Notes under the pieces: generated by a model
Seen by the model: the letters and a program-made list of their open reading frames with translations, nothing else
Told to the model about the DNA's origin: nothing
Database searches by the model: none
In this document: one piece after another, positions 1-64,000 of the stretch
How the letters are laid out: each line of letters starts with the position of its first letter
Position numbering within the stretch: position 1 is the first letter of the stretch
NCBI GenBank assembly: GCA_014859895.1
Contig: JACZKS010000009.1
Location: 1 to 64,000 of the forward strand
Direction of reading: 5' to 3'
Source of the DNA: Rhodospirillales bacterium
Lineage (GTDB): Bacteria > Pseudomonadota > Alphaproteobacteria > Rhodospirillales > Shumkoniaceae
Length of the DNA: 64,000 nucleotides
Translations under genes and position numbers: made by a program

Positions 1-171
1 GTTGGCCCCCAGAACGCAGATCCACACAAACAGCAACTGCGCCATGTCAACCGACCAGATGATCGGATGCCCATACCAGCGGCCCAGCGAGGCCACAATC
101 ACCAGCACAACGCAAATCGCCAGGAGGACGCGCGAAATCGCTTCCTCGGCCTTGCGGTACTTCTCTACCAT
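1..171 (-). CDS. TRAP transporter small permease (DctQ), partial at the window edge
   Basis: Reading the minus strand from ATG 171 gives 57 residues of a membrane protein running off the left edge. It begins MVEKYRKAEE, has a hydrophobic segment (LLAICVVLVIVASLGRW) and then the typical small-permease pattern of a Trp followed by an acidic residue and FVWI (IIWSVDMAQLLFVWI). This matches the first half of DctQ proteins, the four-helix small subunit of TRAP transporters in the inner membrane. It lies 93 bp downstream of the DctP gene (265-1245) on the same strand, so the large permease DctM is expected beyond the left edge. The family assignment rests on context plus the helix pattern. Confidence 0.8.
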   Translation of the reverse strand, partial: MVEKYRKAEEAISRVLLAICVVLVIVASLGRWYGHPIIWSVDMAQLLFVWICVLGAN

Positions 172-264
172 GCCTGTCTCCGGACGCCTGTATTGTAGAA
201 GTCGCGCCGGGGCGGAGGTCCGACAGCGAGGTCGAACCGCCGAACCACCGCACCCGGGATTTTA

Positions 265-1245
265 TTACTTCCGTCCGAGGACGCCGTCGACCTGCGCCTT
301 GAGGTCGTTCAGGTCGAGCTTGTCGTAGACAACCTTGGAAGCATCCTTGAAGGGCTTGAGATCAGGCGTGGCAAAGGCAACGCCGGCCTCTTGCATCTTC
401 TGCTTGTAGCCGGCGATCGAGTCCATCGTTCCGTGGGATGCCATGTCTCCCGCCTTCAACGCCTCCTCGCGGAGAGCTTTGCGGTGTTTCTCGGGCAGCG
501 AGTCGAACCATGCGGCACCGGTCACTAGGCCGGTGATAAGGAAGAAGTGGCCGGTCTCGGTGACGTTCTTCACCACCTCATAGAGCCTGGCGCCATGAAC
601 GGCCGGAAGCTGGGCCTCGGCGCCGTCGATGACCTTCTGCTGGAGAGCGGAATAAACCTCGGTCCAGCCCATCGGGGTCGGCGTCGCGCCGATGGCGCGG
701 ATGGTTTCCATCCACACCGGCGCCCCCGGCGTGCGCATGCGGATGCCGGCCAGGTCGGCCGGGACCTTGATCGGCTTGTTGGTCAGCAGGTGGCGCGAAC
801 CCTGATACCAGTTGAACGACAGGATCTGATGGCCGGACGCCTTGCGCAGCTTCTCGACCCACCCTTCGAACATCGGCGAAGTGACGACCTTGCGGGCCTC
901 TTCGTAGGTGTCGACGATGTAGGGGGCGGCCAGAATGCCCAATTCCTTGGTGAACAGCGCGAGTCGGCCGCCGTCGACGATGACCGCCACGTTGGCGCCG
1001 GCGCGAGCCTGTTCGAGGACGTCTTCGTCCTTGCCCAGCTGCGAGCCGGGGAACAGGCGGATTTCCACCTCGCCGTTGGTGGCCTTGGCGACGCCCTGCT
1101 GGAAGGATTCCAGACCCTTGTAGGTGGGGTCGTCGGTGGTCAGCGCCGTGTTGACGCCGAGCGTCCAATTGGCGGCGAAAGCGCCGCCGACCGAAAGCAG
1201 GGTGGAAACGGTTGCCAGCGCAACCGCCTTGGTAAAGGTTCTCAT
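265..1245 (-). CDS. TRAP transporter substrate-binding protein (DctP family)
   Basis: A 326-residue periplasmic solute-binding protein that should deliver an organic acid to the DctQM permease encoded downstream. An N-terminal signal peptide with cleavage near Ala24 (GGAFA-A) precedes the mature domain. The family signature region GIRMRTPGAPVW (about 168-178) carries the Arg that salt-bridges the substrate carboxylate in characterised TRAP binding proteins. ATG 1245 is preferred over upstream starts because a GAGGAGG ribosome site sits just before it and the signal peptide begins there. The gene is divergent from the hydantoinase unit, so the substrate could be a related carbamoyl or ureido acid. 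That link is only inference. Confidence 0.93.
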   Translation of the reverse strand: MRTFTKAVALATVSTLLSVGGAFAANWTLGVNTALTTDDPTYKGLESFQQGVAKATNGEVEIRLFPGSQLGKDEDVLEQARAGANVAVIVDGGRLALFTKELGILAAPYIVDTYEEARKVVTSPMFEGWVEKLRKASGHQILSFNWYQGSRHLLTNKPIKVPADLAGIRMRTPGAPVWMETIRAIGATPTPMGWTEVYSALQQKVIDGAEAQLPAVHGARLYEVVKNVTETGHFFLITGLVTGAAWFDSLPEKHRKALREEALKAGDMASHGTMDSIAGYKQKMQEAGVAFATPDLKPFKDASKVVYDKLDLNDLKAQVDGVLGRK

Positions 1246-1407
1246 GAAGCCTCCTCGTCTTTTCGGGGCCCCGGAAAAGCACGGAACCGGCCCACTCGCC
1301 CGTTTCCTCTTCCCGTTGCCGATGTGATCCAACCCGGTCGGGCCAGGCGGACGCGCGCCGCCGCTAACCCGTTGTCGCATGGTTCGTCCATGCGGGTTGC
1401 ACACTAC

Positions 1408-1419
1408 CATACAAGTATG
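1408..1419. promoter_or_regulatory. Small palindrome upstream of the TRAP operon (possible operator)
   Basis: CATAC-AA-GTATG is a perfect 5-bp inverted repeat in the 253-bp divergent region between the TRAP binding protein (start 1245) and the small membrane protein (start 1499). Its size and base content resemble GntR-type half sites, but no regulator gene lies next to it in the window, and short palindromes occur by chance. Confidence 0.3.
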
Positions 1420-1498
1420 CACCGATCAAGCCGGTGACGACGGGACTCCCCGCCAGCCGGCAAACTCCCTATGTTGTCGGAAGGGAAATGGGGGGACG

Positions 1499-1699
1499 AT
1501 GCGCACACATTTCTTTCTGGGCCTGCTGGTGGTGGCCGCATTGATTTTGGGCCCGATCTGGCTGTGGTCGGCCTTCGATCTTGAAGGCACCCCCTGGGGA
1601 AGCTGGATGCGCCTGCCCATCTTCATTGGCGTCGGGCTGGGCGGCTATCTACTGTGGAGCATCGTCATGCGCGCCCTGCTGGGCCGCGAGGGCAACTGA
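1499..1699 (+). CDS. Small two-helix membrane protein, function unknown
   Basis: A 66-residue protein starting at ATG 1499 (MRTHFFLGLL), with AAATGGGGGG just upstream as a purine-rich ribosome site. It has two hydrophobic stretches, about residues 5-22 and 38-58, separated by a short loop (FDLEGTPWGSW), and a basic C-terminus (RALLGREGN). It ends 23 bp before the hydantoinase gene and is probably co-transcribed with it. I do not recognise a family. The size and topology would fit a permease accessory protein or an orphan membrane peptide. The gene call is supported by start-site quality, codon bias and spacing rather than by homology. Confidence 0.6.
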   Translation: MRTHFFLGLLVVAALILGPIWLWSAFDLEGTPWGSWMRLPIFIGVGLGGYLLWSIVMRALLGREGN

Positions 1700-1722
1700 T
1701 CCGGCCGTATTGGAGGAGATGA

Positions 1723-3129
1723 ATGAGTACACTGATCAAGAACGGACGGATCGTCACCGCCGCCGACGACTTCGTGGCCGACGTCCTTATCGAGGACGGC
1801 CGCATCGCCGCCATCGGCCACAACCTGGCCGCCGGCAACGGCCTCGAAACCCATGACGCCGGCGGCCTGTTGGTCCTGCCCGGCGGCATCGACGTCCATA
1901 CCCATCTCGACTCGGAGTCGGCCACCTCCCATACGGTCGACACTTTCGCTTCCGGCGGCAGGGCGGCCGCCTTCGGCGGCACTACGACGGTCGTCGACTT
2001 CTGCAACCAGATCCGCGGCGGCAGCCTGCTGGCCGGCTTCGAGGCATGGCGGCGGCGGGCCGAGTGCACGCCCATCGACGTCGGCGCCCACATGATCGTC
2101 GTCGATTTCGGCCCCTCCACAGCCGCCGAGATGGAACGGCTGATGACTGGGGAAGGTGTTACCAGCTTCAAGTTGTTCACCGCCTATCCCGGCGCCCTGA
2201 TGGTCGACGACGGCACGCTGTTGCAGGCGATGCGGGCGGCTGGCCGCCATGGCGGCCAGATCAGCGTCCATTGCGAGAACGGCCACATCATCCAGATGCT
2301 GGTCGGAGAAGCCGTCGCCGCCGGCAACCTGGCGCCCCGCCACCACATGCTGACCCGCCCGCCGCTGGCCGAGGGCGAGGCGACCCAGCGGGTGATCGCC
2401 TTGGCCGAGGTGACCGGCACGCCGCTTTACATCGTCCATCTGTCGGCCCGTCAGTCCCTTGAAGCGGTCGCCGAGGCCCGGCGGCGTGGCCTCGCCGTCC
2501 ACGCCGAGACCTGCACGCACTATCTTTTTCTCACCGACGCCGAGTACGACCGGCCCGGATTCGAGGGAGCCAAGGTCATCATGAGCCCGCCCTTGCGCGC
2601 CGCCGAGCACGTCGAGGCGCTGTGGCGGGGCATTGCGGCGGGCGACCTGTCGGTGGTCTCCACCGACCACTGCCCCTACACCTTCGCGGCCGAACCTTAT
2701 GGCGCCAAGCATTCCAAGCGGGCGGGCGGCGAGGCCTTTCACAAGGTGCCCAACGGCGCGCCGGGCATCGAGGAGCGCCTGCACGTCCTTTACAGCGGGG
2801 GCGTCGCCACCGGCCGGCTGTCGGCGAGCCGCTTCGTCGAGCTGACCGCCACGGCGCCGGCCAAGCTGTTCGGCCTCTACCCGAAGAAGGGCACCATCGC
2901 CGTCGGGTCGGACGCCGACCTCGTGCTGCTCGACCCCGAGGCGCGCTGGACGATCCGCGCCGCCGACGGCCACGGCCGCATGGACTACTCGCTGTTCGAG
3001 GGCTTCGAGGCGACGGGACGCATCAAGAAGGTGTTCCTGCGCGGCGAAATGATCGTCGAGGGCGATACCTGGCTCGGCCGCGAGGGTGGCGGTCAGTTTA
3101 TCGCACGAGGACCGTCGGGAAGCCTGTAA
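1723..3129 (+). CDS. hydA: Dihydropyrimidinase / D-hydantoinase
   Basis: A 468-residue cyclic amidohydrolase that opens dihydropyrimidine or hydantoin rings to N-carbamoyl amino acids. All metal-site residues are visible: H59 and H61 (HTHLD), K150 (SFKLFTAYP, the carboxylated lysine, at exactly the position used in D-hydantoinases), H183 (HCENG), H239 (IVHLSA) and D315 (STDHCPY). Length is normal for the family. ATG 1723 follows GGAGGAGATGA. It lies 23 bp after the small membrane protein and converges on the UPF0182 gene. No carbamoylase (beta-ureidopropionase) is present nearby, so the product fate is not encoded here. Whether the natural substrate is dihydrouracil or a hydantoin is unresolved. 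Confidence 0.92.
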   Translation: MSTLIKNGRIVTAADDFVADVLIEDGRIAAIGHNLAAGNGLETHDAGGLLVLPGGIDVHTHLDSESATSHTVDTFASGGRAAAFGGTTTVVDFCNQIRGGSLLAGFEAWRRRAECTPIDVGAHMIVVDFGPSTAAEMERLMTGEGVTSFKLFTAYPGALMVDDGTLLQAMRAAGRHGGQISVHCENGHIIQMLVGEAVAAGNLAPRHHMLTRPPLAEGEATQRVIALAEVTGTPLYIVHLSARQSLEAVAEARRRGLAVHAETCTHYLFLTDAEYDRPGFEGAKVIMSPPLRAAEHVEALWRGIAAGDLSVVSTDHCPYTFAAEPYGAKHSKRAGGEAFHKVPNGAPGIEERLHVLYSGGVATGRLSASRFVELTATAPAKLFGLYPKKGTIAVGSDADLVLLDPEARWTIRAADGHGRMDYSLFEGFEATGRIKKVFLRGEMIVEGDTWLGREGGGQFIARGPSGSL

Positions 3130-3157
3130 CGGAGCGTGGGTGAAACGCCGGCGACGC

Positions 3158-5878
3158 CTACTCCTCGCCCAACGCCCGCCTGACCTCCTCCATGGCGGCG
3201 CCGAAGGCGCGCCAGTCGCCGCGTTTCATGGCGGCGTCCGCCCGCTGGACAGCGTCGCGGGCGCGACTGAGCACGTCGCCGCTCACCCATGGCGGATCCG
3301 CACCCTCGTCCAAATCGAGGTCGGACGCCTCCGACGCCGTCTGCGGGCGCCGTGCGCCGAAGACGGCGGCCAGCGCCTCGTGGAGGGTCGGCTCCATGGA
3401 GACCTTGCCGCCATAGGCGACGATGACCCGTTTGAGCTGCGGTACGTCGCTGGTTTCGGCGATCAGGTAGACCGGCTCGACGTAAAGGATGGCGTGATTG
3501 ACCGGGATCACCATGATGTTGCCGCGGATCACCCGCGAGCCACGCTGGTCCCACAGGCTGCGCTGCCGGGCAATGACGGTATCCTGGTCGATCAGCGCCT
3601 CGATCTGCAAAGGACCGTAGATCAGCCGCTCCTTGGGAAACTTGTAGACAACGAGATCGCCGTAGCCGGGGAAGTCGGCGCGCGCCGCCATCCAGGCGAT
3701 CATGTTGTCCTTGTCGTGCGGGGTAAGCGGGATCATCAGCAAGAACTGCAACTGGGCTTCGCCGGGCAGGCGCATCAGGATGTAGTAAGGCTGCATCGGC
3801 CCCAGCTTGCCGCCGTATTTTTCGTTGGCCAGTGCCCACAGATCCTCGTTGTTGTAGAAAACCTGCGGGTTCTGCATGTGGTAGCGCCTGTATTTGTGCA
3901 CCTGCATGGAGAACAGGTCCTGCGGATAGCGCAGATGCGCCTTGAGGTCGGGCGTAATGGCCGAAAGCGGCTTGAACAGCCCAGGAAACGCCGTCCGATA
4001 GGCCCGCAGGATTGGATCGGCCTCGTCGGCCACGTAGAAGTCGACGCTGCCTTCATAGGCGTCGATCACCACCTTCACCGAATTGCGGATGTAGTTGACG
4101 GTGCTGTCCCTCGAATCCGAATAAGGAAAAGTGCGGGCCACCGTATAGGCGTCCTGAACCCAGAAGAGCCTGCCGTCGCTGACCACCAGGTAGGGATCGG
4201 AATCAAGCGCCAGGAAAGGGGCGATCTTGGCCACCCGTTCGGCCACCCGCCGCCACAGCAGGATGCGGCTTTCCGGCGTGACGTAAGATGAGATCAGGAT
4301 GTTGACGTCGAAGCGGTTCCAGGCGAACAGCATGCGCCGCCACCAGGACGACAGCGGCACCCCGCCCGTTCCCTGGTAGCGGGCATAGACGTTGTCGTCG
4401 CCGCGCGGATAGTCGAATTCCTCGATCCCGGTGTTGACCAAGCGATAGCCACCCATCGCCTCGCCGAAATAGATGGCCGGCCGTTCGACCCTGAGCCCTC
4501 CCGAGGCCGCCGGCGGCAGATCCTTGATCACCAGTTTGGGCAACCCCTCGCCGACGGCATCCTCGTGCGCCGCCAGGCTCATCGCCAGGCCGTAGCCGTG
4601 GGTGTACTGGAGGATGCGATTGACCCAGGTGTTGGACTGGCCAGGCAACCGATCGCCCAATTCGCGCGCCGCCAGCAGCACCTGACGCAGCCGGCCGTCG
4701 ATGACGTAGCGGTCGACGTCGATGTTATAGAATTCGTAGTAGAGGCGGATTTCCTGCATCTGCCGGTAGGTCTGGTGCAACGGCCGCCAGTCCCACAGGC
4801 GGATATTGTCGAGCGTATCGGTATTGGCCAGCGCCTCGTCGTAGGTCAGTTCGGTCACCGCCGGATAGGATCGCTCTTCCACCCGTTCCAGGCCGAACCC
4901 CTGGCGGGTGAAGGCGATGCTGTGGCGAAGGTAGGGCGTCTCCAGTTCCAATTCATTGGGCCTGACGACGAACTGCTGGAACAGCGAGGGCAGCGCCAGA
5001 AGAACGACGGCGGCGATCAGCACATAGCTGCCGACACCCAGCAGCGGCCATTGCATCCTGTTCCTTGCCGCCCCCGCCAGGATGACGCCGATGAGGGCGA
5101 CCGACGCCCCCGCCATGACGGCAAGCACCGGCAGCACGATGGTCACGTCGGTATAGCCGGGGCCAAACACCGTGCCGCCGGATTCATGGAGCAGATGGAA
5201 ACGGTCGAGGTAGTAGCCGCCGCCCCAGGCCAGGAAGAACAGCGCCGCGTTGGGGGCAAGGTTGCGCAAGAGCCGACGCCGCACCGCTTCGTCCAACGTT
5301 TTCCAGGCCCGCAGCATGTCGTACTGGTGGTAGGCGAGGAGGTGACCGCCAAGCCCGATGGCACTCACCCCGACCAGGGTGTTCTGGCAGTTTTCGAGAA
5401 ACGGCAGGACGAAGACATAGAACCCCGCATCGCGCCCGAGCACCGGTTCGGCCCGGCCGAACGGCTGGACAAACCGCAGGCGCAGGAAGTCGTCCCACAT
5501 TCCGGCGACGACCATCGCCACCACCGCGGCTCCCAGGAACGGGATCAAAAGGGTGGCCGCTCCCATTACCCAATCCGGCATCTGGCCGGCCACCATCCGT
5601 GGCGTCCACGGCCCGCCTATTGCGGCCCGGCTTTCGGAAACGGCGCGACGCACCGCCCGGACGTTGGCCCAAAAATACAGGAACACCGGCACCAAGGCGG
5701 CTAAGAAAAGACCGACCTGGGTCAGCCGAATACGCCAAAAGACCTCGGCATAGCCGCGTTCGCGCATCCACAGCCACTCGACCGTCCAGCCGAGTAATCC
5801 AATGACCAGAAGGAGAGAAAGGAGCAGGACCGCAGCGACGAACCAGGTACCGGAGCCGCGTCGCCAGGATATCGGCAT
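3158..5878 (-). CDS. UPF0182 family large membrane protein
   Basis: A very large membrane protein (906 residues from ATG 5878) with about seven hydrophobic segments in its first third (for example WFVAAVLLLSLLLVIGLLGW, VGLFLAALVPVFLYFWANV, AATLLIPFLGAAVVAMVVAG), then a long extracytoplasmic region with conserved blocks such as DNVYARYQGTGGVPLSSWWRR and NRFDVNILIS. This is the UPF0182 architecture, found in cyanobacteria, actinobacteria and some proteobacteria, with no established function. ATG 5878 has GGGAGG six bases upstream. ATG 5899 and 5968 are in frame but less well supported. The C-terminus is acidic and Glu-rich. It converges with the hydantoinase gene 28 bp away and appears to be transcribed alone. 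Confidence 0.9.
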   Translation of the reverse strand: MPISWRRGSGTWFVAAVLLLSLLLVIGLLGWTVEWLWMRERGYAEVFWRIRLTQVGLFLAALVPVFLYFWANVRAVRRAVSESRAAIGGPWTPRMVAGQMPDWVMGAATLLIPFLGAAVVAMVVAGMWDDFLRLRFVQPFGRAEPVLGRDAGFYVFVLPFLENCQNTLVGVSAIGLGGHLLAYHQYDMLRAWKTLDEAVRRRLLRNLAPNAALFFLAWGGGYYLDRFHLLHESGGTVFGPGYTDVTIVLPVLAVMAGASVALIGVILAGAARNRMQWPLLGVGSYVLIAAVVLLALPSLFQQFVVRPNELELETPYLRHSIAFTRQGFGLERVEERSYPAVTELTYDEALANTDTLDNIRLWDWRPLHQTYRQMQEIRLYYEFYNIDVDRYVIDGRLRQVLLAARELGDRLPGQSNTWVNRILQYTHGYGLAMSLAAHEDAVGEGLPKLVIKDLPPAASGGLRVERPAIYFGEAMGGYRLVNTGIEEFDYPRGDDNVYARYQGTGGVPLSSWWRRMLFAWNRFDVNILISSYVTPESRILLWRRVAERVAKIAPFLALDSDPYLVVSDGRLFWVQDAYTVARTFPYSDSRDSTVNYIRNSVKVVIDAYEGSVDFYVADEADPILRAYRTAFPGLFKPLSAITPDLKAHLRYPQDLFSMQVHKYRRYHMQNPQVFYNNEDLWALANEKYGGKLGPMQPYYILMRLPGEAQLQFLLMIPLTPHDKDNMIAWMAARADFPGYGDLVVYKFPKERLIYGPLQIEALIDQDTVIARQRSLWDQRGSRVIRGNIMVIPVNHAILYVEPVYLIAETSDVPQLKRVIVAYGGKVSMEPTLHEALAAVFGARRPQTASEASDLDLDEGADPPWVSGDVLSRARDAVQRADAAMKRGDWRAFGAAMEEVRRALGEE

Positions 5879-6122
5879 GGTCACCCTCCCGGAACGCATG
5901 GGCGTTCCCTTGGCCGGAACCGGTGGACATTGCGGATCGCACGAAAATCCTAGCATATCCGCACCCACCGTGCCACGACGCTAGGCGCGGCGCCACTATG
6001 ACGGGATTGGAGCGACGGTCGGCTTCCTACGCCAAAAGGTTGGCGCCGAGTTCCGGCTGTCGCGGCCGCCGCTCAGGAAGGAGGCGCCGACGACCGTCTG
6101 ATACCGACGGCAATCGTCGCAT

Positions 6123-7385
6123 TCATTCGGCAACGTTGCCGGCGGTGGCGGACTCACCCTCCAGCACCTGGGCCAGACGGCCCCGCCGGGGATACATCAC
6201 CATCGCGGCCACCAGGCAGAGCACACCGCCCAACGCCACCGGCGGCCCGAATCCCCAGTATTCCGCCAGCCACCCCATGACGAAGGCGCCGATGGCCGGC
6301 CCGCCCCGGAAGATGATGCCCCAGATGCCAAGCACGCGCCCGCGCATGTGGCGGGCCACCGCCGTCTGGATGAGCGTCTGGGTACCCGTGCCGTTGATCA
6401 CCATGGCGCCCCCCGCCGCCGCCATCAGCAAGGCGCCGAGCCAGAACCAGCCGGTCAGCGCGAAGGCCGTGCTGAGCACGCCGATAACGGCGAAACTGCC
6501 CAGCGTGATGGCGGTCAGGCCCCTGACCCCGCCCCGCTGGGCCAGCCACAGGCCAGCGACGATGGCACCGATGCCGACCGCCGAGGTCAGGATCGCCAAG
6601 CCCCCGGCCCCACGTCCGAATACGGCGTCGGCGAATCCCGGCAGCAATTCGAAGATCGGCCTGGCCAGCAACGACCCGATGACCGCAAGCATCAGCATCG
6701 GGCCGATGGCGGCGTGGCTGAAGGCATAGCGCGCGCCCTCGGCGAGGTCCGCCATCATGCCGTGCCGCGGCGCCCGTTCCTCTACCGCCAGGCGGACCCG
6801 CCAGAAGGTGGCGGCGGAAATGACGTGGCCGACGGCGGCAAGCGCGAAGGCGACGAAGGTCCCGGCCGAAGTGATGAGCACGCCGGCGATGGCCGGCCCG
6901 ACGAAACGGGCGAGATTGAAGACGACGGAGTTGATGGCGACCGCCGAGCCCAGATGCTCCGGCCTGACCAGGCTGGACACGATGGCCAGGCGGGCCGGCT
7001 GCTGGATGCCGGTGACCGTGCCTCCGAACAGTGTCAGGGCGAATACCACCTCGATGGTGGCGATCCCGAAGTAGACGAGAGCGGCCAGGACCACCGCCTG
7101 AATGGCGCTGAGCACCCGGCAGATGATGATGATGCGCTGCTGGTTCAGACGGTCGGCGAAAACGCCGGCGAAGGGGCCAACCAGGATGACCGGGAACAGA
7201 TCGGCGAAGGCCACGGCGCCCAACCAGAACCCCGACTGGGTCATATCCCAGGCCAGCCAGCCCACCGCCAGACGTTGCACCCACAGGCCGATCAGCGATA
7301 CCGAGTTGCCGTAGGTGAACACCGCGAAGGCACGGTTGGAGAACACGCCGAGAATGACCGACGAGCGGGTAAGCAGATTTCCCAT
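6123..7385 (-). CDS. MFS transporter (enterobactin-exporter/MFS_3-like)
   Basis: A 420-residue protein with 12 predicted membrane segments. The start NRAFAVFTYGNSVSLIGLWVQ and the motif WLAWDMTQSGFWLGAVAFADLFP, followed by VGPFAGVFADRLNQQRIII (the loop 2-3 MFS motif), are typical of the EntS/MFS_3 group of exporters. It most likely exports a small molecule by proton antiport, but the substrate is unknown. ATG 7385 has no strong ribosome site, so the exact start is uncertain. Genes for a Gfo/Idh/MocA oxidoreductase and an SDR lie immediately upstream on the same strand, 96 and about 1100 bp away, and may share a transcript. Confidence 0.85.
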   Translation of the reverse strand: MGNLLTRSSVILGVFSNRAFAVFTYGNSVSLIGLWVQRLAVGWLAWDMTQSGFWLGAVAFADLFPVILVGPFAGVFADRLNQQRIIIICRVLSAIQAVVLAALVYFGIATIEVVFALTLFGGTVTGIQQPARLAIVSSLVRPEHLGSAVAINSVVFNLARFVGPAIAGVLITSAGTFVAFALAAVGHVISAATFWRVRLAVEERAPRHGMMADLAEGARYAFSHAAIGPMLMLAVIGSLLARPIFELLPGFADAVFGRGAGGLAILTSAVGIGAIVAGLWLAQRGGVRGLTAITLGSFAVIGVLSTAFALTGWFWLGALLMAAAGGAMVINGTGTQTLIQTAVARHMRGRVLGIWGIIFRGGPAIGAFVMGWLAEYWGFGPPVALGGVLCLVAAMVMYPRRGRLAQVLEGESATAGNVAE

Positions 7386-7481
7386 GCCGACTTTGGGTCC
7401 GGTTGCTGGCGACCCGGCCTCCGCCCCAGGATTGAAGGGGTGGCGACAACCGGCGGCGCCAGAGTGAAGGAGCGTCGGTCC

Positions 7482-8468
7482 CTAATTAGTCCTCTTGCCG
7501 AAAACCTGCAACACGATGTCGATGACGCGGGTGGTGCGGATGCCCGACTCTCCGGTGCTCGGGCACTCGCCGCGGCCCAACAGGTGGTCGACCACCGTCT
7601 GGATGAGCGGCTGATGGACATGCGGCGGGAAGCCGATGGCATGCTCCGTCACGCCGTCGGCGGTCGTGACCATCACCGGATGGGGCGCGTAGAAAGAGAA
7701 CGCCACCTCGCCCTTGGTGCCGGCGATGCGGGTCTGCTCGAAAGCGCGGTGCGCGGTGAAACACCATTCGCCGCTGCCGTGCACGCCGTTCTCGAAGGTG
7801 AAGGCGGCGCTGACAAGATCCTCGGCCGCATAAAGTCCGGCACGGTTGGCAGCGTACCCAGCCACCTCGACGACGGGCCCGAACAGATAATCCAGGAAAT
7901 CGAAGGCGTGGCAGCCGATGTCGACGAAAATACCGCCGCCGCCCACCGCCGGATCGACCCGCCAGTTAAGGGCGCCGCCGGGGCCGGGCTGGACCGGGGG
8001 CTCGAAGTGGCCGATGTGAACGGTGCGGGGCGTGCCGATGGTCCCCGCGTCGATCACCTGCTTCACTTTAAGGAAATGCGGCATGGCCCGCCGGTAATAG
8101 GCGACGAAAAGGGGCACGCCGGCGGCCCGGAAGGCCTCGACGATCGCCGCCCCTTCCTCGTAGTGCGGGGCAATCGGCTTCTCGACCAAGGCGGGCTTGC
8201 CGGCAGCCGCGCACATCAGCGCGTAGTCCTTATGGGCATTGGGCGGCGTCGCGATGTAGACGGCGTCCACCTCGGGGTGGCCGATCAGTTCGGCGGCGTC
8301 GTCGGTCCACCGGGCCACACCATGGCGCCGGGCATAATCACGGGCCAGTTCGCCGTTGCGCCGCATGACCATGGTCAACTCGCTATCCCTGGCCTTCTGG
8401 AAGCCCGGGCCGCTCTTGACTTCGGTCACATCGCCGCAGCCGACGATCCCCCACCGAATCTTCTTCAT
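7482..8468 (-). CDS. Gfo/Idh/MocA family NAD(P)-dependent oxidoreductase
   Basis: A 328-residue soluble dehydrogenase. The N-terminal Rossmann motif IVGCGDVTEV is followed by the family block VDAVYIATPPNAHKDYA and the catalytic-lysine motif EKPIA (PALVEKPIAPHYE). The C-terminal alpha/beta domain contains GGGIFVDIGCHAFDFLDYLFG, the GxxxDxGxHxxD signature of sugar or inositol dehydrogenases in this family. It probably oxidises or reduces a cyclic sugar or polyol. It lies 29 bp downstream of an SDR gene on the same strand, consistent with a two-dehydrogenase sugar pathway. The substrate cannot be assigned. Confidence 0.9.
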   Translation of the reverse strand: MKKIRWGIVGCGDVTEVKSGPGFQKARDSELTMVMRRNGELARDYARRHGVARWTDDAAELIGHPEVDAVYIATPPNAHKDYALMCAAAGKPALVEKPIAPHYEEGAAIVEAFRAAGVPLFVAYYRRAMPHFLKVKQVIDAGTIGTPRTVHIGHFEPPVQPGPGGALNWRVDPAVGGGGIFVDIGCHAFDFLDYLFGPVVEVAGYAANRAGLYAAEDLVSAAFTFENGVHGSGEWCFTAHRAFEQTRIAGTKGEVAFSFYAPHPVMVTTADGVTEHAIGFPPHVHQPLIQTVVDHLLGRGECPSTGESGIRTTRVIDIVLQVFGKRTN

Positions 8469-8497
8469 GGTCCTTGCCTGCCTCTCATCTTCCCGAC

Positions 8498-9262
8498 TTA
8501 AGCGTTGATCGCGAAACCGCCATCCACATTGAGCGAATGGCCGGTGATGTAGGAAGCCCCTTCGGAGGCCAGAAAGACGGCCACCGATGCCACCTCACGG
8601 GGGTCAGCCCAGCGCCGGAGCGGAGTCCGCGACTCCACCCAGGTGGTGACTTCGGCATTGTCCTGCATGATCTGCGTCATGTCGGTGCGCGTAAAGCCGG
8701 GGCAGATGGCGTTGCAGGTGATCCCGTGTTCCCCCAGTTCGACGGCCAGCGCCTTGGTAAGGGCAGCGGCGCCGCCCTTGGAGGCGACATAGGCGGCGAT
8801 GCCCGGCCGGGCGATTTGCCCCATCATCGAAGCAACGACGATGATGCGGCCGCCGCGTTGACGGATCATCGGGCGGGCAGCTTCGCGCGCCAGGATGAAG
8901 TAGGAATTGAGGTTGACATCGAGAACGCGCTGGAAATCGGCGGTCGCGAATTCGGTCAGGGGGACGCGGTGGTTGATGCCGGCATTGGCGACAGCAATGT
9001 CGAGATGGCCGTGGCGTTCGACGGTTTGCTCGACGGCGCGCACGATGCCCGCTTCATCGCCGACGTCGAAGGCCGCCGCCGATCCCGCCAAGCCTTCGGC
9101 CGCCAACTCGGCAACACGCGCATCCAGCGCCTTGGCGTCGCGACCGTTGATCACGACGTGGGCGCCGGCCGCGGCCAAGGCACGGCTGATCGTCCATCCG
9201 ATTCCCCGCGATCCCCCGGTCACCAGGGCCACCTTGCCCGTCAACGCAAACGGCATTTCCAT
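8498..9262 (-). CDS. SDR family oxidoreductase (gluconate 5-dehydrogenase-like)
   Basis: A 254-residue classical short-chain dehydrogenase. It shows the cofactor motif TGGSRGIG, the NAG motif (ANAGINH), the active-site YxxxK (AAYVASKGGAA) and a C-terminal SLNVDGGFAIN. ATG 9262 is chosen because AAGGAGG lies six bases upstream; upstream in-frame starts lack this. The closest familiar activity by pattern is gluconate 5-dehydrogenase or another sugar-acid/keto-acid reductase, but SDR substrates cannot be read from motifs. It is divergent from the TRAP operon at 9624 across a 361-bp region with strong palindromes, so the two may be co-regulated. Confidence 0.88.
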   Translation of the reverse strand: MEMPFALTGKVALVTGGSRGIGWTISRALAAAGAHVVINGRDAKALDARVAELAAEGLAGSAAAFDVGDEAGIVRAVEQTVERHGHLDIAVANAGINHRVPLTEFATADFQRVLDVNLNSYFILAREAARPMIRQRGGRIIVVASMMGQIARPGIAAYVASKGGAAALTKALAVELGEHGITCNAICPGFTRTDMTQIMQDNAEVTTWVESRTPLRRWADPREVASVAVFLASEGASYITGHSLNVDGGFAINA

Positions 9263-9356
9263 TCCCTTCCTCCTTCCCGCCTCATCGGCTTTTCCCTGCG
9301 CGGCATCCGTGGCGGTGCCATCGCCAATCGCTGTTTTCGAGAATGACGGCAAAATT

Positions 9357-9389
9357 GGCAACAATTTTGTTGCCCGCCGGCGTGCAACA
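9357..9389. promoter_or_regulatory. Overlapping palindromes in the SDR/TRAP divergent region (candidate operator)
   Basis: Within the 361-bp gene-free region 9263-9623 there is a perfect 8-bp-arm palindrome GGCAACAA-TT-TTGTTGCC at 9357-9374. Overlapping its right arm, TGTTGC-N10-GCAACA spans 9368-9389. Three GGCAACA-like half sites are thus phased across 33 bp, as expected for a dimeric repressor or activator controlling the divergent SDR/Gfo/MFS genes and the TRAP operon. No regulator gene is adjacent, so the cognate protein is unknown. The rest of the gap is AT-richer around 9410-9445, where promoters may lie. Confidence 0.5.
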
Positions 9390-9623
9390 CTGCCATGGGT
9401 CTCCCGTAACGAGAGAAAAAACAGCTTAAATTCAATTTATTAGCGCCGCAGAGCCGGTTTTGTTCCGCCCCTGGAAACTGGTGGTTTCTCCGTTTACGGG
9501 AGCCTGCCGACGATGATATCGTACTTCGGTGAACAAGATCAAAACTGTCCCGCCCCCCTTCGTGGATGGATGGACAGGGAGTGTCTTTTACTACCAACGT
9601 CAAAAAGCGTGGAGGGAGAACTC

Positions 9624-10622
9624 ATGCTAAAGAAGATCGCTCGAATGACCGCCGTGGGAGTCATTGCGGGCTTCATGTCCGTACCGGCCACCCAGGCCGC
9701 GGATTTCACGTTCCATGGGGCGAGCCAGTTCGACGAGACCCATGCATTTACCCGCTTGATGCGCAAATTCGAGGAATTGACCGCGCTCTACAACACAAGC
9801 GGCAAGTCCGTCGAGTTCATCATGCACCTGAACAGCGAACTCGGCCTTGAGAAAGACTACTTCAATTACATGAGCCAGGGCGTGTCGGTCGACTACGCCG
9901 TCGTCTCGCCGGCGCACATGTCGACCTATTCGAAGTGGGCGACCCTGATGGACCCGCCGTTCCTGTTTAGGGACATGGGGCATTGGGCCAAGGTGCTGTC
10001 GAGCGACGTGCTGAAGCCGATCGATGACGACATCCTGAAGCGGGCCGACGTCAAGATGCTTGGCTACGGCGGCGGCGGCATCCGCAATCTGATCGTCAAC
10101 AAGCCGGTCACCAACATGGCCGAGATCAAGAACCTGCCGGTTCGCGTCCAGGGCGCGCCGATCTGGAGCACGACCTTCCAGGCCGCCGGCATGGCCCCGA
10201 CCGTCATCGCCTACGCCGAAGTCTACAACGCGATCCAGACGGGCCGCATCGCCGCTGCCGAGAACGAGGCCGCCGGCCTGCTGCAGATGAAGTTCTATGA
10301 AGTCGGGCCGCACATCGCGATGACCCAGCATGCCATCACCATCCGGCCGCTCGGCTTCGCCAACAAGACCTTCGTCAAGCTGCCGAAGGGCCTGCAGGAT
10401 GCCATCGTCCAGGCGGGCAAGGACGCCGGCACCTACGGCCGCATCCTGGAGTCCAGCGAGGACTCGAAGTTGATGGCCCAGTCGCAGAAGGAAGGGAAAC
10501 TGAAGATGGTTCCCTTCACCGAGCGCGACAAGCTGGTGGCGGCCACGGCGCCGAGCGTCGAGAAGTTCTTTGCCGACGTCGGGGCGACCGACCTCTTCAA
10601 GGCGATCCAGGCCGTCAAGTAA
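9624..10622 (+). CDS. TRAP transporter substrate-binding protein (DctP family)
   Basis: A 332-residue periplasmic binding protein with a signal peptide cleaved near residue 25 (PATQA-AD). The central signature NLPVRVQGAPIWSTTFQAAG contains the family Arg, and AEVYNAIQTGRIAAAENEAAG is the conserved block that follows it. ATG 9624 is chosen over upstream in-frame starts because GGAGGGA precedes it and the signal peptide starts there. It is the first gene of a P-Q-M operon (9624-12527). A stable hairpin separates it from the permease genes. The substrate is unknown; the divergent SDR and Gfo/Idh/MocA genes suggest a sugar acid or hydroxy acid. Confidence 0.92.
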   Translation: MLKKIARMTAVGVIAGFMSVPATQAADFTFHGASQFDETHAFTRLMRKFEELTALYNTSGKSVEFIMHLNSELGLEKDYFNYMSQGVSVDYAVVSPAHMSTYSKWATLMDPPFLFRDMGHWAKVLSSDVLKPIDDDILKRADVKMLGYGGGGIRNLIVNKPVTNMAEIKNLPVRVQGAPIWSTTFQAAGMAPTVIAYAEVYNAIQTGRIAAAENEAAGLLQMKFYEVGPHIAMTQHAITIRPLGFANKTFVKLPKGLQDAIVQAGKDAGTYGRILESSEDSKLMAQSQKEGKLKMVPFTERDKLVAATAPSVEKFFADVGATDLFKAIQAVK

Positions 10623-10656
10623 CCTGACGGACCGGATCTGCAATCCTTTCGACGGG

Positions 10657-10689
10657 AGGGGCCGGCGGTCTTAATCACCGTCGGCCCCT
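10657..10689 (+). other. Intercistronic hairpin between dctP and dctQ
   Basis: A 13-bp stem with one G-U pair and a 7-nt loop (AGGGGCCGGCGGT pairing with ACCGTCGGCCCCT) lies in the 121-bp gap after the binding-protein gene. There is no T-run, so it is more likely an mRNA-stabilising or partial-termination element that raises binding-protein yield over permease than a full terminator. Comparable hairpins occupy the same place at 27392-27421 and 55073-55111. Confidence 0.6.
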
Positions 10690-10743
10690 TTCGCCGGTTC
10701 ATCTCATGACATCGCTCGCCGCAGTTCGCGTGGGAATCCGCAA

Positions 10744-11223
10744 ATGAGACGCGCCATAGACTACTACTACCGCTTCCTGAAACTCGCCCTGACGATACTG
10801 ATGTTCCTGCTCATGGTGCCGGTATCGCTACAGATCTTCTCGAGCTACATCGGGTTCATTCCGCGCTACATCTGGACCGAAGAAATGGCGCGCTTCTGCT
10901 TCATCTGGATCATCCTCGTCGGATCGATGATCGCGGTGCGCGACGGCAGCCACTTCACGGTTGACCTGCTGCCGGCGACGGTGAGCAAGCGCACCGAGGC
11001 CGTACGTAACTTATTCGTCGATCTCTGCATCTTCATCGCCGCGGTGGTTTTCGTGCTGTGGGGCGAGCACTTCGTCGCATCCAGCCTGCAACAAACATCC
11101 GAAATGGCCGACATGCCGATGGTGTATATCTACATCGCCTGGCCCTTGGCCGGTGCCAGCTACATCCTATTCCTGGCCGAGAAGACGGTCGACAACGTTA
11201 AACTGTGGCGGAGTGCAGTCTGA
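10744..11223 (+). CDS. TRAP transporter small permease (DctQ)
   Basis: A 159-residue inner-membrane protein with four hydrophobic helices (about 13-35, 51-68, 90-108, 128-147) and the DctQ hallmark IWTEEMARFCFIWIILVGSMIAVRDG, in which the Trp-Thr-Glu-Glu and the later Arg-Asp-Gly are conserved. It forms the permease complex with DctM. Its TGA stop shares one base with the ATG of the next gene (TGATG at 11221), indicating translational coupling. Length is normal. Confidence 0.92.
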   Translation: MRRAIDYYYRFLKLALTILMFLLMVPVSLQIFSSYIGFIPRYIWTEEMARFCFIWIILVGSMIAVRDGSHFTVDLLPATVSKRTEAVRNLFVDLCIFIAAVVFVLWGEHFVASSLQQTSEMADMPMVYIYIAWPLAGASYILFLAEKTVDNVKLWRSAV

Positions 11224-12527
11224 TGTCGGCGTGGGAAGTTTCCTCGATCCTTTTCCCGGTGTTCCTCGGCCTCGTTTTCTTGCGGGTGCCCGTGGCCTTC
11301 TCTCTTGGCCTGGCCTGCATTCCGGTGTTCCTGCTGGAAGACCGGTTGACGCCCTTCCTTTTGATGAACGAGATGTACAAATCCTACAACTCGTTCGTCC
11401 TACTGGCCGTGCCCTTCTTCCTGCTGGCCGCCAACCTGATGAACGCCGCCGGCATCACGGACCGGCTGATCCAGTTGTCCCGCGCCCTGGTCGGCCACCT
11501 GCCGGGCGGACTGGGCCACATCAACGTCATGGTCAGCATGCTGTTCGCCGGCATTTCGGGCTCCTCCACGGCGGACGCCGCCGGTATTGGCTCGCTGCTC
11601 ATCCCGCAGATGAAGAAGCAGGGCTTCTCGACCTCCTTCTCGGTGGCGATCACGGCGTGTTCGTCGGTGATGGGCGTCATTATCCCCCCCAGCATCCTGA
11701 TGGTGGTGTGGGGCGGCTTGATGACGGTATCGATCGGCGGCCTGTTCCTGGCCGGCGTCATCCCGGGCTTCCTGCTCGGCCTGTCGATGATGATCACGGT
11801 CTACATCTACGCCAAGATCTACGGCTACCCGATTTATCAGCGATCGAGCCTGCGAGAGGCCGCGACGGCCATCGTCCGGGCCATCCCGCCGATGATGACG
11901 CCCTTGATCATCGTTGGCGGTATCGTCGGCGGCTTCTTCACGCCGACCGAGGCCTCGGCCATCGCCGTGATCTACTCGCTGCTGCTCGGGGTTGTCGGTT
12001 ACCGCTCGCTCAAGCTCCCCGACATCCCCCAGGTGTTCTACGACTCGGCGCGCTTCGCGGCGATCTCGCTCTTTTGCGTCGGCACCGCGTCGGCCTTCGG
12101 CTGGCTCTTGGCCTACTACAAGATCCCGGTGGCGCTGGTCGAATACCTGAAGCCGTTCGGGGTCGGCCCGATCAGCACCGGCCTGATTGTCATGATGTCG
12201 TTCCTGATCATCGGCATGTTCATCGACGCCATCCCGGCCATCATCATCCTGGGCACCGTGCTGTGGCCGCTGGCCCAGTTCGCCGGCATCAACCCGATCC
12301 ACTTCGCCATCATCGGCGTCGTCTCGCTGGCCTTCGGCCTGGTGACGCCGCCCTACGGCCTGTGCCTGCTGATATCGTGCGCCATCGGCGACATAAAACT
12401 CGTGAAGGTGATGAAGGACGTCAGCATCATCCTGTTGCCCATGCTGGGCGTGCTGCTGCTCATCGTCTTCCTGCCCAACGTCATCCTGTGGCTGCCGCGT
12501 ATGATCATGCCGCAGTACGTCGGCTGA
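11223..12527 (+). CDS. TRAP transporter large permease (DctM)
   Basis: A 434-residue membrane protein with about 12 helices and repeated DctM blocks: NSFVLLAVPFFLLAANLMNAAG, FAGISGSSTADAAGIGSLLIPQM, and near the C-terminus GLVTPPYGLCLLISCAIGDI. This is the ion-coupled transport channel of the complex. ATG 11223 overlaps the dctQ stop; a GTG at 11205 is in frame but inside dctQ and less likely. It is the last gene of the operon and is followed by a strong hairpin. Confidence 0.94.
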   Translation: MSAWEVSSILFPVFLGLVFLRVPVAFSLGLACIPVFLLEDRLTPFLLMNEMYKSYNSFVLLAVPFFLLAANLMNAAGITDRLIQLSRALVGHLPGGLGHINVMVSMLFAGISGSSTADAAGIGSLLIPQMKKQGFSTSFSVAITACSSVMGVIIPPSILMVVWGGLMTVSIGGLFLAGVIPGFLLGLSMMITVYIYAKIYGYPIYQRSSLREAATAIVRAIPPMMTPLIIVGGIVGGFFTPTEASAIAVIYSLLLGVVGYRSLKLPDIPQVFYDSARFAAISLFCVGTASAFGWLLAYYKIPVALVEYLKPFGVGPISTGLIVMMSFLIIGMFIDAIPAIIILGTVLWPLAQFAGINPIHFAIIGVVSLAFGLVTPPYGLCLLISCAIGDIKLVKVMKDVSIILLPMLGVLLLIVFLPNVILWLPRMIMPQYVG

Positions 12528-12547
12528 CGCCTGCCGGCCTTCCGTCA

Positions 12548-12585
12548 GCAAAAGCCCCGGGACCGTAAGGCCCCGGGGCTTTTGC
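12548..12585. terminator. Bidirectional rho-independent terminator
   Basis: GCAAAAGCCCCGGG and CCCGGGGCTTTTGC form a 14-bp perfect stem across a 10-nt loop, so the A-rich and T-rich ends provide a U-tract in both directions. It lies between the convergent dctM (ends 12527) and the dehydratase (ends 12596) and can serve both. Confidence 0.9.
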
Positions 12586-12595
12586 ATGGCTTCGT

Positions 12596-14350
12596 TCAGT
12601 GCGATTCGCGGGGCACGGCGGCACCGCGGGAGCCGACCAGGAAATCGAGGTCGGCGCCGCGGTCGGCCTGCAGCACGTGGTCGTAATAGAGCTTCTGGTA
12701 GCCGCCGGCCATCGGCGGCGCGGGCGGCGTCCACGCCTGACGGCGCTTGGCCAACTCGGCCTCGGCCACGTCGAGATGCAGCCGCCGGCCGGGCACGTCG
12801 AGCTCGATCATGTCGCCATCCGCTACCAACGCCAGCGGGCCGCCGGCCGCCGCCTCCGGCGAGACGTGCAGAACCACGGTACCATAGGCGGTACCGCTCA
12901 TGCGGGCATCCGAGATGCGCACCATGTCGGTGACGCCCTTCTTCAGGAGCTTCTCGGGCAGCCCCATGTTGCCGACCTCGGCCATGCCGGGATAGCCCTT
13001 GGGCCCGCAGTTCTTCAGGACCATCACGCAAGTTTCGTCGATGTCGAGCGATGCGTCGTTGATGCGCTCGTAGTAGTGCTCGATGGTCTCGAACACCACG
13101 GCGCGACCGCGATGCTTCATCAAGTCGGGCGAGGCGGCGGAAGGTTTCAGGACGGCGCCGTCGGGCGCCAGGTTGCCGCGCAGCACGGCGATACCGCCCT
13201 TGGCCGTCAGCGGCTTGTCCCACGGCAGGATCACCTTGTCGTCATAGATGGCGGCGTCCTTGCTGTTCTCCCAGATGGATTTGCCGTTGACCGTCAGCGC
13301 GTCCTTGTGAAGCATGCCCTTCTCGCCGAGCACGCGGATGACGGCGGGCAAGCCGCCGGCATAATAGAAGTCCTCCATCAGGTACTCGCCGGACGGCATC
13401 AGGTTGACCAGCGTCGGCACCTCGCCGCCGAGGCGATCCCAGTCCTCCAGGGTCAGCGGCACGCCGACTCGCCCGGCAAGGGCGATCAGATGGATGACGG
13501 CGTTGGTCGATCCTCCGATGGCACCATTCAGCCTGATCGCGTTCTCGAAGGCTTGGCGCGTCAGGATCTTCGACATCTTAAGGTCCTCGTGGACCATCTC
13601 GACGATGCGCCGACCCGCCATGTGGGCCAGCGTCCCGCGCCGGGAATCGGCGGCAGGGATGGCGGCGTTTTCCGGCATGCCCATGCCCAGGGCCTCGACC
13701 ATGCTGGCCATGGTGGAGGCGGTGCCCATGGTCATGCAATGGCCGGGCGAGCGGCTCATGGCGGCCTCGGCGTTCATGAATTCCTCGACGGTCATCTTGC
13801 CGGCCTTGACCGCCTCGCTGAACTTCCAAACGTGGGTGCCGGACCCGATGCGCTCGCCCTTGTAGCGGCCGTTCAGCATCGGCCCGCCCGAAATGGCCAG
13901 CGCCGGCAGGTCGCAGCTGGCCGCGCCCATCATCAGGGACGGCGTCGTCTTGTCGCAGCCGACCAAAAGAACAACACCGTCGATGGGCTGGCCGCGGATG
14001 GCCTCTTCCACCTCCATGGCCGCCAGGTTGCGAAACAGCATGGCGGTGGGGCGGAACGTGATCTCGCCCAGCGACATCACCGGAAAGTCCACCGGGAAGC
14101 CGCCGGCCTCCCAGACGCCGCGCTTGACGTGATCGGCGATGATGTCGAAGTGGGCATTGCAGGGATTGAATTCGGACTTGGTGTTGCAGATGCCGATGAC
14201 CGGCCGCCCGTCGAACACATGGCTGGGCAGGCCCTGGTTGCGCATCCAGCTTCGATGGATGAAGCCGCCCATGTCGGCCGGCCCGTACCAGGCGGAGGAC
14301 CGGTATTTTCCCTTGCCGTTTCCCTTCTTGCCGTCCTTGGCGTCGCTCAT
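12596..14350 (-). CDS. IlvD/EDD family sugar-acid dehydratase (arabonate/xylonate type)
   Basis: A 584-residue Fe-S dehydratase. The N-terminal block SSAWYGPADMGGFIHRSWM with FDGRPVIGICNTKSE is typical of the pentonate dehydratase branch rather than of IlvD itself. Cluster and active-site features are visible: C55 (GICNT), C132 (GCDKTTPS) and the later KNCGPKGYPGMAE block. It should remove water from an aldonic acid (for example L-arabinonate or D-xylonate) to give a 2-keto-3-deoxy acid. ATG 14350 follows GGGAG. It converges on the TRAP operon across a shared terminator. The pathway partners that fit (FAH-family enzymes and a 2-oxoglutarate-semialdehyde-type dehydrogenase) are about 48 kb away at 60934-64000. 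Confidence 0.9.
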   Translation of the reverse strand: MSDAKDGKKGNGKGKYRSSAWYGPADMGGFIHRSWMRNQGLPSHVFDGRPVIGICNTKSEFNPCNAHFDIIADHVKRGVWEAGGFPVDFPVMSLGEITFRPTAMLFRNLAAMEVEEAIRGQPIDGVVLLVGCDKTTPSLMMGAASCDLPALAISGGPMLNGRYKGERIGSGTHVWKFSEAVKAGKMTVEEFMNAEAAMSRSPGHCMTMGTASTMASMVEALGMGMPENAAIPAADSRRGTLAHMAGRRIVEMVHEDLKMSKILTRQAFENAIRLNGAIGGSTNAVIHLIALAGRVGVPLTLEDWDRLGGEVPTLVNLMPSGEYLMEDFYYAGGLPAVIRVLGEKGMLHKDALTVNGKSIWENSKDAAIYDDKVILPWDKPLTAKGGIAVLRGNLAPDGAVLKPSAASPDLMKHRGRAVVFETIEHYYERINDASLDIDETCVMVLKNCGPKGYPGMAEVGNMGLPEKLLKKGVTDMVRISDARMSGTAYGTVVLHVSPEAAAGGPLALVADGDMIELDVPGRRLHLDVAEAELAKRRQAWTPPAPPMAGGYQKLYYDHVLQADRGADLDFLVGSRGAAVPRESH

Positions 14351-14411
14351 GCTGTGATCTCCCATCGACGGGGCGGCCCGGCCGGGCGCCCCCCACTGTC
14401 TCCCCGCGCCA

Positions 14412-14633
14412 CTATAGCATTTCAAAGCACGGCAGGCACGCCAAGGGAGATCGCCCCCGCGACGGTGGCCTCGATGCCCGACGGGAGTCGAGGCGAGCCG
14501 TCATGAGGGCGTCGCCTTCCTTGAGTTCGGTTTCGGCGGCCGGGTCGCGCAGGGTGACGACGACGTTCCGGCCGCGGACGGCCACCAAGCGGGCGGCGGC
14601 CCAATGCAACCCTCGGCCGGCTCTGTGGGTCAA
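14412..14633 (-). pseudogene. Possible gene remnant in the 14351-14717 gap
   Basis: The 367-bp gap between the dehydratase and the MCDYS protein has no convincing intact gene. One minus-strand frame reads GRNVVVTLRDPAAETELKEG in protein-like composition. After a frame change near 14480 another reads LPSGIEATVAGAISLGVPAVL and ends at a stop. Together they look like the tail of a small domain broken by a frameshift. I cannot name the family, and in GC-rich DNA such stretches can be chance. Confidence 0.25.
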
Positions 14634-14717
14634 CCCACGATCACACGACCTTTGCGCGGTCTCTCCAGACGAGGCGCCCTCCGCGCCGAAGCGCCCGTCA
14701 TGCCACGCGCATCGACG

Positions 14718-15089
14718 TCATACAGCAGCCGAGACGGGCGTAAGCGGCGCCATATTCTCAAGCTGCATCGTCACGATCGCCGTAACGCCCGGCTGCAGCT
14801 CCTGAAGCGTAGCCTCGGAGCCATCGGCGAACCTCACGCCGTCATGGAAAGGTCCACGTTCAAGGCGCACGAACGTGGCCTCTTCAACCGTACCGACTCC
14901 TAGCTTCTCCTGCAGATTCTCGGGAATCCCCTCCAAACGCAGGCGGGTGTCGCATTGCATGCAGACGGGCGTCGAGCGATCGCCGGGAGAGGCGAAGCCC
15001 ACAGTCCCGGTACTGAAGCGGGTCGTCACATACCGCTCACCTTGGCGAGCAGGCTTACTTCCGTACATTTCGAGAGAATAGTCGCACAT
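14718..15089 (-). CDS. Small conserved hypothetical protein (MCDYS N-terminus)
   Basis: A 123-residue soluble protein beginning MCDYSLEMYG, with a very good ribosome site (TAGGAGG, five bases before ATG 15089). It has a Cys pair (CMQC, about 43-46), a strand-rich middle and a C-terminal half beginning VEEATFVRLERGPFHDGVRFADG. I have an impression of similar MCDYSL-starting hypothetical proteins in proteobacteria, but know no function. It stands alone between two remnants. The two closely spaced cysteines plus Cys2 could bind a metal or a cofactor; that is speculation. Confidence is in the gene, not in a role. Confidence 0.7.
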   Translation of the reverse strand: MCDYSLEMYGSKPARQGERYVTTRFSTGTVGFASPGDRSTPVCMQCDTRLRLEGIPENLQEKLGVGTVEEATFVRLERGPFHDGVRFADGSEATLQELQPGVTAIVTMQLENMAPLTPVSAAV

Positions 15090-15195
15090 CGTAGCCTCCT
15101 ATCCAAAAGGTGCGCACCAACTCCTGGTGCCCTGCTTTACAACTGGGATCGCGTTCCGTGGCTTCAAGCGCCTCGCGGCGGGCAATGGAGTTTTG

Positions 15196-15261
15196 TCACG
15201 TAAAGAGTATCCTGCCGATGCCCGACGAGGCGCCGGCGATGAGCACGGCCCGCCGCTAGGA
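15196..15261 (-). pseudogene. Fragment of an SDR gene (Rossmann motif only)
   Basis: On the minus strand, between an in-frame TAG (15259-15261 region) and a TGA at 15198-15196, the frame reads RRAVLIAGASSGIGRILFT. The core AVLIAGASSGIGR is an excellent match to the beta1-turn-alpha1 nucleotide-binding motif of short-chain dehydrogenases (TGxxxGxG), far better than expected by chance for 13 residues. Nothing SDR-like continues on either side. It appears to be the surviving N-terminal scrap of a deleted SDR gene in the region upstream of the TRAP operon at 15541. Confidence 0.45.
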
Positions 15262-15294
15262 ATTCCCCCCACCAGACAAGGAGCAACCGCCGCC

Positions 15295-15344
15295 TTGACA
15301 AAGCCCCCCTGCCTCGGGCATGCTTTTTTACGGAACTTAGTTCC
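15295..15344 (+). promoter_or_regulatory. Candidate promoter and IclR-type operator upstream of the TRAP-IclR operon
   Basis: The 451-bp gap 15090-15540 holds a perfect -35 TTGACA (15295-15300), with a weak -10 candidate CATGCT 18 bases downstream. Just after it is the palindrome GGAAC-TTA-GTTCC (15332-15344) followed by AATGAAAC. The operator position just downstream of a promoter suits repression, and an IclR-family gene lies inside the operon (18421). Apart from the SDR fragment I see no coding sequence in the gap. Confidence 0.4.
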
Positions 15345-15540
15345 AATAATGAAACAAGCGGCTTTTGGGGAAGGAGCCCCGTTCAGGTCCGTCCATCCGA
15401 GACCTTCTGACAGGTCAACCCCCAGGGAGACCCCGGCCATACCGCCGCCGGCGGGCCTGGCAAGACTGGTCGTACCCGGGTGAACGGATGGGCTGACGGA
15501 GCGGCCTTCACGCCAAAGCCTGCACCGAGGAGGCAAGGAC

Positions 15541-16536
15541 ATGTTGAAAAGAATGCTCGGCCTGCTGGGAACCGCGTCGCTGGTTGCGGCGATGGCCACC
15601 CCTGCGTCCGCCGTCGAACTCAAACTCGGACACTACGCGCAGGAAGCCCATCCGGCCCACAAGGCCGCGATGATGATGGCCGAAGGCGTCGCCAAGCGCA
15701 CCAACAACGCCGTCACCATCAAGATTTATCCGGCCAACCAGCTGGGCGACGGCAATGAAGTCCTCGAACAGCAGATGAAGGGCGCCGTCGACTTAAGCCT
15801 GCCGACCCAGCCAATGCTCGACAAGTACGGCGACAAGGGTAACAAGCCATTCGGCGTCGTCATGCTGCCCTTCGTCTACACCGGCTATGAGCACGCGTGG
15901 AAGGTGCTGGACGGCCCATTCGCCAAGTGGGTTGCCCCCAGTTTCGACAAGCTGGGCCTCGTCCATCTGGCCAACTGGGAATGGGGTTTCCGCAATCTCA
16001 CCAATAACAAGCGCCCGATCATGACGCCTGATGACGTCAAGGGCCTGAAGATCCGCACCCCCGGCGAAATCCAATTGCAGTCGGCCATGGAAGCGGCCGG
16101 TGGCATCGTCACCAAGATCGCTTTCCCCGAACTGCCGATGGCCCTCAAGCAGGGCGTGGTCGACGGCCAGGAGAATCCGCTTTCCGTCATCTACCACAAC
16201 AAGCTCTACGAGGTGCAGAGCCACCTGGCGCTGACCTACCACTCCTATAACTCGATGATGGCCATCGCCAGCAAGCAAACCTGGGGCAAGCTTTCTGCCG
16301 ATCAGCAGAACATCCTCAAGGAGGAGGCCCAGAAGGCCGGCCAGTGGTTCCGCAACGAGGTCCTGAAGGAAGAGAAAGACCTGGTGGCCAAGCTTAAGGA
16401 AAAGGGCATGAAGGTCACCGAGCCCAATCTCGCCGCCTTCAAGGCCAAGATGCAGCCGGCCTATGACGCCATCGCCGAGTACTCGGGCAAGGCCAACGTC
16501 GAGGCGTTCCTGAAGATGGTCGCGGAAACGAAGTAG
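15541..16536 (+). CDS. TRAP transporter substrate-binding protein (DctP family)
   Basis: A 331-residue periplasmic protein. The signal peptide ends near residue 24 (TPASA-VE) and the mature N-terminus ELKLGHYAQEAHPAHKAA is typical of the DctP/SiaP-like group. The binding motif DVKGLKIRTPGEIQLQSAMEAAGG contains the substrate Arg, and ALKQGVVDGQENPLSVIYHNKLYEVQ is the conserved helix that follows. A GAGGAGGCAAGGAC ribosome site precedes ATG 15541. It is the first gene of a unit that continues through permease subunits, an IclR regulator, three SDRs, a cupin and an AEC carrier. The substrate is probably a sugar acid or hydroxy acid. Confidence 0.93.
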   Translation: MLKRMLGLLGTASLVAAMATPASAVELKLGHYAQEAHPAHKAAMMMAEGVAKRTNNAVTIKIYPANQLGDGNEVLEQQMKGAVDLSLPTQPMLDKYGDKGNKPFGVVMLPFVYTGYEHAWKVLDGPFAKWVAPSFDKLGLVHLANWEWGFRNLTNNKRPIMTPDDVKGLKIRTPGEIQLQSAMEAAGGIVTKIAFPELPMALKQGVVDGQENPLSVIYHNKLYEVQSHLALTYHSYNSMMAIASKQTWGKLSADQQNILKEEAQKAGQWFRNEVLKEEKDLVAKLKEKGMKVTEPNLAAFKAKMQPAYDAIAEYSGKANVEAFLKMVAETK

Positions 16537-16580
16537 AGCCGCCACCCAATAATACCCGGAACCGGGATGGAGAACGGAAC

Positions 16581-17867
16581 ATGTTGACGCTTGCGATCTT
16601 CAGCGTCCTGGTGGGACTCGTCCTGCTGGGTGTGCCGATCTTCGCTGCGATGGGGTTAACGGCGGTGGGGGTCTTCGTCCTGGTGGGCGAAACTGCCATC
16701 CTGCCGCTGATGGCTCAACGCATGTATGTGGCGACCACGGGCTTCACGCTGCTCGCCATCCCGTTCTTCATCCTGGCCGGGAACCTCATGAACTACGGCG
16801 GCATCACGCAGCGGGTGTTCGACTTCGCCCGCGCCTTGGTCGGCCACATCCGGGGCGGCTTGGGCCACGTCAACGTGGTGGCCAGCATGATCTTCTCCGG
16901 CATGTCAGGAGCGGCGGTCGCCGATGCGGCCGGTCTCGGCGTCGTCGAAATGAAAGCGATGACGGAGAACGGCTACGACCGCGAGTTCAGTGCCGCCATC
17001 ACGGCGGCGTCTTCGACCATCGGCCCGGTAATCCCGCCATCCATCCCGTTCGTCGTCTACGGCAGCATGGCCGGTGTCTCCATCGTCAAGCTGTTCATGG
17101 CCGGCTTCGTGCCCGGCGTTCTGATGGGCATGGCCCTGATGGTCGCCGTCTACTTCATCGCCAAGAAGCGCGGCTATCCAATCGACCCGTGGCCGTCGCT
17201 CAGGCATCTGTGGAAGACCTTCAAGGGCTCGGCCCTGGCGCTCCTGATGCCGATCATCATCATCGGCGGTATCCTGGGCGGTCTGTTCACCCCCACCGAG
17301 GCGGCGGTGGTAGCCTCTATCTACGCCTTCGTAGTCGGCGGCATCATCTACCGGGAATTCGGCATCAATGACATTCCCACCATCATCTGGGAATCGGTCA
17401 AACAGAGCGTCCGGGTGCTGTTCATCATCTCGACCGCCGGCTTCTTCAGCTGGGTAATGATTCACCAGAGCATCCCCGAGAAGGTGATCCTCGCGTTGAC
17501 CGCCATCACCTCGACGCCGTGGATCATCCTTTTGATCATCATCGTTGTTCTGCTGGTGCTCGGCTGCTTCATGGAGGGGATCGCGGTGCTGGTCATCACC
17601 ATCCCAGTCTTTATGCCGTTGATCGAGCGCTTCCAAATCGACCCTGTGCAGTTCGGCGTCGTCATGATCCTCTGTTCGATGATCGGCCTGCTTACCCCGC
17701 CGGTGGGCATGAGCCTCTACGCGGTGGCGACCATCAGTGGCGTCTCGATCGGCCGACTTAGTGCGGAAGTGTGGCCCTATCTGCTGGGCATATTCATCGT
17801 CACGATGATGATCGCCTTCATCCCGGAACTCTCCCTGTGGCTGCCCAACCTGCTGATGCCGGAGTGA
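16581..17867 (+). CDS. TRAP transporter large permease (DctM)
   Basis: A 428-residue polytopic membrane protein with DctM blocks TTGFTLLAIPFFILAGNLMNYGG, FSGMSGAAVADAAGLGVVEM and GLLTPPVGMSLYAVATISGVS. It provides the transport path. Unusually it comes directly after the binding protein and before DctQ (P-M-Q order), whereas the other complete TRAP operons here are P-Q-M. It ends eight bases before the small permease gene. Confidence 0.94.
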   Translation: MLTLAIFSVLVGLVLLGVPIFAAMGLTAVGVFVLVGETAILPLMAQRMYVATTGFTLLAIPFFILAGNLMNYGGITQRVFDFARALVGHIRGGLGHVNVVASMIFSGMSGAAVADAAGLGVVEMKAMTENGYDREFSAAITAASSTIGPVIPPSIPFVVYGSMAGVSIVKLFMAGFVPGVLMGMALMVAVYFIAKKRGYPIDPWPSLRHLWKTFKGSALALLMPIIIIGGILGGLFTPTEAAVVASIYAFVVGGIIYREFGINDIPTIIWESVKQSVRVLFIISTAGFFSWVMIHQSIPEKVILALTAITSTPWIILLIIIVVLLVLGCFMEGIAVLVITIPVFMPLIERFQIDPVQFGVVMILCSMIGLLTPPVGMSLYAVATISGVSIGRLSAEVWPYLLGIFIVTMMIAFIPELSLWLPNLLMPE

Positions 17868-17874
17868 GTGGACC

Positions 17875-18393
17875 ATGATGAACACCCTCAAAACCGTTGA
17901 CCGCTTGCTGGGCACGGCGCTGCGCGTCTTTTGCGTCGCCAACCTGCTGACGCTGACCGCGATTCTTGGCGCGGTCGTGTTCATCCGTTTCTTCCCCATC
18001 GCCAAGCTGAGCTGGTCGGACGAAATCATCGAATGGCTGATGGCGTCCCTCATCTTCATGGCGGCAGCGGCGCTGTGGCGCGAGAATGACCACTTCAAGA
18101 TCGACGCCCTGGCTCGGCTCCTGGCAGGTACCACCTTTGGCCGTCTGTTCTGGCTGGGCCTGGAAATCCTCACCGCCGTCTTCATCCTGCTTTTCGCCCA
18201 GTACAGCCTCGACCTGACGCTGTCGGTGGGCCGCACCTCGCCAATCCTGTCGTGGCCGGTGACATGGTGGTACGCCCCGATGCCAACAGCCGGCTTCATC
18301 ATGCTCGCCTATTCGGTGCGCAACATCGTCCAGGGCTTTCGCGCCGTCGTCGATGGCTTTAAACAGGGGGCCGACCGGCCCGGCGCCGCGTAG
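17875..18393 (+). CDS. TRAP transporter small permease (DctQ)
   Basis: A 172-residue inner-membrane protein with four hydrophobic helices and the DctQ pattern LSWSDEIIEWLMASLIFMAAAALWREND. It begins ATGATG at 17875, eight bases after dctM. It completes the transporter encoded by 15541-18393. The basic, Gly/Pro-rich tail (KQGADRPGAA) is cytoplasmic. An IclR-type regulator follows after 27 bp on the same strand. Confidence 0.9.
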   Translation: MMNTLKTVDRLLGTALRVFCVANLLTLTAILGAVVFIRFFPIAKLSWSDEIIEWLMASLIFMAAAALWRENDHFKIDALARLLAGTTFGRLFWLGLEILTAVFILLFAQYSLDLTLSVGRTSPILSWPVTWWYAPMPTAGFIMLAYSVRNIVQGFRAVVDGFKQGADRPGAA

Positions 18394-18420
18394 GCGCGGG
18401 ACGGCAGGGAGATACCTTCC

Positions 18421-19188
18421 ATGAGCACGCTGCAAAAAGCCTTCACCATCGTCGAGACCGTGGTCGCCCGCCAGTCGGCCGGCATGACGTTCGCCGAGGT
18501 CGTGGCGGCCACCAAGACGCCCAAGGCCAGCGCCCACCGCATCCTCAAAGAGCTGGTGGCGATGGGGGTGCTGACCTTCGCGCCCAACACGGCGCGCTAC
18601 CGTGGCAGCCTCAAGCTGGCAGGCTTTGGCTGCCAGGTGACCGCCAACCTTGATCTTCGGATCCTCGGCCATCCGCACCTCGAAGCCCTGCACGAGGCTA
18701 CCCATCACACCGCCACGCTGGGCATCCGCGACGGCGATGCCGGGGTCTATGTCGACAAGATCGAGACGCAGGATTACGGCATCAAACTGTTTTCCGAAGT
18801 GGGCAAGCGTTTCCCGCTTCATTGTACGGCCATGGGCAAGTCGCTGCTCGCCTTCGCCCGCAAGGAGGACCGGGAGCGTTTCCTGGCCCAGCCTTTGGAA
18901 GCCATCACCTCGAAGACAATCGTAGACCCGGTCAAGCTCCGGGAGGAACTCGCCTCCGTACGCAAGGAGGGGTTCGCGCTTGACCGGGAAGAGATCACGC
19001 GTGGCGTGATATGTGTGGCGGCGCCGATCTTCGGCTCCCCGGACGACGTGGTCGGCGCCGTCAGCATCGCATTTCCAAGCTATATATGCAGCGACCGCAG
19101 CATCGAGGCCGAGATCGAGGCGGTGCGCCGCCAGGCCGCGGCCATTTCCGGTGCGCTGGTCAGAGGACAAGGGGACAAGACAGCATGA
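18421..19188 (+). CDS. IclR family transcriptional regulator
   Basis: A 255-residue regulator. The N-terminal winged helix-turn-helix (about 1-70; FAEVVAATKTPKASAHRILKEL) is followed by the IclR effector domain with VYVDKIETQDYGIKLFSEVG, PLHCTAMGKSLLAF and the late GAVSIAFPSYI. It should sense a small organic acid and control this catabolic operon. A GGGAG ribosome site precedes ATG 18421. The stop overlaps the next start (ATGA at 19185), so it is translated with the SDR downstream, which is unusual for a local regulator and implies autoregulation. A candidate operator is the GGAAC-N3-GTTCC palindrome at 15332. Confidence 0.93.
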   Translation: MSTLQKAFTIVETVVARQSAGMTFAEVVAATKTPKASAHRILKELVAMGVLTFAPNTARYRGSLKLAGFGCQVTANLDLRILGHPHLEALHEATHHTATLGIRDGDAGVYVDKIETQDYGIKLFSEVGKRFPLHCTAMGKSLLAFARKEDRERFLAQPLEAITSKTIVDPVKLREELASVRKEGFALDREEITRGVICVAAPIFGSPDDVVGAVSIAFPSYICSDRSIEAEIEAVRRQAAAISGALVRGQGDKTA

Positions 19189-19955
19189 TTCTGGATACCT
19201 TCAGCCTGGCCGGTCGCACCGGCATCGTCACCGGCGCCAGCCGCGGCATTGGCGCCGCCCTGGCCCAGGCCATCTGCGAGGCCGGCGCCAACGTGGTGAT
19301 CGCCGATATCCTGGAGGACAAGGCCAAGGAGACCGCCGCGGCCATTAGCAAGCTAGGTGGCGGGCGCGCCATCGGCACCGTCGTCGACATGCGCTCGCGA
19401 ACCAGCATCCAGGCCCTGGTCGACACCACGGTCAAGGAGTTCGGCACCGTCGACATCCTGTTCAACAACGCCGGCACCATCCACCGTACGCCCTGCGAGG
19501 ACTTCGACGCCGACGTCTTCGAAGAAGAAATCAAGGTCAACCTGACCGGCCCGTTCCTGCTGTCGCAGGCCTGCGCGCGTGTGATGATCGCCCACAAGCA
19601 CAAGGGCAAGATCGTCAACACCGGCTCGCTGCTGGCTGTGCAGGGCGGCCGCACGGTGCCTGCCTACGCCGCCTCCAAGGGCGGCCTGGTGCAGGTCACC
19701 AAGACCATGTGCAACGACTGGGCGAAGTACAACATCCTGGTCAACGCCATCGGTCCCGGCTGGGTCGAGACCGATAACACGGCGCCGTTGCGCGCCAATA
19801 CCGAGCGCTACGAGCACATCACCGAGCGCATACCGCTCGGCCGCTGGGCGAAGCCCGCCGACCTGATGGGCGTGGCCGTCTTCCTGGCCTCCGACGCGTC
19901 GGACTACATTACCGGCCAGATCATCTTCGTCGATGGCGGCTGGCTGGCCTTTTAG
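19185..19955 (+). CDS. SDR family oxidoreductase
   Basis: A 256-residue classical short-chain dehydrogenase: TGASRGIG cofactor motif, NNAGT, active-site YAASK (PAYAASKGGLV) and C-terminal IIFVDGGWLAF. ATG 19185 overlaps the IclR stop codon (ATGA). The Asp in the VVIADI segment at the end of beta2 suggests NAD preference. It is the first of three SDRs in this unit and probably oxidises the imported hydroxy or sugar acid, or a later intermediate. Confidence 0.92.
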   Translation: MILDTFSLAGRTGIVTGASRGIGAALAQAICEAGANVVIADILEDKAKETAAAISKLGGGRAIGTVVDMRSRTSIQALVDTTVKEFGTVDILFNNAGTIHRTPCEDFDADVFEEEIKVNLTGPFLLSQACARVMIAHKHKGKIVNTGSLLAVQGGRTVPAYAASKGGLVQVTKTMCNDWAKYNILVNAIGPGWVETDNTAPLRANTERYEHITERIPLGRWAKPADLMGVAVFLASDASDYITGQIIFVDGGWLAF

Positions 19956-20003
19956 GCCGCCCATCGCGCCATCGGCACCTACTTTTCGAAAGGAGAACAA
20001 GCT

Positions 20004-20393
20004 GTGACCTACACCGCCAACAAGAAATCCAAATACTGCCATACCATCAAGGACATCCCGCTGGTGCCGCTGACCGCGGCGTCGAGCACCCGCTTCCTGG
20101 CCAGCGACGGCGCCCTGCTCAGCTTCATCGAAAACCCACCTGGCACCGAGTTTCCGATGCACAGCCACCCCGCCGTGCAGATCCTGATCATCCTCGAAGG
20201 CAGCGAGATGCACACCTGCGGCGATGAGACCTTCCTGATGGAAGCCGGCGACGTCTGCATCCATCCGTCCAATACCGTCCACGGCGGCAAGACGACCACC
20301 GGCTTCAAGGGCATCGACGTCTTCATTCCGCCGCGCGAGGACTACTTGGAACTGATGGCCAAGCACGGCCTGCCCATCAAGCACGTGAAGTAG
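20004..20393 (+). CDS. Cupin domain protein
   Basis: A 129-residue single-domain cupin starting at GTG 20004, with AAAGGAG nine bases upstream. It carries cupin motif 1 (MHSHPAVQILIILEGSEMHTCG: two His and a Glu for metal binding) and motif 2 (AGDVCIHPSNTVHGGKT, with the third His). Such small cupins act as isomerases, lyases or dioxygenases on sugar acids or carboxylates, or as effector sensors. Between two SDR genes in a TRAP operon, a sugar-acid isomerase-like role is plausible but unproven. A hairpin with a U-rich tail follows. Confidence 0.88.
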   Translation: MTYTANKKSKYCHTIKDIPLVPLTAASSTRFLASDGALLSFIENPPGTEFPMHSHPAVQILIILEGSEMHTCGDETFLMEAGDVCIHPSNTVHGGKTTTGFKGIDVFIPPREDYLELMAKHGLPIKHVK

Positions 20394-20411
20394 ACTCCAC
20401 TCGACCTGGAA

Positions 20412-20456
20412 GGAGGACGGCAGCCGGCCGCTTCCGGTTTCCGTCCTCCCGTTTTA
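20412..20456 (+). terminator. Probable rho-independent terminator or attenuator after the cupin gene
   Basis: GGAGGACGG (20412-20420) pairs perfectly with CCGTCCTCC (20441-20449) across a 20-nt loop that contains its own small CCGG/CCGG stem, followed by CGTTTTA. It lies in the 148-bp gap between cupin and the second SDR and may end or reduce transcription at the cupin. Confidence 0.6.
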
Positions 20457-20541
20457 TGTCTTAGACTTCTATTCCGTTTCCGGCCCCGGGCGTGCCGCCA
20501 TTGGCGCCGCCCGGTGTTGGTTTTTGTCGAGGAGCAATACC

Positions 20542-21312
20542 ATGAAAAATTATCTAGCGGACCTGGCCGGCAAGGCCGTCCTGGTCACCGGCTCATCCAC
20601 CGGCATCGGCGCCGCCGTCGCCCAGGGCTTCTCTGCCTGCGGAGCCCGTGTCGCCGTCCACTGCAACCGAAGCCGCGCCGAGGGCGAAAAGGTGGTGGCC
20701 GAGATCAGGAAGGAGAGAGGCGAGGCCGTCCTGCTTCAAGGCGATCTCAGCCTATCGACCGAGGCCAGGCGGGTGGTCGAGGAAACGGTGGCCGCCTTCG
20801 GACGCATCGACGTGCTGGTCAACAACGTCGGCGGCCTGGTGCAGCGCACCATGGCGGTTGATAACGAGGACGATGTCGTCGACGCCATCATCGACCTCAA
20901 CATCCGCTCGGTAGTCGCGGCAACGCGCGCCGCCATCCCGCACTTCGAAAAGCAGGGTGGGGGCATCATCATCAATACCGGATCGGTGGCGGCCCGCCAC
21001 GGCGGCGGCCCCGGCGCTTCGGTCTACGCCGCCACCAAAGGTTTCGTGCACACGGTGACCAAGAGCTTGGCCAAGGAACTGGTCGGCAGCAACATCCGCG
21101 TCAATACCGTCTCGCCCGGCGCCATCTGGACGCCTTTCCACAAAGAGACCCCGGAAACGGCCGTCGAGCAATGGAAGAAGATGATCCCCATGGGCCGGCT
21201 GGGCACGCCCGAGGATCTGGTTGGGGCCTATCTTTTCCTGGCATCCGACTCGATGAGCGGCTACATCACCGGCCAGATCATCGACGTCAACGGCGGCATG
21301 GTCATGCCGTAA
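20542..21312 (+). CDS. SDR family oxidoreductase
   Basis: A 256-residue classical SDR: TGSSTGIG cofactor motif, NNVGG in place of NNAG, YAATK active site and C-terminal IIDVNGGMVMP. ATG 20542 has GAGGAG nine bases upstream; a TTG at 20524 is in frame but overlaps that site. It is clearly paralogous to the SDR at 35083-35844 (shared LAGKAVLVTGSSTGIG-like start, LNIRSVV, VSPGxIxTPFHE). The shared TPFH segment suggests a common substrate class for these two. The Asn-Val-Gly substitution is at the structural Asn motif but keeps the catalytic Asn region. Confidence 0.9.
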   Translation: MKNYLADLAGKAVLVTGSSTGIGAAVAQGFSACGARVAVHCNRSRAEGEKVVAEIRKERGEAVLLQGDLSLSTEARRVVEETVAAFGRIDVLVNNVGGLVQRTMAVDNEDDVVDAIIDLNIRSVVAATRAAIPHFEKQGGGIIINTGSVAARHGGGPGASVYAATKGFVHTVTKSLAKELVGSNIRVNTVSPGAIWTPFHKETPETAVEQWKKMIPMGRLGTPEDLVGAYLFLASDSMSGYITGQIIDVNGGMVMP

Positions 21313-21380
21313 GAGGCGATGGCGGGCCGTCCGCCCAAGTCGATGGCCCGCCCGCCCCCACTGCCAGCCGGAAGACCCCT

Positions 21381-22316
21381 TTGAATATCATCTTCACCGT
21401 CACCCTGCCCTTCTTTGCTTTGATCGGCTGCGGTTACGCGGCGGCGCGCCTGCGCATCTTTCCCGAGGCCGGTATCCCGGGGCTCAACGTCTTCGTCTGG
21501 TATTTCGCCCTGCCCGCGCTGGTGTTCCGTGCGCTCGCCCTGCGGCCATTGGCCGAGATCATCGACATTCCCTATATCGCGGCATGGGCCGTCGGCGGCT
21601 GGGCCGTCTATATCGTGACCGCCGGGTTGGCCCGCCTGTTGTTCAAGCTGCCGCTTGGCGCCGCCCTATTGCAGGGACAGGGGGCGGAGCTTTCCAACAT
21701 CGGCTACATGGGCCTGCCGATGCTGATCGCCCTGTTTGGCGAACAGGCGACGGTGCCGGCGGTGCTGGCCATGTTGACCGACATGGTCTTGGTGCAGACG
21801 CCGACCATGGCGCTCCTCGAAGTGGCGCGCAGCCGCGACGGCCACCCGGCAGCTACCGCATGGAAGGTGATCAAGGGCTTCGCCACCAATCCGCTGGTCA
21901 TCGCGGTGGTGGCGGGCGGCGCCGTGGCGGCCTTGCGGATCGAGCTGCCGGCGTCCGTCGACGCCTTCACCGAACTGCTGGGGCGGGCCGCCGGCCCCTG
22001 CGCGCTGTTCGCCATCGGAGCCAAACTGGCCGGCCAGCCGGTGGCCCATCGTTTCGGAGAGGTGGCGCTGATGGCCGCCGGCAAGCTGGTTCTCCATCCG
22101 CTGGCGATCCTGGCAACGATGGCGCTGACCTTTGGGATTGAGACAGAGCGCACCACCATCGCGGTGCTGGCCGCCGCCCTGCCGATCGGCGGAAATGTCT
22201 TTGTCGTCGCCCAGAGTTTCGGTATTTACGCAGCTCGGACGTCCACCGCCATCCTGGTGTCGACGGCGGTTGCCGTGGTGACGTTTTCATTGTTGGCCGG
22301 CCTGCTGGCGCCGTGA
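21381..22316 (+). CDS. AEC family transporter (auxin efflux carrier/malonate carrier type)
   Basis: A 311-residue membrane protein with about ten helices, beginning FTVTLPFFALIGCGYAAARL and containing AGIPGLNVFVWYFALPALVFRALA, a pattern typical of AEC/MdcF-like carriers. There is no ATG at the expected N-terminus. TTG 21381, after a GGAAG site, gives the natural start MNIIFTV. AEC members transport small carboxylates such as malonate or malate. Here it may export an end product or provide a second uptake route beside the TRAP system. Stop and next gene are separated by 47 bp. Confidence 0.88.
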   Translation: MNIIFTVTLPFFALIGCGYAAARLRIFPEAGIPGLNVFVWYFALPALVFRALALRPLAEIIDIPYIAAWAVGGWAVYIVTAGLARLLFKLPLGAALLQGQGAELSNIGYMGLPMLIALFGEQATVPAVLAMLTDMVLVQTPTMALLEVARSRDGHPAATAWKVIKGFATNPLVIAVVAGGAVAALRIELPASVDAFTELLGRAAGPCALFAIGAKLAGQPVAHRFGEVALMAAGKLVLHPLAILATMALTFGIETERTTIAVLAAALPIGGNVFVVAQSFGIYAARTSTAILVSTAVAVVTFSLLAGLLAP

Positions 22317-22363
22317 CGAACGGCGTGGCCGGCAAGGGGCAAACCCATGAGGAGGAAGCAAGC

Positions 22364-23107
22364 ATGAGCGGCAGACTGGCAGGAAAGACCATCTTCGCGA
22401 CGGCCTCTGGACAGGGCATCGGGCGAGCCACGGCGCTGGCTTTCGCGCGCGAGGGAGCCCAAGTGTGGGCCACCGACATCAACGAGAAATCGCTGGCCAC
22501 CCTGGCGGCCGAGAGCCCCAACATCATGACGCGGCGCCTCGACGTCACCGACCCCGCGGCCATCCAAGCGATTGCTGCCGAGCTGGGCGCCGTCGACGTC
22601 ATCTTCAACGCCGCCGGCTATGTGGCCAACGGCACCATCCTGGAATGCGACGAGAAGGACTGGGACCTTTCCTTCGACATCAACGTCAAGTCGATGTACC
22701 GCGTGATCAGGGCGTTCCTGCCGGCGATGATCGCGGCGGGCGGCGGCGCCATCGTCAACATCTCGTCGGTGGCCAGCGCCATTACCGGCGTTCCCAACCG
22801 CTTCGTCTATGGCACCACCAAGGCCGCCGTCACCGGCCTGACCAAGATGATCGCCCGCGATTTTGTGGGTAACGGCATCCGCTGCAACGCGGTGTGCCCC
22901 GGCACCATCGATTCGCCGTCCTTGAACGAACGGATGGCCGCCGCCGGCAACTACGAGGCGGTGCGCGCCAGCTTCATGGAACGCCAGCCGATGAAGCGCC
23001 TGGGCACGCCCGAGGAAGTGGCCATGCTGTGCGTCTACCTGGCCTCCGATGAGGCCGCTTTCGCCACGGGCCAGACCTGGACGCTCGACGGCGGCTGGAC
23101 GATGTGA
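22364..23107 (+). CDS. SDR family oxidoreductase
   Basis: A 247-residue SDR similar to human DHRS6/BDH2-like and 2-keto-3-deoxy-fuconate dehydrogenase-like enzymes: cofactor motif TASGQGIG, NAAGY, YGTTK active site (FVYGTTKAAV) and a short C-terminus QTWTLDGGWTM. The Asp in VWATDIN suggests NAD. ATG 22364 follows GAGGAAG. Its last 36 bases (23070-23105) recur nearly unchanged at 29250-29285, just past the next gene module. It is the last gene of the 15541 unit. Confidence 0.9.
   Translation: MSGRLAGKTIFATASGQGIGRATALAFAREGAQVWATDINEKSLATLAAESPNIMTRRLDVTDPAAIQAIAAELGAVDVIFNAAGYVANGTILECDEKDWDLSFDINVKSMYRVIRAFLPAMIAAGGGAIVNISSVASAITGVPNRFVYGTTKAAVTGLTKMIARDFVGNGIRCNAVCPGTIDSPSLNERMAAAGNYEAVRASFMERQPMKRLGTPEEVAMLCVYLASDEAAFATGQTWTLDGGWTM
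23070..23105 (+). repeat. Direct repeat, copy 1 (inside the SDR 3' end)
   Basis: These 36 bases encode the C-terminal QTWTLDGGWTM of the SDR. They match 29250-29285 at 34 of 36 positions. The two copies flank the 6.1-kb regulator/lyase/TRAP module and mark its borders. Confidence 0.9.
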
Positions 23108-23181
23108 CAGTTGGCGCATCCGAAACGCCAACCAGCAGCCGCACCTACGCCGGGCAGCGCCGCAACGCAAAGGATGTCACT

Positions 23182-23204
23182 GGACGTTCCTACCCGGGAC
23201 GTCC
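23182..23204. terminator. Weak hairpin between convergent genes
   Basis: GGACGTTCC and GGGACGTCC form a 9-bp stem with one G-U pair around a 5-nt loop. It lies in the 122-bp gap between the SDR (ends 23107) and the convergent activator gene (ends 23230). There is no U-tract, so termination is uncertain. Confidence 0.3.
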
Positions 23205-23229
23205 GGTGTGATTGCCCGCCGTTACGAGA

Positions 23230-25167
23230 TCAAAGGCGTCGGCTTCTTTTCCCGAAGGGGCGTTCGGCATCGGCGAGGTCGGTAGTGCGCCGCCAAAGCG
23301 TCGTGCGGCTTACCCCAAGCTGTCGCGCGACTCGTTCGGTATCACCCCGAAATATCTTGCAAAGTTCCTGTACAACGGCGCCATTCTTGTCAGCGCGTTG
23401 GCCGTCGGCGGTAGTTTGCGCAGCGAAATCGCGGATGAAGACATCCTTGCCGATGGCCTCCAACACAGCCATCCGGCACTCGTGCTCCGTGCAGTCGGCG
23501 CCGGTGCGCAGCAGAACCGAAATCCGTTCGATCACATTCTGGAGTTCGCGCGCGTTGCCCGGCCAGGAATAGCGGCAGATGATCTCGACTATCGTGGCGC
23601 GAAGGGGAAGAAGGCATTCGGACAAATCCGGGTGCCGGTCGGACAGAAAGTGGAAGAACAATTTGGCGATGTCGTCGTGCCTCTCCCGGAGAGGGGGAAT
23701 TTCCACATGGAGGACGTTCAGCCGGTAAAACAGGTCCTCCCGAAAAACTCCCGCCGCAACGCCGTCGCGTAAATGGCGGTTGGAGGCGGAAATGACTCGC
23801 ACATCGATCGGGATCACGCGGTCGCCGCCGAGTCGCATCACTTCCTTTTCCTGAAGAACACGCAGCAGGCGCGCCTGGATGTGCAAGGGGATTTCCGCCA
23901 CCTCATCGAGGAAAATCGTGCCCCTGTGCGCGAGTTCGAAAAGGCCCATCTTGCCGCCCTTGCGCGATCCGGTAAACGCACCCTCCTCGTATCCAAATAA
24001 CTCGCTCTCCAACAGGGATTCCGGCAACGCGGCACAATTGACGGCGACGAAGGGGCCGTCGCGATAGCTGCTTTCATTGTGGATTCCCTGGGCGAACATC
24101 TCCTTGCCGACCCCGGTTTCGCCGAAGATATAGACGCTGAGCCCGCTGTCGGCGAACAGGCGTGCGTGCGCGACGGCAACACGCATGTTGTCGTCGACCG
24201 CCACAATATCGTCGAACCGAGTTCTGGCGGACAATCCCTTGTCTGCCAGCTTCGTGCGTATCCGGCCCTCGGCCTTCTGCAACTCGGATACCTTCTGAAA
24301 TGTCGTTACCGATCCCACCGCGTCGTCACTGACCACGATTGGAATCCGGTTGACCACCACCTTGGTCCCGTTGAGTTCTCGCAGGTGTCCGATCTGCGGC
24401 TTCAGACTTGATGTCAGCTCGGTATCCCCGATATCGGGAAGCGCTCCGGACATCGGCTTGCCTATGACATCCGAACGAGGCTTGGCCAATAGTTTTTCGG
24501 CTACGGGATTATAGGCGATCACCCGGCCGCCGCTGTCCGTGGCAACGATGCCGCCCCAGCTGTAATCGAGGACCGCCTGGAAAATCATCCGGCGCTCCTT
24601 TTCGCTCCGGATTTCCAAGGCCATGACCTTGGCATCCTTGATAGCGGCGGCGATGCTCTCCGGGCCTGGGTAGACCAACACTGACGGCAATCCGGCCTTC
24701 TCGGCAAGCCGATTGGCGAGGCTCGCCCCGACCACCACGTCGACACCCGAAGTCTGGAGACCGCGGCTCAGTTCCTCCTCGTCGGCAAATGAGACCTTGA
24801 CGATATCCATGTTCAGGCTTTCGCGCAGGACATCCGCGTAGCAGCGGGCATCCTTGTAGGTCGCGATGCCGATCCGCTCGCCAAGCCGTCTCGCCTTGGC
24901 AACGGCCGTGAGAATTTCGAACAGGCCGATGTCGATGATCTTCACCGGCACGTCGGCATGTTCCTTGATGAAGGTGCCATTGGCTCCCCCGCCCAGGAAC
25001 ATTTCGACCTTGTTCTCCCGGTAGTAGCGCTTCACGGTATCGACGATCTCGCCCATCAGCCCTTCGATGAAACACAGCTCGATATCTGGATCATCGACAT
25101 AGTCGAGCGCCTGGAACGCGAGAGCGTGCAGATGGTCATAGGTCAGAAGGCCGATTCTCACCGTCAT
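23230..25167 (-). CDS. Sigma-54-dependent activator with PrpR-type sensor domain
   Basis: A 645-residue enhancer-binding protein. Residues 1-180 resemble the PrpR N-terminal sensor domain (start MTVRIGLLTYDHLHALAFQA), 195-290 are PAS-like (GGIVATDSGGRVIAYNPVAEKLL), 320-555 form the AAA+ domain with Walker A GETGVGKE (349-356), the sigma-54 contact loop GAFTGS (396-401), Walker B GTIFLDE (416-422) and R-finger region, and 611-630 is a Fis-type helix-turn-helix. It probably senses a ligand related to the lyase substrate and activates the divergent operon at 25485. ATG 25167 is chosen because the sensor domain begins there and GGAG lies upstream; longer in-frame starts add only low-complexity sequence. 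Confidence 0.92.
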   Translation of the reverse strand: MTVRIGLLTYDHLHALAFQALDYVDDPDIELCFIEGLMGEIVDTVKRYYRENKVEMFLGGGANGTFIKEHADVPVKIIDIGLFEILTAVAKARRLGERIGIATYKDARCYADVLRESLNMDIVKVSFADEEELSRGLQTSGVDVVVGASLANRLAEKAGLPSVLVYPGPESIAAAIKDAKVMALEIRSEKERRMIFQAVLDYSWGGIVATDSGGRVIAYNPVAEKLLAKPRSDVIGKPMSGALPDIGDTELTSSLKPQIGHLRELNGTKVVVNRIPIVVSDDAVGSVTTFQKVSELQKAEGRIRTKLADKGLSARTRFDDIVAVDDNMRVAVAHARLFADSGLSVYIFGETGVGKEMFAQGIHNESSYRDGPFVAVNCAALPESLLESELFGYEEGAFTGSRKGGKMGLFELAHRGTIFLDEVAEIPLHIQARLLRVLQEKEVMRLGGDRVIPIDVRVISASNRHLRDGVAAGVFREDLFYRLNVLHVEIPPLRERHDDIAKLFFHFLSDRHPDLSECLLPLRATIVEIICRYSWPGNARELQNVIERISVLLRTGADCTEHECRMAVLEAIGKDVFIRDFAAQTTADGQRADKNGAVVQELCKIFRGDTERVARQLGVSRTTLWRRTTDLADAERPFGKRSRRL

Positions 25168-25356
25168 TTGGTCGCTCCGTTCCGGCCCCATGCGCGGGGC
25201 GCGCCACAGCCGGAGAGAAACGTGAACTGGCGGCAGGTCCGGAAACCCGCCGGCAATAGTTTCACAACCATGCATGGGAACGCAAGTTCGGCCCACGGTG
25301 CGGCGCCGCCCCCCCTCCGCGGTGCGCCGGAGGGGAGCGGCGCCGGTTCCGATATA

Positions 25357-25394
25357 ATGTTTCAAAAGCCGAAGAAGCTCGTAGAATGAAACAT
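25357..25394. promoter_or_regulatory. Inverted-repeat activator site (candidate UAS)
   Basis: ATGTTTCA (25357-25364) and TGAAACAT (25387-25394) are perfect 8-bp inverted arms with a 22-nt spacer, about 30 bp centre to centre (three helical turns). The site lies roughly 60 bp upstream of the -24/-12 promoter at 25437 and between the activator gene and its likely target. This is the arrangement expected for an enhancer bound by the divergent Fis-type activator. It sits in the 317-bp gene-free region 25168-25484. Confidence 0.7.
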
Positions 25395-25436
25395 GAAGGG
25401 CGATGAGGAAACGTTGTAAATCAATATGTTACATAA

Positions 25437-25451
25437 TGGCATGGCATTTGC
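25437..25451 (+). promoter_or_regulatory. Sigma-54 (-24/-12) promoter
   Basis: TGGCATGGCATTTGC has the TGGCA and TTGC blocks at the exact consensus spacing of TGGCAYRNNNNTTGC, with GG and GC ten bases apart. Transcription would start near 25463, giving a short leader before the lyase start at 25485. The adjacent sigma-54 activator gene strengthens the call. Confidence 0.85.
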
Positions 25452-25484
25452 GTTGTTCAGGAAAACTGACCAAGGGAGATGTCC

Positions 25485-26351
25485 ATGAAGAAAACGACCC
25501 AACTGAAAGCACTCCTCCGTGACCCCAAGCTGCTGGTGGCTCCAGGAGCCTATGACGTTCTCAGTGCGAAGATCATCGCCCAGTCCGGATTCGGGGCGGT
25601 CTACATGACCGGCTACGGCACCTCAGCCAGCGTCCTGGGCAAGCCCGACGTCGGCCTGCTCACCATGACCGAGATGGTCGCCCGGGCCGCGGCGATCGCG
25701 GACGCGGTCGACGTGCCGGTTCTGGCCGACGGCGACACCGGCTACGGGAATCCGTTGAATGTGATGCGCACGGTGCGGGAATACGAGAAGGCGGGCGTCT
25801 GCGCGATCCAACTCGAAGACCAGCTATTCCCCAAGAGATGCGGGCATATGCAGGGCCGTCGGGTCATTCCGATGGAAGAGATGGTGCAGAAGATCAAGGC
25901 GGCGGCGGATACCCGGCTGGACAGCGATTTCGTCATCATCGCCCGTACCGACGCGCGCACCAGCCTCGGCCTCGACGAGGCCCTGCGGCGCGGCAAGGCG
26001 TACGAGGAAGCCGGTGCCGACGTGATCTTCATCGAATCCCCCGAAGGGGTCGAGGAGATGCGCAGGATCACGGCGACGTTCCCCGATACCCCGACGCTGG
26101 CCAACATGCTGGAAGGGGGCCGCACGCCCAACCTGACCACCGAGGAACTCGAAGCCATGGGATTCGGGATCGCCATCTTCTGCACCGGACCGCTGTATGC
26201 GGCCGCGAAGGCGGTTTCCGACTACATGGTCGAACTGAAGACCCAGAAGACTACCCAGAAGCTGCTTCCGGAACTGATCACGTTCGAGGATTTCAACTCG
26301 CTGATTGGTCTTCCGGAATATAACTCGACCGAAAAACACTACAGTTCCTGA
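25485..26351 (+). CDS. Isocitrate lyase/PEP mutase superfamily lyase (2-methylisocitrate lyase-like)
   Basis: A 288-residue TIM-barrel enzyme. It has the superfamily metal motif VLADGDTGYGN (81-90) and the catalytic loop KRCGH (117-121), whose Cys is the general acid in C-C lyases; PEP mutases and oxaloacetate decarboxylases usually lack it. A reaction splitting a substituted malate or citrate (for example 2-methylisocitrate or 2,3-dimethylmalate) into pyruvate or glyoxylate plus an acid is expected. ATG 25485 is chosen over 25479 because GGGAG is well spaced from it. It is the first gene of a sigma-54-driven operon with a TRAP transporter. No prpC or prpD is present, which argues against the standard methylcitrate cycle. 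Confidence 0.88.
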   Translation: MKKTTQLKALLRDPKLLVAPGAYDVLSAKIIAQSGFGAVYMTGYGTSASVLGKPDVGLLTMTEMVARAAAIADAVDVPVLADGDTGYGNPLNVMRTVREYEKAGVCAIQLEDQLFPKRCGHMQGRRVIPMEEMVQKIKAAADTRLDSDFVIIARTDARTSLGLDEALRRGKAYEEAGADVIFIESPEGVEEMRRITATFPDTPTLANMLEGGRTPNLTTEELEAMGFGIAIFCTGPLYAAAKAVSDYMVELKTQKTTQKLLPELITFEDFNSLIGLPEYNSTEKHYSS

Positions 26352-26386
26352 AACGAAAATATAAAATATTATAGCAGGAGGATTCT

Positions 26387-27367
26387 ATGAGTAAGGGAAA
26401 CGTCTTCCGTATTCTGTCTGCCGTATGCGCCTCTTTTCTGGCATTTTCTTTTGCCTCTGAACAGGCTCATGCCACAAAGTTAAAGCTTGGACACACGGGA
26501 TCTCTGGATCACCACTACCAGAAGGGCTCCGACATGTTCAAGAAGCGGGTCGAGGAACTGTCGGAGGGGAAGATCCAAATCATCATCTTCCCCTCCGACC
26601 AGCTCGGCAAGCAACGCGAACTCGTCGAGGGAGCGCAACTCGGTACGGTGGACATGGTGCTCACCTCCGACGTTCTCCTGTCCAGTTTCGAGCCGACGAT
26701 GGGGGCGCTCGGACTTCCGTTCCTCTTCCGCGACCTTGACCACTTGGGCAAGGTGATGGACGGCCCCATCGGAGACGAGTTGTCCAAGAACCTGGAAAAG
26801 AAAGGCCTGAAGGTTCTCGGCTATTGGGAAAACGGGTTCCGCCACATCACCAACTCCAAGCGTCCGATCGTCAAGCCAGACGACCTGAAAGGTCTGAAGA
26901 TCCGGACTCCCGAGGGCGCGGTGTTCGTCGACACGTTCAATGCCTATGGGGCGAGCGCGACCCCCATGTCGTTCGGCGAGCTGTACTCGTCGCTTCAGCT
27001 TAAGGTGGTTGACGGCCAGGAAAACCCCGTCGCCCATGTCCTGACCCAGAAATTCTACGAGGTTCAAAGCTTCCTCTCGCTTAGTTCGCACATTCATTCG
27101 GTCGAGCCCCTGCTCATCAGCACAGTGGTCTTCAAGGGACTGCCAGCGGATGAACAGAAGGTCCTTCTGCAGGCGGGCAAGGAGGTGGCCCCCTGGATCC
27201 GCGCCGAGGTGGCGCGAATTGAAGCCGAGCAATTGAAGTTCCTGGAAGGGAAGATCGCCGTCAACAAGGCCGACGCCGCGGCATTCGAGGCGGCATCGAA
27301 GCCCGTCTACGACAAGTACGGGCCGAAGTTCGGCGATCTCATCCAGCGCATCAAAGCCGTGCGGTAA
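26387..27367 (+). CDS. TRAP transporter substrate-binding protein (DctP family)
   Basis: A 326-residue periplasmic binding protein. The signal peptide ends near residue 29 (EQAHA-TK), and mature KLKLGHTGSLDHHYQKG leads into the fold. The motif DDLKGLKIRTPEGAVFVDTFNAYG holds the substrate Arg, and LQLKVVDGQENPVAHVLTQKFYEVQ the following helix. It begins 35 bp after the lyase, behind an AT-rich stretch and a strong AGGAGG site. In this module it likely imports the lyase substrate, or a precursor of it: a branched di- or tricarboxylate. The start region is noticeably less GC-rich than its neighbours. Confidence 0.93.
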   Translation: MSKGNVFRILSAVCASFLAFSFASEQAHATKLKLGHTGSLDHHYQKGSDMFKKRVEELSEGKIQIIIFPSDQLGKQRELVEGAQLGTVDMVLTSDVLLSSFEPTMGALGLPFLFRDLDHLGKVMDGPIGDELSKNLEKKGLKVLGYWENGFRHITNSKRPIVKPDDLKGLKIRTPEGAVFVDTFNAYGASATPMSFGELYSSLQLKVVDGQENPVAHVLTQKFYEVQSFLSLSSHIHSVEPLLISTVVFKGLPADEQKVLLQAGKEVAPWIRAEVARIEAEQLKFLEGKIAVNKADAAAFEAASKPVYDKYGPKFGDLIQRIKAVR

Positions 27368-27391
27368 CGCAGTCCGGCCTTGCTGGAGACC

Positions 27392-27421
27392 CCGCGGGAG
27401 CAGAGATGTCTGCTCCCGCGG
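27392..27421 (+). other. Intercistronic hairpin between dctP and dctQ
   Basis: A perfect 12-bp stem (CCGCGGGAGCAG with CTGCTCCCGCGG) around a 6-nt loop lies in the 77-bp gap after the binding-protein gene. There is no U-tract. Its position matches hairpins in the two other P-Q-M TRAP operons, suggesting 3'-end protection of the binding-protein message or partial termination. Confidence 0.65.
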
Positions 27422-27444
27422 AGGCCTTAACGGGAGGAAACATC

Positions 27445-27942
27445 ATGAGGCTTCTTGCAGACTTCAACGCGCGGATGAACCGGCTTCTGGAGTATGGCGT
27501 CATCGTCATTTTCGGGATCATGACGACGGTCATCTTTCTTCAGGTCATCTTCCGCTATGGGCTGGAGCAGTCGCTCTCCTGGTCCGAAGAGTTGGCCCGC
27601 TATCTGTTCATCTGGTTGACGTTCCTGGGAGCGAGTGTGGCAATCCGCGAAGGAACGCACATCCGGGTCACGCTGGCGGTCGACGCCATCAAACACAGGG
27701 CGACCAACCTTTCCCTGAGCCTGACCGCCAATCTTCTTGGCATCGCGTTCCTCTACATCCTCATGACGAAGGGCGTAACCGTGGCGATGCGGGTGCTGGC
27801 ACTCGAGCAGATCTCGCCGACCATGGAATTTCTGCCGATCGGGGTGATCTATCTGGCGATCCCGATAGGTTGCTTCTTCATGATCCTGAATCTTCTGGAA
27901 CAGTCTTACCGTCAATGCACGGACCTGGTCCACGCACGTTAG
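27445..27942 (+). CDS. TRAP transporter small permease (DctQ)
   Basis: A 165-residue four-helix inner-membrane protein. The signature SLSWSEELARYLFIWLTFLGASVAIREGTHIRV is a textbook DctQ block. ATG 27445 follows GGGAGGAAAC; an upstream ATG at 27406 lies in the hairpin region and is not used. It ends six bases before dctM. Confidence 0.94.
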   Translation: MRLLADFNARMNRLLEYGVIVIFGIMTTVIFLQVIFRYGLEQSLSWSEELARYLFIWLTFLGASVAIREGTHIRVTLAVDAIKHRATNLSLSLTANLLGIAFLYILMTKGVTVAMRVLALEQISPTMEFLPIGVIYLAIPIGCFFMILNLLEQSYRQCTDLVHAR

Positions 27943-27948
27943 GGGGCG

Positions 27949-29229
27949 ATGATGGGTATCACCTTATTCGCAGCGTTCTTCGCGTTCGTCGTCCTGGGCG
28001 TGCCGATCGCGATCGCACTGGGCCTCTCGGGGGTCGTCGCCCTGGCACTGCACAGCCAGGTCCCTATCATGGTCATCGTTCAAAAAGTCTATGGCGGCGT
28101 CGATTCCTTCACCTTGATGGCCATTCCTTTTTTCATCCTGGCCGGCAACGTCATGAGTTCTGGGGGCGTCTCGCAACGCCTCGTCGACTTGGCCAGTTCC
28201 ATCCTCGGCCGAATGCCCGGCGGGTTGGCGCAGGTGACGACCGCGGCCTGCACGTTCTTCGGGGCAATTTCCGGATCGGCCCCGGCAACGACGGCGGCCA
28301 TTGGCTCGGTAATGGTCAAGCCGATGGTCGACAATGGGTACGACCGGGCTTTTGCGGGTGCGGTGGCCGCGGCATCGGGAACCATCGGCCTACTGATTCC
28401 CCCCAGCATTACCCTGGTGATCTATGGAGTAATCACCGGTGTGTCGATCGGCAAACTGTTCATGGGCGGCATCCTGCCCGGGCTGATGATGAGCCTGACG
28501 CTTATGACGGTGAACCATGTGATCTCGACGCGCAAAGGCTATCGAGGCGGCGAGCCTTCATCCCTCAAAAGGATCCTTCATGCAGGGCACCGCAGCATCT
28601 TCGCCCTCCTCATGCCGGTGATCATTCTCGGCGGCATTTACGGTGGCGTTTTCACGCCGACCGAGGCGGCGGTGGTGGCGGTATTCTACGGTCTGTTCGT
28701 CGGCTTTTCGATCCACCGTGAATTGAAAATCGGCGATCTGCCGTCCATTCTGCTGGAAACTGGCAAGAGCACCGCGGTCATCATGTTCCTGATCGCCACC
28801 GCGCACATCTTCAGCTACCTGCTTGCCAGCGAGCAGATCCCGGCCAAGCTGACGGTGGCAATGCTTGAGGTCTCCACGGACCCTCACATCCTGCTGCTGA
28901 TGATTGTGTTGTCGCTGCTGGTGGTCGGCACATTTCTCGACAATGCGGTTGCCGTGGTGCTGATGACGCCGATCTTTTATCCTGTCATCATGCAGGCGGG
29001 CATCGATCCCCTCTACTTCGGCGTCCTCATGATCCTGGTGTTGGCCATCGGGCAGGTCACGCCGCCGGTGGGCTTGTGCCTGTTCGTCGCCTGCAACATC
29101 GCCAAAGTGGGAATCGAAAACCTGTCTTGGAAAAGCGTTCCCTATATCTTCGCGCTGATGGCGGTGATCGCCGTCCTGATCATCGTTCCCGACATCATCC
29201 TGCTCATACCGAGCAGCATGGATTTCTGA
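27949..29229 (+). CDS. TRAP transporter large permease (DctM)
   Basis: A 426-residue polytopic permease with SFTLMAIPFFILAGNVMSSGG, FGAISGSAPATTAAIGSVM and GQVTPPVGLCLFVACNIAKVG blocks. Two tandem ATGs (27949 and 27952) are possible starts; the GGGGG ribosome site is better spaced for the second. It ends the sigma-54-controlled operon, and 20 bp after its stop the second copy of the SDR-derived repeat begins. Confidence 0.94.
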   Translation: MMGITLFAAFFAFVVLGVPIAIALGLSGVVALALHSQVPIMVIVQKVYGGVDSFTLMAIPFFILAGNVMSSGGVSQRLVDLASSILGRMPGGLAQVTTAACTFFGAISGSAPATTAAIGSVMVKPMVDNGYDRAFAGAVAAASGTIGLLIPPSITLVIYGVITGVSIGKLFMGGILPGLMMSLTLMTVNHVISTRKGYRGGEPSSLKRILHAGHRSIFALLMPVIILGGIYGGVFTPTEAAVVAVFYGLFVGFSIHRELKIGDLPSILLETGKSTAVIMFLIATAHIFSYLLASEQIPAKLTVAMLEVSTDPHILLLMIVLSLLVVGTFLDNAVAVVLMTPIFYPVIMQAGIDPLYFGVLMILVLAIGQVTPPVGLCLFVACNIAKVGIENLSWKSVPYIFALMAVIAVLIIVPDIILLIPSSMDF

Positions 29230-29249
29230 GGGCGGCACAAGGGGAGAAC

Positions 29250-29285
29250 GCCAGACCTGGACGCTCGACGGCGGTTGGACCATGT
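29250..29285 (+). pseudogene. SDR 3'-end remnant; direct repeat, copy 2
   Basis: These 36 bases encode QTWTLDGGWTM followed by TAG and match 23070-23105 at 34 of 36 positions. No SDR body precedes them: sequence upstream is the end of dctM. They are therefore a duplicated or orphaned SDR tail that marks the right border of the 6.1-kb module. Confidence 0.85.
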
Positions 29286-29297
29286 AGAAAATTTTAA

Positions 29298-29380
29298 TTC
29301 GGGGACACCATATTTAATTCACATTCTTCGCCCTTGGCAACGAACGAAACCTCTTGTGAATTAAATATGGTGTCCCCGAA
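29298..29380. repeat. Long perfect inverted repeat (REP/MITE-like element)
   Basis: Two perfect 26-bp arms (29298-29323 and 29355-29380) enclose a 31-nt loop. The arms contain GGGGACACCATATTTAATTC, a motif I associate with palindromic elements near REP-type (Y1) transposases in proteobacteria. The element is much more AT-rich than its surroundings, has no ORF, and sits 12 bp from the SDR remnant. It may be a non-autonomous mobile element; it could also act as a terminator for dctM. Confidence 0.75.
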
Positions 29381-29415
29381 ATTGGAGCGGGCGGACGCAG
29401 AAAAGGGATCTGTTC

Positions 29416-30363
29416 CTACCCCCGCATCTCGGGCACCGGGGTCGGCAGCGGTTGGCCGGCGAAGAAGGCGTCGAGGTTGGAGCGGCAGAGTTCGGCCATG
29501 CGCCGGCGCGTCTCGTGGGTGCCGCTGCCGCGATGGGGCATCAGCACCACGTTGTCCATCGCCCACAGATCGGCCGGCACATGGGGCTCGTTCTCGAAGA
29601 CGTCGAGGCCGGCTCCGGCGATGCGGCCCTCCTTCAGCGCCGCGATCAGCGCCTTCTCGTCGACGATGGTGCCGCGCGCGGCGTTGACCAGGAAGCCCTC
29701 CGGCCCCAGCGCGTCGAGGACCTTGGCATTGACCAGATGCCGGGTGGTGGCGCCGCCCTGGCAGGCGACCACCAGCAGGTCGCTGGCGGCGGCCAGCGAC
29801 ACCGGGTCGGGATGGAACGCGTAAGGCACATCCTGTTTGGCGGGGTCGGTATAGGCGACGACGGCGCCGCAGGCTTCCAGCCGCCTGGCGATGGCCTTGC
29901 CGATGCGCCCCAGGCCGATGATGCCGGCCGTCTTGCCGATGATGCTGTTGGCCAGAAGCTCGCGCGGCTCGGTCGGCCAGCCGCCGGTGCGCACCAGCCG
30001 GTCGAGCACGACCAGCTTACGCGTCACGGCCAGCGCCAGCAGAAGCGCGGTGGTCGCCGTCTCGTCGGTCAGCACGTTCGGCGTATGGGTGACCATGACG
30101 CCCCGCGCCTTGGCAGCCTGAACCTCGATGCCGTCGTAGCCGACGCCGAAATTGGCGATGATTTTCAGGTTCGGCAGGGCCGCGATGTGCTTTTCGCGGA
30201 AAACGCTTTCGCCCTTGGTGACGACCGCGGTGATGGTCTCCGGATCGAGGCCGGGCACGTCGGCCGGGCTGTCGAAGCCGGTCATGTCGAACATCTCGAA
30301 GCGGCCGTCGAGGACGGCCCGCATTTCGGGCTGGATGCCTGGGGCGAGGAGAATCCTGTGCAT
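29416..30363 (-). CDS. D-2-hydroxyacid dehydrogenase (glyoxylate/hydroxypyruvate reductase-like)
   Basis: A 315-residue NAD(P)-dependent dehydrogenase. The Rossmann motif GIIGLGRIGKAIARRL with catalytic Arg in VNAARGTIVDE, Glu in the FENEPHVP segment and His in VLMPHRGSGT matches the GhrB/GyaR group. The active-site His lies in MPHRGS rather than the usual PHxGSAT, still keeping His. GGAGG precedes ATG 30363. It likely reduces glyoxylate, hydroxypyruvate or a 2-keto sugar acid. It is upstream of nothing else on its strand before the repeat element, and follows the aldo/keto reductase by 71 bp. Confidence 0.9.
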   Translation of the reverse strand: MHRILLAPGIQPEMRAVLDGRFEMFDMTGFDSPADVPGLDPETITAVVTKGESVFREKHIAALPNLKIIANFGVGYDGIEVQAAKARGVMVTHTPNVLTDETATTALLLALAVTRKLVVLDRLVRTGGWPTEPRELLANSIIGKTAGIIGLGRIGKAIARRLEACGAVVAYTDPAKQDVPYAFHPDPVSLAAASDLLVVACQGGATTRHLVNAKVLDALGPEGFLVNAARGTIVDEKALIAALKEGRIAGAGLDVFENEPHVPADLWAMDNVVLMPHRGSGTHETRRRMAELCRSNLDAFFAGQPLPTPVPEMRG

Positions 30364-30434
30364 GACGTTACCTCCGCAGTGTTCGGTTGGACCGGCGCCC
30401 CATCGGCACAGGTCGATAGGAAGGGGCCGCGCTT

Positions 30435-31391
30435 TCAGCCGTCAAGGCCGAACCCCGATTTCCAAAGATCAAAAGCCCGTTTGACCAACGAGGGGTCGGG
30501 CAGGTCGCCCGCCACCGCGGCGGCGATCCCATCGACCTGGCCCGGAGAATTGAGCCCGACGATGACGCTTCCCACCAGAGGCGAAGCCAGGGCGAAACGC
30601 ACCGCGAAGGCCGTCATAGAGCCGCCGATCTCGGCGGCGAAGATTTCCGCGATACGGGCGCGGCGGGCCAGATCCTTGGCGAACTTGGGCTCCTGGAAAC
30701 GGTCATCCGGCTTCATGCGGGCAGGATCGCGGGCGTCGGTAAGAATGCCCTGGTAGAGCGGCCGGATGCAAAGGAACCCCATGCCACGGCGCTCCATCTC
30801 GGGGAAAAGCTCGGCCATCTCCATCTCGATGGGATTGTAGTAGGCGATGATGCCGGCGAAGCGCCCCGTCCCGATAGCGGCCTTGGCGCACGGCACGGTG
30901 TAGGGGAAGGTCATCAGATGGCCGACCTTGCCCTCGCTTTTCAACTTTTCAAAGGCTGCCCAGACGTCGTCCATGACCCCCGGCAGCATGGGCAGACGCA
31001 GCCCATCCTCGTTGGGCTCCGAGCGCCACATCCATTGCAGGACCGCGATGCGCTCGGCATGCAGGTCCTTGAGCGCCTCCTCGATACGCAGGCGGAACTT
31101 GGCCGGATCGAAGCGGCCGCCGTCCTTGAAATCGGGGACCGGCACCTTGATGACGTGATGGACGTCGTGACGCTTCGGGTGGTCCTTCAGCACCCTTTCC
31201 ATCATCCAGCGGGTTTCGTACTCGTAGCTGGAATGCAGGAAGTTGACACCGGCGTCCAGCGCCGCGCGCAGGGCGGCCTCCCCGGCCTTCGATTTGGCGT
31301 CGTCGGCCGGGCTTTTGGTTGCGGCCCGCATGGGACCCAGGCAGATGACGGAAACGTCGAGGTCGGTACCAGCGAGGCGACGATATTTCAT
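30435..31391 (-). CDS. Aldo/keto reductase family protein
   Basis: A 318-residue TIM-barrel protein starting MKYRRLAGTDLDVSVICLGPM at ATG 31391, preceded by AGGGGAAGGGGG. AKR hallmarks are present: the start motif LAGTDLDVS, an Asp-Tyr-like active-site area altered to NFLHSSYEYE, and the distal ASPLVGSVIVGLNSPGQVDG cofactor motif. The usual D-T-A-x-x-Y is replaced by H-S-S-Y-E-Y, keeping a Tyr. It probably acts on a sugar aldehyde. It lies 16 bp downstream of a Gfo/Idh/MocA gene and should be co-transcribed with it. Confidence 0.87.
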   Translation of the reverse strand: MKYRRLAGTDLDVSVICLGPMRAATKSPADDAKSKAGEAALRAALDAGVNFLHSSYEYETRWMMERVLKDHPKRHDVHHVIKVPVPDFKDGGRFDPAKFRLRIEEALKDLHAERIAVLQWMWRSEPNEDGLRLPMLPGVMDDVWAAFEKLKSEGKVGHLMTFPYTVPCAKAAIGTGRFAGIIAYYNPIEMEMAELFPEMERRGMGFLCIRPLYQGILTDARDPARMKPDDRFQEPKFAKDLARRARIAEIFAAEIGGSMTAFAVRFALASPLVGSVIVGLNSPGQVDGIAAAVAGDLPDPSLVKRAFDLWKSGFGLDG

Positions 31392-31407
31392 GATGGCCCC
31401 CTTCCCC

Positions 31408-32442
31408 TCAGTCGTGAACGACGTTGACCGGCCGCCCCTCGGCCGACGCCTGCAGGATGGCGTCGATGAAGCGGTGGGTGCGCAGCGCAACCTCGCCGCT
31501 GACCAGGGGATCGCGACCCTCTTCCAGGGCATCCAGGAAGTCCCGGAGAACTTCCCGATGATGGTCGTGTGGGAAGGCCATGGGGTCGGCCCCGGTGCCC
31601 CCCACCGCGGTGTCGGCTTCGACGGTTTCACCGCTGCCGTCGTGGTAGGAAACCTTAAGCTCGGTGCCGGTGATCAGCGCCGAGCCCTTCTCGCAGAAGA
31701 ACTGCATGCGTTCGGGGAAGCCGGGATAGGCGGTGGTGGTGGCATCCACCACGCCGATGGCACCGTCTTCGAAGCGCACCGCGGCAGCGACGATGTCTTC
31801 GGTTTCCATCTGGTGTACCGGGCTGGTCCTGGCGTAGCCGGTGACCTCGACGGGCCGGGCGGTCAGGGACAGGAAGACGTCGAGCGGATGGATGCCCTGA
31901 GTCAGGAGCACGCCGCCGCCGTCGCGCAGCTTGTCGCCGCGCCCGGGCTGGTCGTAATAGCCCTTCTGCGGCCGCCAGACGGGAATGAACACCGAGGCGC
32001 CGACAATCTTTCCCAGGCGGCCGGAGGCCAGGATCTCGCGCAGCCTGATGCCCGGCCGCCGGTGGCGGTGCTGGAGCACGATGCCGAGGCGCACCCCCGC
32101 CTGGCGGCAGATGCCGATCATCTCGGCGGCCCGCTCGCTAGTAATCTCCAGCGGCTTTTCCAGCAAGATGTGCTTGCCGGCCTTGGCAAAACGGGAAACC
32201 AGGTCGAGGTGGCTGTCCGGCGTGGTCAGGATCAGCGCGCAATCGACGCTGGGGTCCTTCAGCGCCACCTCGAAATCGGCGGCCAGCGGAAACGGAAACT
32301 TCTCGCCGAACGCCTTGCGCCGCCCTTCCGAGCGGTTGCAGGCATAGGCGACCTCGACGCGGTCGGTAAGGTCGAGCAGGCTCTTGGCATGCGGGGTCAC
32401 GGCCATGCCGAGTCCGATGATGGCGATGCGATGTCTTTTCAC
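31408..32442 (-). CDS. Gfo/Idh/MocA family NAD(P)-dependent oxidoreductase
   Basis: A 344-residue dehydrogenase: Rossmann motif IAIIGLGMAVTPHAKSL, CALILTTPDSHLDLV and catalytic-lysine motif EKPLE (ILLEKPLEITSE), then DGGGVLLTQGIHPLDVFL with the active-site His. It heads a three-gene minus-strand unit with an aldo/keto reductase and a 2-hydroxyacid dehydrogenase. It is divergent from the CoA-transferase operon across 219 bp, which should contain promoters for both. The substrate is probably a sugar or sugar acid. Confidence 0.9.
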   Translation of the reverse strand: MKRHRIAIIGLGMAVTPHAKSLLDLTDRVEVAYACNRSEGRRKAFGEKFPFPLAADFEVALKDPSVDCALILTTPDSHLDLVSRFAKAGKHILLEKPLEITSERAAEMIGICRQAGVRLGIVLQHRHRRPGIRLREILASGRLGKIVGASVFIPVWRPQKGYYDQPGRGDKLRDGGGVLLTQGIHPLDVFLSLTARPVEVTGYARTSPVHQMETEDIVAAAVRFEDGAIGVVDATTTAYPGFPERMQFFCEKGSALITGTELKVSYHDGSGETVEADTAVGGTGADPMAFPHDHHREVLRDFLDALEEGRDPLVSGEVALRTHRFIDAILQASAEGRPVNVVHD

Positions 32443-32661
32443 GGCTTCTCGTCCCCCCTTCGTCGATGAAGCCCCCGGAACGTAGGGTGGATGGTCCCGA
32501 GCGTCAATGCCGCCCGTTCTGCCCGCCTAAACCTTTGAAAGCGGTCGGGCGCGTGCTAAAAGTGGCCCCGCCAGTTCGGGCGCAGGAACCGGCGGCGTCG
32601 AAGCCGGCAACCCGCCGTCCCGCCACACCGACAATCTCCCCGAGAAGGAAGCCATCGCAGG

Positions 32662-34275
32662 ATGTCCAACAAGATCGTCAGCGCCGCCGAGGCGGTCGCG
32701 CTCATTCCCGACGGCGCCGTCGTCGCCGTCAATTCGTCGAGCGGTCTCAACACCCCCAACGCCGTGCTCAAAGCCATCGGTGAGGCCTTCGAAAGCCAGG
32801 GCCGGCCGCGCGACCTGCATTTCTTCCTGCCGATCGCCGCGGGCGACATGTATGGCGTCGATGGCATCGACCACGTGGCCAAGCCGGGACTGTTGGCCCG
32901 CGTCATCGCCGGCTCCTATCCGAGTGGGCCGTCGAACCGCGAATCGCCCAAGATCTGGAAGATGATCGGCGCCGATCAGGTGCCCGCCTACAATGTGCCG
33001 AGCGGCATCCTGTTCGACATGATCCGCAACGCCGCCGGCAAGCGGGCCGGCGTCTTCACCAAGGTCGGTCTCGACACCTTCATCGACCCCCGGCGCCAGG
33101 GCGCCAAGATGAACAAGGCGGCCAAGGACGATATCGTCAGGCTGGTCGAGATGGGGGGCGAGGAGTGGCTGCACTTCCCCAACATCCCGCCCGACGTCGC
33201 CATCATCCGCGGCACCACCGCCGACGAGAAGGGTAACATCTCGATGGAGCACGAGGGCGGCTATCTGGGCGCCCTCGACGTCGCGCTGGCTGCCCGCACC
33301 AACGGCGGCTTCGTCATCGCCCAGGTCAAGCGCGTCACCACCGCCGGCTCGATCCCGCCGCAGCGCGTCTTCGTGCCCTCGACCATGGTCGACTTCGTCG
33401 TCGTCGACCCCGACCAGTGGCAGACCACGGAGACGCCCTATGACCCGGCGATCTCGGGCGAGGTGCGCCGCCCCTTCAGTTCGTTCCCGCCGGTCGCCTT
33501 CGATGCCGAGAAGGCAATCGCCCGGCGCGCCACGCTGGAGCTTTGCGCCGGGGACGCCGTCAACCTCGGCTTTGGCATTTCCCCCATCATCCCGCGCATC
33601 CTGATCGAGGAAGGCCAAGCCGAAGCCGTCACCTGGGTCATCGAGCAGGGCGCCGTCGGCGGCGTGCCGCTGGATGGCTTCGCTTTCGGCTGCTCGGCCA
33701 ACGCCCAGGCCATCATTCCGTCGCCCACCCAGTTCACCTACTTCCAGAGCGGCGGCGAGGATTGCGGGCTGCTGTCCTTCATGGAGGTGAGTTCCGAGGG
33801 CGACGTCAACGTCTCGCGGCTCGCCTCCAAGCCGCACGTGACGGCCGGCGTCGGCGGCTTCATCGACATCACGTCGCACGGCAAGAAGCTGGTGTTCAGC
33901 GGCTTCTTCACGGCGGGCGGGCTCAAGCTCGACCTGGCGGGGGGCAAGGTGACCATCCTCCAGGAAGGCAAGTTCCCCAAGTTCGTCGAGGAAGTCGAGC
34001 ACGTCACCTTCAGCGGCCGGCGCAGCCGGAAGCTCGGCCAGGACATCACCTACGTGACCGAGCGCTGCGTCGTGAAACTGATGCCGGAAGGCTTGGTCGT
34101 CACCGAGGTCGCGCCGGGGATCGACGTGAAACGCGACGTGCTGGGCCAGGCCCGCGCCAAAATGACCGTTAGCCCTGACCTCAAAACGATGGACGCGCGG
34201 CTCTTCAAGCCCGAGCCGATGGGCCTGGTGCTGCCCGAACGCACAACGCCGCGCTTCCGCTCGGCAAGGAGCTAG
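32662..34275 (+). CDS. Fused-subunit CoA-transferase (family I, propionate/acetate type)
   Basis: A 537-residue enzyme in which alpha and beta subunits of a family I CoA-transferase are fused. The N-terminal half carries PDGAVVAVNSSSG; the second half carries the catalytic block VTWVIEQGAVGGVP with Glu328 as the likely nucleophile and FGCSANAQAI after it. It moves CoA from acetyl- or succinyl-CoA onto a free carboxylate. Length matches propionate CoA-transferases and YdiF-like enzymes. It starts a four-gene unit with enoyl-CoA hydratase four bases downstream, so it probably activates the pathway acid for beta-oxidation-like steps. Confidence 0.92.
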   Translation: MSNKIVSAAEAVALIPDGAVVAVNSSSGLNTPNAVLKAIGEAFESQGRPRDLHFFLPIAAGDMYGVDGIDHVAKPGLLARVIAGSYPSGPSNRESPKIWKMIGADQVPAYNVPSGILFDMIRNAAGKRAGVFTKVGLDTFIDPRRQGAKMNKAAKDDIVRLVEMGGEEWLHFPNIPPDVAIIRGTTADEKGNISMEHEGGYLGALDVALAARTNGGFVIAQVKRVTTAGSIPPQRVFVPSTMVDFVVVDPDQWQTTETPYDPAISGEVRRPFSSFPPVAFDAEKAIARRATLELCAGDAVNLGFGISPIIPRILIEEGQAEAVTWVIEQGAVGGVPLDGFAFGCSANAQAIIPSPTQFTYFQSGGEDCGLLSFMEVSSEGDVNVSRLASKPHVTAGVGGFIDITSHGKKLVFSGFFTAGGLKLDLAGGKVTILQEGKFPKFVEEVEHVTFSGRRSRKLGQDITYVTERCVVKLMPEGLVVTEVAPGIDVKRDVLGQARAKMTVSPDLKTMDARLFKPEPMGLVLPERTTPRFRSARS

Positions 34276-34279
34276 CGAC

Positions 34280-35062
34280 ATGGCCGAACTCGAAAAGATC
34301 CTGTTTGCCGTCGAGGCGGGCGTGGCGACGATCACGTTGAACCGCCCCGACAAGCTCAACGCGCTCGACACCGACATGCTGGACGGCCTGGAAAGGCTGA
34401 TCACCAAGATCGATGCCGATCGCGACATCCGCGTGGTGATCCTGAAGGCAGCCGGCGAGCGGGCCTTCTGCGCCGGAGCCGACATCAATGCCTGGGCGGA
34501 GTTGAAGCCGCTCGGCATGTGGCACACCTGGATACGCCGCGGCCATCAGATCTTCGGCCGCCTGGCCGACCTGCGCCAGCCCTCGATCGCCGCCATCGCC
34601 GGCATCGCCTTCGGCGGCGGCCTGGAACTGGCCCTGTCGTGCGACCTGCGCGTCGCCGCCGACAGCGCCAAATTCGCGCTCCCCGAAGTCACCATCGCCA
34701 CAGTGCCGGGCTGGACCGGCACCCAGCGGCTGCCCCGCCTGATCGGGGAAGCCCGGGCCAAGCAGATGGTGCTGACGGGACAACGCATCGACGCCCCGAC
34801 GGCGGTGGCCTGGGGGCTGATCAACGAAAACGTGCCGATGGCCGATCTCGACAAGCGGGCGCTCGATTTGGCCCGCCAGATCGCCGCCAACGCGCCGGTT
34901 TCGGTGCAGACCGCCAAGCAGCTGATCAACGCCGCCCTCGGCCGCGACACGGCGGCGACGTTGGAGGCGCTGGCCGGCAGCATGACCGGCTTCACCGACG
35001 ACGCCGTCGAAGGCCGCGCCGCCTGGGCCGAACGCAGGCCGCCGAAATTCACCGGGAAATGA
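34280..35062 (+). CDS. Enoyl-CoA hydratase/isomerase family protein
   Basis: A 260-residue crotonase-fold enzyme. The oxyanion-hole segments AFCAGADINAW and IAGIAFGGGLELALSCDLR are intact, and the catalytic region LPEVTIATVPGWTGTQRLPR retains the Glu of the hydratases, although WTG replaces the usual AGG. It should hydrate a 2-enoyl-CoA made from the acid activated by the preceding CoA-transferase. AAGGAG precedes ATG 34280, four bases after the upstream stop. An SDR follows after 20 bp. Confidence 0.92.
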   Translation: MAELEKILFAVEAGVATITLNRPDKLNALDTDMLDGLERLITKIDADRDIRVVILKAAGERAFCAGADINAWAELKPLGMWHTWIRRGHQIFGRLADLRQPSIAAIAGIAFGGGLELALSCDLRVAADSAKFALPEVTIATVPGWTGTQRLPRLIGEARAKQMVLTGQRIDAPTAVAWGLINENVPMADLDKRALDLARQIAANAPVSVQTAKQLINAALGRDTAATLEALAGSMTGFTDDAVEGRAAWAERRPPKFTGK

Positions 35063-35082
35063 CCCATCCGTACGGAGGAACA

Positions 35083-35844
35083 ATGTTCGAAGATCTCAAA
35101 GGCAAATCCGTTCTCGTCACCGGCTCGTCGACCGGCATTGGCGTCGCCGTCGCCAAGGGCTTCGCCGCCGCCGGCGCCAAGGTCGCCGTGCACGGCAATT
35201 CCAGCAAGGCTGAGGCCGAAAAGGTGGTGGCCGACATCAAGGCGGCGGGTGGTGAGGCCATCCTGGTGATGGGCGACGTCATGAAGACTGCCGTCATCGA
35301 ACGCATCATCAAGGAAACGGTCGATGCCTTCGGCGGCCTCGACGTCCTGGTCAACAACGCCGGCAGCCTCTATCAGCGCGCCGCGCTGGAGCAGCAGTCG
35401 GACGAGCTTTACGAAAAGGTGACCGACCTCAACATCCGCTCGGTTGTGTCGGCTTGCCGCATCGCCGTGCCGCACCTGAAGAAGACCAAGGGTTGCATCA
35501 TCAACACCGGCTCGATCGCCGGCCACAATGGCGGCGCCGTCGGGGCCGGGCTCTACGCCGGGGCCAAGGCCTTCGTCCACTCGTGGACGCGCACCATGGC
35601 GATCGAGCTGGGCCCGGACGGGATTCGCGTCAATTGCGTGTCGCCGGGCGTAATCCTCACGCCCTTCCACGAACGCTTCAGCAACCCGGAGAAGCTGGAA
35701 GGCATCCGCGCCAACATCCCGCTCCGCCGCCTCGGCGTCGCCGAAGACTGCGTCGGGATCTACCTGTTCCTCGCCTCTAACAAGATGGCCGGCTACATCC
35801 ACGGCCAAGTGATCGAAATCAACGGCGGCCAGTACTTCAAATAA
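35083..35844 (+). CDS. SDR family oxidoreductase (3-oxoacyl reductase-like)
   Basis: A 253-residue classical SDR: TGSSTGIG, NNAGS, YAGAK active site (AGLYAGAKAFV) and a C-terminal VIEINGGQYFK. The absence of an acidic residue after beta2 (VHGNSSKAEAE) suggests NADP preference, as in FabG-like enzymes. ATG 35083 follows ACGGAGG. Placed directly after the enoyl-CoA hydratase, it could oxidise the hydroxyacyl product. It is paralogous to the SDR at 20542-21312. Confidence 0.9.
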   Translation: MFEDLKGKSVLVTGSSTGIGVAVAKGFAAAGAKVAVHGNSSKAEAEKVVADIKAAGGEAILVMGDVMKTAVIERIIKETVDAFGGLDVLVNNAGSLYQRAALEQQSDELYEKVTDLNIRSVVSACRIAVPHLKKTKGCIINTGSIAGHNGGAVGAGLYAGAKAFVHSWTRTMAIELGPDGIRVNCVSPGVILTPFHERFSNPEKLEGIRANIPLRRLGVAEDCVGIYLFLASNKMAGYIHGQVIEINGGQYFK

Positions 35845-35961
35845 CGCTGCGACATCTGCAAAAGTGTCGGGCGCCGACCTCACCGCCGGCGCCCGATTTA
35901 TTTCCGGCCTCTTTCGTTACATAATCGACCGTGTGTTCGGCGGAACCCGGAGCAAAACCCC

Positions 35962-36621
35962 ATGACTCTCGACATCAGCGAATGCAAGGCCCTCCTCTAC
36001 ACGGCGGTGCTGTCCGACGTGATGGACGATCTCGGTCTGATGAACCAGGCCATGAAGCCGTTCGTTCGACCGCTCGACGACGGCCTAGTGATGATGGGCC
36101 GAGCCCGCACCGGGCTCTACATGCCGGTCTATGATATCGAGGCGGGCGACAACCCCTACGACCTGGAGATTGACCTGCTCGACGACCTCAAGGAGGGGGA
36201 CGTCGCCGTCGTCGCCTGCAACGGCCCGACATCACGCATCGCCCCCTGGGGCGAACTGCTGTCGACTGCCGCGCGATGCCGTGGCGCGGAAGGTTGCGTA
36301 ACGGATGGGCTGATCCGCGACATCCGCAAGATCCGTGAGATGAAGTTCCCTGTCTTCCACGGCGGCATCGGCCCCCTCGATTCGAAGGGCCGGGCCCGCA
36401 TGATGAAGATGGACGTACCGGTCGAGTGCGCCGGCGTCAGAGTGCGTCCGGGCGATTTCGTCTTCGGCGACGCCGACGGCGTCGTGGTCGTCCCTGAGGA
36501 GCGGGCCGAGGACGTCATCGCCCGCGCCAAACGCAAAGTCACGGGCGAGAACCACACGCGCGATGAACTCCTCAAAGGACACCTGCTTCGCGAGGTCTAT
36601 GAGAAGTTCGGCGTTCTATAA
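35962..36621 (+). CDS. RraA-like / 4-hydroxy-4-methyl-2-oxoglutarate aldolase family protein
   Basis: A 219-residue protein of the RraA fold. The start TAVLSDVMDDLG and the central block WGELLSTAARCRGAEGCVTD-G-x-x-R-D, with D115, R119 and D120, match the metal and substrate site of HMG/CHA aldolases and oxaloacetate decarboxylases; ribonuclease-E inhibitor RraA lacks that metal use. The C-terminal half has PGDFVFGDADGVVVVP. It probably cleaves a 4-hydroxy-2-keto acid to pyruvate. GGAG lies upstream of ATG 35962. It follows the SDR by 117 bp and ends the plus-strand unit. Confidence 0.88.
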   Translation: MTLDISECKALLYTAVLSDVMDDLGLMNQAMKPFVRPLDDGLVMMGRARTGLYMPVYDIEAGDNPYDLEIDLLDDLKEGDVAVVACNGPTSRIAPWGELLSTAARCRGAEGCVTDGLIRDIRKIREMKFPVFHGGIGPLDSKGRARMMKMDVPVECAGVRVRPGDFVFGDADGVVVVPEERAEDVIARAKRKVTGENHTRDELLKGHLLREVYEKFGVL

Positions 36622-36642
36622 ATAATTTCGTGCATGCGGATG

Positions 36643-36665
36643 GGGCGCCGGCCAAGCCGGCGCCC
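36643..36665. terminator. Bidirectional terminator hairpin
   Basis: GGGCGCCGGC-CAA-GCCGGCGCCC is a perfect 10-bp stem with a 3-nt loop, followed by GGCTTTC. It lies in the 56-bp gap between the convergent RraA-like gene and the aldehyde oxidoreductase. The U-tract is short, but the position is right. Confidence 0.7.
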
Positions 36666-36677
36666 GGCTTTCGTGTC

Positions 36678-38543
36678 TTACGCCGCTACGAATTCTTTCA
36701 GCCCCAGCCTCGCCACGGTCTCCGGGCTTGGCCGGCCTTCCTCGGTCCAGCCGCGCAGGTCGTAATATTCGCTGAGCATCGGATAGAGCGGCGGGACGTC
36801 GAAGTTGAGGTCCTGGCCGACCTTTTTCAGTGTATGCAGGCGGGGCGGCAGGTTGTCGTCCTTGCGGGTCACGCCGCGCCGGTTGCTGATCATGCGCTTG
36901 AGCTGGAAGCCTCGCTCGCCGAGGGTCATGAAATCCTCGAAATTGAGGCCCCGGCCGGTGATCAGGTTGTACCAGCCGAGCACGTGGGTGCCCTTGGCGG
37001 CGTTGTTCAGCTGGTCGAAGTTGCAGAAGACCAAGCTGTCGCGCAGGTTCATGTAGTTCTGGAGATTGACCACGAACTGGGCCTTGCCCTCGCGCTCGCG
37101 GCCCTTGGCCGGTTCCATCTGGCCGACCTCGGGGAAAGTGACGACCAGCTCGTAGGCGTGCGACAGCGAGGTCAGGTGGCAGCCGCCGCGGTTGCCGGTG
37201 GCATAGCTGACGCCGTGCCCCCACGAGAAGCGCGGATCGTGCATGGGCAATTCCAGGCCCTTGACCTCGATGGCGTATTCCTCGGCCCCGTGGCCGATCT
37301 CCTTGGCCGCTTGGCGCGAGCCGTGGCACAGCAATTCGCCGATGCCCTTCTCGCGGAAGGCGATGCGGCGGATCAGCTCGATGTTGGAATCGGGCCGACC
37401 CATGCCGAGTTCCAGGCCGTCGGTATCGGCCTTGGTCAGCAAGCCCTTCTCGAAGCACTCGTTGGCGAACGCCAGGGTGCCGCCGGTCGAGATGGTATCG
37501 AGGCCGTAGCGGTTGCAGGACTCGTTGGCCTTGGTCACGGCCGCAAGATCATCGACGAGCTGCATGCTGCCCAAGGCACCCAGGTTCTCGTACTCCGGGC
37601 CCTCGACGATGCCGTTGGTGGCATAGGGGCCGTCGTCGACATTGACCACGCGCGAGCAGATGATCGGGCAGCGCTTGCAGCCGGCCCTTTTGACCTGGAT
37701 GGTGTCGGCCATGACGATGCCGTTGATCTTGCCCGCCAGGTCGATGGCCCGGGCGTCGCGCCAGTTGTTGATCGGAAGGTTGCCCAGTCGCTCGTTGTTC
37801 GAAAAGCTGCCCGGCGTGCCGTACTTGGCGAACATTTCGAGCGCCTTGCGCATGCGCGCGATGTCGAGCTTCAGCGTCTCCTCCAACCCCTTGGGGTCGG
37901 CGAAGGCGGGGAGGCTGTCTCCCACCTTGGGGATGACGATGGCCTTGAGGTTTTTGGAGCCCATCACCGCGCCCATGCCGCCGCGCCCAGCCACCCGGGT
38001 GTGGCGGCCGTCATGGGCGATACAGGCCATGGGGACCAGCAGTTCCCCGGCCGGGCCGATGACGGCCGAGGCCTGGGACCTGCCGAAGGATTCGGTCAGC
38101 AGGTCGTCGGTCTCGAAGACGTCCTTGCCCCACAGGTGGCTGGCGTCCCTGAGCTCGAACTGGCCGTCGTCGATGACCAGCATGACCGGCTTCTTGGACG
38201 CCCCGGTGAACACCAGGCCGTCGACACCGGTGAGTTTCAACTGGCGGCCGAAAGCGCCGCCGGCATTGGATTCGCAATAGATGCCGGTCAAGGGCGACAG
38301 CGCGATCACCTCGTGGCGATTGCCGCCGGGCACGCCGGCCGCGGTGAACGGGCCGCTCAGCATGATCAATGGATTGTCGGGACCCAGCGGGTCGGTGTCG
38401 GCGCCGACCAGGCGGGCCAGCAGCGCGGCGCCCAGGTTGGCGCCGCCGATGAAGTCGGTGAGGTCCTGGGTGCCGATTTCGCGAAACTCGACCTTGCCGC
38501 GGGTGAGATCGATCCAGGCCAGGCGATCATGGTAGCCGTACAT
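36678..38543 (-). CDS. aor: Aldehyde:ferredoxin oxidoreductase (tungsten/molybdopterin family)
   Basis: A 621-residue enzyme oxidising aldehydes to carboxylates with ferredoxin as acceptor, using a bis-pyranopterin W (or Mo) cofactor and a [4Fe-4S] cluster. The cluster ligands are visible as C289-x2-C292-x3-C296 (GCKRCPIIC) plus C507 (SLVFCNFD), at positions nearly identical to the archaeal prototype. The N-terminal pterin-binding block FIGGANLGAALL and IYCESNAGGAFG are present. ATG 38543 follows AGAGGA; the ORF is open much further upstream, but that is antisense to gnd. No electron-transfer subunit (AorA/FAD subunit) or tungstate transporter is nearby. A strong palindrome lies 65 bp upstream. 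Confidence 0.93.
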   Translation of the reverse strand: MYGYHDRLAWIDLTRGKVEFREIGTQDLTDFIGGANLGAALLARLVGADTDPLGPDNPLIMLSGPFTAAGVPGGNRHEVIALSPLTGIYCESNAGGAFGRQLKLTGVDGLVFTGASKKPVMLVIDDGQFELRDASHLWGKDVFETDDLLTESFGRSQASAVIGPAGELLVPMACIAHDGRHTRVAGRGGMGAVMGSKNLKAIVIPKVGDSLPAFADPKGLEETLKLDIARMRKALEMFAKYGTPGSFSNNERLGNLPINNWRDARAIDLAGKINGIVMADTIQVKRAGCKRCPIICSRVVNVDDGPYATNGIVEGPEYENLGALGSMQLVDDLAAVTKANESCNRYGLDTISTGGTLAFANECFEKGLLTKADTDGLELGMGRPDSNIELIRRIAFREKGIGELLCHGSRQAAKEIGHGAEEYAIEVKGLELPMHDPRFSWGHGVSYATGNRGGCHLTSLSHAYELVVTFPEVGQMEPAKGREREGKAQFVVNLQNYMNLRDSLVFCNFDQLNNAAKGTHVLGWYNLITGRGLNFEDFMTLGERGFQLKRMISNRRGVTRKDDNLPPRLHTLKKVGQDLNFDVPPLYPMLSEYYDLRGWTEEGRPSPETVARLGLKEFVAA

Positions 38544-38607
38544 TCTTGTCGTCCTCTTCTTACGGTTCGGCGCCCAAAGGTTGATGGGCAGGCGTCCGAT
38601 TACCCGT

Positions 38608-38636
38608 TCGTTGTTTAGGGAGACTATAAACAACGA
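38608..38636. promoter_or_regulatory. Perfect 10-bp-arm operator palindrome between aor and gnd
   Basis: TCGTTGTTTA-N9-TAAACAACGA is a perfect inverted repeat in the 228-bp divergent region 38544-38771. Its centre is about 79 bp upstream of the aor start and 150 bp upstream of gnd. The arms resemble LacI/GntR-type sites in size and symmetry. No regulator is encoded next to it. Confidence 0.65.
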
Positions 38637-38771
38637 CGACGCCCCTGTCTCCCCTTCCGACAGACCCGACCCCTTGACGTCGCGAGGCGGGTCGCCTTTA
38701 TTGGCTCCATCAACTCTCAGGCCGCTCCACGGGCCGTGTAACTTCGGGAAAAGCGGGAAGAAGGAAGCGCA

Positions 38772-40190
38772 ATGACTGCTCAAGCGGACATCGGCCTCGT
38801 CGGCCTTGCCGTCATGGGTCAGAACCTGGCCCTCAATATCGCCGACCACGGATACAAAATCGCCGTCTTCAACCGGACCACGGCGACCACGAAGAAGTTC
38901 GTCGGCTCGGAGGCGGCGAAGGGCAAGCCTGTCATCGGCTGCGATACCATGGCCGACCTGGTGGCGGCGCTGAAGAAGCCTCGTGCCATCATCCTGATGG
39001 TCAAGGCGGGTGCCCCGGTCGACGAGCAGATTGCCCTGTTGAGGCCGTTGCTCGAGCCAGGCGACATCATCGTCGATGGCGGCAATTCCCATTTCCGCGA
39101 CACTCAGCGGCGCGACCGCGAGCTGACAGCGGCCGGACTGCATTTCATGGGCACCGGCATTTCCGGCGGCGAGGAAGGGGCGCGCAACGGCCCCTCGATC
39201 ATGCCGGGCGGCACCGCCGCGGCCTACGCCAAGGTCGGCCCCATCTTCCAGGCGATCTCGGCCAAGGTCGATGGTGAACCCTGCTGCATCCACATCGGCA
39301 CCGACGGCGCCGGCCACTTCGTCAAGACCACCCACAACGGAATCGAATATGCCGACATGCAGATGATCGCCGAGGTGTATTCGCTGATGCGCAACCTCTT
39401 GGGCATGCCGGCCGCCGAAATGGCGAAGACCTTTGCGGCATGGAACCAGGGCGATCTCGATTCCTACCTGATCGAGATCACCGCCGACATCCTGGCCCAG
39501 GTCGACGAGGAGACCGGCAAGCCGATGGTGGACGTCATCGTCGATCGGGCCGGCCAAAAGGGCACCGGGCAGTGGACCAGCGCCTCGGCGCTCGAACTGG
39601 GCGTGCCGGCGCCGACCATCGCTGAAGCCGTGTTCGCCCGCGCTCTGTCGGCGCTTAAACCCGAGCGGGTGGCGGCGGAGAAAATCCTCGGCGGCGCCAA
39701 GCCCGCCTTCAATGGCGACAAGGCGGCCTTCGTCAATGATCTGCGAGATGCGCTGCTGGCCTCCAAGATCTGCGCATATGCCCAGGGCTTCGCCCTGATC
39801 CAGGCGGCCAAGGAGGAATTCGGCTGGGATACCGACCTGGGGAAGGTCAGCATGATCTGGCGGGGCGGCTGCATCATCCGGGCCCGCTTCCTCAACCGCA
39901 TCAAGGAAGCCTACGACCGCGACGCCGGTCTCAAGAACCTGCTGCTCGACCCCTATTTCCGGGATTTCGTCGAGAAGGGCCAAGCGGCGTGGCGGCGCGT
40001 CGTGGGGGCGGCGATTGCCAATGGGCTGCCGGTGCCGGCGTTAAGTTCGGCGCTGTCCTATTACGACGCCTACCGCAGCGGCCGGCTGTGGGCCGACCTC
40101 ATCCAGGCCCAGCGCGACTACTTCGGCGCCCATACCTTCGAGCGGACGGACCGCGAAGGCTGGTTCCACCGCGAGTGGGCACGCGGCTGA
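38772..40190 (+). CDS. gnd: 6-phosphogluconate dehydrogenase, decarboxylating
   Basis: A 472-residue enzyme converting 6-phosphogluconate to ribulose 5-phosphate, CO2 and NADPH. Family motifs are all present: [49 protein letters not shown], catalytic [16 protein letters not shown] and the C-terminal [33 protein letters not shown] (shown here only as a reference block of residues ending in the conserved FGAHT). Length is that of the long, dimeric form. It is followed 28 bp later by gluconokinase, so the pair feeds gluconate into the pentose-phosphate route. Confidence 0.97.
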
Positions 40191-40218
40191 CCGACAAAAC
40201 AACGCAAGGGGGTCAAGC

Positions 40219-40731
40219 ATGATCATCATCGTCATGGGGGTGTCGGGATGCGGCAAGTCGGCCGTCGGCAGCCGCCTGGCCGAACTGCTCGACGCCCATT
40301 ACGCCGAGGGCGACGAATTCCATTCCAAGGCCAACATCGAGAAGATGCGAAACGGCATCCCACTCAACGACGACGACCGCTGGCCCTGGCTCACAGCCAT
40401 CGCCGAGGCGATCCAAGGCTGGCGGACCCAGGGACGCAATGCCGTGGTCGCCTGCTCGGCCTTGAAGAAAGTCTATCGGAATATCCTGAGAGGCGGGCAC
40501 GACGACGTCATCTTCGTCCACCTCAAGGGTTCGATGGAACTGATCGCCGCCAGGATGGCCAAGCGCAAGCACGAGTACATGCCGGCCACGCTCCTGCAAA
40601 GCCAGTTCGACACCCTGGAGCCGCCGGACGAAAAAACGGAAAACGCCATCGCCGTCGACATCACTCCGCCGCCCGAGTCGATCGTTGAAACCGTCCTCGA
40701 TCGCCTGCGAAAGAGGGGATTGATTACGTAA
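40219..40731 (+). CDS. gntK: Gluconokinase (GntK family)
   Basis: A 170-residue P-loop kinase making 6-phosphogluconate from gluconate and ATP. The Walker A motif GVSGCGKS (7-14) is followed by the gluconate-binding EGDEFHSKANIEKM and GIPLNDDDRWPWL, the diagnostic GntK blocks; later VVACSALKKVYRN and MPATLLQSQFDTLEPP are also typical. AAGGGGG precedes ATG 40219. It shares a transcript with gnd, whose substrate it produces, and ends at a strong terminator. Confidence 0.96.
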   Translation: MIIIVMGVSGCGKSAVGSRLAELLDAHYAEGDEFHSKANIEKMRNGIPLNDDDRWPWLTAIAEAIQGWRTQGRNAVVACSALKKVYRNILRGGHDDVIFVHLKGSMELIAARMAKRKHEYMPATLLQSQFDTLEPPDEKTENAIAVDITPPPESIVETVLDRLRKRGLIT

Positions 40732-40743
40732 GGCAGATGTGGA

Positions 40744-40774
40744 AACGGCGCACCGAAGTGCGCCGTTCCTTTTT
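40744..40774 (+). terminator. Rho-independent terminator after gntK
   Basis: AACGGCGCAC-CGAA-GTGCGCCGTT is a perfect 10-bp stem with a stable tetraloop, followed by CCTTTTT. It lies 12 bp after the gntK stop. Confidence 0.95.
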
Positions 40775-40775
40775 C

Positions 40776-40849
40776 CCGTCACTCCCGCGCAAGCGGGAGT
40801 CCAGAGTTCACTAAAGAAGGCTGGATTCCCGCGTTCGCGGGAATGACGG
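40776..40849. repeat. REP-like intergenic palindromic repeat
   Basis: The arms read CCGTCACTCCCGCGCAAGCG on the left, with the complementary block ending CGCGGGAATGACGG on the right; each arm also forms its own small hairpin (CCCGCG/CGCGGG types). This is the widespread CGTCATTCCCGCGAACGCGG-type repeat of proteobacterial genomes. It fills the gap between gntK and the convergent dehydrogenase gene that ends at 40856. Confidence 0.8.
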
Positions 40850-40855
40850 TTGAGC

Positions 40856-41869
40856 CTACTTCTTCAGGAACTCGGCGTTAACGCAGTTATAAAGGTTGCC
40901 GTCGCGCAGGAAGTCGACGGCGGTCTTTACCGATTTCTTGCGCAGCGTCACGATGCTTTCGGGGCTGTGGAAGGCCGAGTGCGGGGTCAGCACGACGCGG
41001 CCGTGCAGCCACGGCTCCTTGGTCCGCCACGCCTTGATCAGCGGATGGTCCAGTTCCGGCGGCTCGACTTCCAGCACGTCGAGGCCGGCGCCGTCCAGTT
41101 GGCGGCTTTTCAACGCCTCGTAGACGGCATCCAGCACCACCGTCTCACCGCGCCCGGTGTTGATGAGGATCGCCCCCTTCTTGACGTGCGACAGGGCCTT
41201 GGCGTCGATCATGTTGCGGGTTTCCGGCGTCAGCGGGGTGTGGATACTGACGACGTCGGAGCCGGCCAGCAGTTCCTCAAGCGAGAAAGCGCGGCCGAAG
41301 CCGAGGCCCAATTCCATGCCGGGACGCAGGTAAGGATCGTAGAACCACACGTCGAGGCCGAAGGCCTTGGCCCGCATGGCCGTCGCCGTACCGATGCGGC
41401 CCAGCCCGACGATGCCGATCCTGCGGCCCAACAGGCGGCGCTTGATCGGCGGTGTATGGAACATCCATTCGCCGATGGGGTCGCCGCGCAGGCGCTCGTT
41501 GTGCTCGACGATGCCGCGGGTCAGGCCCAAAAGCAGGCCGATGGCATGCTCGGCCACGTCCATGGTGCCGTAATCGGGCACGTTGCAAACGGGAATCCCC
41601 ATGGCGCCGAAGCCCTTGAGGTCAACGTTGTCGAAGCCGACGCCGGCCCGCACCACCAGCTTGATATTGTCCAGCTTGGCCATGATGGCGGGCGTCACCG
41701 GAATCTTTTCGTAAAGCGCAAGCGCGTGGCACGACCGCCATGACTCGTCGGTGATCTTGGCCTCGATGCCGGGCTGCCAGCGGTAGAAGTCGATGGTGAA
41801 ATCGGAACCGGCCACCTCGCGTTCGAGGTCGGCGTCGTCGTATCCCAAATCGGGAATGAGAATGCGCAT
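40856..41869 (-). CDS. D-2-hydroxyacid dehydrogenase (C-terminal-binding-protein/phosphoglycerate dehydrogenase-like)
   Basis: A 337-residue NAD-dependent dehydrogenase. The Rossmann motif RIGIVGLGRIGTATAMR is followed by the catalytic Arg in AILINTGRGETVV, the Glu-containing VEPPELDHPL and the His in VLTPHSAFHSPES. The unusual PHSAFHS matches the CtBP-like bacterial subgroup. The start at ATG 41869 (MRILIPDLGYDD) is chosen over ATG 41968 because the fold begins there and GAGAGGA precedes it. It is divergent from a TetR gene 276 bp away, a likely regulator. Confidence 0.88.
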   Translation of the reverse strand: MRILIPDLGYDDADLEREVAGSDFTIDFYRWQPGIEAKITDESWRSCHALALYEKIPVTPAIMAKLDNIKLVVRAGVGFDNVDLKGFGAMGIPVCNVPDYGTMDVAEHAIGLLLGLTRGIVEHNERLRGDPIGEWMFHTPPIKRRLLGRRIGIVGLGRIGTATAMRAKAFGLDVWFYDPYLRPGMELGLGFGRAFSLEELLAGSDVVSIHTPLTPETRNMIDAKALSHVKKGAILINTGRGETVVLDAVYEALKSRQLDGAGLDVLEVEPPELDHPLIKAWRTKEPWLHGRVVLTPHSAFHSPESIVTLRKKSVKTAVDFLRDGNLYNCVNAEFLKK

Positions 41870-42145
41870 GCTTCCTCTCATCGTTCCTGTTTGCCTATTG
41901 AGGCGTTTGTTTATCGGCGCCGGCAAAACGGGCGAATGGCCCGCCGGCGTCGCCTGCACTGGCGTCATATTAAAAGACTCGGGCTCCCCGCCCCATTTGT
42001 AATGTACTTTGCATCCGAAAGCCTAAATTCTTTTCGGGCGGAATTCAATAACCGGAATACGCGAAATGCCCCGAAGATTCCATTTCCACCCATCGCCGCC
42101 GCGATGGTATGCATCAACGGAATGGTTGAGAAAAGGGAGCCTCGT

Positions 42146-42793
42146 ATGGACAAATCCGTGAGCGACGCACCGACCGCCGGCAAGCGCGATCCGGAAACCC
42201 GGCGGCGGTGGCTCACCGACGCCGCCCGCCGGGAGTTCATGGCCAAGGGCCTGGAAGGCGCCCGTGTCGACGAGATCGCCAAGCAGGCCGGCGTCAACAA
42301 GCAACTGGTCTACCACTACTTCGGCAATAAGGAGGCGTTCTACCTCCACATCCTGGAAAAGACCTACGAGGCGATGATCGAGGCCAAAACCTCGCTCGAA
42401 CTCGACACGCTGGCGCCGCCGGCCGCCATCGAGCGCTTGGTCGGTTTCACTTTCGACTACATGGCGGAGCACCCGGAATTCGTCGCCCTGCTCAACGACG
42501 AGAACGTCCACAAGGCCCGCCACCTGCGCCAGTCCGAGCGCGTGCCGGCGATGCACAAGCGATTGATCGCCATGATCGACGCGGTGATGCGGCGGGGTGA
42601 GAAGGACGGCTCGCTGCGCCAGGGCATCGATACCGTGCAGTTCTACATCACGCTTTCCGGCATGTGCTATTTCACCTTCACCAACATGCACACGCTTTCG
42701 GTGGTGTTCGGCCGCGACCTCTCCACCCCGGCCGCGCTCTCCACCCGGCGCGCCCACATCATCGAGATGATGATGGCCTCGGTGAGGCCGTAG
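42146..42793 (+). CDS. TetR family transcriptional regulator
   Basis: A 215-residue regulator. The N-terminal helix-turn-helix (EFMAKGLEGARVDEIAKQAGVNKQLVYHYFGNKEAF is the family block; about residues 29-64) is well preserved. The C-terminal domain is helical and variable, as usual. AAAAGGGAG precedes ATG 42146; the ORF is open upstream but that part has atypical composition. It is divergent from the 2-hydroxyacid dehydrogenase gene and convergent with the MBL-fold gene. It most likely represses the divergent gene or itself in response to an unknown ligand. Confidence 0.9.
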   Translation: MDKSVSDAPTAGKRDPETRRRWLTDAARREFMAKGLEGARVDEIAKQAGVNKQLVYHYFGNKEAFYLHILEKTYEAMIEAKTSLELDTLAPPAAIERLVGFTFDYMAEHPEFVALLNDENVHKARHLRQSERVPAMHKRLIAMIDAVMRRGEKDGSLRQGIDTVQFYITLSGMCYFTFTNMHTLSVVFGRDLSTPAALSTRRAHIIEMMMASVRP

Positions 42794-42826
42794 GGGGCGC
42801 CTGGACGCCGATCCGCCGATGCCCGG

Positions 42827-43939
42827 TCATTTCACCGCTTCCCACCACTTGGGCAAGGATTGCGGCAATGCGGCGAGCGGCAAAGGCTCTCCGATTCTGG
42901 GGGTGAGAAGCCGGTAGGGTTTTTCGCCGCTGGCTTCGGCCAAGCGCCTAAACGGTTCATCCCACGCATGATTGGAGAGGGTGAATTTCCCCACGTGCGC
43001 GGGGATCAGGTTTTGGGCCCGAAGGTCTTGTGCCGCTTGGGTGGCCTCTTCGGGGTTCATGTGGATATTGGCCCAACGCGGATTGTACTGGCCGCAGTCC
43101 AACGCGACGACATCGAAGCCCCCGAACTTCCGGCCGATCTCGGCGAAGTGCGAGCCGTATCCGCTGTCGCCGCTGAAGAACAGACGCCGGCTGTCCGAGG
43201 CCAGGGCAAAACCGACCCACAAGGTCTGATTGGTCGCCATCAGGCGCCGCGCGAAGTGCCTGGCCGGCAACGCGTGAATGGTCAGGCCAGGGTCGATGTC
43301 GAAGCGGTCGTCCCAATCGGCCTCGTGGATCTTGCTTTCCGGGTAGCCCCAAAGCGCCAGATAGGCGCCGATCCCCAAGGCGCCGATGGCGTGCCGGATT
43401 TTCGGCTCAAGCGCCTTGATGGTGTCGTATTCCAGATGATCCCAATGCTCATGGGTGATCAGCAGATAATCGATGTCGGGCATGTCCTCGACGCCGTACG
43501 GATTGGCACCCTCAAAAACCTTGACGGCGAAAGGCACCGGCGCGGCATAGGTGCCGAACACCGGATCGATCAGAATGCGCCGGCCGCCGAGTTGCACGTA
43601 GTAGGACGAGTGGCCGAGCCAGATCACCGTGTCCTCGTCTTTGTCCAGGGCTTTCAAATCGGTCTTCACCGTGGGTATCGGACTGTTCGGCCGCAGCCCC
43701 TCGGGATCTTCCTCAGTCAGGTATTTGAAAAGCGAGGCGGCAAAGCCGATGTCCTCGGTAAGTATCGGGGTCGGCTCCAGGTTGCGGAATTCCCCGTCGA
43801 CATAATTGGGCGAGGCCAACACCGCCGCGCTCCGTATCGATTCAATCGACGGCCCGAACTTCGGATGTTGCAGGTAGGCGCATCCGCCGATGCCCGCGAC
43901 GGCGATCACGATGACAATGAACAGAAACGCCTTGAACAT
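42827..43939 (-). CDS. MBL-fold metallohydrolase (NAPE-PLD/UlaG-like), predicted lipoprotein
   Basis: A 370-residue protein whose N-terminus is a hydrophobic segment ending GIGGC, with Cys20 a plausible lipobox cysteine, so it may be anchored to the membrane outside the cytoplasm. The metallo-beta-lactamase fold shows WLGHSSYYVQLGGRRILIDPVFG, THEHWDHLEYDT (the H-x-H-x-D-H metal site) and LFFSGDSGYG. The family includes N-acyl-phosphatidylethanolamine phospholipase D-like and L-ascorbate lactonase-like enzymes. GGGGGG precedes ATG 43939. Substrate unknown; no operon partner. Confidence 0.87.
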   Translation of the reverse strand: MFKAFLFIVIVIAVAGIGGCAYLQHPKFGPSIESIRSAAVLASPNYVDGEFRNLEPTPILTEDIGFAASLFKYLTEEDPEGLRPNSPIPTVKTDLKALDKDEDTVIWLGHSSYYVQLGGRRILIDPVFGTYAAPVPFAVKVFEGANPYGVEDMPDIDYLLITHEHWDHLEYDTIKALEPKIRHAIGALGIGAYLALWGYPESKIHEADWDDRFDIDPGLTIHALPARHFARRLMATNQTLWVGFALASDSRRLFFSGDSGYGSHFAEIGRKFGGFDVVALDCGQYNPRWANIHMNPEEATQAAQDLRAQNLIPAHVGKFTLSNHAWDEPFRRLAEASGEKPYRLLTPRIGEPLPLAALPQSLPKWWEAVK

Positions 43940-44037
43940 CGAATTCCCCCCCTTCGGTAGCCGCGGCGGTCGAGCGCCGCCGCCACCGATTTGTTTCCGC
44001 GCCGTCCACCGATAGCTGATGCGGTCGAACGGGACGA

Positions 44038-44865
44038 TTACAGCGCCGCCCGCAGCACCCCGACGATATCCGCCCCTGCCATCGGCGGACGGGCCGGAAG
44101 ATTCCCGTTCCCGTCGTTCATGATGCAGAGCGTGTCCCTGGCATAGGCCTCGATCAGGCGGCCGTCGATACCTAATTCCGAGAAACGGATCGGACACCCG
44201 ATCGACTTGAGGAAGTCCTCGAAGCGGTCGATCCCGGCCAGCGCGCAGTCCAGATCGTCCGGCCCCTTGGCGTACTGGGTTTCCCCGCCGGCGAACTCCA
44301 CATAGCGTTGCTCGGCCGCCGCCGCGATGATTTGCTTGCGCTGTTCGACCGTCAGCGAGTGGTTCAGCGCGTTGCGGTTGGCGGCGCCCATGTCGTACAT
44401 GCTGACCGTCGCGATGGCCTTCAGGCGCGGGTCGATCTTGGCCGCACTGATGACAAAGCTGCCGCTGCCGCAAACCCCGATCGCACCGATCCGGTTCCTG
44501 TCGACAAACGGCTGGGTGCCCAGGAAATCGACCGCGGCGCTGAAAGCCTCGGCATAGAGGTCCGGCGAAACCAGGTTGCGGGGCCGGCCATCGCTCTCGC
44601 CCCAGAAGAGCAGGTCCACGGACATCGCAACGAATCCCTGTTCAGCCATCTTCGTGGCATAGAGGTTCGCGCTTTGCTCCGTCACCGCACCCATCGGATG
44701 CCCCACGACGACCGCCGGATTCCTGGCGTTCCGGTCGAGGGTGTTGGGGGTGAAAAGATTGCCGGCGACGTTCATTTGATATTGGTTCCTGAAGGTGACC
44801 TTCCGCACGGTCACCCTGCCGCTGGTGTAGAAGTTGGCCGCGCCGTTGGACATGTCCTGAGCCAT
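44038..44865 (-). pseudogene. In-frame chimera: alpha/beta hydrolase N-part fused to iron-alcohol-dehydrogenase C-terminus
   Basis: The 275-residue ORF from ATG 44865 (or 44853) starts as a dienelactone-hydrolase-like alpha/beta hydrolase: FRNQYQMNVAGNLFTP, VVVGHPMGAVTEQSANLYA, the nucleophile elbow GVCGSGS (about 130-136) and EQRYVEFAGGETQY. At about residue 200 (near 44262) it changes to the C-terminal end of an iron-containing alcohol dehydrogenase: ALAGIDRFEDFLKSIGCPIR and ending ADIVGVLRAAL. Normal hydrolases of this group run roughly 100 residues further and supply the catalytic Asp and His, which are missing here. A deletion has fused two genes in frame, so the product is probably inactive. 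A truncated AraC gene abuts its start. Confidence 0.8.
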
Positions 44866-44895
44866 GGCGAAAGGCAGGGGCCGCGCCTGCGCCGG

Positions 44896-45249
44896 ATGGC
44901 TTCCGTCGATACCCACAGCCATCAGATCGCCCGGGCGATCGACTGGCTGAAGGACAACTTCGACAATCCGATTCGGGTCGAGGACCTGGCAAGCAAGGCG
45001 GGCTTGAGCAGCTCGGCCTTCCACAACCACTTTCGCGCCATGACCGCCATGAGCCCGCTTCAGTTCCAGAAGAGAATGCGGCTCAACGAAGCGCGGCGGC
45101 TGATGTTTACGGAACGCCTGGACGCTTCGGCCGCCGCGTTCGAAGTCGGCTATGAAAGCCCATCGCAATTCAGTCGCGAATACAGCCGCCTGTTCGGCGC
45201 CCCTCCGGTGCGCGACATGAAGAACTTGAGCCAGGTTTCAGCAGGCTAG
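44896..45249 (+). pseudogene. 5'-truncated AraC family regulator (DNA-binding domain only)
   Basis: From ATG 44896, 117 residues match the C-terminal AraC domain: AIDWLKDNFDNPIRVEDLA, GLSSSAFHNHFRAMTAMSPLQFQK and FEVGYESPSQFSREYSRLFG. The preceding in-frame residues (ERQGPRLRR) still fit the linker of full-length relatives, but the N-terminal effector domain is gone and the reading frame runs into the divergent hydrolase start at 44865. Full-length members are about 290-300 residues. It may still bind DNA if expressed, but no ribosome site is evident. Confidence 0.78.
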
Positions 45250-45295
45250 AGGCACGAACCGCAATCGCGGCCTCCGGAAATGTCCTTGGCTCTCC

Positions 45296-46762
45296 TCACC
45301 CCCTGGCAAACTCCTCCCTGAGCTGCCGGTAGAGGCGGCGGTAGCGGGCCAGTTTTTCGCCGTAGGCGGCGGCGAGCGCGGCGTCGGGCTCGATGACATG
45401 ATCGAGGGGGGGCGGCGTGCAGACGGCGAGCGGGTCTTCGCCGGTGACGGCCAACCGACCGAGGCGGGCGGCACCATACGCGGGGCCGATCTCGCCGCCG
45501 GTGTGATAGGTCAGCGGCCGGCCGAGCACGGACGAAAGGATACGCCCCCACAGCCGGCTTCGGGCGCCGCCGCCAATCACCGAAACCGTCTCGATCTCGG
45601 CGCCGGCCGTCAGCAGGGCGTCCTGGCCGTCGGCGAAGGCGAAGGCCACTCCTTCCAACACGGCGCGGCCCAAGGCGGCGCGGTCGGCATCGAAGGTGAG
45701 GCCGAAGAAGACACCCTTGGCGTCGGGGTCGTTGTGCGGCGTGCGCTCGCCCGCCAGATAGGGCAGAAAGGTGACGGAAGCCTGGGCATCGCCGGCCGCC
45801 TCGATCTCGGCCACCAGCGCGGCTTCGCTGCCGGCGCCGGTCAGGGCCGTCACCCAGGCGAGGCATGACGCCGCGCTTAAGATCACCGTCATCTGGTGCC
45901 AGGTACCGGGCAGGCAGTGACAGAAGGCGTGAACCGCCTGTTCGGGATTGGGCGAAAAGGCGGCGTTGGCGACGAAATAGACACCCGAGGTGCCGAGCGA
46001 GAGAAAGGCCCGGCCCGGCGCCACGGTGCCGACGCCAGCCGCCCCCGCCGCGTTGTCTCCTGCCCCGCCGGCTACGATGACTTCGCGGCCCATGCCCCAT
46101 TCGGCGGCCAGGCCGGCGCGCAGCGTGCCGCTCGGTTCACTCCCCTCGACGAGGCCAGGCATGTGGTCGCGGGTCAGCCCCGTCGCCGCCAGCATGGCCT
46201 CGGACCACGCGCGTTTGGCGACATCGAGCCATAGCGTCCCGGCGGCGTCCGACATCTCCGACACATGCTCGCCGGTCAACTTCAGGCGCAGATAGTCCTT
46301 GGGCAGCAATACCTTGGCGACGCGCTTGAACACGTCCGGTTCGTGGCCGGCCACCCATAGGAGCTTGGGCGCCGTGAAGCCGGGCATGGCGAGGTTGCCG
46401 GTGATGCGGCGCGAGGCAGGCTCGCGGCGTTCCAGTTCGGCGCACTCGGCCCCCGACCGGCCGTCATTCCACAGGATGGCCGGCCGCAGGACGCGATCAG
46501 AGTCATCCAGCAGAGTGGCGCCGTGCATCTGGCCCGATAGTCCAATGCCACGCACCGCCGCCAGTTCCTTCGGGTGCTTGGCCTTGAGCGCGCCGACAGC
46601 CTCCAGCGTCGCTTGCCACCACGCCTCGGGGTCCTGCTCCGACCACAGGGGATGCGGGCGGCTGACGTCGAGCGGAGCGCTGCCCTGCCCAACCACCGCC
46701 TGGGTGTCGTCGACCAGAGCTGCCTTGACGCCAGACGTGCCGAGATCGATGCCGAGGTACAT
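45296..46762 (-). CDS. xylB: Xylulokinase
   Basis: A 488-residue FGGY-family kinase making xylulose 5-phosphate from xylulose and ATP. It begins YLGIDLGTSGVKAALVDD, contains the substrate block GIGLSGQMHGATLLD with WNDGRSGAECAEL, LPKDYLRLKLTGE and the ATP-site VSVIGGGARSRLWG. These are diagnostic for XylB. GGGGAAGG precedes ATG 46762. It is the last gene of a minus-strand unit with an aldo/keto reductase, a HAD phosphatase and a Gfo/Idh/MocA dehydrogenase, suggesting that a pentitol or pentose is converted to xylulose. Confidence 0.95.
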   Translation of the reverse strand: MYLGIDLGTSGVKAALVDDTQAVVGQGSAPLDVSRPHPLWSEQDPEAWWQATLEAVGALKAKHPKELAAVRGIGLSGQMHGATLLDDSDRVLRPAILWNDGRSGAECAELERREPASRRITGNLAMPGFTAPKLLWVAGHEPDVFKRVAKVLLPKDYLRLKLTGEHVSEMSDAAGTLWLDVAKRAWSEAMLAATGLTRDHMPGLVEGSEPSGTLRAGLAAEWGMGREVIVAGGAGDNAAGAAGVGTVAPGRAFLSLGTSGVYFVANAAFSPNPEQAVHAFCHCLPGTWHQMTVILSAASCLAWVTALTGAGSEAALVAEIEAAGDAQASVTFLPYLAGERTPHNDPDAKGVFFGLTFDADRAALGRAVLEGVAFAFADGQDALLTAGAEIETVSVIGGGARSRLWGRILSSVLGRPLTYHTGGEIGPAYGAARLGRLAVTGEDPLAVCTPPPLDHVIEPDAALAAAYGEKLARYRRLYRQLREEFARG

Positions 46763-46773
46763 GGGACCTTCCC

Positions 46774-47760
46774 CTACCAGCGGTGATGGACGTGGGCGCG
46801 GATGCGCGCGTCATAAAGCTTGTGCAGCCGCTTAAGCGTCTCCTCGGGCAATGCGGGCAGCGCCGAGGCGGCGGCATTGGCCTTGGCCTGCTCGGCGTTC
46901 TTGGCGCCAGGGATGACGGTGCCGACGGCTTCCTCCATGAGAATCCATTTCAGCGCGAACTGCGCCATCGACATGCCGTCGGGCACCAGGGCGCGGATGT
47001 CATCGACGGCGTCGAGGCCGGTTTCGAAGGGCACGCCGGAAAAGGTCTCGCCGACGTCGAAGGCCTCGCCATGCCGATTGTACTGCCGATGGTCGTCGGC
47101 GCCGAAGGCGGTGTCACGGCTCATGCGCCCGCTCAAAAGCCCGCTGGCCAGCGGCACCCGCACGATGACGCCGACATGGCGCTCGCGGGCCAAACGGAAG
47201 AACAGTTCGGCCGGGCGCTGGCGGAAGATGTTGAAGATGATCTGCACCGTCTCGACATCGGGATATTCGGTGGCCTTGATGGCTTCCTCCACCTTCTCGA
47301 CGCTGACCCCGTAATGGCGGATCTTGCCTGCCTTCTTGAGGTCGTCCAGCACGCCGAACACCTCGGGCCGGTAGTAGACCTCGATCGGCGGGCAGTGGAG
47401 CTGCACGAGGTCCAGCGCCTCGGTTTCGAGGTTCCTCAGGCTGCGCTCGACATAGGCAGTCAGATTCTCGCGGTTATACGCTTGGGCGACGTGCGGGTTG
47501 GCCCGCCGCCCGGCCTTGGTGGCGACGAAGACGCCCTGCCGCCCGCCGCGTTCCCTAAGCACGCGGGCAATCAGCCGTTCGCTGCGCCCGTCGCCGTAGA
47601 CGTCGGCGGTATCGATGAAATCGACGCCGGCATCGAGCGCGGCGTTCAGCGCCGCCACGGCGTCGGCGTCTGCCACGTTGCCCCAATCGGCGCCGATCGC
47701 CCAGGCGCCGAAGCCGATCTCGGACACGTGGCCGATGCGGCCGAATTCGCGATGGTTCAT
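46774..47760 (-). CDS. Aldo/keto reductase
   Basis: A 328-residue NADPH-dependent reductase with the AKR tetrad context visible: FIDTADVYGDGRSE (Asp and Tyr), VFVATKAGR (Lys) and DLVQLHCPP (His), plus the distal VGTVIPGAKNAEQAKAN cofactor motif. ATG 47760 follows AGGGAGG; longer in-frame starts lack it. It precedes xylB by 11 bp, so it probably interconverts a sugar and its polyol or lactone in the same pathway. Confidence 0.93.
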   Translation of the reverse strand: MNHREFGRIGHVSEIGFGAWAIGADWGNVADADAVAALNAALDAGVDFIDTADVYGDGRSERLIARVLRERGGRQGVFVATKAGRRANPHVAQAYNRENLTAYVERSLRNLETEALDLVQLHCPPIEVYYRPEVFGVLDDLKKAGKIRHYGVSVEKVEEAIKATEYPDVETVQIIFNIFRQRPAELFFRLARERHVGVIVRVPLASGLLSGRMSRDTAFGADDHRQYNRHGEAFDVGETFSGVPFETGLDAVDDIRALVPDGMSMAQFALKWILMEEAVGTVIPGAKNAEQAKANAAASALPALPEETLKRLHKLYDARIRAHVHHRW

Positions 47761-47794
47761 GGTGCGTCCCTCCCTGTCTGCGGGTTGGATGGGA

Positions 47795-48439
47795 TCACGC
47801 CGACGCCGGCGCCAGCAGCCCCCATGCATCCAGGCGGCTTCGCAAATCCGCCGCCCCGCAAAAGTCGATGCCGTGGAAACCCAGGCGGCGGGCCGCCGCG
47901 ACGTTGACCGTCGAATCGTCGATGAAGACGCATTCGCCAGCACTCAATCCGTGGCATTCGAGAAAATGCAGGAAGATGGCGGGGTCCGGCTTGATCAACC
48001 GGACCTCGCCCGATACCACGATCCCGTCGAAATGGTCGAAGAAGGGAAAGCGCTGGCGGGCCTCAGCGAACTTCTCGACCGAGAAGTTGGTGATGCCGTA
48101 TAGGGGGACACCGGCCTCCTTCAGCCCTTCCAGGACCTCGACGGAATCCTCGAAAGCGTGAGGCACCATCTCGGCCCAGCGGTGGTGGTAGGCGGCGATC
48201 CGCTCGGCTTCCTCGGGGAAGCGGGCCGTCAACTCGGCCACCCCTTCGTCGAACGTGCGCCCTGCGTCCTGCATCAGGTTCCAGGAGGACGAGCAGACGA
48301 AGGTGAGGAAGCGTTCCATCGCCGCCTCGTCCGCCCCGAAGATCTTGCGATAGAGATAGCGAGGGTTCCACTCGATCAGAACACCGCCGAAATCGAAGAC
48401 GACGGCGCGGGGCGCGCCCCCTGCATGGTCGGCCGTCAT
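47795..48439 (-). CDS. HAD superfamily hydrolase (YihX-like phosphatase)
   Basis: A 214-residue HAD subfamily IA enzyme. Motif I is VVFDFGGVLIEW (nucleophile D16), motif II is YGITNFS, the Lys motif is EVRLIKPDPAIFLHFL and motif III is CVFIDDSTVNV. DFGGV in place of DxDxT resembles the YihX/epoxide-hydrolase-N-domain branch, known for sugar-phosphate phosphatases. Its ATG overlaps the upstream stop (ATGA at 48436-48439), so it is coupled to the Gfo/Idh/MocA gene. It may remove phosphate from a sugar phosphate. Confidence 0.92.
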   Translation of the reverse strand: MTADHAGGAPRAVVFDFGGVLIEWNPRYLYRKIFGADEAAMERFLTFVCSSSWNLMQDAGRTFDEGVAELTARFPEEAERIAAYHHRWAEMVPHAFEDSVEVLEGLKEAGVPLYGITNFSVEKFAEARQRFPFFDHFDGIVVSGEVRLIKPDPAIFLHFLECHGLSAGECVFIDDSTVNVAAARRLGFHGIDFCGAADLRSRLDAWGLLAPASA

Positions 48440-49437
48440 ACCGCCTCCCACCGCGCCGACTTGCCCGAGCGGAACAGGGCGTCGATGACCCGCATGTTCT
48501 TGACCGAATCCTCGAGCGGGAATTCCGCCGGTGCGCCGGTGCGGATGCCTTCGGAAAAGGCGTCGCCCTGGAGCGTATACTGATTGATCACGGGAAACTC
48601 CTCGGGGTTTGCCGAGGCATCGCCGAGCGCGCCCTCGGCATCGACGTAGATGCGGCAGGGTTCCGTCGGCGGCGCATTGAAGGGAATGCGCACCTCTATG
48701 CGCCCGGCGGTGCCCAGGATCTGCACCCGCTGGTAGGGGATCAACTGGGTCGAACAGGTGAACGTCGCCTGCCCCTCGGGAAAATCGAGGATGGCGCTGG
48801 TCAGCCGGTCGATCCTCGTCACCGGGTCGCGCTCGATCAGTGCCACCACGCGAGTCGGCTCGACGCCGAACAGGAAACGCGCCGTCACCACCGGATAGCA
48901 GCCGATATCGTAGATGCCGCCGCCGCCGATGTCGGCCTTGTTGCGGATGTTGGCGGGATCGGGGTTGTTGTAGCTGAAGAACGCCTGGATGGCCCGCAAG
49001 CGTCCGATGCGGCCCTCGCGCACCAGCTCGCGGGCGCGCCGCCATTGCGGATGGTGGCGCACCATGAAGGCTTCCTGGATGCGCACGCCGGTACGGTCGC
49101 GCACGGCAATCAGGGACTTGGTCTCCTCGGCAGTGAGCGCGATCGGCTTCTCGCAAAGCACGTGCTTTCCGGCCTCCGCCGCCTCGATGCTGATCGGCAC
49201 ATGCAGGTGGTTGGGCAGCGGATTGTACACCGCCTCGATCTCGGGATCGGCCAGCATCTCCTCGTAAGTCCCGAAGGCTTTCGGGATTCCCAGCTTGGCG
49301 GCCACAGCCCTGGCCGAAGCGAGGTCGCGCGAAGCGATGGCCGCGACCCGTGTAAGCCGGCCCGCCTGCATGGCGGGAATGACCTTTTCACGGCCGATCT
49401 TGGCGGTACTGACGATTCCCCAGGCAACCGGCTGCAT
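48436..49437 (-). CDS. Gfo/Idh/MocA family NAD(P)-dependent oxidoreductase
   Basis: A 333-residue dehydrogenase resembling xylose/1,5-anhydrofructose dehydrogenase-type members: N-terminus VAWGIVSTAKIGREKVIPAM, EAVYNPLPNHLHVPISIEA, the catalytic motif CEKPIA and GGGGIYDIGCYPV with ARF after it, where Tyr stands for the usual His region. AAGGGAG precedes ATG 49437. It heads the xylB unit, so a D-xylose or polyol dehydrogenase role is reasonable but not certain. Confidence 0.92.
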   Translation of the reverse strand: MQPVAWGIVSTAKIGREKVIPAMQAGRLTRVAAIASRDLASARAVAAKLGIPKAFGTYEEMLADPEIEAVYNPLPNHLHVPISIEAAEAGKHVLCEKPIALTAEETKSLIAVRDRTGVRIQEAFMVRHHPQWRRARELVREGRIGRLRAIQAFFSYNNPDPANIRNKADIGGGGIYDIGCYPVVTARFLFGVEPTRVVALIERDPVTRIDRLTSAILDFPEGQATFTCSTQLIPYQRVQILGTAGRIEVRIPFNAPPTEPCRIYVDAEGALGDASANPEEFPVINQYTLQGDAFSEGIRTGAPAEFPLEDSVKNMRVIDALFRSGKSARWEAV

Positions 49438-49556
49438 ACCACTCTCCCTTGGCTGTCCCTTACGGCTCCTTCCCTTATGGTGGCCTGCCGCAACCGCCTG
49501 TCAACCTCAATCGAAGGACGCGGCCCCTGCCTCCGCGAACCAAAGGCCATCCCTCC

Positions 49557-49630
49557 TTATTTAACATATAAATTTTGTATATTAATTTTATAATACATAT
49601 TTCTTGACTATTTTTTATCAATAATACACA
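49557..49630 (+). promoter_or_regulatory. AT-rich promoter region of the cys operon
   Basis: About 74 bases here are more than 80 percent A+T, in sharp contrast to the surroundings, and include TATATTAATTTTATAAT and TTGACT. They lie in the 227-bp divergent gap between the Gfo/Idh/MocA gene and cysH. Several -10-like elements overlap and I cannot choose one. The block is suitable for an upstream-binding activator of the CysB/Cbl type. Confidence 0.55.
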
Positions 49631-49664
49631 TGTCTCTGACCAACGACAGTCAGGACGTCATGCG

Positions 49665-50417
49665 ATGACCGAGCCGAGACAAGACGCCCCCACTTTCGCC
49701 GCCGGCGCCCCACAGCGAGCGGCAGCCCTTGCCGCGCAATACGGCCATCTCCAGGGCATCGAACTGCTGCATGCGATGACCCTGGAATTTCCGGGGCGCA
49801 TCGCGCTCGCCTCATCGTTCGGCACGGAATCGGCCGTGCTCCTGCATATGGCCTCGACGATCGACCCCGGCCTGCCGGTCATCTTCCTCAATACCGGCAA
49901 GCTGTTCGACGAGACGTTGCGCTACCGCGACGATCTGGTGGCGCGCCTGGGCCTGACCGGCGTCATCGAGGCAAAGCCTTCAAACGAGTGGCTTTCCGAG
50001 GTCGACCCCAGCGGCCGGTTGTGGCGCTTCGACCCCGACCTGTGCTGCCGCATCCGCAAGGTCGCACCGATGGAAACCGCGCTCAAGAATTTCGACGCCT
50101 GGATCACCGGCCGCAAGCGCATGCACGGCGGCCAGCGCACCGGGATCGATCCCATCGAGATCGCCGACGGACGGATCAAGATCAATCCGTTGGCCGACTG
50201 GAGCCGCGGCCGGATCGAGGCCTATCTCGATCGCGAAAAGCTGCCCCGTCATCCGCTGGAGGCGGAGGGGTTTCCATCGATCGGATGCGTGCCCTGCACG
50301 GCCCGCCCGCAGCCGGGAAGCGATGTCCGCTCGGGACGGTGGGCCGGTCAAGCCAAGACGGAATGCGGCATCCACCTTCCCTATCTCGCCGCCGCCCACG
50401 GAGAAAGCCGCCGATGA
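49665..50417 (+). CDS. cysH: Adenylyl-sulfate (APS) reductase
   Basis: A 250-residue reductase making sulfite from APS with thioredoxin. The PP-loop-like LASSFGTESAVLLHM is followed by C127-C128 (DLCCRIRKVAP), C208-x2-C211 (SIGCVPCTARP) and the catalytic KTECGIH with C234. The paired Cys motifs bind a [4Fe-4S] cluster and mark the APS-reducing type rather than PAPS-reducing CysH of enterobacteria. It is first in the cysH-cysD-cysNC operon, overlapping cysD by ATGA. No sulfite reductase gene is in the window. Confidence 0.95.
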   Translation: MTEPRQDAPTFAAGAPQRAAALAAQYGHLQGIELLHAMTLEFPGRIALASSFGTESAVLLHMASTIDPGLPVIFLNTGKLFDETLRYRDDLVARLGLTGVIEAKPSNEWLSEVDPSGRLWRFDPDLCCRIRKVAPMETALKNFDAWITGRKRMHGGQRTGIDPIEIADGRIKINPLADWSRGRIEAYLDREKLPRHPLEAEGFPSIGCVPCTARPQPGSDVRSGRWAGQAKTECGIHLPYLAAAHGESRR

Positions 50418-51208
50418 GAGATCTCGACCACCTTGAGGCGCAAAGCGTCTACATCCTGCGCGAGGCCTTCCGCACCGTGCCCCGCCTGGGTCTGCTGTGG
50501 TCCATCGGCAAGGATTCCAACGTCATGATCTGGCTTGCCAAGAAGGCCTTCCTCGGGCGCATCCCCTTCCCCGTCGTCCATCTGGACACCGGCAAGGAAT
50601 TCCCCGAAACCTATGCCTTCCGCGACCGCTACACGGTCGAATGGGACCTCGATCTGATCGCCGACGCCTGCCCGCCGATCGAAGCGGTAGACCCGACCCT
50701 GCCGCCGGCCAGCCGCCTGGCCGCCCGCAAAACGCTGGGTGTGCGTCAAGCCATCGACCGTTACGCCTTCCAGGGCGTCGTCGCCGGCATCCGCCGCGAC
50801 GAGCAATCGACCCGCGCCAAGGAACGGGTGTTCAGTCCGCGCGGCGAGGCCGGGCGCTGGGATTTCAAGGACCAGCCGGCCGAGTTCTGGGATCACTTCA
50901 ACATCGCGGTGCCGCCCGGCACCCATCTGCGCATCCACCCCCTGCTGCATTGGACCGAGGTCGACATCTGGCGCTACACCCAGCGCGAGGAGATCCCCGT
51001 CGTTCCGCTGTACTTCGCCCGCGACGGCAAGCGCTACCGCTCGCTGGGCGAGGAAGGCATCACGTCCCCCATCGACAGCGAGGCGACGACCATCGAGGAC
51101 ATCATCGCCGAGTTGGAGGCGACCCGTACCGCCGAACGCGCGGGCCGTGCCATGGATCATGAATCGGAGGACGCCTTCGAGCGCCTCAGGACGGAAGGAT
51201 ACCTGTAG
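50414..51208 (+). CDS. cysD: Sulfate adenylyltransferase subunit 2
   Basis: A 264-residue ATP-sulfurylase catalytic subunit. It starts [17 protein letters not shown] and carries the PP-loop [45 protein letters not shown] and the C-terminal [14 protein letters not shown]. With CysN it makes APS from sulfate and ATP, driven by GTP hydrolysis. ATG 50414 overlaps the cysH stop. Slightly shorter than the enterobacterial protein but complete. Confidence 0.97.
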
Positions 51209-51209
51209 G

Positions 51210-53090
51210 ATGAATCCGCGAGACCCGGCCCGCCAGCCGCCGCTCCCCATCGTCATCGTCGGCCATGTCGATCACGGAAAGTCGACCCTGGTCGGCCGCC
51301 TGCTGCACGAAACCGGCTCGCTGCCCGACGGCCGCGTCGAACAGATCCGGGCCGATTCCCGCAAGCGCGGCATGCCGTTCGAGTGGTCGTTCGTCATGGA
51401 TGCCCTGCAGGTGGAGCGCGACCAGGGAATCACCGTGGACACCACGCAGATCTGGTTTTCGACGGCCAAGCGGCGCTACGTCATCATCGATGCCCCCGGC
51501 CATAAGGAGTTTCTCAAGAACATGGTGACCGGCGCCGCCGCCGCCGAGGCCGCGGTGCTGGTGATCGACGCCCAGCAGGGAATCTCGGAACAGACGCGGC
51601 GCCACGCCTTCCTTCTGCACCTTCTGGGCATTTCGCGGGTGGCCATCGCCGTCAACAAGCTGGACCTGGTGGATTATGGCGAGGAGCGCTTCGCGGCCGT
51701 CGAGGCCGGCATCCGCCATTATCTTGACGGCCTCGGCATCGCGCCCACCGCCGTCATCCCCGTCTCCGCCCGCCATGGCGAAAACATCGCCACGGCCGGG
51801 GGACGCACGCCATGGTACGCGGGCCCCACGGTCATCGAGGCTCTTGATGCCTTCCCCGACCGCGCGGCGCCGGCCGATCAACCCCTGCGCTTTCCCGTTC
51901 AGGATTTGTACAAGTTCGACGAACGGCGCCTGATCGTCGGGCGCATCGCCGGCGGCCGTCTGAAGGTGGGAGATACGCTCCGCTTCCTGCCCGGCGGCGG
52001 CGAGGCGCGCATCGCCTCGATAGAATCGTGGAATCGCGACACTCCGCAAATTTCGGCGGCGGCCGGCCAGTCGGTGGCGCTTACGCTCGACGACGAAATC
52101 TTCGTCGAGCGCGGCCACGTGGCGGTCCATCCCGACCGTCCCGCCACCGCGACGCACGCCGTCACCGCCCGCCTATTCTGGCTGGCCGCCGATACCCTGA
52201 CAGCGGGTAGCCGGCTCAGCCTAAGAATCGGCACCGCCGACTACGAGGTGGCGGTCGAGGCCATCCATCGGGTCATCGATTCCCAAGACCTCGGCCAGGC
52301 CGAGGCAGATCGCATCGAGCGCAACGGCGTTGCCGACGTCGTGCTGCGCAGCCGCGCCAAGATGGTCGTCGACGCCTTTGCGGAAAGTCCGGCTTCCGGG
52401 CGCGGCGTCCTGGTTCGTGGCCATCGGATCGTCGGCGGCTGCATCATCCAGGGTCCGGCCGAGGTGACGACGAAGGAAAACCGCAACCTGACCGCCGTCG
52501 CCCACGCGGTCGGCGGCGAGGAGCGAACCCGCGCCTATGGGCACGCCGCGGGGGTTCTATGGCTGACCGGGCTTTCGGGAAGCGGCAAGTCGACCCTGGC
52601 CATGGCGCTGGAACGCCAGCTTTTCGATCGCGGCTATGGGGTCTACGTGCTGGACGGCGACAACATGCGGGGCGGGCTCTGCCGCGACCTCGGGTTTTCG
52701 GACGGCGACCGCGCCGAGAATATCCGCCGCGTCGCCGAGACGGCGCGGCTTTTCGTCGACGCCGGCTTCGTGGTGATTTCGGCCTTCATCTCGCCGTCTC
52801 GCGAGGACCGAAACCGGGCCCGCGAAATCATCGGTCCGGGCTTCAACGAGGTGTACGTCAAGGCCGGCCTCGATGTGTGCGAGGGGCGCGATCCCAAGGG
52901 GCTTTACGCCAAGGCACGGGCCGGCGAAATCGCCTCTTTCACCGGAATATCGGCTCCGTATGAGGAGCCCCTGGTCCCCGACCTGACAGTCGATACCGCC
53001 GACCTGTCCATCCACCAGAGCCTGGCCCGCCTGACCCACTACGTCGAGAACCGCTTCGGACGGGAGACGGCGCTCGGCGCCACCGGCTGA
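51210..53090 (+). CDS. cysNC: Bifunctional sulfate adenylyltransferase subunit 1 / adenylylsulfate kinase
   Basis: A 626-residue fusion. The N-terminal GTPase (1 to about 430) has GHVDHGKST (18-26), DAPGHKEF and NKLD; the C-terminal APS kinase has Walker [10 protein letters not shown] (from about 454), [16 protein letters not shown] and FISPSRED with the catalytic Ser. It powers APS synthesis with CysD and can phosphorylate APS to PAPS. The start ATG 51210 overlaps the end of cysD by spacing of one base. Since the operon reductase is of the APS type, the kinase part probably serves PAPS-dependent sulfotransfer rather than assimilation. Confidence 0.96.
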
Positions 53091-53107
53091 GGGCGGCTGG
53101 CGCCGCT

Positions 53108-53827
53108 TCAATCCTCGTGGAACTGGGCGCGTCCCATCTCGATGTGATGGCGCATCGCCTCGACCGCCATCGCCGGTGAGCGCTTTTCGATCGCTTCGAG
53201 GATGCGCAGATGTTCCTTGGCCGCCTCCTGGGGCCGGCCGTGCTTGTAAGTGCCGTGCTGCTGTGAGACCCGCTGCACGTCCGCCTGGATCAGGCCGATG
53301 AGAGACCGCAGCAGCACATTGTTGGTGGCCTCCGCCACGCGAATGTGGAACAGGCTGTCCTCCCCCAGCGTATCGCCGCCCTTCTGCACCTGCTCGGCCA
53401 AGTCCTCGCAGGCCTTGCGGATGTCGGCGATCTGTTCCGGCGTCGCCCTTGTCGCCGCCAATTCCGCGGAGAAGATCTCCAGCACGCCGCGAACCTCCGT
53501 CAGCATCTGCGGCGTCAGGTCTTCCATCACCAGTACGCCCCGGACCAGCCGCTCAAGCGTCTGGACGCTGATCTTCTCGACGACCGTTCCGCTTTGCGGA
53601 AAGGTCCGGACGATGCCGTAAAGCTCCAGTTTGTGAAGCGCCTCGCGCACATGGGCGCGGCCCACCTCGAACCGCTCCATGAGAGCCCGCTCCGACGGAA
53701 GCCGTTGGCCGGGCTTCAGCACGCCGTTCGTCACCAGCTGGCTGACCTGTTCGATAATGACGTCGGCTGGGCGCTTCACACGGATGCGCTTCAGATACCC
53801 GCACACGTCCGTGTCATCGTCAAGCAT
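53108..53827 (-). CDS. FadR/GntR family transcriptional regulator (FCD domain)
   Basis: A 239-residue regulator. The N-terminal winged helix (about 20-85: LKPGQRLPSERALMERFEVGRAHVREALHKLELYG is the family pattern) is followed by an all-helical FCD ligand domain with metal-binding His in FHIRVAEATNN and at the RHHIEMG end. FCD regulators sense small carboxylates. GGAGG precedes ATG 53827. It is divergent from the TRAP operon at 54058, the expected target, and converges with cysNC, with only 17 bp between stops. Confidence 0.93.
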   Translation of the reverse strand: MLDDDTDVCGYLKRIRVKRPADVIIEQVSQLVTNGVLKPGQRLPSERALMERFEVGRAHVREALHKLELYGIVRTFPQSGTVVEKISVQTLERLVRGVLVMEDLTPQMLTEVRGVLEIFSAELAATRATPEQIADIRKACEDLAEQVQKGGDTLGEDSLFHIRVAEATNNVLLRSLIGLIQADVQRVSQQHGTYKHGRPQEAAKEHLRILEAIEKRSPAMAVEAMRHHIEMGRAQFHED

Positions 53828-53845
53828 GGAGCGCCTCCGCGATAT

Positions 53846-53959
53846 TTGGTATTTTCACAACCAATTTATCGACGCTCCTCACTCATGTCAAGGATGACAT
53901 GGTTGACTTGCAAGAGATACACCGGTTATGCTCGTCAATAAAACCAAAAAACCAATTTA
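53846..53959. promoter_or_regulatory. Repeated TTGGT/ACCAA elements in the FadR-TRAP divergent region
   Basis: In the 230-bp gap 53828-54057, TTGGT-N9-ACCAA forms an inverted repeat at 53846-53864, and the 10-mer AACCAATTTA occurs twice (53859-53868 and 53950-53959), 91 bp apart. FadR-type regulators bind TGGT/ACCA half sites, though usually with a shorter spacer. The two copies could allow repression of both divergent promoters by looping. Confidence 0.45.
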
Positions 53960-54057
53960 CCAGAACCTGATCGACATCATCCCTTGCGCGCTCAACGAGC
54001 GGCCATCGCTTGAGCGACGAGATCGAGCAGTAGACGGAAACCCATAGGGAGGAAAGC

Positions 54058-55062
54058 ATGCACAGAATCATCGCCATCATCGCCGCGACGGCATTGGCAA
54101 CCACCACCGCCGCCGCCGCGACCACCACATTCAAGTTCGAAAGCTCGGACGCCGCCGGCAGCCAAGTCTACGAAATTCAGAAGGAATGGACCGACCGGAT
54201 CGAGGCGGCCTCGAACGGGCGCTTCAAGATCGACCTCCTGCCATTGGACGCGGTGGTCAAGTCGTCGGACATTCTGACCGGCGTGCGCAACAACGTCATC
54301 AACGGCGCCATGGCCACCAGTGCCCATTACGCGGGCGAAGACCCGGGCTTCGGCCTCATCGGCGATCCGATCAGCGCGTGGAGCTCGGACGAGGACATCC
54401 TGAAGTTCTACTACCTCGGCGGCGGCATGCAGGTCGTCGACGAAATCATGAGCGGCTGGGGCGTCAAGCTCATCGGCATCTCGCTCACGGGGTCGGAATC
54501 ATTCGTCTCGAAGAAGCCCATCCGGACGATCGAGGAATTCAAGGGTGTGAAGCTGCGCGCGCCGACCGGGCCTGTGCACAAGCTGTTTTCCGCTTTCGGG
54601 GCGGCGCCGGTCAGCCTGCCGAGTTCCGAGGTCTACACCTCGCTCGACAAGGGCGTGATCGATGCGGCGGACTATTCGACGTTCGCCAGCAACCAGAAGC
54701 AGGGCGTGAACGATATCGCCAAGTTTCCGATCTATCCCGGCTTCCATTCCTCGCCCACGGTTCACATCATCATGAACCTGAAGGAGTGGGAGAAGATCGG
54801 AAAGAACGACCAAGTCTTCCTGCAGTCCTACTTCAAGGGCCTGGCCATGGATTCACTGATCCGCCCCCATTACGAGGATCGTCTCGCGGTCGCCCAGGCC
54901 CTCAAGAAGGGCGTGCAGCCGGTCGCCTGGAGCGACGAGGAGCGGGCGAAAGTGCGCCAGCACGCCCAGAAGATCTGGGAAGAGATCGCGGCCAAGTCGG
55001 AAATCGGCAAGAAATTCCTTGATACCCTGATGACCTTCCTCAAGGCCCAGGGGCAGATGTAA
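54058..55062 (+). CDS. TRAP transporter substrate-binding protein (DctP/TakP-like)
   Basis: A 334-residue periplasmic protein. The signal peptide ends near residue 20 in an Ala/Thr-rich stretch. The binding motif EEFKGVKLRAPTGPVHKLFSAFG and the following EVYTSLDKGVIDAADYSTFASN resemble the TakP/keto-acid branch of DctP proteins more than the dicarboxylate branch, so a 2-oxo acid or monocarboxylate is plausible. GGGAGGAAAG precedes ATG 54058. It starts a P-Q-M operon divergent from a FadR-type regulator and is followed by a terminator-like hairpin. Confidence 0.92.
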   Translation: MHRIIAIIAATALATTTAAAATTTFKFESSDAAGSQVYEIQKEWTDRIEAASNGRFKIDLLPLDAVVKSSDILTGVRNNVINGAMATSAHYAGEDPGFGLIGDPISAWSSDEDILKFYYLGGGMQVVDEIMSGWGVKLIGISLTGSESFVSKKPIRTIEEFKGVKLRAPTGPVHKLFSAFGAAPVSLPSSEVYTSLDKGVIDAADYSTFASNQKQGVNDIAKFPIYPGFHSSPTVHIIMNLKEWEKIGKNDQVFLQSYFKGLAMDSLIRPHYEDRLAVAQALKKGVQPVAWSDEERAKVRQHAQKIWEEIAAKSEIGKKFLDTLMTFLKAQGQM

Positions 55063-55072
55063 CCTGGAAACC

Positions 55073-55111
55073 GCCGCGGGACGCGCCTCCGGTCCGGCCC
55101 GCGGCCTTTTT
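55073..55111 (+). terminator. Intercistronic hairpin with U-tract after dctP (attenuator)
   Basis: GCCGCGGG (55073-55080) pairs with CCCGCGGC (55098-55105) and is followed by CTTTTTCC. This is a plausible partial terminator in the 79-bp gap before dctQ, expected to favour binding-protein over permease expression. Confidence 0.7.
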
Positions 55112-55141
55112 CCGAACCGCCCCCGCCATCGGAGAGGAACC

Positions 55142-55696
55142 GTGCTCGATTTCATTGAAAAGGTCGACCGGGCCGTCATGCGGATCGGCAACTCGGCCAG
55201 CGTGCTCTATTTCGGGGTCGTGTGTATCGCCTTCTACGAGGTCATGGCGCGCTACCTGTTCAATTCTCCGACCAGCTGGGTACACGAAACCACAACCTTC
55301 GTCATCGGGCTCTGCCTCGTCTACGGGGGCGTCCATTGCTATGCGGCCGACAGGCACATCTGCATGCGGTTCATCCGCGACACCTTCGGCCCCCGGGGTC
55401 GGTGGATCGTCGACTTCATCACCAACAATTGCGTCCTGATCTTTTTCGCCATGCTGCTTCACGGCGCCTTCTTCTCGGCGTGGGACGCCTTCATCCGGCC
55501 GAACGGAACTTTCCGCATGCAAACTTCGGGAACCGGCCTCGACACGCCGTTCCCGGCGATCAGCAAGGCCTTCCTGCTGGTTTGCTGCGTGATCCTCGTG
55601 GGGCTCGCGATCCTGCATTACGTGCGCCACCTGGCCATCGCGAAGGCGGTCTTCGACGGCACCTACGTCGAACCGCCCCACGTCGGGAAGGAGTGA
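55142..55696 (+). CDS. TRAP transporter small permease (DctQ)
   Basis: A 184-residue inner-membrane protein starting at GTG 55142 behind GAGAGGAA. Four hydrophobic helices are visible, and NSPTSWVHETTTFVIGLCLVYGG contains the DctQ Trp and acidic residue. It is longer than the other DctQ proteins here because of an extended loop before the last helix (about 115-140, RPNGTFRMQTSGTGLDTPFPA), a feature of the subgroup of small permeases linked to longer DctM partners. Confidence 0.9.
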   Translation: MLDFIEKVDRAVMRIGNSASVLYFGVVCIAFYEVMARYLFNSPTSWVHETTTFVIGLCLVYGGVHCYAADRHICMRFIRDTFGPRGRWIVDFITNNCVLIFFAMLLHGAFFSAWDAFIRPNGTFRMQTSGTGLDTPFPAISKAFLLVCCVILVGLAILHYVRHLAIAKAVFDGTYVEPPHVGKE

Positions 55697-55701
55697 CGCC
55701 C

Positions 55702-57024
55702 GTGTTGAGCGCGATCGGCATCGGGCCGGCCACGATCCTCATCTTCGGCACGATGATCATGCTGCTGGCTCTGGGCATGCCGCTTGGATTTCTGACCGGC
55801 TTCATCGCGGTCGGAATCGCCTATCTCTGGTTCGGCGACGCCAACGTGCTGCACATGGTGGCAGGCCGGATCGTCGATTTCACCACGTCCTACACCTTCG
55901 TCGCGGTTCCGATGTTCGTGCTCATGGCATCGATGCTCGACAAGACCGGGATCGCCAAGGACCTTTACAACGCCATGCGGATCATCGCCGGGCGGCTTCC
56001 CGGCGGCATCGCCGTGCAGAGCATGGCGGTCGCGGTGTTGCTTGCCGCGATGTCGGGCATCATCGGCGGCGAGACGGTGCTTCTGGGCCTGGTCGCCCTG
56101 CCGCAGATGCTGCGGCTGGGCTACAACCAGAACCTGGCGATCGGCACCGTGGTTGCCGGCGGCGCGCTTGGCACCATGGTGCCGCCCAGCATCGTACTGA
56201 TCGTCTATGGCCTGTCGGCCAACGTCTCGGTCGGCGACCTGTTCCTGGCCTCCTTCCCACCCGCGTTCCTGCTGGCGGGGCTGTACATCGTCTACATCCT
56301 CGTCCTGTGCTTCCTGCGGCCCGAGTACGGCCCACCCATGAAGCGCGACGAACTCCAAGGCATGACCCGCGCCGACTTCGTCAGGATGGCCCGCGACATC
56401 GCCATTCCGGCCCTGATCGCTCTCTGGGTGCTCGGCAGCATTTACGGCGGCATCGCCTCGGTCACGGAGTCGGCCTGCGTTGGCGTGGCGGCGGTTTTCG
56501 CGGCGGCGTTCTATCGCCGCGAACTGTCGGTGGCGATCGTTTACGATGCCCTGAAGCACACCATGCGCACGGTCGGCATGATCATCTGGGTCGGCATCGG
56601 CGCCACCATGATCATCGGCGTTTACAACCTCATGGGCGGGGACAAGTTCGTCAAGGATCTCATCGTCAGCCAGGACGTCGCCCCCATCGTCGTCGTCCTT
56701 CTGATGATGCTGGTCCTGATATTCCTCGGCATGTTCCTGGACTGGATCGGCATCGCACTCCTGTGCATGCCCATCTTCGTGCCGATCATCGTCGACCTCG
56801 GGTACGACCCGATCTGGTTCGGCGTGCTGTTCTGCCTCAACATGCAGGTGTCGTTCCTGACCCCCCCCTTCGGCCCTGCGGCTTTCTACCTGAAAAGCGT
56901 GGCGCCCCCGGGCATCGAACTGACAGATATTTTCCGCGCCGTATGGCCGTTCATCATCATGCAGACCATCGTGCTCGTCGCGGTGCTGCTCGTGCCGGAG
57001 ATATCGACCTTCATGATCAAGTAG
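55702..57024 (+). CDS. TRAP transporter large permease (DctM)
   Basis: A 440-residue polytopic permease: SYTFVAVPMFVLMASMLDKTG, AAMSGIIGGETVLLGLVALPQM and the late SFLTPPFGPAAFYLKSVAP. The start is GTG 55702, which is well spaced from AAGGAG; an in-frame GTG at 55693 overlaps the dctQ stop (GTGA) and is the alternative. The GGETV in place of the usual GSAPA in the conserved loop marks a different DctM subgroup from the other three complete systems. A run of eight T follows the stop at about 57035. Confidence 0.93.
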   Translation: MLSAIGIGPATILIFGTMIMLLALGMPLGFLTGFIAVGIAYLWFGDANVLHMVAGRIVDFTTSYTFVAVPMFVLMASMLDKTGIAKDLYNAMRIIAGRLPGGIAVQSMAVAVLLAAMSGIIGGETVLLGLVALPQMLRLGYNQNLAIGTVVAGGALGTMVPPSIVLIVYGLSANVSVGDLFLASFPPAFLLAGLYIVYILVLCFLRPEYGPPMKRDELQGMTRADFVRMARDIAIPALIALWVLGSIYGGIASVTESACVGVAAVFAAAFYRRELSVAIVYDALKHTMRTVGMIIWVGIGATMIIGVYNLMGGDKFVKDLIVSQDVAPIVVVLLMMLVLIFLGMFLDWIGIALLCMPIFVPIIVDLGYDPIWFGVLFCLNMQVSFLTPPFGPAAFYLKSVAPPGIELTDIFRAVWPFIIMQTIVLVAVLLVPEISTFMIK

Positions 57025-57251
57025 CGGACCGTCGTTTTTTTTAATTCCTGCTCGGCAGGGCGTTGGCTTAGGAGCGGATCGGACTGCGGCAGATTCCGGG
57101 CTGTTTCGGAACAAGTTTCCAAGCATGGAACCATCTCGTTTCACGGGTGGAAAGGTCGCACCGCACACGAGACTTGATCGGCGTCCTGTTGTGCGCCATT
57201 ACCAGGAGATCCTGGAGAACGGACATCGACAGCAAAGGGATACTGAAGCAC

Positions 57252-58286
57252 ATGCGCGCTCTATTCATTCACGGAGAAAAAGACCTTCGGCTGGGCGATC
57301 TGCCCGAACCGGAACTCAAGCCAGGTGAATACAAGCTGAAGGTGGCCAGCGCGCTGATCTGCGGCAGCGATCTTCACTATTACATCGAAGGCGGCATCGG
57401 CACCCGGCGAATCCAGAAGCCTCACGTTCCCGGCCACGAATTCGCCGCCTGGGTGTGGGATGACCGGGCCGAGGAAGTGGGCTTGAAGAAGGGCCAACTG
57501 GTGGCGGTCGAACCCTCGCACTTCTGTCGCGAGTGCGAATATTGCCGCCGTGGCCTGCCGCATCTGTGCACGAGCCTGCGCTTCCGCGGCTCGCCGCCGA
57601 ACCATGGCGCCATGACCGAGTTCATCGCCGCGCCTCGCGAGTCGATCATCCCCGTTCCCGAGGGCTTCACCGCCGACGAGGTGGCCTTCCTGGAGCCGGT
57701 CGGTATCGGCATTCACGCGCTCAAGAAGGCCGACCTGCAGTTGGCCGACAGCGTCGCCATCCTGGGCTGCGGGCCGATCGGGCTCGTCCTGCTGCAGCTG
57801 GCCCGCGCCCATGGCGCCGGCACCATCTATTGCGCCGATCCGCTGGAGTACCGCGCCAAAAAGGCCCTGGCTTTGGGCGCCGACCAGGTGGGTGCCAGCT
57901 ACAAGGACATCGTGGATATGACGGGCGGTCGCGGCGTCGATCTCGCCATCGACGCGACCACCTCGCCCGATGCCATGGCCGAGACGATCGCCATGGTCCG
58001 GCCGGCCGGGCGCATTGTGCTCGTCGGCATTCCCACCGGCGTCAACTACAATGCCTTCGACGCCATGCCGTTCCGCTCCAAGGAACCGACCATCAAGATC
58101 TGCAATCGTATGAGCGAGGTCTATCCGGAAGCTATCGAGGCCGTGCGGCGGGGCATGATCAACGTCAAAGCCATCATCACGCACCACGGCGCGATGGAAG
58201 ATGCCGTCTCGCTGTTCGAGCGCCAGGGCTCTTATCGCGACGGCTCGCTCAAAAGCGCCATCTATCCGAACGGGGTTCCGAACTGA
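57252..58286 (+). CDS. Zinc-dependent sugar-alcohol/L-idonate 5-dehydrogenase-like protein
   Basis: A 344-residue medium-chain dehydrogenase. Catalytic zinc ligands are C37 (ICGSD), H62 and E63 (PGHEF); the structural zinc site is C92, C95, C98, C106 (FCRECEYCRRGLPHLC). The Rossmann motif AILGCGPIGLVLLQLA follows. The CGSDLHYY pattern is typical of sorbitol, xylitol and L-idonate dehydrogenases. ATG 57252 has only a distant AAGGGA, so the start is moderately sure. It lies 227 bp after the TRAP operon and ends at a strong terminator. It may oxidise the imported compound or act on a polyol. Confidence 0.9.
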   Translation: MRALFIHGEKDLRLGDLPEPELKPGEYKLKVASALICGSDLHYYIEGGIGTRRIQKPHVPGHEFAAWVWDDRAEEVGLKKGQLVAVEPSHFCRECEYCRRGLPHLCTSLRFRGSPPNHGAMTEFIAAPRESIIPVPEGFTADEVAFLEPVGIGIHALKKADLQLADSVAILGCGPIGLVLLQLARAHGAGTIYCADPLEYRAKKALALGADQVGASYKDIVDMTGGRGVDLAIDATTSPDAMAETIAMVRPAGRIVLVGIPTGVNYNAFDAMPFRSKEPTIKICNRMSEVYPEAIEAVRRGMINVKAIITHHGAMEDAVSLFERQGSYRDGSLKSAIYPNGVPN

Positions 58287-58315
58287 CCCAGCTGCGGCGG
58301 CTGGCTGTCGCATGA

Positions 58316-58344
58316 GGGGCCGCCTGCTGGCGGCCCCGTTTTTT
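58316..58344 (+). terminator. Rho-independent terminator
   Basis: GGGGCCGCC-TGCT-GGCGGCCCC is a perfect 9-bp stem with a tetraloop followed by GTTTTTT. It ends the dehydrogenase transcript and abuts the stop of the convergent kinase-like gene. Confidence 0.95.
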
Positions 58345-59999
58345 CAGGCCGCCGGCCTGCCGTCCTCGGCGATCGGCAAGGTGAACGACGCCACGACCCC
58401 GCCCCCCATCTTGTCGCCGATGCTGAATTCCCCGGCGTGGGCCTCGACGATGTGCTGGCAAATCAGCAATCCGGTTCCCAGTTCCCCCGGCTTCGTCGAG
58501 ACATAGGGATAAAACAGGCGGTCGCGAGCCGCACTGGCAATGCCGACGCCCGCGACGATCGCCGTTCCCTCGACCTGGAACCAGACGCGCCTGCCGTTGC
58601 GCCGGCCGGTGCCGACCCGGAGTGCCCGCTGCGGGCCTTCGACGCCGACCATCGCCTCGACGCAGTTACGCGCCAAGCTGACGACCACCTGGGCAATCTG
58701 CACGGGGTCGGCCGTCACCCGCGGCAGGTTCCCCGCGAGGTCAAGGTCGACCACGATGTCGCCCTCGTTTCGCACCAGGTCGATGGCGTCGCGGATGATC
58801 TCGTTGAGATCGACAGCTCGCCTGTCCGTCTCCCGGCCGACGATCTGCCGGACCCGGTCGATGGTTTCACCGGCCACCATCGCCTGCCGGAGAACGAAGT
58901 CGAAGGCCTCGTCCATATCCTTCATCGACGCCGACTGGGACGCCAGGCGGCGCCTCGCGTCATACGCTCGCGCGGTGAGGGCGGCCAACGGCGGGTTCAT
59001 ATCCCGGACCAGGCTGGAGGCGATCTCCTCGATGCCGCTACGGCCCGACATGCGGGCCAATTCCAGTGCCAGTTGCCGATGCTTCTCCTCGGCATTGCGG
59101 CGCTCGGTCACGTCGTGAACCACGCCGCTGGCCCGCACGGGCGTCCCATCCGGTTTCTTCTCGATCTCGCTACTGATCTCCAGATGGCGGACCGCCCAAT
59201 CCGGCCGGATGACACGCAGTTGCCCGATGTCGAGGTTATGCCCCATTTTCGCCAGCAGGTTGAGGGCTTCCGCCGCGCGCTCGCGATCCTCGGGATGGAC
59301 CGCCTCGAGGAAAACGTCGATGGACATCGGCGCGTCCGCCGGGAGCCCCAGGATGCTCCCGACCTCTCGCGACCAGGCAATCCGGCCGCTCGCATAGTCG
59401 TAGCTCCACGATCCCAGGTGGGCAATCCGTTGCGCTTCCCTCAGGCGGCTCTCGCTCTGCTCGAGGGTCGCGAACATGTCGTCGAGGCGCGCGATTGCCT
59501 GATCGAGCGTCCGCAGGGGAATTCTGCGCAGGACGATCACGACGGCGCCGGCCAGCCCGCAGGAGAGAGCGAACACCAGCACGGTTTCGAGGAGGATCGG
59601 CAACAGGCTGACGGCGGTTTCAACCCACCCGATCACCTGCCCGCCATCCTCGAAGCTCCGCGTCCGGGTCAGGACCGGAAAAGCCGGGTCCCCTCCCACC
59701 GTCCGAACCAGGTTGCCCCGCGCATCCATGACGCGTACACGGGTCCTGCTGGAAAAAAGCGACGTCGACACCACGTCGCCAATGCGTTCGGTCTGGAATA
59801 TCCAGGTTTCGGGAAAGCGATAATTAAACCGGGTCAGGTTCTGCACGATCAATTCGGTCTGGTTGCTCAGGAACCGGGCCTCGCCTCGATAGGAGGCGAT
59901 ACTGAACACCAGCGGCGCAAGGACGGCAACGCCGACGGCGACCGCCGCGGCCGAGCGGATGATTGTTTTTCTGACGCTGCCATAGACTTGCCGTTGCAT
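58344..59999 (-). CDS. Membrane histidine kinase-like protein lacking the phospho-acceptor His (probable pseudokinase)
   Basis: A 551-residue sensor with a membrane segment at about 13-36, a periplasmic domain of roughly 95 residues, a second segment (130-158), a PAS domain (about 190-300) and a C-terminal dimerisation/ATPase region. In the H-box the expected H-E-x-N-x-P-L pattern reads VRDMNPPLAAL: Arg332 (codon 59004-59006) replaces the histidine. The N-box Asn remains (SLARNCVEAM) and the G2 GTGLLICQHIVEAH is nearly normal, but the G1 D-x-G-x-G motif is degenerate (TAIVAGVGIA). It cannot autophosphorylate in the usual way. It starts seven bases after the periplasmic binding-protein gene, so the two probably form one sensing unit. 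No response regulator is adjacent. Confidence 0.82.
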   Translation of the reverse strand: MQRQVYGSVRKTIIRSAAAVAVGVAVLAPLVFSIASYRGEARFLSNQTELIVQNLTRFNYRFPETWIFQTERIGDVVSTSLFSSRTRVRVMDARGNLVRTVGGDPAFPVLTRTRSFEDGGQVIGWVETAVSLLPILLETVLVFALSCGLAGAVVIVLRRIPLRTLDQAIARLDDMFATLEQSESRLREAQRIAHLGSWSYDYASGRIAWSREVGSILGLPADAPMSIDVFLEAVHPEDRERAAEALNLLAKMGHNLDIGQLRVIRPDWAVRHLEISSEIEKKPDGTPVRASGVVHDVTERRNAEEKHRQLALELARMSGRSGIEEIASSLVRDMNPPLAALTARAYDARRRLASQSASMKDMDEAFDFVLRQAMVAGETIDRVRQIVGRETDRRAVDLNEIIRDAIDLVRNEGDIVVDLDLAGNLPRVTADPVQIAQVVVSLARNCVEAMVGVEGPQRALRVGTGRRNGRRVWFQVEGTAIVAGVGIASAARDRLFYPYVSTKPGELGTGLLICQHIVEAHAGEFSIGDKMGGGVVASFTLPIAEDGRPAA

Positions 60000-60006
60000 C
60001 GGCGGC

Positions 60007-60840
60007 CTACTTTCCTTCGCGCAGCGGCACAATGCCGACGCTTTCCAGAATGTCGCGCCCCTCGGGCGAGGCCGCGAAGTCCAGGAAGGCCCGCGCCGCG
60101 GCCCCGGTCTCGGGGCGGGTGATGAAGTGGAACGTCTTGGTCAGATCATAGGTGCCGTTGCGGATGGTCTCGACGGTGGCGGCAACGCCATCCAGCGCCA
60201 GGGCCTTGATCGGCCGCCTCTCGGCGAGGACCAGGGACAGCGAGTTGGGGCCGAAGGACCCGGGGATCGTTTCGACCATTTCGGCCGCTTCCTGGTCGGT
60301 ATAGGCAACCGGCGCGATCCTTTTCTCAGCCGCCTCCTGCCAGGCAGAAGTCAGCCGGGGAAGGAAACGCATCAGGATTTCGGTGTCGCCGTCGGACGGC
60401 GGCCTAAGGATAAAGCGGATCGGCGTACCGTCACCCCACGCGGTGATCCTTTCCTCATAAATGTCGACGATCTCCGTGCTGCGGATGGTGCTGCGCGGAT
60501 TGTCGCGCCGCACGGCGAACACCAGCGCCGTCGTGCCGTAGGGCCGGGCAGTAAGTCCCAGGCTGCGCTCCGCCGCCTTCAACGGCCGTGAAGTCAGGCC
60601 GATGTCCAGCGCGCCAGCAACCACCGCCTTGATAGCCCCAGACGTGCCGACGCTGGGCAGGACGATGCCGGTGAGCTCCGGGCGCCGTTTCGTCAGGCCG
60701 TCAAGCAGTTGCTGGGCGCCACCAAGGGCCGCTCCGGTGCCGCCAATTCTAAGCGTCTGTTCCGCCGCAGCCACGGGGCTGCCATAGCCCGCCGATCCGA
60801 GCAAAAGCACCGCAGCCAGCAAGATCCTCAGACCCGCCAT
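60007..60840 (-). CDS. PstS-like periplasmic binding protein
   Basis: A 277-residue protein with a signal peptide ending near residue 26 (SPVAA-AE) and a type II periplasmic-binding fold. TLRIGGTGAALGGAQQLLDG and SVGTSGAIKAVVAGALDIGLTSRPLK resemble the anion-binding loops of phosphate-binding PstS-like proteins. No ABC permease genes are nearby. Its only partner is the kinase-like membrane protein seven bases downstream, so it probably serves as the ligand receptor of a signalling complex rather than of a transporter. GGGAAGGA precedes ATG 60840. Confidence 0.88.
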   Translation of the reverse strand: MAGLRILLAAVLLLGSAGYGSPVAAAEQTLRIGGTGAALGGAQQLLDGLTKRRPELTGIVLPSVGTSGAIKAVVAGALDIGLTSRPLKAAERSLGLTARPYGTTALVFAVRRDNPRSTIRSTEIVDIYEERITAWGDGTPIRFILRPPSDGDTEILMRFLPRLTSAWQEAAEKRIAPVAYTDQEAAEMVETIPGSFGPNSLSLVLAERRPIKALALDGVAATVETIRNGTYDLTKTFHFITRPETGAAARAFLDFAASPEGRDILESVGIVPLREGK

Positions 60841-60933
60841 CGCCGTTCCTTCCCTCGGCCGGCTTCGTGTCGTGCCGTTGTTATGGTGCGATCTTAGCCC
60901 ATCGGCCGCGATGATCCCAGCCCTTACCAGGGA

Positions 60934-61932
60934 TCAGAGCGGCCGAATCGGCCGCTGCGCGGCTTCGTCGGCCACCGCCAGCGGATTGGCCAGCGGCAAG
61001 CCGAAACCTTCCGCCTCGATCTCGAAGACGTCGCCCGGCACCGCCTTGATGCCGGCGGCGAAACTGAGGGTCGCGGTGCCGAAGAAATGGCAGTGCGCAT
61101 CGCCGGGCCGGCGGAACTGCGGATACTTGAAATGGTGGTGCTCGAGGTTGGCGATGGAGTGCGACATGTTGTCCTCGCCGCTGACGAATTCGGCCTCCCA
61201 CAGCACCTTGCCGGCCCGCAGGATGCGGCTCCTGCCGGCAACGTGGCCGGGCAGTTCGCCAAGGAGCAGTTCGGGCCCGAACGAGCAGGGCCTGAGCTTG
61301 GAATGGGCAAGATAGAGATAGTTCTGGCGCTCGGTGACATGGTCGGAGAATTCGTTGCCGAGCGCGAAGCCGAGCCTGAACGGCGTACTGTCGGGGCCAA
61401 TCACATAAAGGCCGACGATCTCTGGTTCCTCGCCGCCGTCCAACGAGAAATCGGGCATGGCCAGCGGATGGCCGGGCGAAGCAACGATGCCGCCGTCGCC
61501 CTTGTAGAACCACTCCGGCTGGATGCCGGCGCGGCCCGGCCTCGGCTTGCCGCCTTCCAGGCCCCAGCGGAACATTTTCATGGAGTCGGTGAGGTCTTCC
61601 TCGCCCTTCGCCGTTCCCTGGTGCATGGCGGCCCGGGCACTGGCGCTGCCCAGGTGGGTCAGCCCGGTGCCGGTCACCAGCAGGTGGGCGGGGTCGGGAT
61701 GCAGGAGGGGCGCCAACAAGCGGCCGTCGGCGACGACGGCGGCGTAGTCCGCCTTCTCGCGGCCGGCCCGCTCGGCCACCAGGTCGGCCAGCGGCCGGCC
61801 GGCGGCGATGGCGTCCTGGGCCAGATGGTAGGTGCCGGGCGTGCCGGTCAGCACGGTCAGCGTGCCCTGCCCCTCGTCGACCCGGCCAACGGCAACCTTG
61901 CCGTCGCCGGCCGTGAATTGCACCAAGCGCAT
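60934..61932 (-). CDS. FAH-fold protein of the GguC/AraD1 type
   Basis: A 332-residue protein of the fumarylacetoacetate hydrolase superfamily resembling GguC/AraD1 proteins found in sugar and pentonate operons. Recognisable blocks are LLVTGTGLTHLGSASARAAMH, PEWFYKGDGGIVASPGHPL, EIVGLYVIGPD and the metal-site region LGNEFSDHV. Family members act as dehydratases or hydrolases of 2-keto-3-deoxy acids. GGGGG precedes ATG 61932. It lies 37 bp downstream of the aldehyde dehydrogenase and shares its transcript, so a step in 2-keto-3-deoxypentonate breakdown is likely. Confidence 0.88.
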   Translation of the reverse strand: MRLVQFTAGDGKVAVGRVDEGQGTLTVLTGTPGTYHLAQDAIAAGRPLADLVAERAGREKADYAAVVADGRLLAPLLHPDPAHLLVTGTGLTHLGSASARAAMHQGTAKGEEDLTDSMKMFRWGLEGGKPRPGRAGIQPEWFYKGDGGIVASPGHPLAMPDFSLDGGEEPEIVGLYVIGPDSTPFRLGFALGNEFSDHVTERQNYLYLAHSKLRPCSFGPELLLGELPGHVAGRSRILRAGKVLWEAEFVSGEDNMSHSIANLEHHHFKYPQFRRPGDAHCHFFGTATLSFAAGIKAVPGDVFEIEAEGFGLPLANPLAVADEAAQRPIRPL

Positions 61933-61969
61933 GATTCCGCCCCCTTCGGTCGTCGTGGAGACCTCTCGT

Positions 61970-63406
61970 TCAGGGCGCAGTATAGGCGGTTTTCACCGTG
62001 GTGTAGAAGTCGACCGCGTAGCGGCCCTGCTCGCGGCTGCCGTAACTCGACCCTTTGCGGCCGCCGAACGGCACGTGGTAATCGACGCCGGCGGTCGGCA
62101 GATTGACCATCACCATGCCGGCGTGAGCGTGGCGCTTGAAATGGCTGGCGTATTTCAAGGAACCGGTGCAGATGCCCGACGACAGGCCGAACGGCGTGTC
62201 GTTGGCCACCGCCAGGGCCTCTTCGTAGTCCTTGACCCTGATCACGTTGGCGACGGGTCCGAAGATCTCCTCGCGGCTGATGCGCATGGCGTTGGTGGTT
62301 TCGGTGAACAGCGCCGGCTGCAGGTAATAGCCTTCCTTGGCGCGGTTGAGCCGCTGGCCGCCCCAGGCCAGCTTGGCGCCTTCCTTCTTGCCGATGTCGA
62401 TGTAGTCCATGTCCTGAGCCAACTGGCTCTCGTCGATGACGGGACCGATGTCGGTGCCGGCGGCAAGTGCGTCATCCACTTTCAGCGCCTTCATGCGCTC
62501 GACCACGGCGTCCACAAAACGGTCGTGAATGCCTTCCGTCACCACCAGCCGGCTGGAGGCGGTGCAGCGCTGACCGGTCGAGAAGAAGGCGCCGTTGACG
62601 GCGGATGAAACGGCGGTCGAAAGGTCGGCGTCGTCCAGCACCACCAGCGGGTTCTTGCCGCCCATTTCCAGCTGCACCTTGGCGCCCCGGCCGGCGCACG
62701 CCGCAACCACCCGCGCCCCGGTCGCCACCGATCCGGTGAAGCTGACGCCGGCGACGTCTGGATGGTTGATCAACGCCTCGCCGACCACCGAGCCGCGGCC
62801 CATCACCAGATTGAAGACCCCCTTGGGCAGGCCGGCCCTAGAGAGAATTTCGGCCAGCGCCCAGGCCGAGCCCGGCGCGGCGTCGGCCGGCTTGATCACC
62901 ACGCAATTGCCGAAAGCCAGCGCCGGGGCGATCTTCCAGGCCGGGATGGCGATCGGGAAGTTCCAGGGCGAGATGATGGCGACGACGCCGATGGGTTCCC
63001 GCGTCACCTCGACGCCGATACCGGGGCGCACCGAGGCCACGGTTTCCCCGGGTACGCGCAGCGCCTCGCCAGCGAAGAATTTGAAGACCTGCCCGGCGCG
63101 CGCCACCTCGCCGATGCCCTCAGGCAGCGTCTTGCCCTCCTCACGGGACAGCAGGCGGCCCAGTTCCTCCTTGCGGACCAGGATCTCGGTGCCGACGGCG
63201 TCGAGCACATCGAAGCGCTGCTGCGGGGTGCTGACACTCCACGCCGGAAAAGCCGCCTTGGCGGCGGCCACCGCCGCCTCGGCCAGCGCCTTGTCGCCGT
63301 ATGCGTAGGAGCCGACGACGTCACTCAGGTCGGACGGATTGACGTTGTCGCGCGGCGTGCCCGACGCCACCCATTCGCCCGCCACATAGTTGCCATGCAC
63401 CGTCAT
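61970..63406 (-). CDS. Aldehyde dehydrogenase, 2-oxoglutarate semialdehyde dehydrogenase type
   Basis: A 478-residue NAD(P)-dependent ALDH with catalytic C281 (FFSTGQRCTASSR), general base E247 (KVQLEMGGKNP) and the cofactor loop GVSFTGSVATG. The combination GNYVAGEW at the start and PTAGVDYHVPFGGRKGSSYGSREQG near the end is typical of 2-oxoglutarate semialdehyde dehydrogenases of pentonate pathways. AGGTAAGG precedes ATG 63406. FAH-family genes stand on both sides on the same strand, consistent with a Weimberg-like route ending in 2-oxoglutarate. Confidence 0.93.
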   Translation of the reverse strand: MTVHGNYVAGEWVASGTPRDNVNPSDLSDVVGSYAYGDKALAEAAVAAAKAAFPAWSVSTPQQRFDVLDAVGTEILVRKEELGRLLSREEGKTLPEGIGEVARAGQVFKFFAGEALRVPGETVASVRPGIGVEVTREPIGVVAIISPWNFPIAIPAWKIAPALAFGNCVVIKPADAAPGSAWALAEILSRAGLPKGVFNLVMGRGSVVGEALINHPDVAGVSFTGSVATGARVVAACAGRGAKVQLEMGGKNPLVVLDDADLSTAVSSAVNGAFFSTGQRCTASSRLVVTEGIHDRFVDAVVERMKALKVDDALAAGTDIGPVIDESQLAQDMDYIDIGKKEGAKLAWGGQRLNRAKEGYYLQPALFTETTNAMRISREEIFGPVANVIRVKDYEEALAVANDTPFGLSSGICTGSLKYASHFKRHAHAGMVMVNLPTAGVDYHVPFGGRKGSSYGSREQGRYAVDFYTTVKTAYTAP

Positions 63407-63464
63407 GCCTTACCTCGTTCCAGCCATCTTGGATCGAGCTAGAAGGTAAGGTCCGACACACGTC

Positions 63465-64000
63465 TTACAAGAGGCCGCGCGCCATCAGATTGCGCATGAG
63501 GGCGGAAATGCCGAAGGTCCAGGGCTCGACCTCCTCGCAATGCTCGACCCGGTTGACGAGCGTTCCCAGCTTGGGGGACGCGATGTTGACGACGTCTCCC
63601 ACCTTATGGGTGAAGCCCTTGCCCGGCGCGTCGCGGTCCTGGGTCGGCGCGAACATGGTGCCGATGAACAGCACGAAGCCGTCCGGGTATTGATGGGAGG
63701 CGCCGATGGTCTGGGAGACCAGGTCGAGGAGATCGCGGCTGATCCTGCTGACCGAGCTGACGCCGTTGAGCTTGAAGCCGTCCGGCCCCTCGATCTCCAG
63801 GGTCACGTCGCAAACCCGCACGTCGTCCAGCGTGAAGGTGGCGTCAAACAGGCGGATGAAGGGGCCGATGGCGCAGGAGCCGGTGTTGTCCTTGGCCTTG
63901 CCCAGCAGCAGCGCACTGCGCCCCTCGAAGTCGCGCAGGTTGACGTCGTTGCCCAGACTCGCCCCCAGGCATCGGCCGCGGGCATCGACCACCAGCACGA
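63465..64000 (-). CDS. FAH family protein (2-keto-3-deoxy-xylonate dehydratase-like), partial at the window edge
   Basis: The C-terminal 178 or so residues of a fumarylacetoacetate hydrolase family enzyme whose start lies beyond 64000. GNDVNLRDFEGRSALLLGKAKD, GPFIRLFDATFTLDDVRVCDV and QYPDGFVLFIGTMFAPTQDRDAPG-x-GFTHKVGD are typical of the XylX-like group found in D-xylonate/L-arabinonate oxidative pathways. It should dehydrate a 2-keto-3-deoxypentonate to 2-oxoglutarate semialdehyde, the substrate of the dehydrogenase encoded 58 bp downstream. Confidence 0.88.
   Translation of the reverse strand, partial: VLVVDARGRCLGASLGNDVNLRDFEGRSALLLGKAKDNTGSCAIGPFIRLFDATFTLDDVRVCDVTLEIEGPDGFKLNGVSSVSRISRDLLDLVSQTIGASHQYPDGFVLFIGTMFAPTQDRDAPGKGFTHKVGDVVNIASPKLGTLVNRVEHCEEVEPWTFGISALMRNLMARGLL

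Follow-up and report, generated by a model that had tools for sequence, protein, structure and literature searches.

What kind of element is the hairpin-forming segment at positions 29298–29380, and what does it mark between the two convergent genes that enclose it? The window, which is the whole 64,000-nt stretch of DNA analysed here, carries to the left of the segment a gene that we take to be DctM-like, as in the initial annotation (27949–29229, + strand, 426 aa), and to its right a convergent gene that is presumably 2-hydroxyacid dehydrogenase-like, as judged from its sequence (29416–30363, − strand, 315 aa). The initial annotation had described two perfect 26-bp arms around a 31-nt loop, and we confirmed this geometry with 100% complementarity. 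The left arm (29298–29323, + strand, 26 nt) has the family word GGGGACACCATAYTTAATT, the loop spans 29324–29354, and the right arm (29355–29380, − strand) is the perfect reverse complement of the left arm. The palindrome is longer than 26 bp when the lack of a single T on its left side is tolerated; the family copies read AATTTCGGGG, compared with TAATTCGGGG at the left side in the window.

We searched the window for perfect inverted repeats with arms no shorter than 20 bp and a gap of at most 60, and the element at 29298–29380 was the sole hit. In 50 simulated windows (first-order Markov), inverted repeats of even 14 bp were hit 8 times in total. These results indicate that the hairpin is not due to chance. 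The G+C content is 43% in the 83-bp element and 64% in the window. The RNA fold of the 121-nt segment 29280–29400 had a free energy of −51.7 kcal/mol (z = −7.23), and none of 200 shuffles was as good. Four micro-RNA models of Rfam matched weakly, with scores far under the gathering scores (best 27.5 vs 90); we took these as chance scores for a long hairpin and rejected a micro-RNA identity. A plasmid search with the element gave no match, and no exact match to CGGGGACACCATAYTTAATT was found in viral contigs. Among the matches listed for short words of the core sequence in the literature, the titles were unrelated and look like chance matches to primers or probes.

We searched the assembly of the window's own genome (5.10 Mb, 197 contigs) with the arm CGGGGACACCATATTTAATT at up to 3 mismatches, using the pattern read backwards as the control. 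The arm word occurred 41 times forward and 40 times reverse, and the control gave 0 and 0. When the words were read with their flanks, they resolved into 41 sites, 37 of which hold an inverted pair; at least one further copy (C81:1024–1097) appeared under a looser pattern and is left out of the 41-site counts. The proposal of a multi-copy, REP/MITE-like repeat in the initial annotation is supported by these numbers, and the genome-wide copies exclude a single-copy sequence conserved merely as the dctM terminator. The spacing between the 20-nt arm words of the 37 pairs fell into two classes, 5–8 nt (13 pairs) and 37–43 nt (19 pairs), with −5, 13, 13, 18, and 32 in the other five; the window copy, with 39 nt, belongs to the long loop class. 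Variants common to both arms occupied 60 of 999 cells, compared with 17.9 ± 3.8 (maximum 34) in 1000 re-pairings, and single-arm changes occupied 54 cells, compared with the 133.8 expected from re-pairing. Several sites show extra partial arms or a nested look; at C13:58649–58761 and C26:95144–95243, for example, concentric partial arms surround a full hairpin, which gives the impression of one copy nested in the middle of another.

According to a crude gene call, the 41 copies lie between convergent genes (17), between tandem genes (14), between divergent genes (3), inside a called frame (4), or in unclear positions (3). A similar placement preference is reported for REPs in PMC3733652. Two causes of such a preference are conceivable, namely selection that removes insertions from promoters and a role at the ends of transcripts. 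The latter role underlies the alternative that the element is a terminator or transcript-stabilising hairpin common to dctM and the dehydrogenase gene and kept for that reason, its repetition being secondary. The position between convergent genes, a placement called for 17 of the 41 copies, and the very stable hairpin fit this reading, as does the comparison with G001, the sole genome of the same genus among the 60 that we searched (the window's own included): in G001, dctM is followed by a distinct G+C-rich hairpin with TTTT that the window is missing and that the terminator scan did not flag. However, direct reading shows no T-run close after the stem on either strand, and the scan found no terminator, although its loop range of 3–8 nt makes it blind to a hairpin with a 31-nt loop. 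Nor does a terminator role account for the roughly forty copies, which are scattered over unrelated places, or for the link to the transposase gene described below; we regard this reading as unlikely.

The initial annotation had suggested that a transposase encoded elsewhere might mobilise the element and had advised a look for a Y1 gene, and the genome has one such gene. Pfam Y1_Tnp gave one match in the genome (48.2 bits, cut-off 23), a Y1/HUH gene at C183:52907–53581 with an open frame of 225 codons from a TTG inside a repeat; the ATG six codons past the TTG is the likelier start. The family profile of this transposase matched E. coli TnpAREP 4ER8 (3.7e-8), and the alignment pairs the HUH histidines as well as the tyrosine of the two. 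The gene is flanked by variants of the repeat in opposed orientation, one just ahead of the transposase start (C183:52889–52908) and one 4 nt past the stop codon (53589–53633), an arrangement that fits a TIRtron carrying its TIRYT gene. G001 has a 91%-identical transposase at the corresponding locus. The C-terminal tail is conserved in the proteins of the family, and helix-turn-helix models of Pfam had no match at E values up to 1 in 17 family proteins (set A1).

The terminal repeats of TIRtrons/TIRYTs share GGGGWSAS according to Di Nocera, De Gregorio and Rocco (2013, PMC3733652). The arm in the window, GGGGACAC, fits this motif. The repeats of the transposase gene itself are variants (GGGGACGCCTTA) that read GGGGACGC and are one position off GGGGWSAS, which counts against assignment to the TIRtrons. 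Two further observations count the same way: the transposase protein scored 69.5 bits against the NCBIfam model REP_Tyr_transpos (NF047646), under its cut-off of 80, and the 20-nt arms are identical in just 21 of the 37 pairs, single-arm changes being common.

We compared the distribution of the arm pattern and the transposase among the 60 genomes. The arm pattern was found in 7 genomes and the transposase protein in 21. Three of the 7 (G037, G040, and G051) yielded no transposase match, and the arm pattern was missing from 17 of the 21 that have the protein; both mismatches count against the TIRtron reading, and they indicate that the link between arm pattern and transposase is not one to one. 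In a collection of species genomes, at least 80 homologous transposase loci were found; of the 80 listed, 64 offered sufficient flanking sequence for the test and the other 16 were left out. We looked for GGGGWSAS within 150 bp upstream and, inverted, within 250 bp downstream, with one shuffle per flank as the control. Among the matches listed, the motif was present upstream at 44 of 64 loci, downstream at 40, and on both sides at 32, compared with 1, 2, and 0, respectively, in the shuffled flanks; its absence from one or both sides at the other 32 listed loci is again counted against the TIRtron reading. The hosts of the listed loci, as given in the record titles, include Proteobacteria, Desulfobacterales, Planctomycetota, and Armatimonadota.

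We compared the 41 sites with the loci fetched from G001. Both flanks were found in one locus for 21 sites, one flank for 6, and neither for 14. The repeat is also present in G001 at 20 of the 21 two-flank sites (17 by alignment and 3 by position); the exception is C32:55971, where the pair is untidy. This count favours shared sites because nearly all of the fetched G001 loci had been picked for having repeats. Three of the 14 sites with neither flank in those loci (C87:13212, C10:84449, and C183:25079) were looked up directly in G001. C87:13212 is filled in the window's genome and cleanly empty in G001. At C10:84449, G001 has about 5 kb of other DNA in the place of the repeat. For C183:25079, G001 has the right flank with a different repeat variant, and the left flank lacks a close counterpart. 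The direct look-ups and the flank comparison together indicate that the copies differ between the two genomes, with about half of them shared. In this last case, C183:25079–25126 and G001 C21 (from about 19690; approximately 1446–1520 of locus L271) join the same right flank to two different repeat variants, so that one repeat would have replaced the other or two insertions would have hit the same spot. The initial annotation had suggested a look for target-site duplications, and no clean one was seen at the single clean empty site (C87:13212 vs G001). To our knowledge, Y1 enzymes are not expected to produce such duplications, so this observation decides nothing. The one filled/empty pair is an indirect sign, at the level of sequence comparison, of movement of the repeats, for which the transposase would be responsible.

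In regards to the junction itself, the initial annotation had placed an orphan SDR tail 12 bp from the element and had taken this point as the inferred recombination border of a module. The tail is real as sequence: 29250–29285 (+ strand, 36 bp) is 94% identical to 23070–23105 (+ strand), the tail of a gene that we named SDR-type by reading its sequence, and 97% identical over 34 bp to G001 C11:30143–30176. The adjacency also held; the distance did not, since the TAG lies at 29285–29287 and leaves 10 bp. The copy belongs to a reworked junction outside the repeat. It lies 6.2 kb from the gene that it resembles, and G001 lacks it at the corresponding position; a duplication with a later deletion could account for its origin.

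The alignment with G001 C11, the outer limits of which are those of the stretch fetched, covers window positions 23324–29238 (5.9 kb at 94.8%) and 29298–32248 (2.95 kb at 89.6%) in the same order. The G001 repeat at the dehydrogenase side is identical to that of the window at 80 of 83 positions, all three differences being in the loop, and a second G001 copy at the junction is less like the repeat of the window. The same order and the 80/83 identity indicate that both the gene order and the repeat probably predate the split of the two genomes, as judged from these alignments, and that the repeat was probably not left behind when a module was recently inserted. The proposal that the dct module was inserted at a break point marked by the element draws on the 36-bp direct repeat of the SDR tail, which brackets the dct region (23070–23105 and 29250–29285). 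However, the order of the dct and dehydrogenase genes is unchanged in G001, where the same side carries a near-identical repeat and no tail copy follows dctM, which makes this proposal extremely improbable. The interpretation in the initial annotation is thus partly supported, being right about the kind of element and wrong about a simple break point.

The junction has been reworked, though the gene order was kept. In G001, dctM is followed by the G+C-rich hairpin, a second repeat in the same orientation, an MNT/HepT-like gene pair, and then the shared repeat; the window has instead about 60 bp that include the 36-bp SDR-tail copy. The G001 pair between the two repeats (G001:C11:22917–23775; L117 2918–3776) encodes a nucleotidyltransferase-like protein (PF01909, 1.4e-8) and a HepT-like protein (PF01934, 5.2e-15). 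A search with the HepT-like protein gave no match in the window's genome, G002, and G004 and one match (68%) in G003. No repeats were found near dctM-like or dehydrogenase-like homologues at five of five loci (two in G003 and one each in G002, G004, and G005), which are DNA matches of 69–77% and may not be corresponding genes.

These differences allow the reading that the repeats are recombination points, at which the joining of neighbouring copies, by homology or by the transposase, lets cassettes come and go, at this junction included. The MNT/HepT-like pair lies between two same-orientation copies in G001, where the window has one copy, and its HepT-like protein is the one without a match in the window's genome. 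The reverse is seen at C153 (G000:C153:45531–48821; L034 832–4122), where the window's genome has an operon, named DctPQM-like by reading, between two copies and G001 has one copy; the 5 kb of other DNA in G001 at C10 could be taken in the same sense. However, the approximately 60 bp to the left of the window repeat are unlike the sequence to the left of either G001 copy, so that a simple deletion fails; the two C153 copies differ in arm and size; and G001 has no repeat at C10. Four other close pairs of repeats, at C160 and C91 and at C4 and C16 of G001, enclose ordinary-looking chromosomal genes, as judged from open frames, and we rejected cassette flanking as a rule on this ground. We consider recombination between copies quite unlikely as the explanation of the element. 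A broader idea treats TIRYT-type hairpins as docking points where, through homology or transposase end-joining, species of the genus come to differ by the gain and loss of cassettes; it is very unlikely, as is the casting of the MNT/HepT-like pair at the junction, the TRAP-type operon at C153, and the 5 kb at C10 as such cassettes.

With the copy number, the arm symmetry, the association with the transposase in this and other genomes, and one filled/empty pair observed, it is highly probable that the element is a non-autonomous, hairpin-forming miniature element of the TIRtron family, built from the terminal repeats of a Y1/HUH gene. It would consist of two inverted copies of the terminal repeat of the transposase gene with no gene between them, and the single Y1/HUH transposase of the genome would be a TIRYT, i.e. 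a RAYT-like enzyme. We infer the recognition, the cutting, and the single-strand route as follows. The arms would fold when one strand is exposed, e.g. as the lagging-strand template; the transposase would recognise the folded stem containing GGGGAC and cut with its tyrosine; and the cut piece would insert elsewhere, mostly between genes. The repeat in the window is probably one of about 40 copies spread via this single-strand-cutting transposase. The window copy is probably an insertion that has long been settled between its convergent neighbours rather than a sign that a module arrived recently, which is a deflating result for this locus. Apart from possibly forming a hairpin where transcripts end, it need not serve any function today.

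Elements of this kind have been described, though little studied, and the present one is unsurprising. It resembles the MITEs of transposon families that make target-site duplications in being short and non-autonomous and in sharing inverted ends with a gene-carrying element. It differs from them in that its enzyme would be of the Y1 rather than the DDE type, and the one clean site shows no target duplication. Compared with the REPINs/RAYTs as described in PMC3116915 and PMC8266576, it shares an inverted pair with a variable spacer in one hairpin, a single-copy HUH/Y1 enzyme, and a mostly extragenic location. In contrast to REPINs as described there, the arms are not imperfect palindromes tagged with GTAG, and the repeat occupies about 40 sites rather than hundreds of REP copies. 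By reading, none of the 41 sites has a GTAG at the base of its arms, and the arms pair with each other. In the classification of PMC6006769, TnpAREP subclass 2.1 takes in 20 of 26 TIRYTs, and GGGG[AT][CG]A[CG] is quoted for most TIRYT repeats; the subclass 2.1 TIRYTs are given a C-terminal helix-turn-helix-like domain, whereas the 17 proteins of set A1 have no such Pfam match at E values up to 1, although their C-terminal tail is conserved. The likeness is to the TIRtrons/TIRYTs of PMC3733652, where a Y1 gene lies between long GGGGWSAS inverted repeats and moderately abundant dispersed copies, often dimers, carry no GTAG tag. The 2013 paper also asked for mobility data. TIRYT repeat families are hardly studied, and this genus offers a usable system for the mobility question, since a single transposase gene occurs there together with about 40 natural copies, at least one of them at a filled/empty site. 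Relative to the TIRtrons of PMC3733652, the present case adds a new host and a new repeat family with two loop-size classes and arms that vary together, as well as a filled/empty site and a comparison of corresponding sites in a relative.

Follow-up and report, generated by a model that had tools for sequence, protein, structure and literature searches.

What can a histidine-kinase-like membrane protein transmit once its phosphate-accepting histidine is gone, and why is it encoded beside a PstS-like periplasmic binding protein (PBP) that has no transporter partner? Both questions arise from two adjacent minus-strand genes in the window, the 64,000-nucleotide stretch of Rhodospirillales bacterium DNA analyzed here. 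The answer favored, at a probability of roughly 0.6, is that the genes encode a two-gene receptor, gated by the PBP, whose DHp-CA part acts by protein contact rather than by autophosphorylation.

The PBP gene (60007..60840, minus strand) encodes a 277-aa protein with a signal peptide and a PBP_like_2 match (E 1e-32), while the kinase-like gene (58344..59999, minus strand) encodes 551 aa comprising sensor, PAS, DHp and CA parts. The earliest start in the kinase-like frame is a TTG at 60032, overlapping the PBP gene; the natural one, an ATG at 59999, lies 7 bases past the PBP stop codon (60007-60009) and is preceded by a ribosome-binding-like site, AAGGAAAG, at 60010-60017 within the PBP gene. 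The preliminary description had placed the pair at 58344-60840 with seven bases between the genes and an open kinase-like frame, and this arrangement holds, the frame running for 551 codons. All on the minus strand, the domains follow one another as the sensor (residues 1-175; 59475..59999), in which two membrane helices flank a periplasmic domain of about 100 aa, the PAS domain (residues 180-305; 59085..59462; PAS_3, E 2.4e-9), a DHp region without the acceptor His (residues 306-396; 58812..59084), which is the least conserved part, and the CA (HATPase_c) domain (residues 397-551; 58347..58811).

Two catalytic motifs are altered. The H-box reads SLVRDMNPPL, with Arg332 (codon 59004..59006, minus strand) in place of His and Asp in place of the following Glu (RDMNPP versus HExNQP). 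The G1 box (residues 476-487; 58539..58574, minus strand) reads VEGTAIVAGVGI, in which Asp is replaced by Gly and about four extra residues are present; the expected DxGxG appears as GTAIV. The remaining boxes, N (SLARNCVEAM), F (LFYPYVSTK) and G2 (ELGTGLLIC), are intact, and because of this the protein may still bind nucleotide. Only HATPase_c (E 9e-10) and PAS_3 exceeded the cut-off in the Pfam scan of the kinase-like protein; HisKA was not matched in it, nor did the genome search give a C170 match. The acceptor column is occupied in 44 related DHp-CA sequences; 42 of these carry His, and Arg occurs only in the window protein and its orthologue. The earlier claim of an Arg at the H-box His and a degenerate G1, with the rest of the ATPase domain intact, is therefore borne out by motifs and Pfam matches alike, and by its sequence the protein would not qualify as an active HisKA/HATPase_c kinase in respect of the His, the HisKA match or G1.

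A single true orthologue was found, 84% identical, in the other genome of the genus compared (G001). Its H-box, SLVRDLKPPL, keeps the Arg-Asp and has also lost the next Asn, and its G1 box, VEGTGIGPGVGI, likewise is without the Asp, GTGIG standing where DxGxG is expected. The PBP gene is again 7 bases away, the neighbors are unchanged, and the kinase-like frame is open over 551 codons in both species without an indel. The shared Arg-Asp and altered G1 mean that the loss is neither a sequencing error nor the accident of a single strain. The preliminary description had considered that orthologues might retain the His; the sole orthologue carries Arg, and the Arg and G1 changes are both common to it. 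Judged from this one species comparison, the catalytic losses are probably older than the split of the two species.

Selection since that split has differed by domain. From codon-change counts between the two species (NG86, with bootstrap 95% intervals), dN/dS is 0.25 (0.18-0.34) for the whole kinase-like gene, 0.18 for the sensor, 0.27 for the PAS domain and 0.19 (0.09-0.34) for the CA domain, which is 90% identical. DHp residues 312-396 are only 69% identical, the lowest conservation of the protein, with a dN/dS of 0.52 (0.27-1.00); since this interval touches 1, the relaxation shows clearly when domains are compared and less clearly in absolute terms. In seven orthologous kinase pairs with intact H-boxes from the same genomes, namely six ordinary kinases and the CA-degenerate C162, the DHp is 86-98% identical and the CA domain 73-94%, and the DHp is never the less conserved. 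The difference in identity, DHp minus CA, is -0.21 for the window gene versus +0.07 (sd 0.05) across the seven pairs. Given these contrasts in dN/dS and identity, the window gene appears to be maintained while its phosphotransfer domain, and not its ATPase fold, has been freed from constraint, a pattern consistent with a pseudokinase that is being maintained. Early decay, in which kinase function has gone and the gene is turning into a pseudogene, could also account for the lost His and G1 and the relaxed DHp. This is unlikely given the low dN/dS of the gene, its sensor and its CA domain, the full-length frames free of indels in both species, and the conservation of the adjoining PBP (83% identical, dN/dS 0.26). 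The proposal in the preliminary description that the output is not classical phosphotransfer thus gains support from the orthologue's Arg and G1 change and from relaxation on the DHp but not on the CA domain, as far as sequences can indicate.

A second alternative, also improbable, is that of complementary half-kinases, in which the window protein would supply the CA domain, the orphan PAS kinase C162 would supply the acceptor His, and a heterodimer of the two would phosphorylate in trans. C162 (G000:C162:6248-7798; L128, L180) and its orthologue (G001:C6:14492-16030; L136, L181) keep HEINQP and have lost the N-box Asn, the G1 glycines and the F box. With a conserved DHp (dN/dS 0.15) and a relaxed CA domain (0.39), C162 is the mirror of the window gene, and of all the genome's HisKA-type kinases these two score lowest for HATPase_c (47.7 and 43.1 bits). 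G002, of the sister genus, has a C162 relative (L182) whose CA domain is intact, and searches of it gave no window-type gene, but that genome is only 73% complete. Moreover, the lost G1 Asp should weaken ATP binding by the window protein, the two proteins are only 33% alike, no closer than other pairs, their genes sit on different contigs, and the co-occurrence is a single event. It is because of this one co-occurrence and the lost G1 Asp that the reading is given so low a probability. Its fuller form, an obligate heterodimer of the PBP-gated window protein and C162 in which a periplasmic ligand governs trans phosphorylation of the second protein, is quite unlikely. Other kinases had been flagged by motif patterns as being without His or G1; reading of their sequences showed the His to be present in those flagged for it, C162 to be truly CA-degenerate, and the G1 boxes of L028, L013 and L091 to be incomplete.

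In HisKA proteins, phosphatase activity is carried by a Thr or Asn four residues after the His. A window protein that remains an active kinase through another acceptor, or that serves as an ATP-dependent phosphatase, is very unlikely, for although the N, F and G2 boxes are retained and His307, the sole His in the helix entering the DHp, is kept in both species, this residue precedes the acceptor position by 25 residues and so hardly answers to the other nearby His that the preliminary description had allowed for, the G1 Asp is lost, and the residue four after the acceptor position is Pro in both species.

The other half of the question concerns the PBP. It is a distant PstS relative, scoring 67 bits against the PstS family model TIGR02136 (cut-off 206.6), and its nearest solved chain by profile is 1twy. 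AlphaFold2 models had a pLDDT of 50 for the PBP (5 sequences) and 37 for the kinase-like protein (single sequence), too low for use. As had been reported, the gene is without a transporter partner: pstC, pstA and pstB are absent beside it, where the neighbors are the kinase-like gene, an aldehyde dehydrogenase (Aldedh), an FAA hydrolase, a TRAP transporter and an alcohol dehydrogenase (ADH). The missing transporter is explained by the sensor, which is the conserved partner of the PBP. Sensor residues 1-175 match no Pfam family, and in their alignment (A1) W66 is invariant. Sensor homologues (E ≤ 0.001) occur in 26 of the 317 genomes of the order and 34 of the 398 of the phylum, about 20 of these 34 being strong. 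A PBP homologue lies immediately upstream, ending within about 70 bases, in 40 of 42 loci selected by the sensor, one of the two exceptions having a PBP fragment where its contig ends; conversely, another 19 loci were chosen by PBP match, and each has the sensor directly downstream (both sets of counts include the two genomes of the window's genus). SBP-coupled receptors are marked by a sensor gene that keeps a binding-protein gene at its side, and this co-conservation strongly supports the receptor/transducer pair first proposed. Across the family the sensor is joined to HisKA kinase, hybrid kinase, GGDEF and GGDEF-EAL outputs, and the window genome itself has a second PBP-sensor pair, on C96, whose kinase retains the His (HDFNN). 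The window pair is thus supported, by sequence comparison, as a member of a PBP-coupled receptor family, here with a putatively non-catalytic output. A search of genome contigs with the kinase gave no relative, a 13-member PBP alignment had no stretch usable for searching, and a search with a closer PBP alignment (A3) gave five loci, mostly of Alphaproteobacteria PBPs. None of the genome's 85 receiver-domain matches is on the 102-kb contig; this says little by itself, since canonical family members have a receiver gene nearby in some cases and lack one in others.

Several members of the same PBP-sensor family (L165, L166, L168-L172 and L174, from family f22, genera g45 and g52, together with L091) have an H-box of the form HHL[RQ]EP. 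Their ATPase motifs are degenerate to varying degrees: the second G1 Gly is gone and often the N-box Asn and G2 glycines as well, although L091 retains the N-box Asn. These members probably represent a second, CA-side route to a pseudokinase output. At L171 (4870-6609, G169), two more consecutive genes overlapping PBP matches adjoin the PBP-sensor pair and form a small duplicated cluster.

In the two-gene receptor favored here, the PstS-like protein would catch a solute in the periplasm and dock on the periplasmic domain of the sensor, and the signal would reach the DHp-CA part through the membrane helices and then the PAS domain. Predicted to be incapable of autophosphorylation, with the acceptor His absent and the G1 Asp lost, this part would be retained for its shape and work by contact, much as DivL or NifL does, most likely by binding and adjusting another regulator such as a transcription factor or a histidine kinase that is itself active. 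In DivL, which is without kinase activity, Tyr replaces the His and the N, G1, F and G2 boxes remain (PMC4211667). The likeness lies in a histidine kinase fold that retains most of its other boxes but carries a non-phosphorylatable residue where the His would be, and in action by contact (PMC4211667); the architecture differs, as the window protein, unlike the alphaproteobacterial DivL, has a periplasmic sensor, a conserved PBP gene partner and an altered G1. In NifL, a DHp/GHKL part without phosphotransfer blocks NifA through contact, and it is this PAS plus DHp/GHKL output, with partner binding, that resembles the window protein (PMC12998174). However, NifL has neither a PBP partner nor a membrane sensor, and the window protein scores 67 against the NifL model TIGR02938 (cut-off 242). 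An evolved ChrS pseudokinase heterodimerizes with HrrS (PMC9491836). By sequence, the nearest proteins for the PAS-DHp-CA part are FixL/DctB/ZraS-type kinases (HPK4-like; solved chains 4gcz and 9jfj), in which, unlike the window protein, the acceptor His and DxGxG are present.

On the receptor side, NspS-MbaA, LuxP-LuxQ and BctC-BctE each have a free periplasmic binding protein that feeds a membrane sensor with a kinase or GGDEF-EAL output (PMC9602780; PMC8967002). The window pair shares this pairing of a free binding protein with a membrane sensor, and differs in a sensor without a Pfam family and an apparently catalytically dead output. The binding proteins of these three systems presumably belong to families other than that of the window PBP. 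Shewanella PdgA/PdgB, considered as a related system, were dropped as cytoplasmic diguanylate cyclases.

Both pseudo-histidine kinases and SBP-coupled sensors have been described before; their combination, which was not found in the open literature searched, appears to be new. The pair adds an evolutionary case in which a transmembrane histidine pseudokinase goes with a solute-binding protein and selection is measured domain by domain. It also draws attention to PBP-coupled sensors that form a family with no Pfam model and have had their outputs swapped. The PBP clan is prevalent in GGDEF, EAL and HD-GYP proteins, yet according to a review SBP_bac_3 is the sole one of its 27 Pfam families to have been studied in c-di-GMP networks (PMC8846402), and the PBP-sensor pairs offer free PBPs with a defined receptor for testing in such networks.

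On one side, the pair is flanked by plus-strand genes, those of the TRAP transporter, preceded by a GntR/FCD regulator, and that of a zinc alcohol dehydrogenase; upstream on its own strand are a gene without a Pfam match, the aldehyde dehydrogenase and the FAA-hydrolase gene. These surroundings look like a catabolic island for sugar acids or related compounds, conserved in the sister species. Within the island, the gene at 60934-61932 encodes a 332-aa product without a Pfam match at E 1e-5 that, judged by eye, resembles an FAA-hydrolase-like sugar-acid enzyme. The stretch 60841-60960 (minus strand), which separates the PBP gene from its upstream neighbor, holds a strong hairpin (z -2.9; 1 shuffle in 200 was equally stable) that lacks a T run and may be a terminator or a leader.
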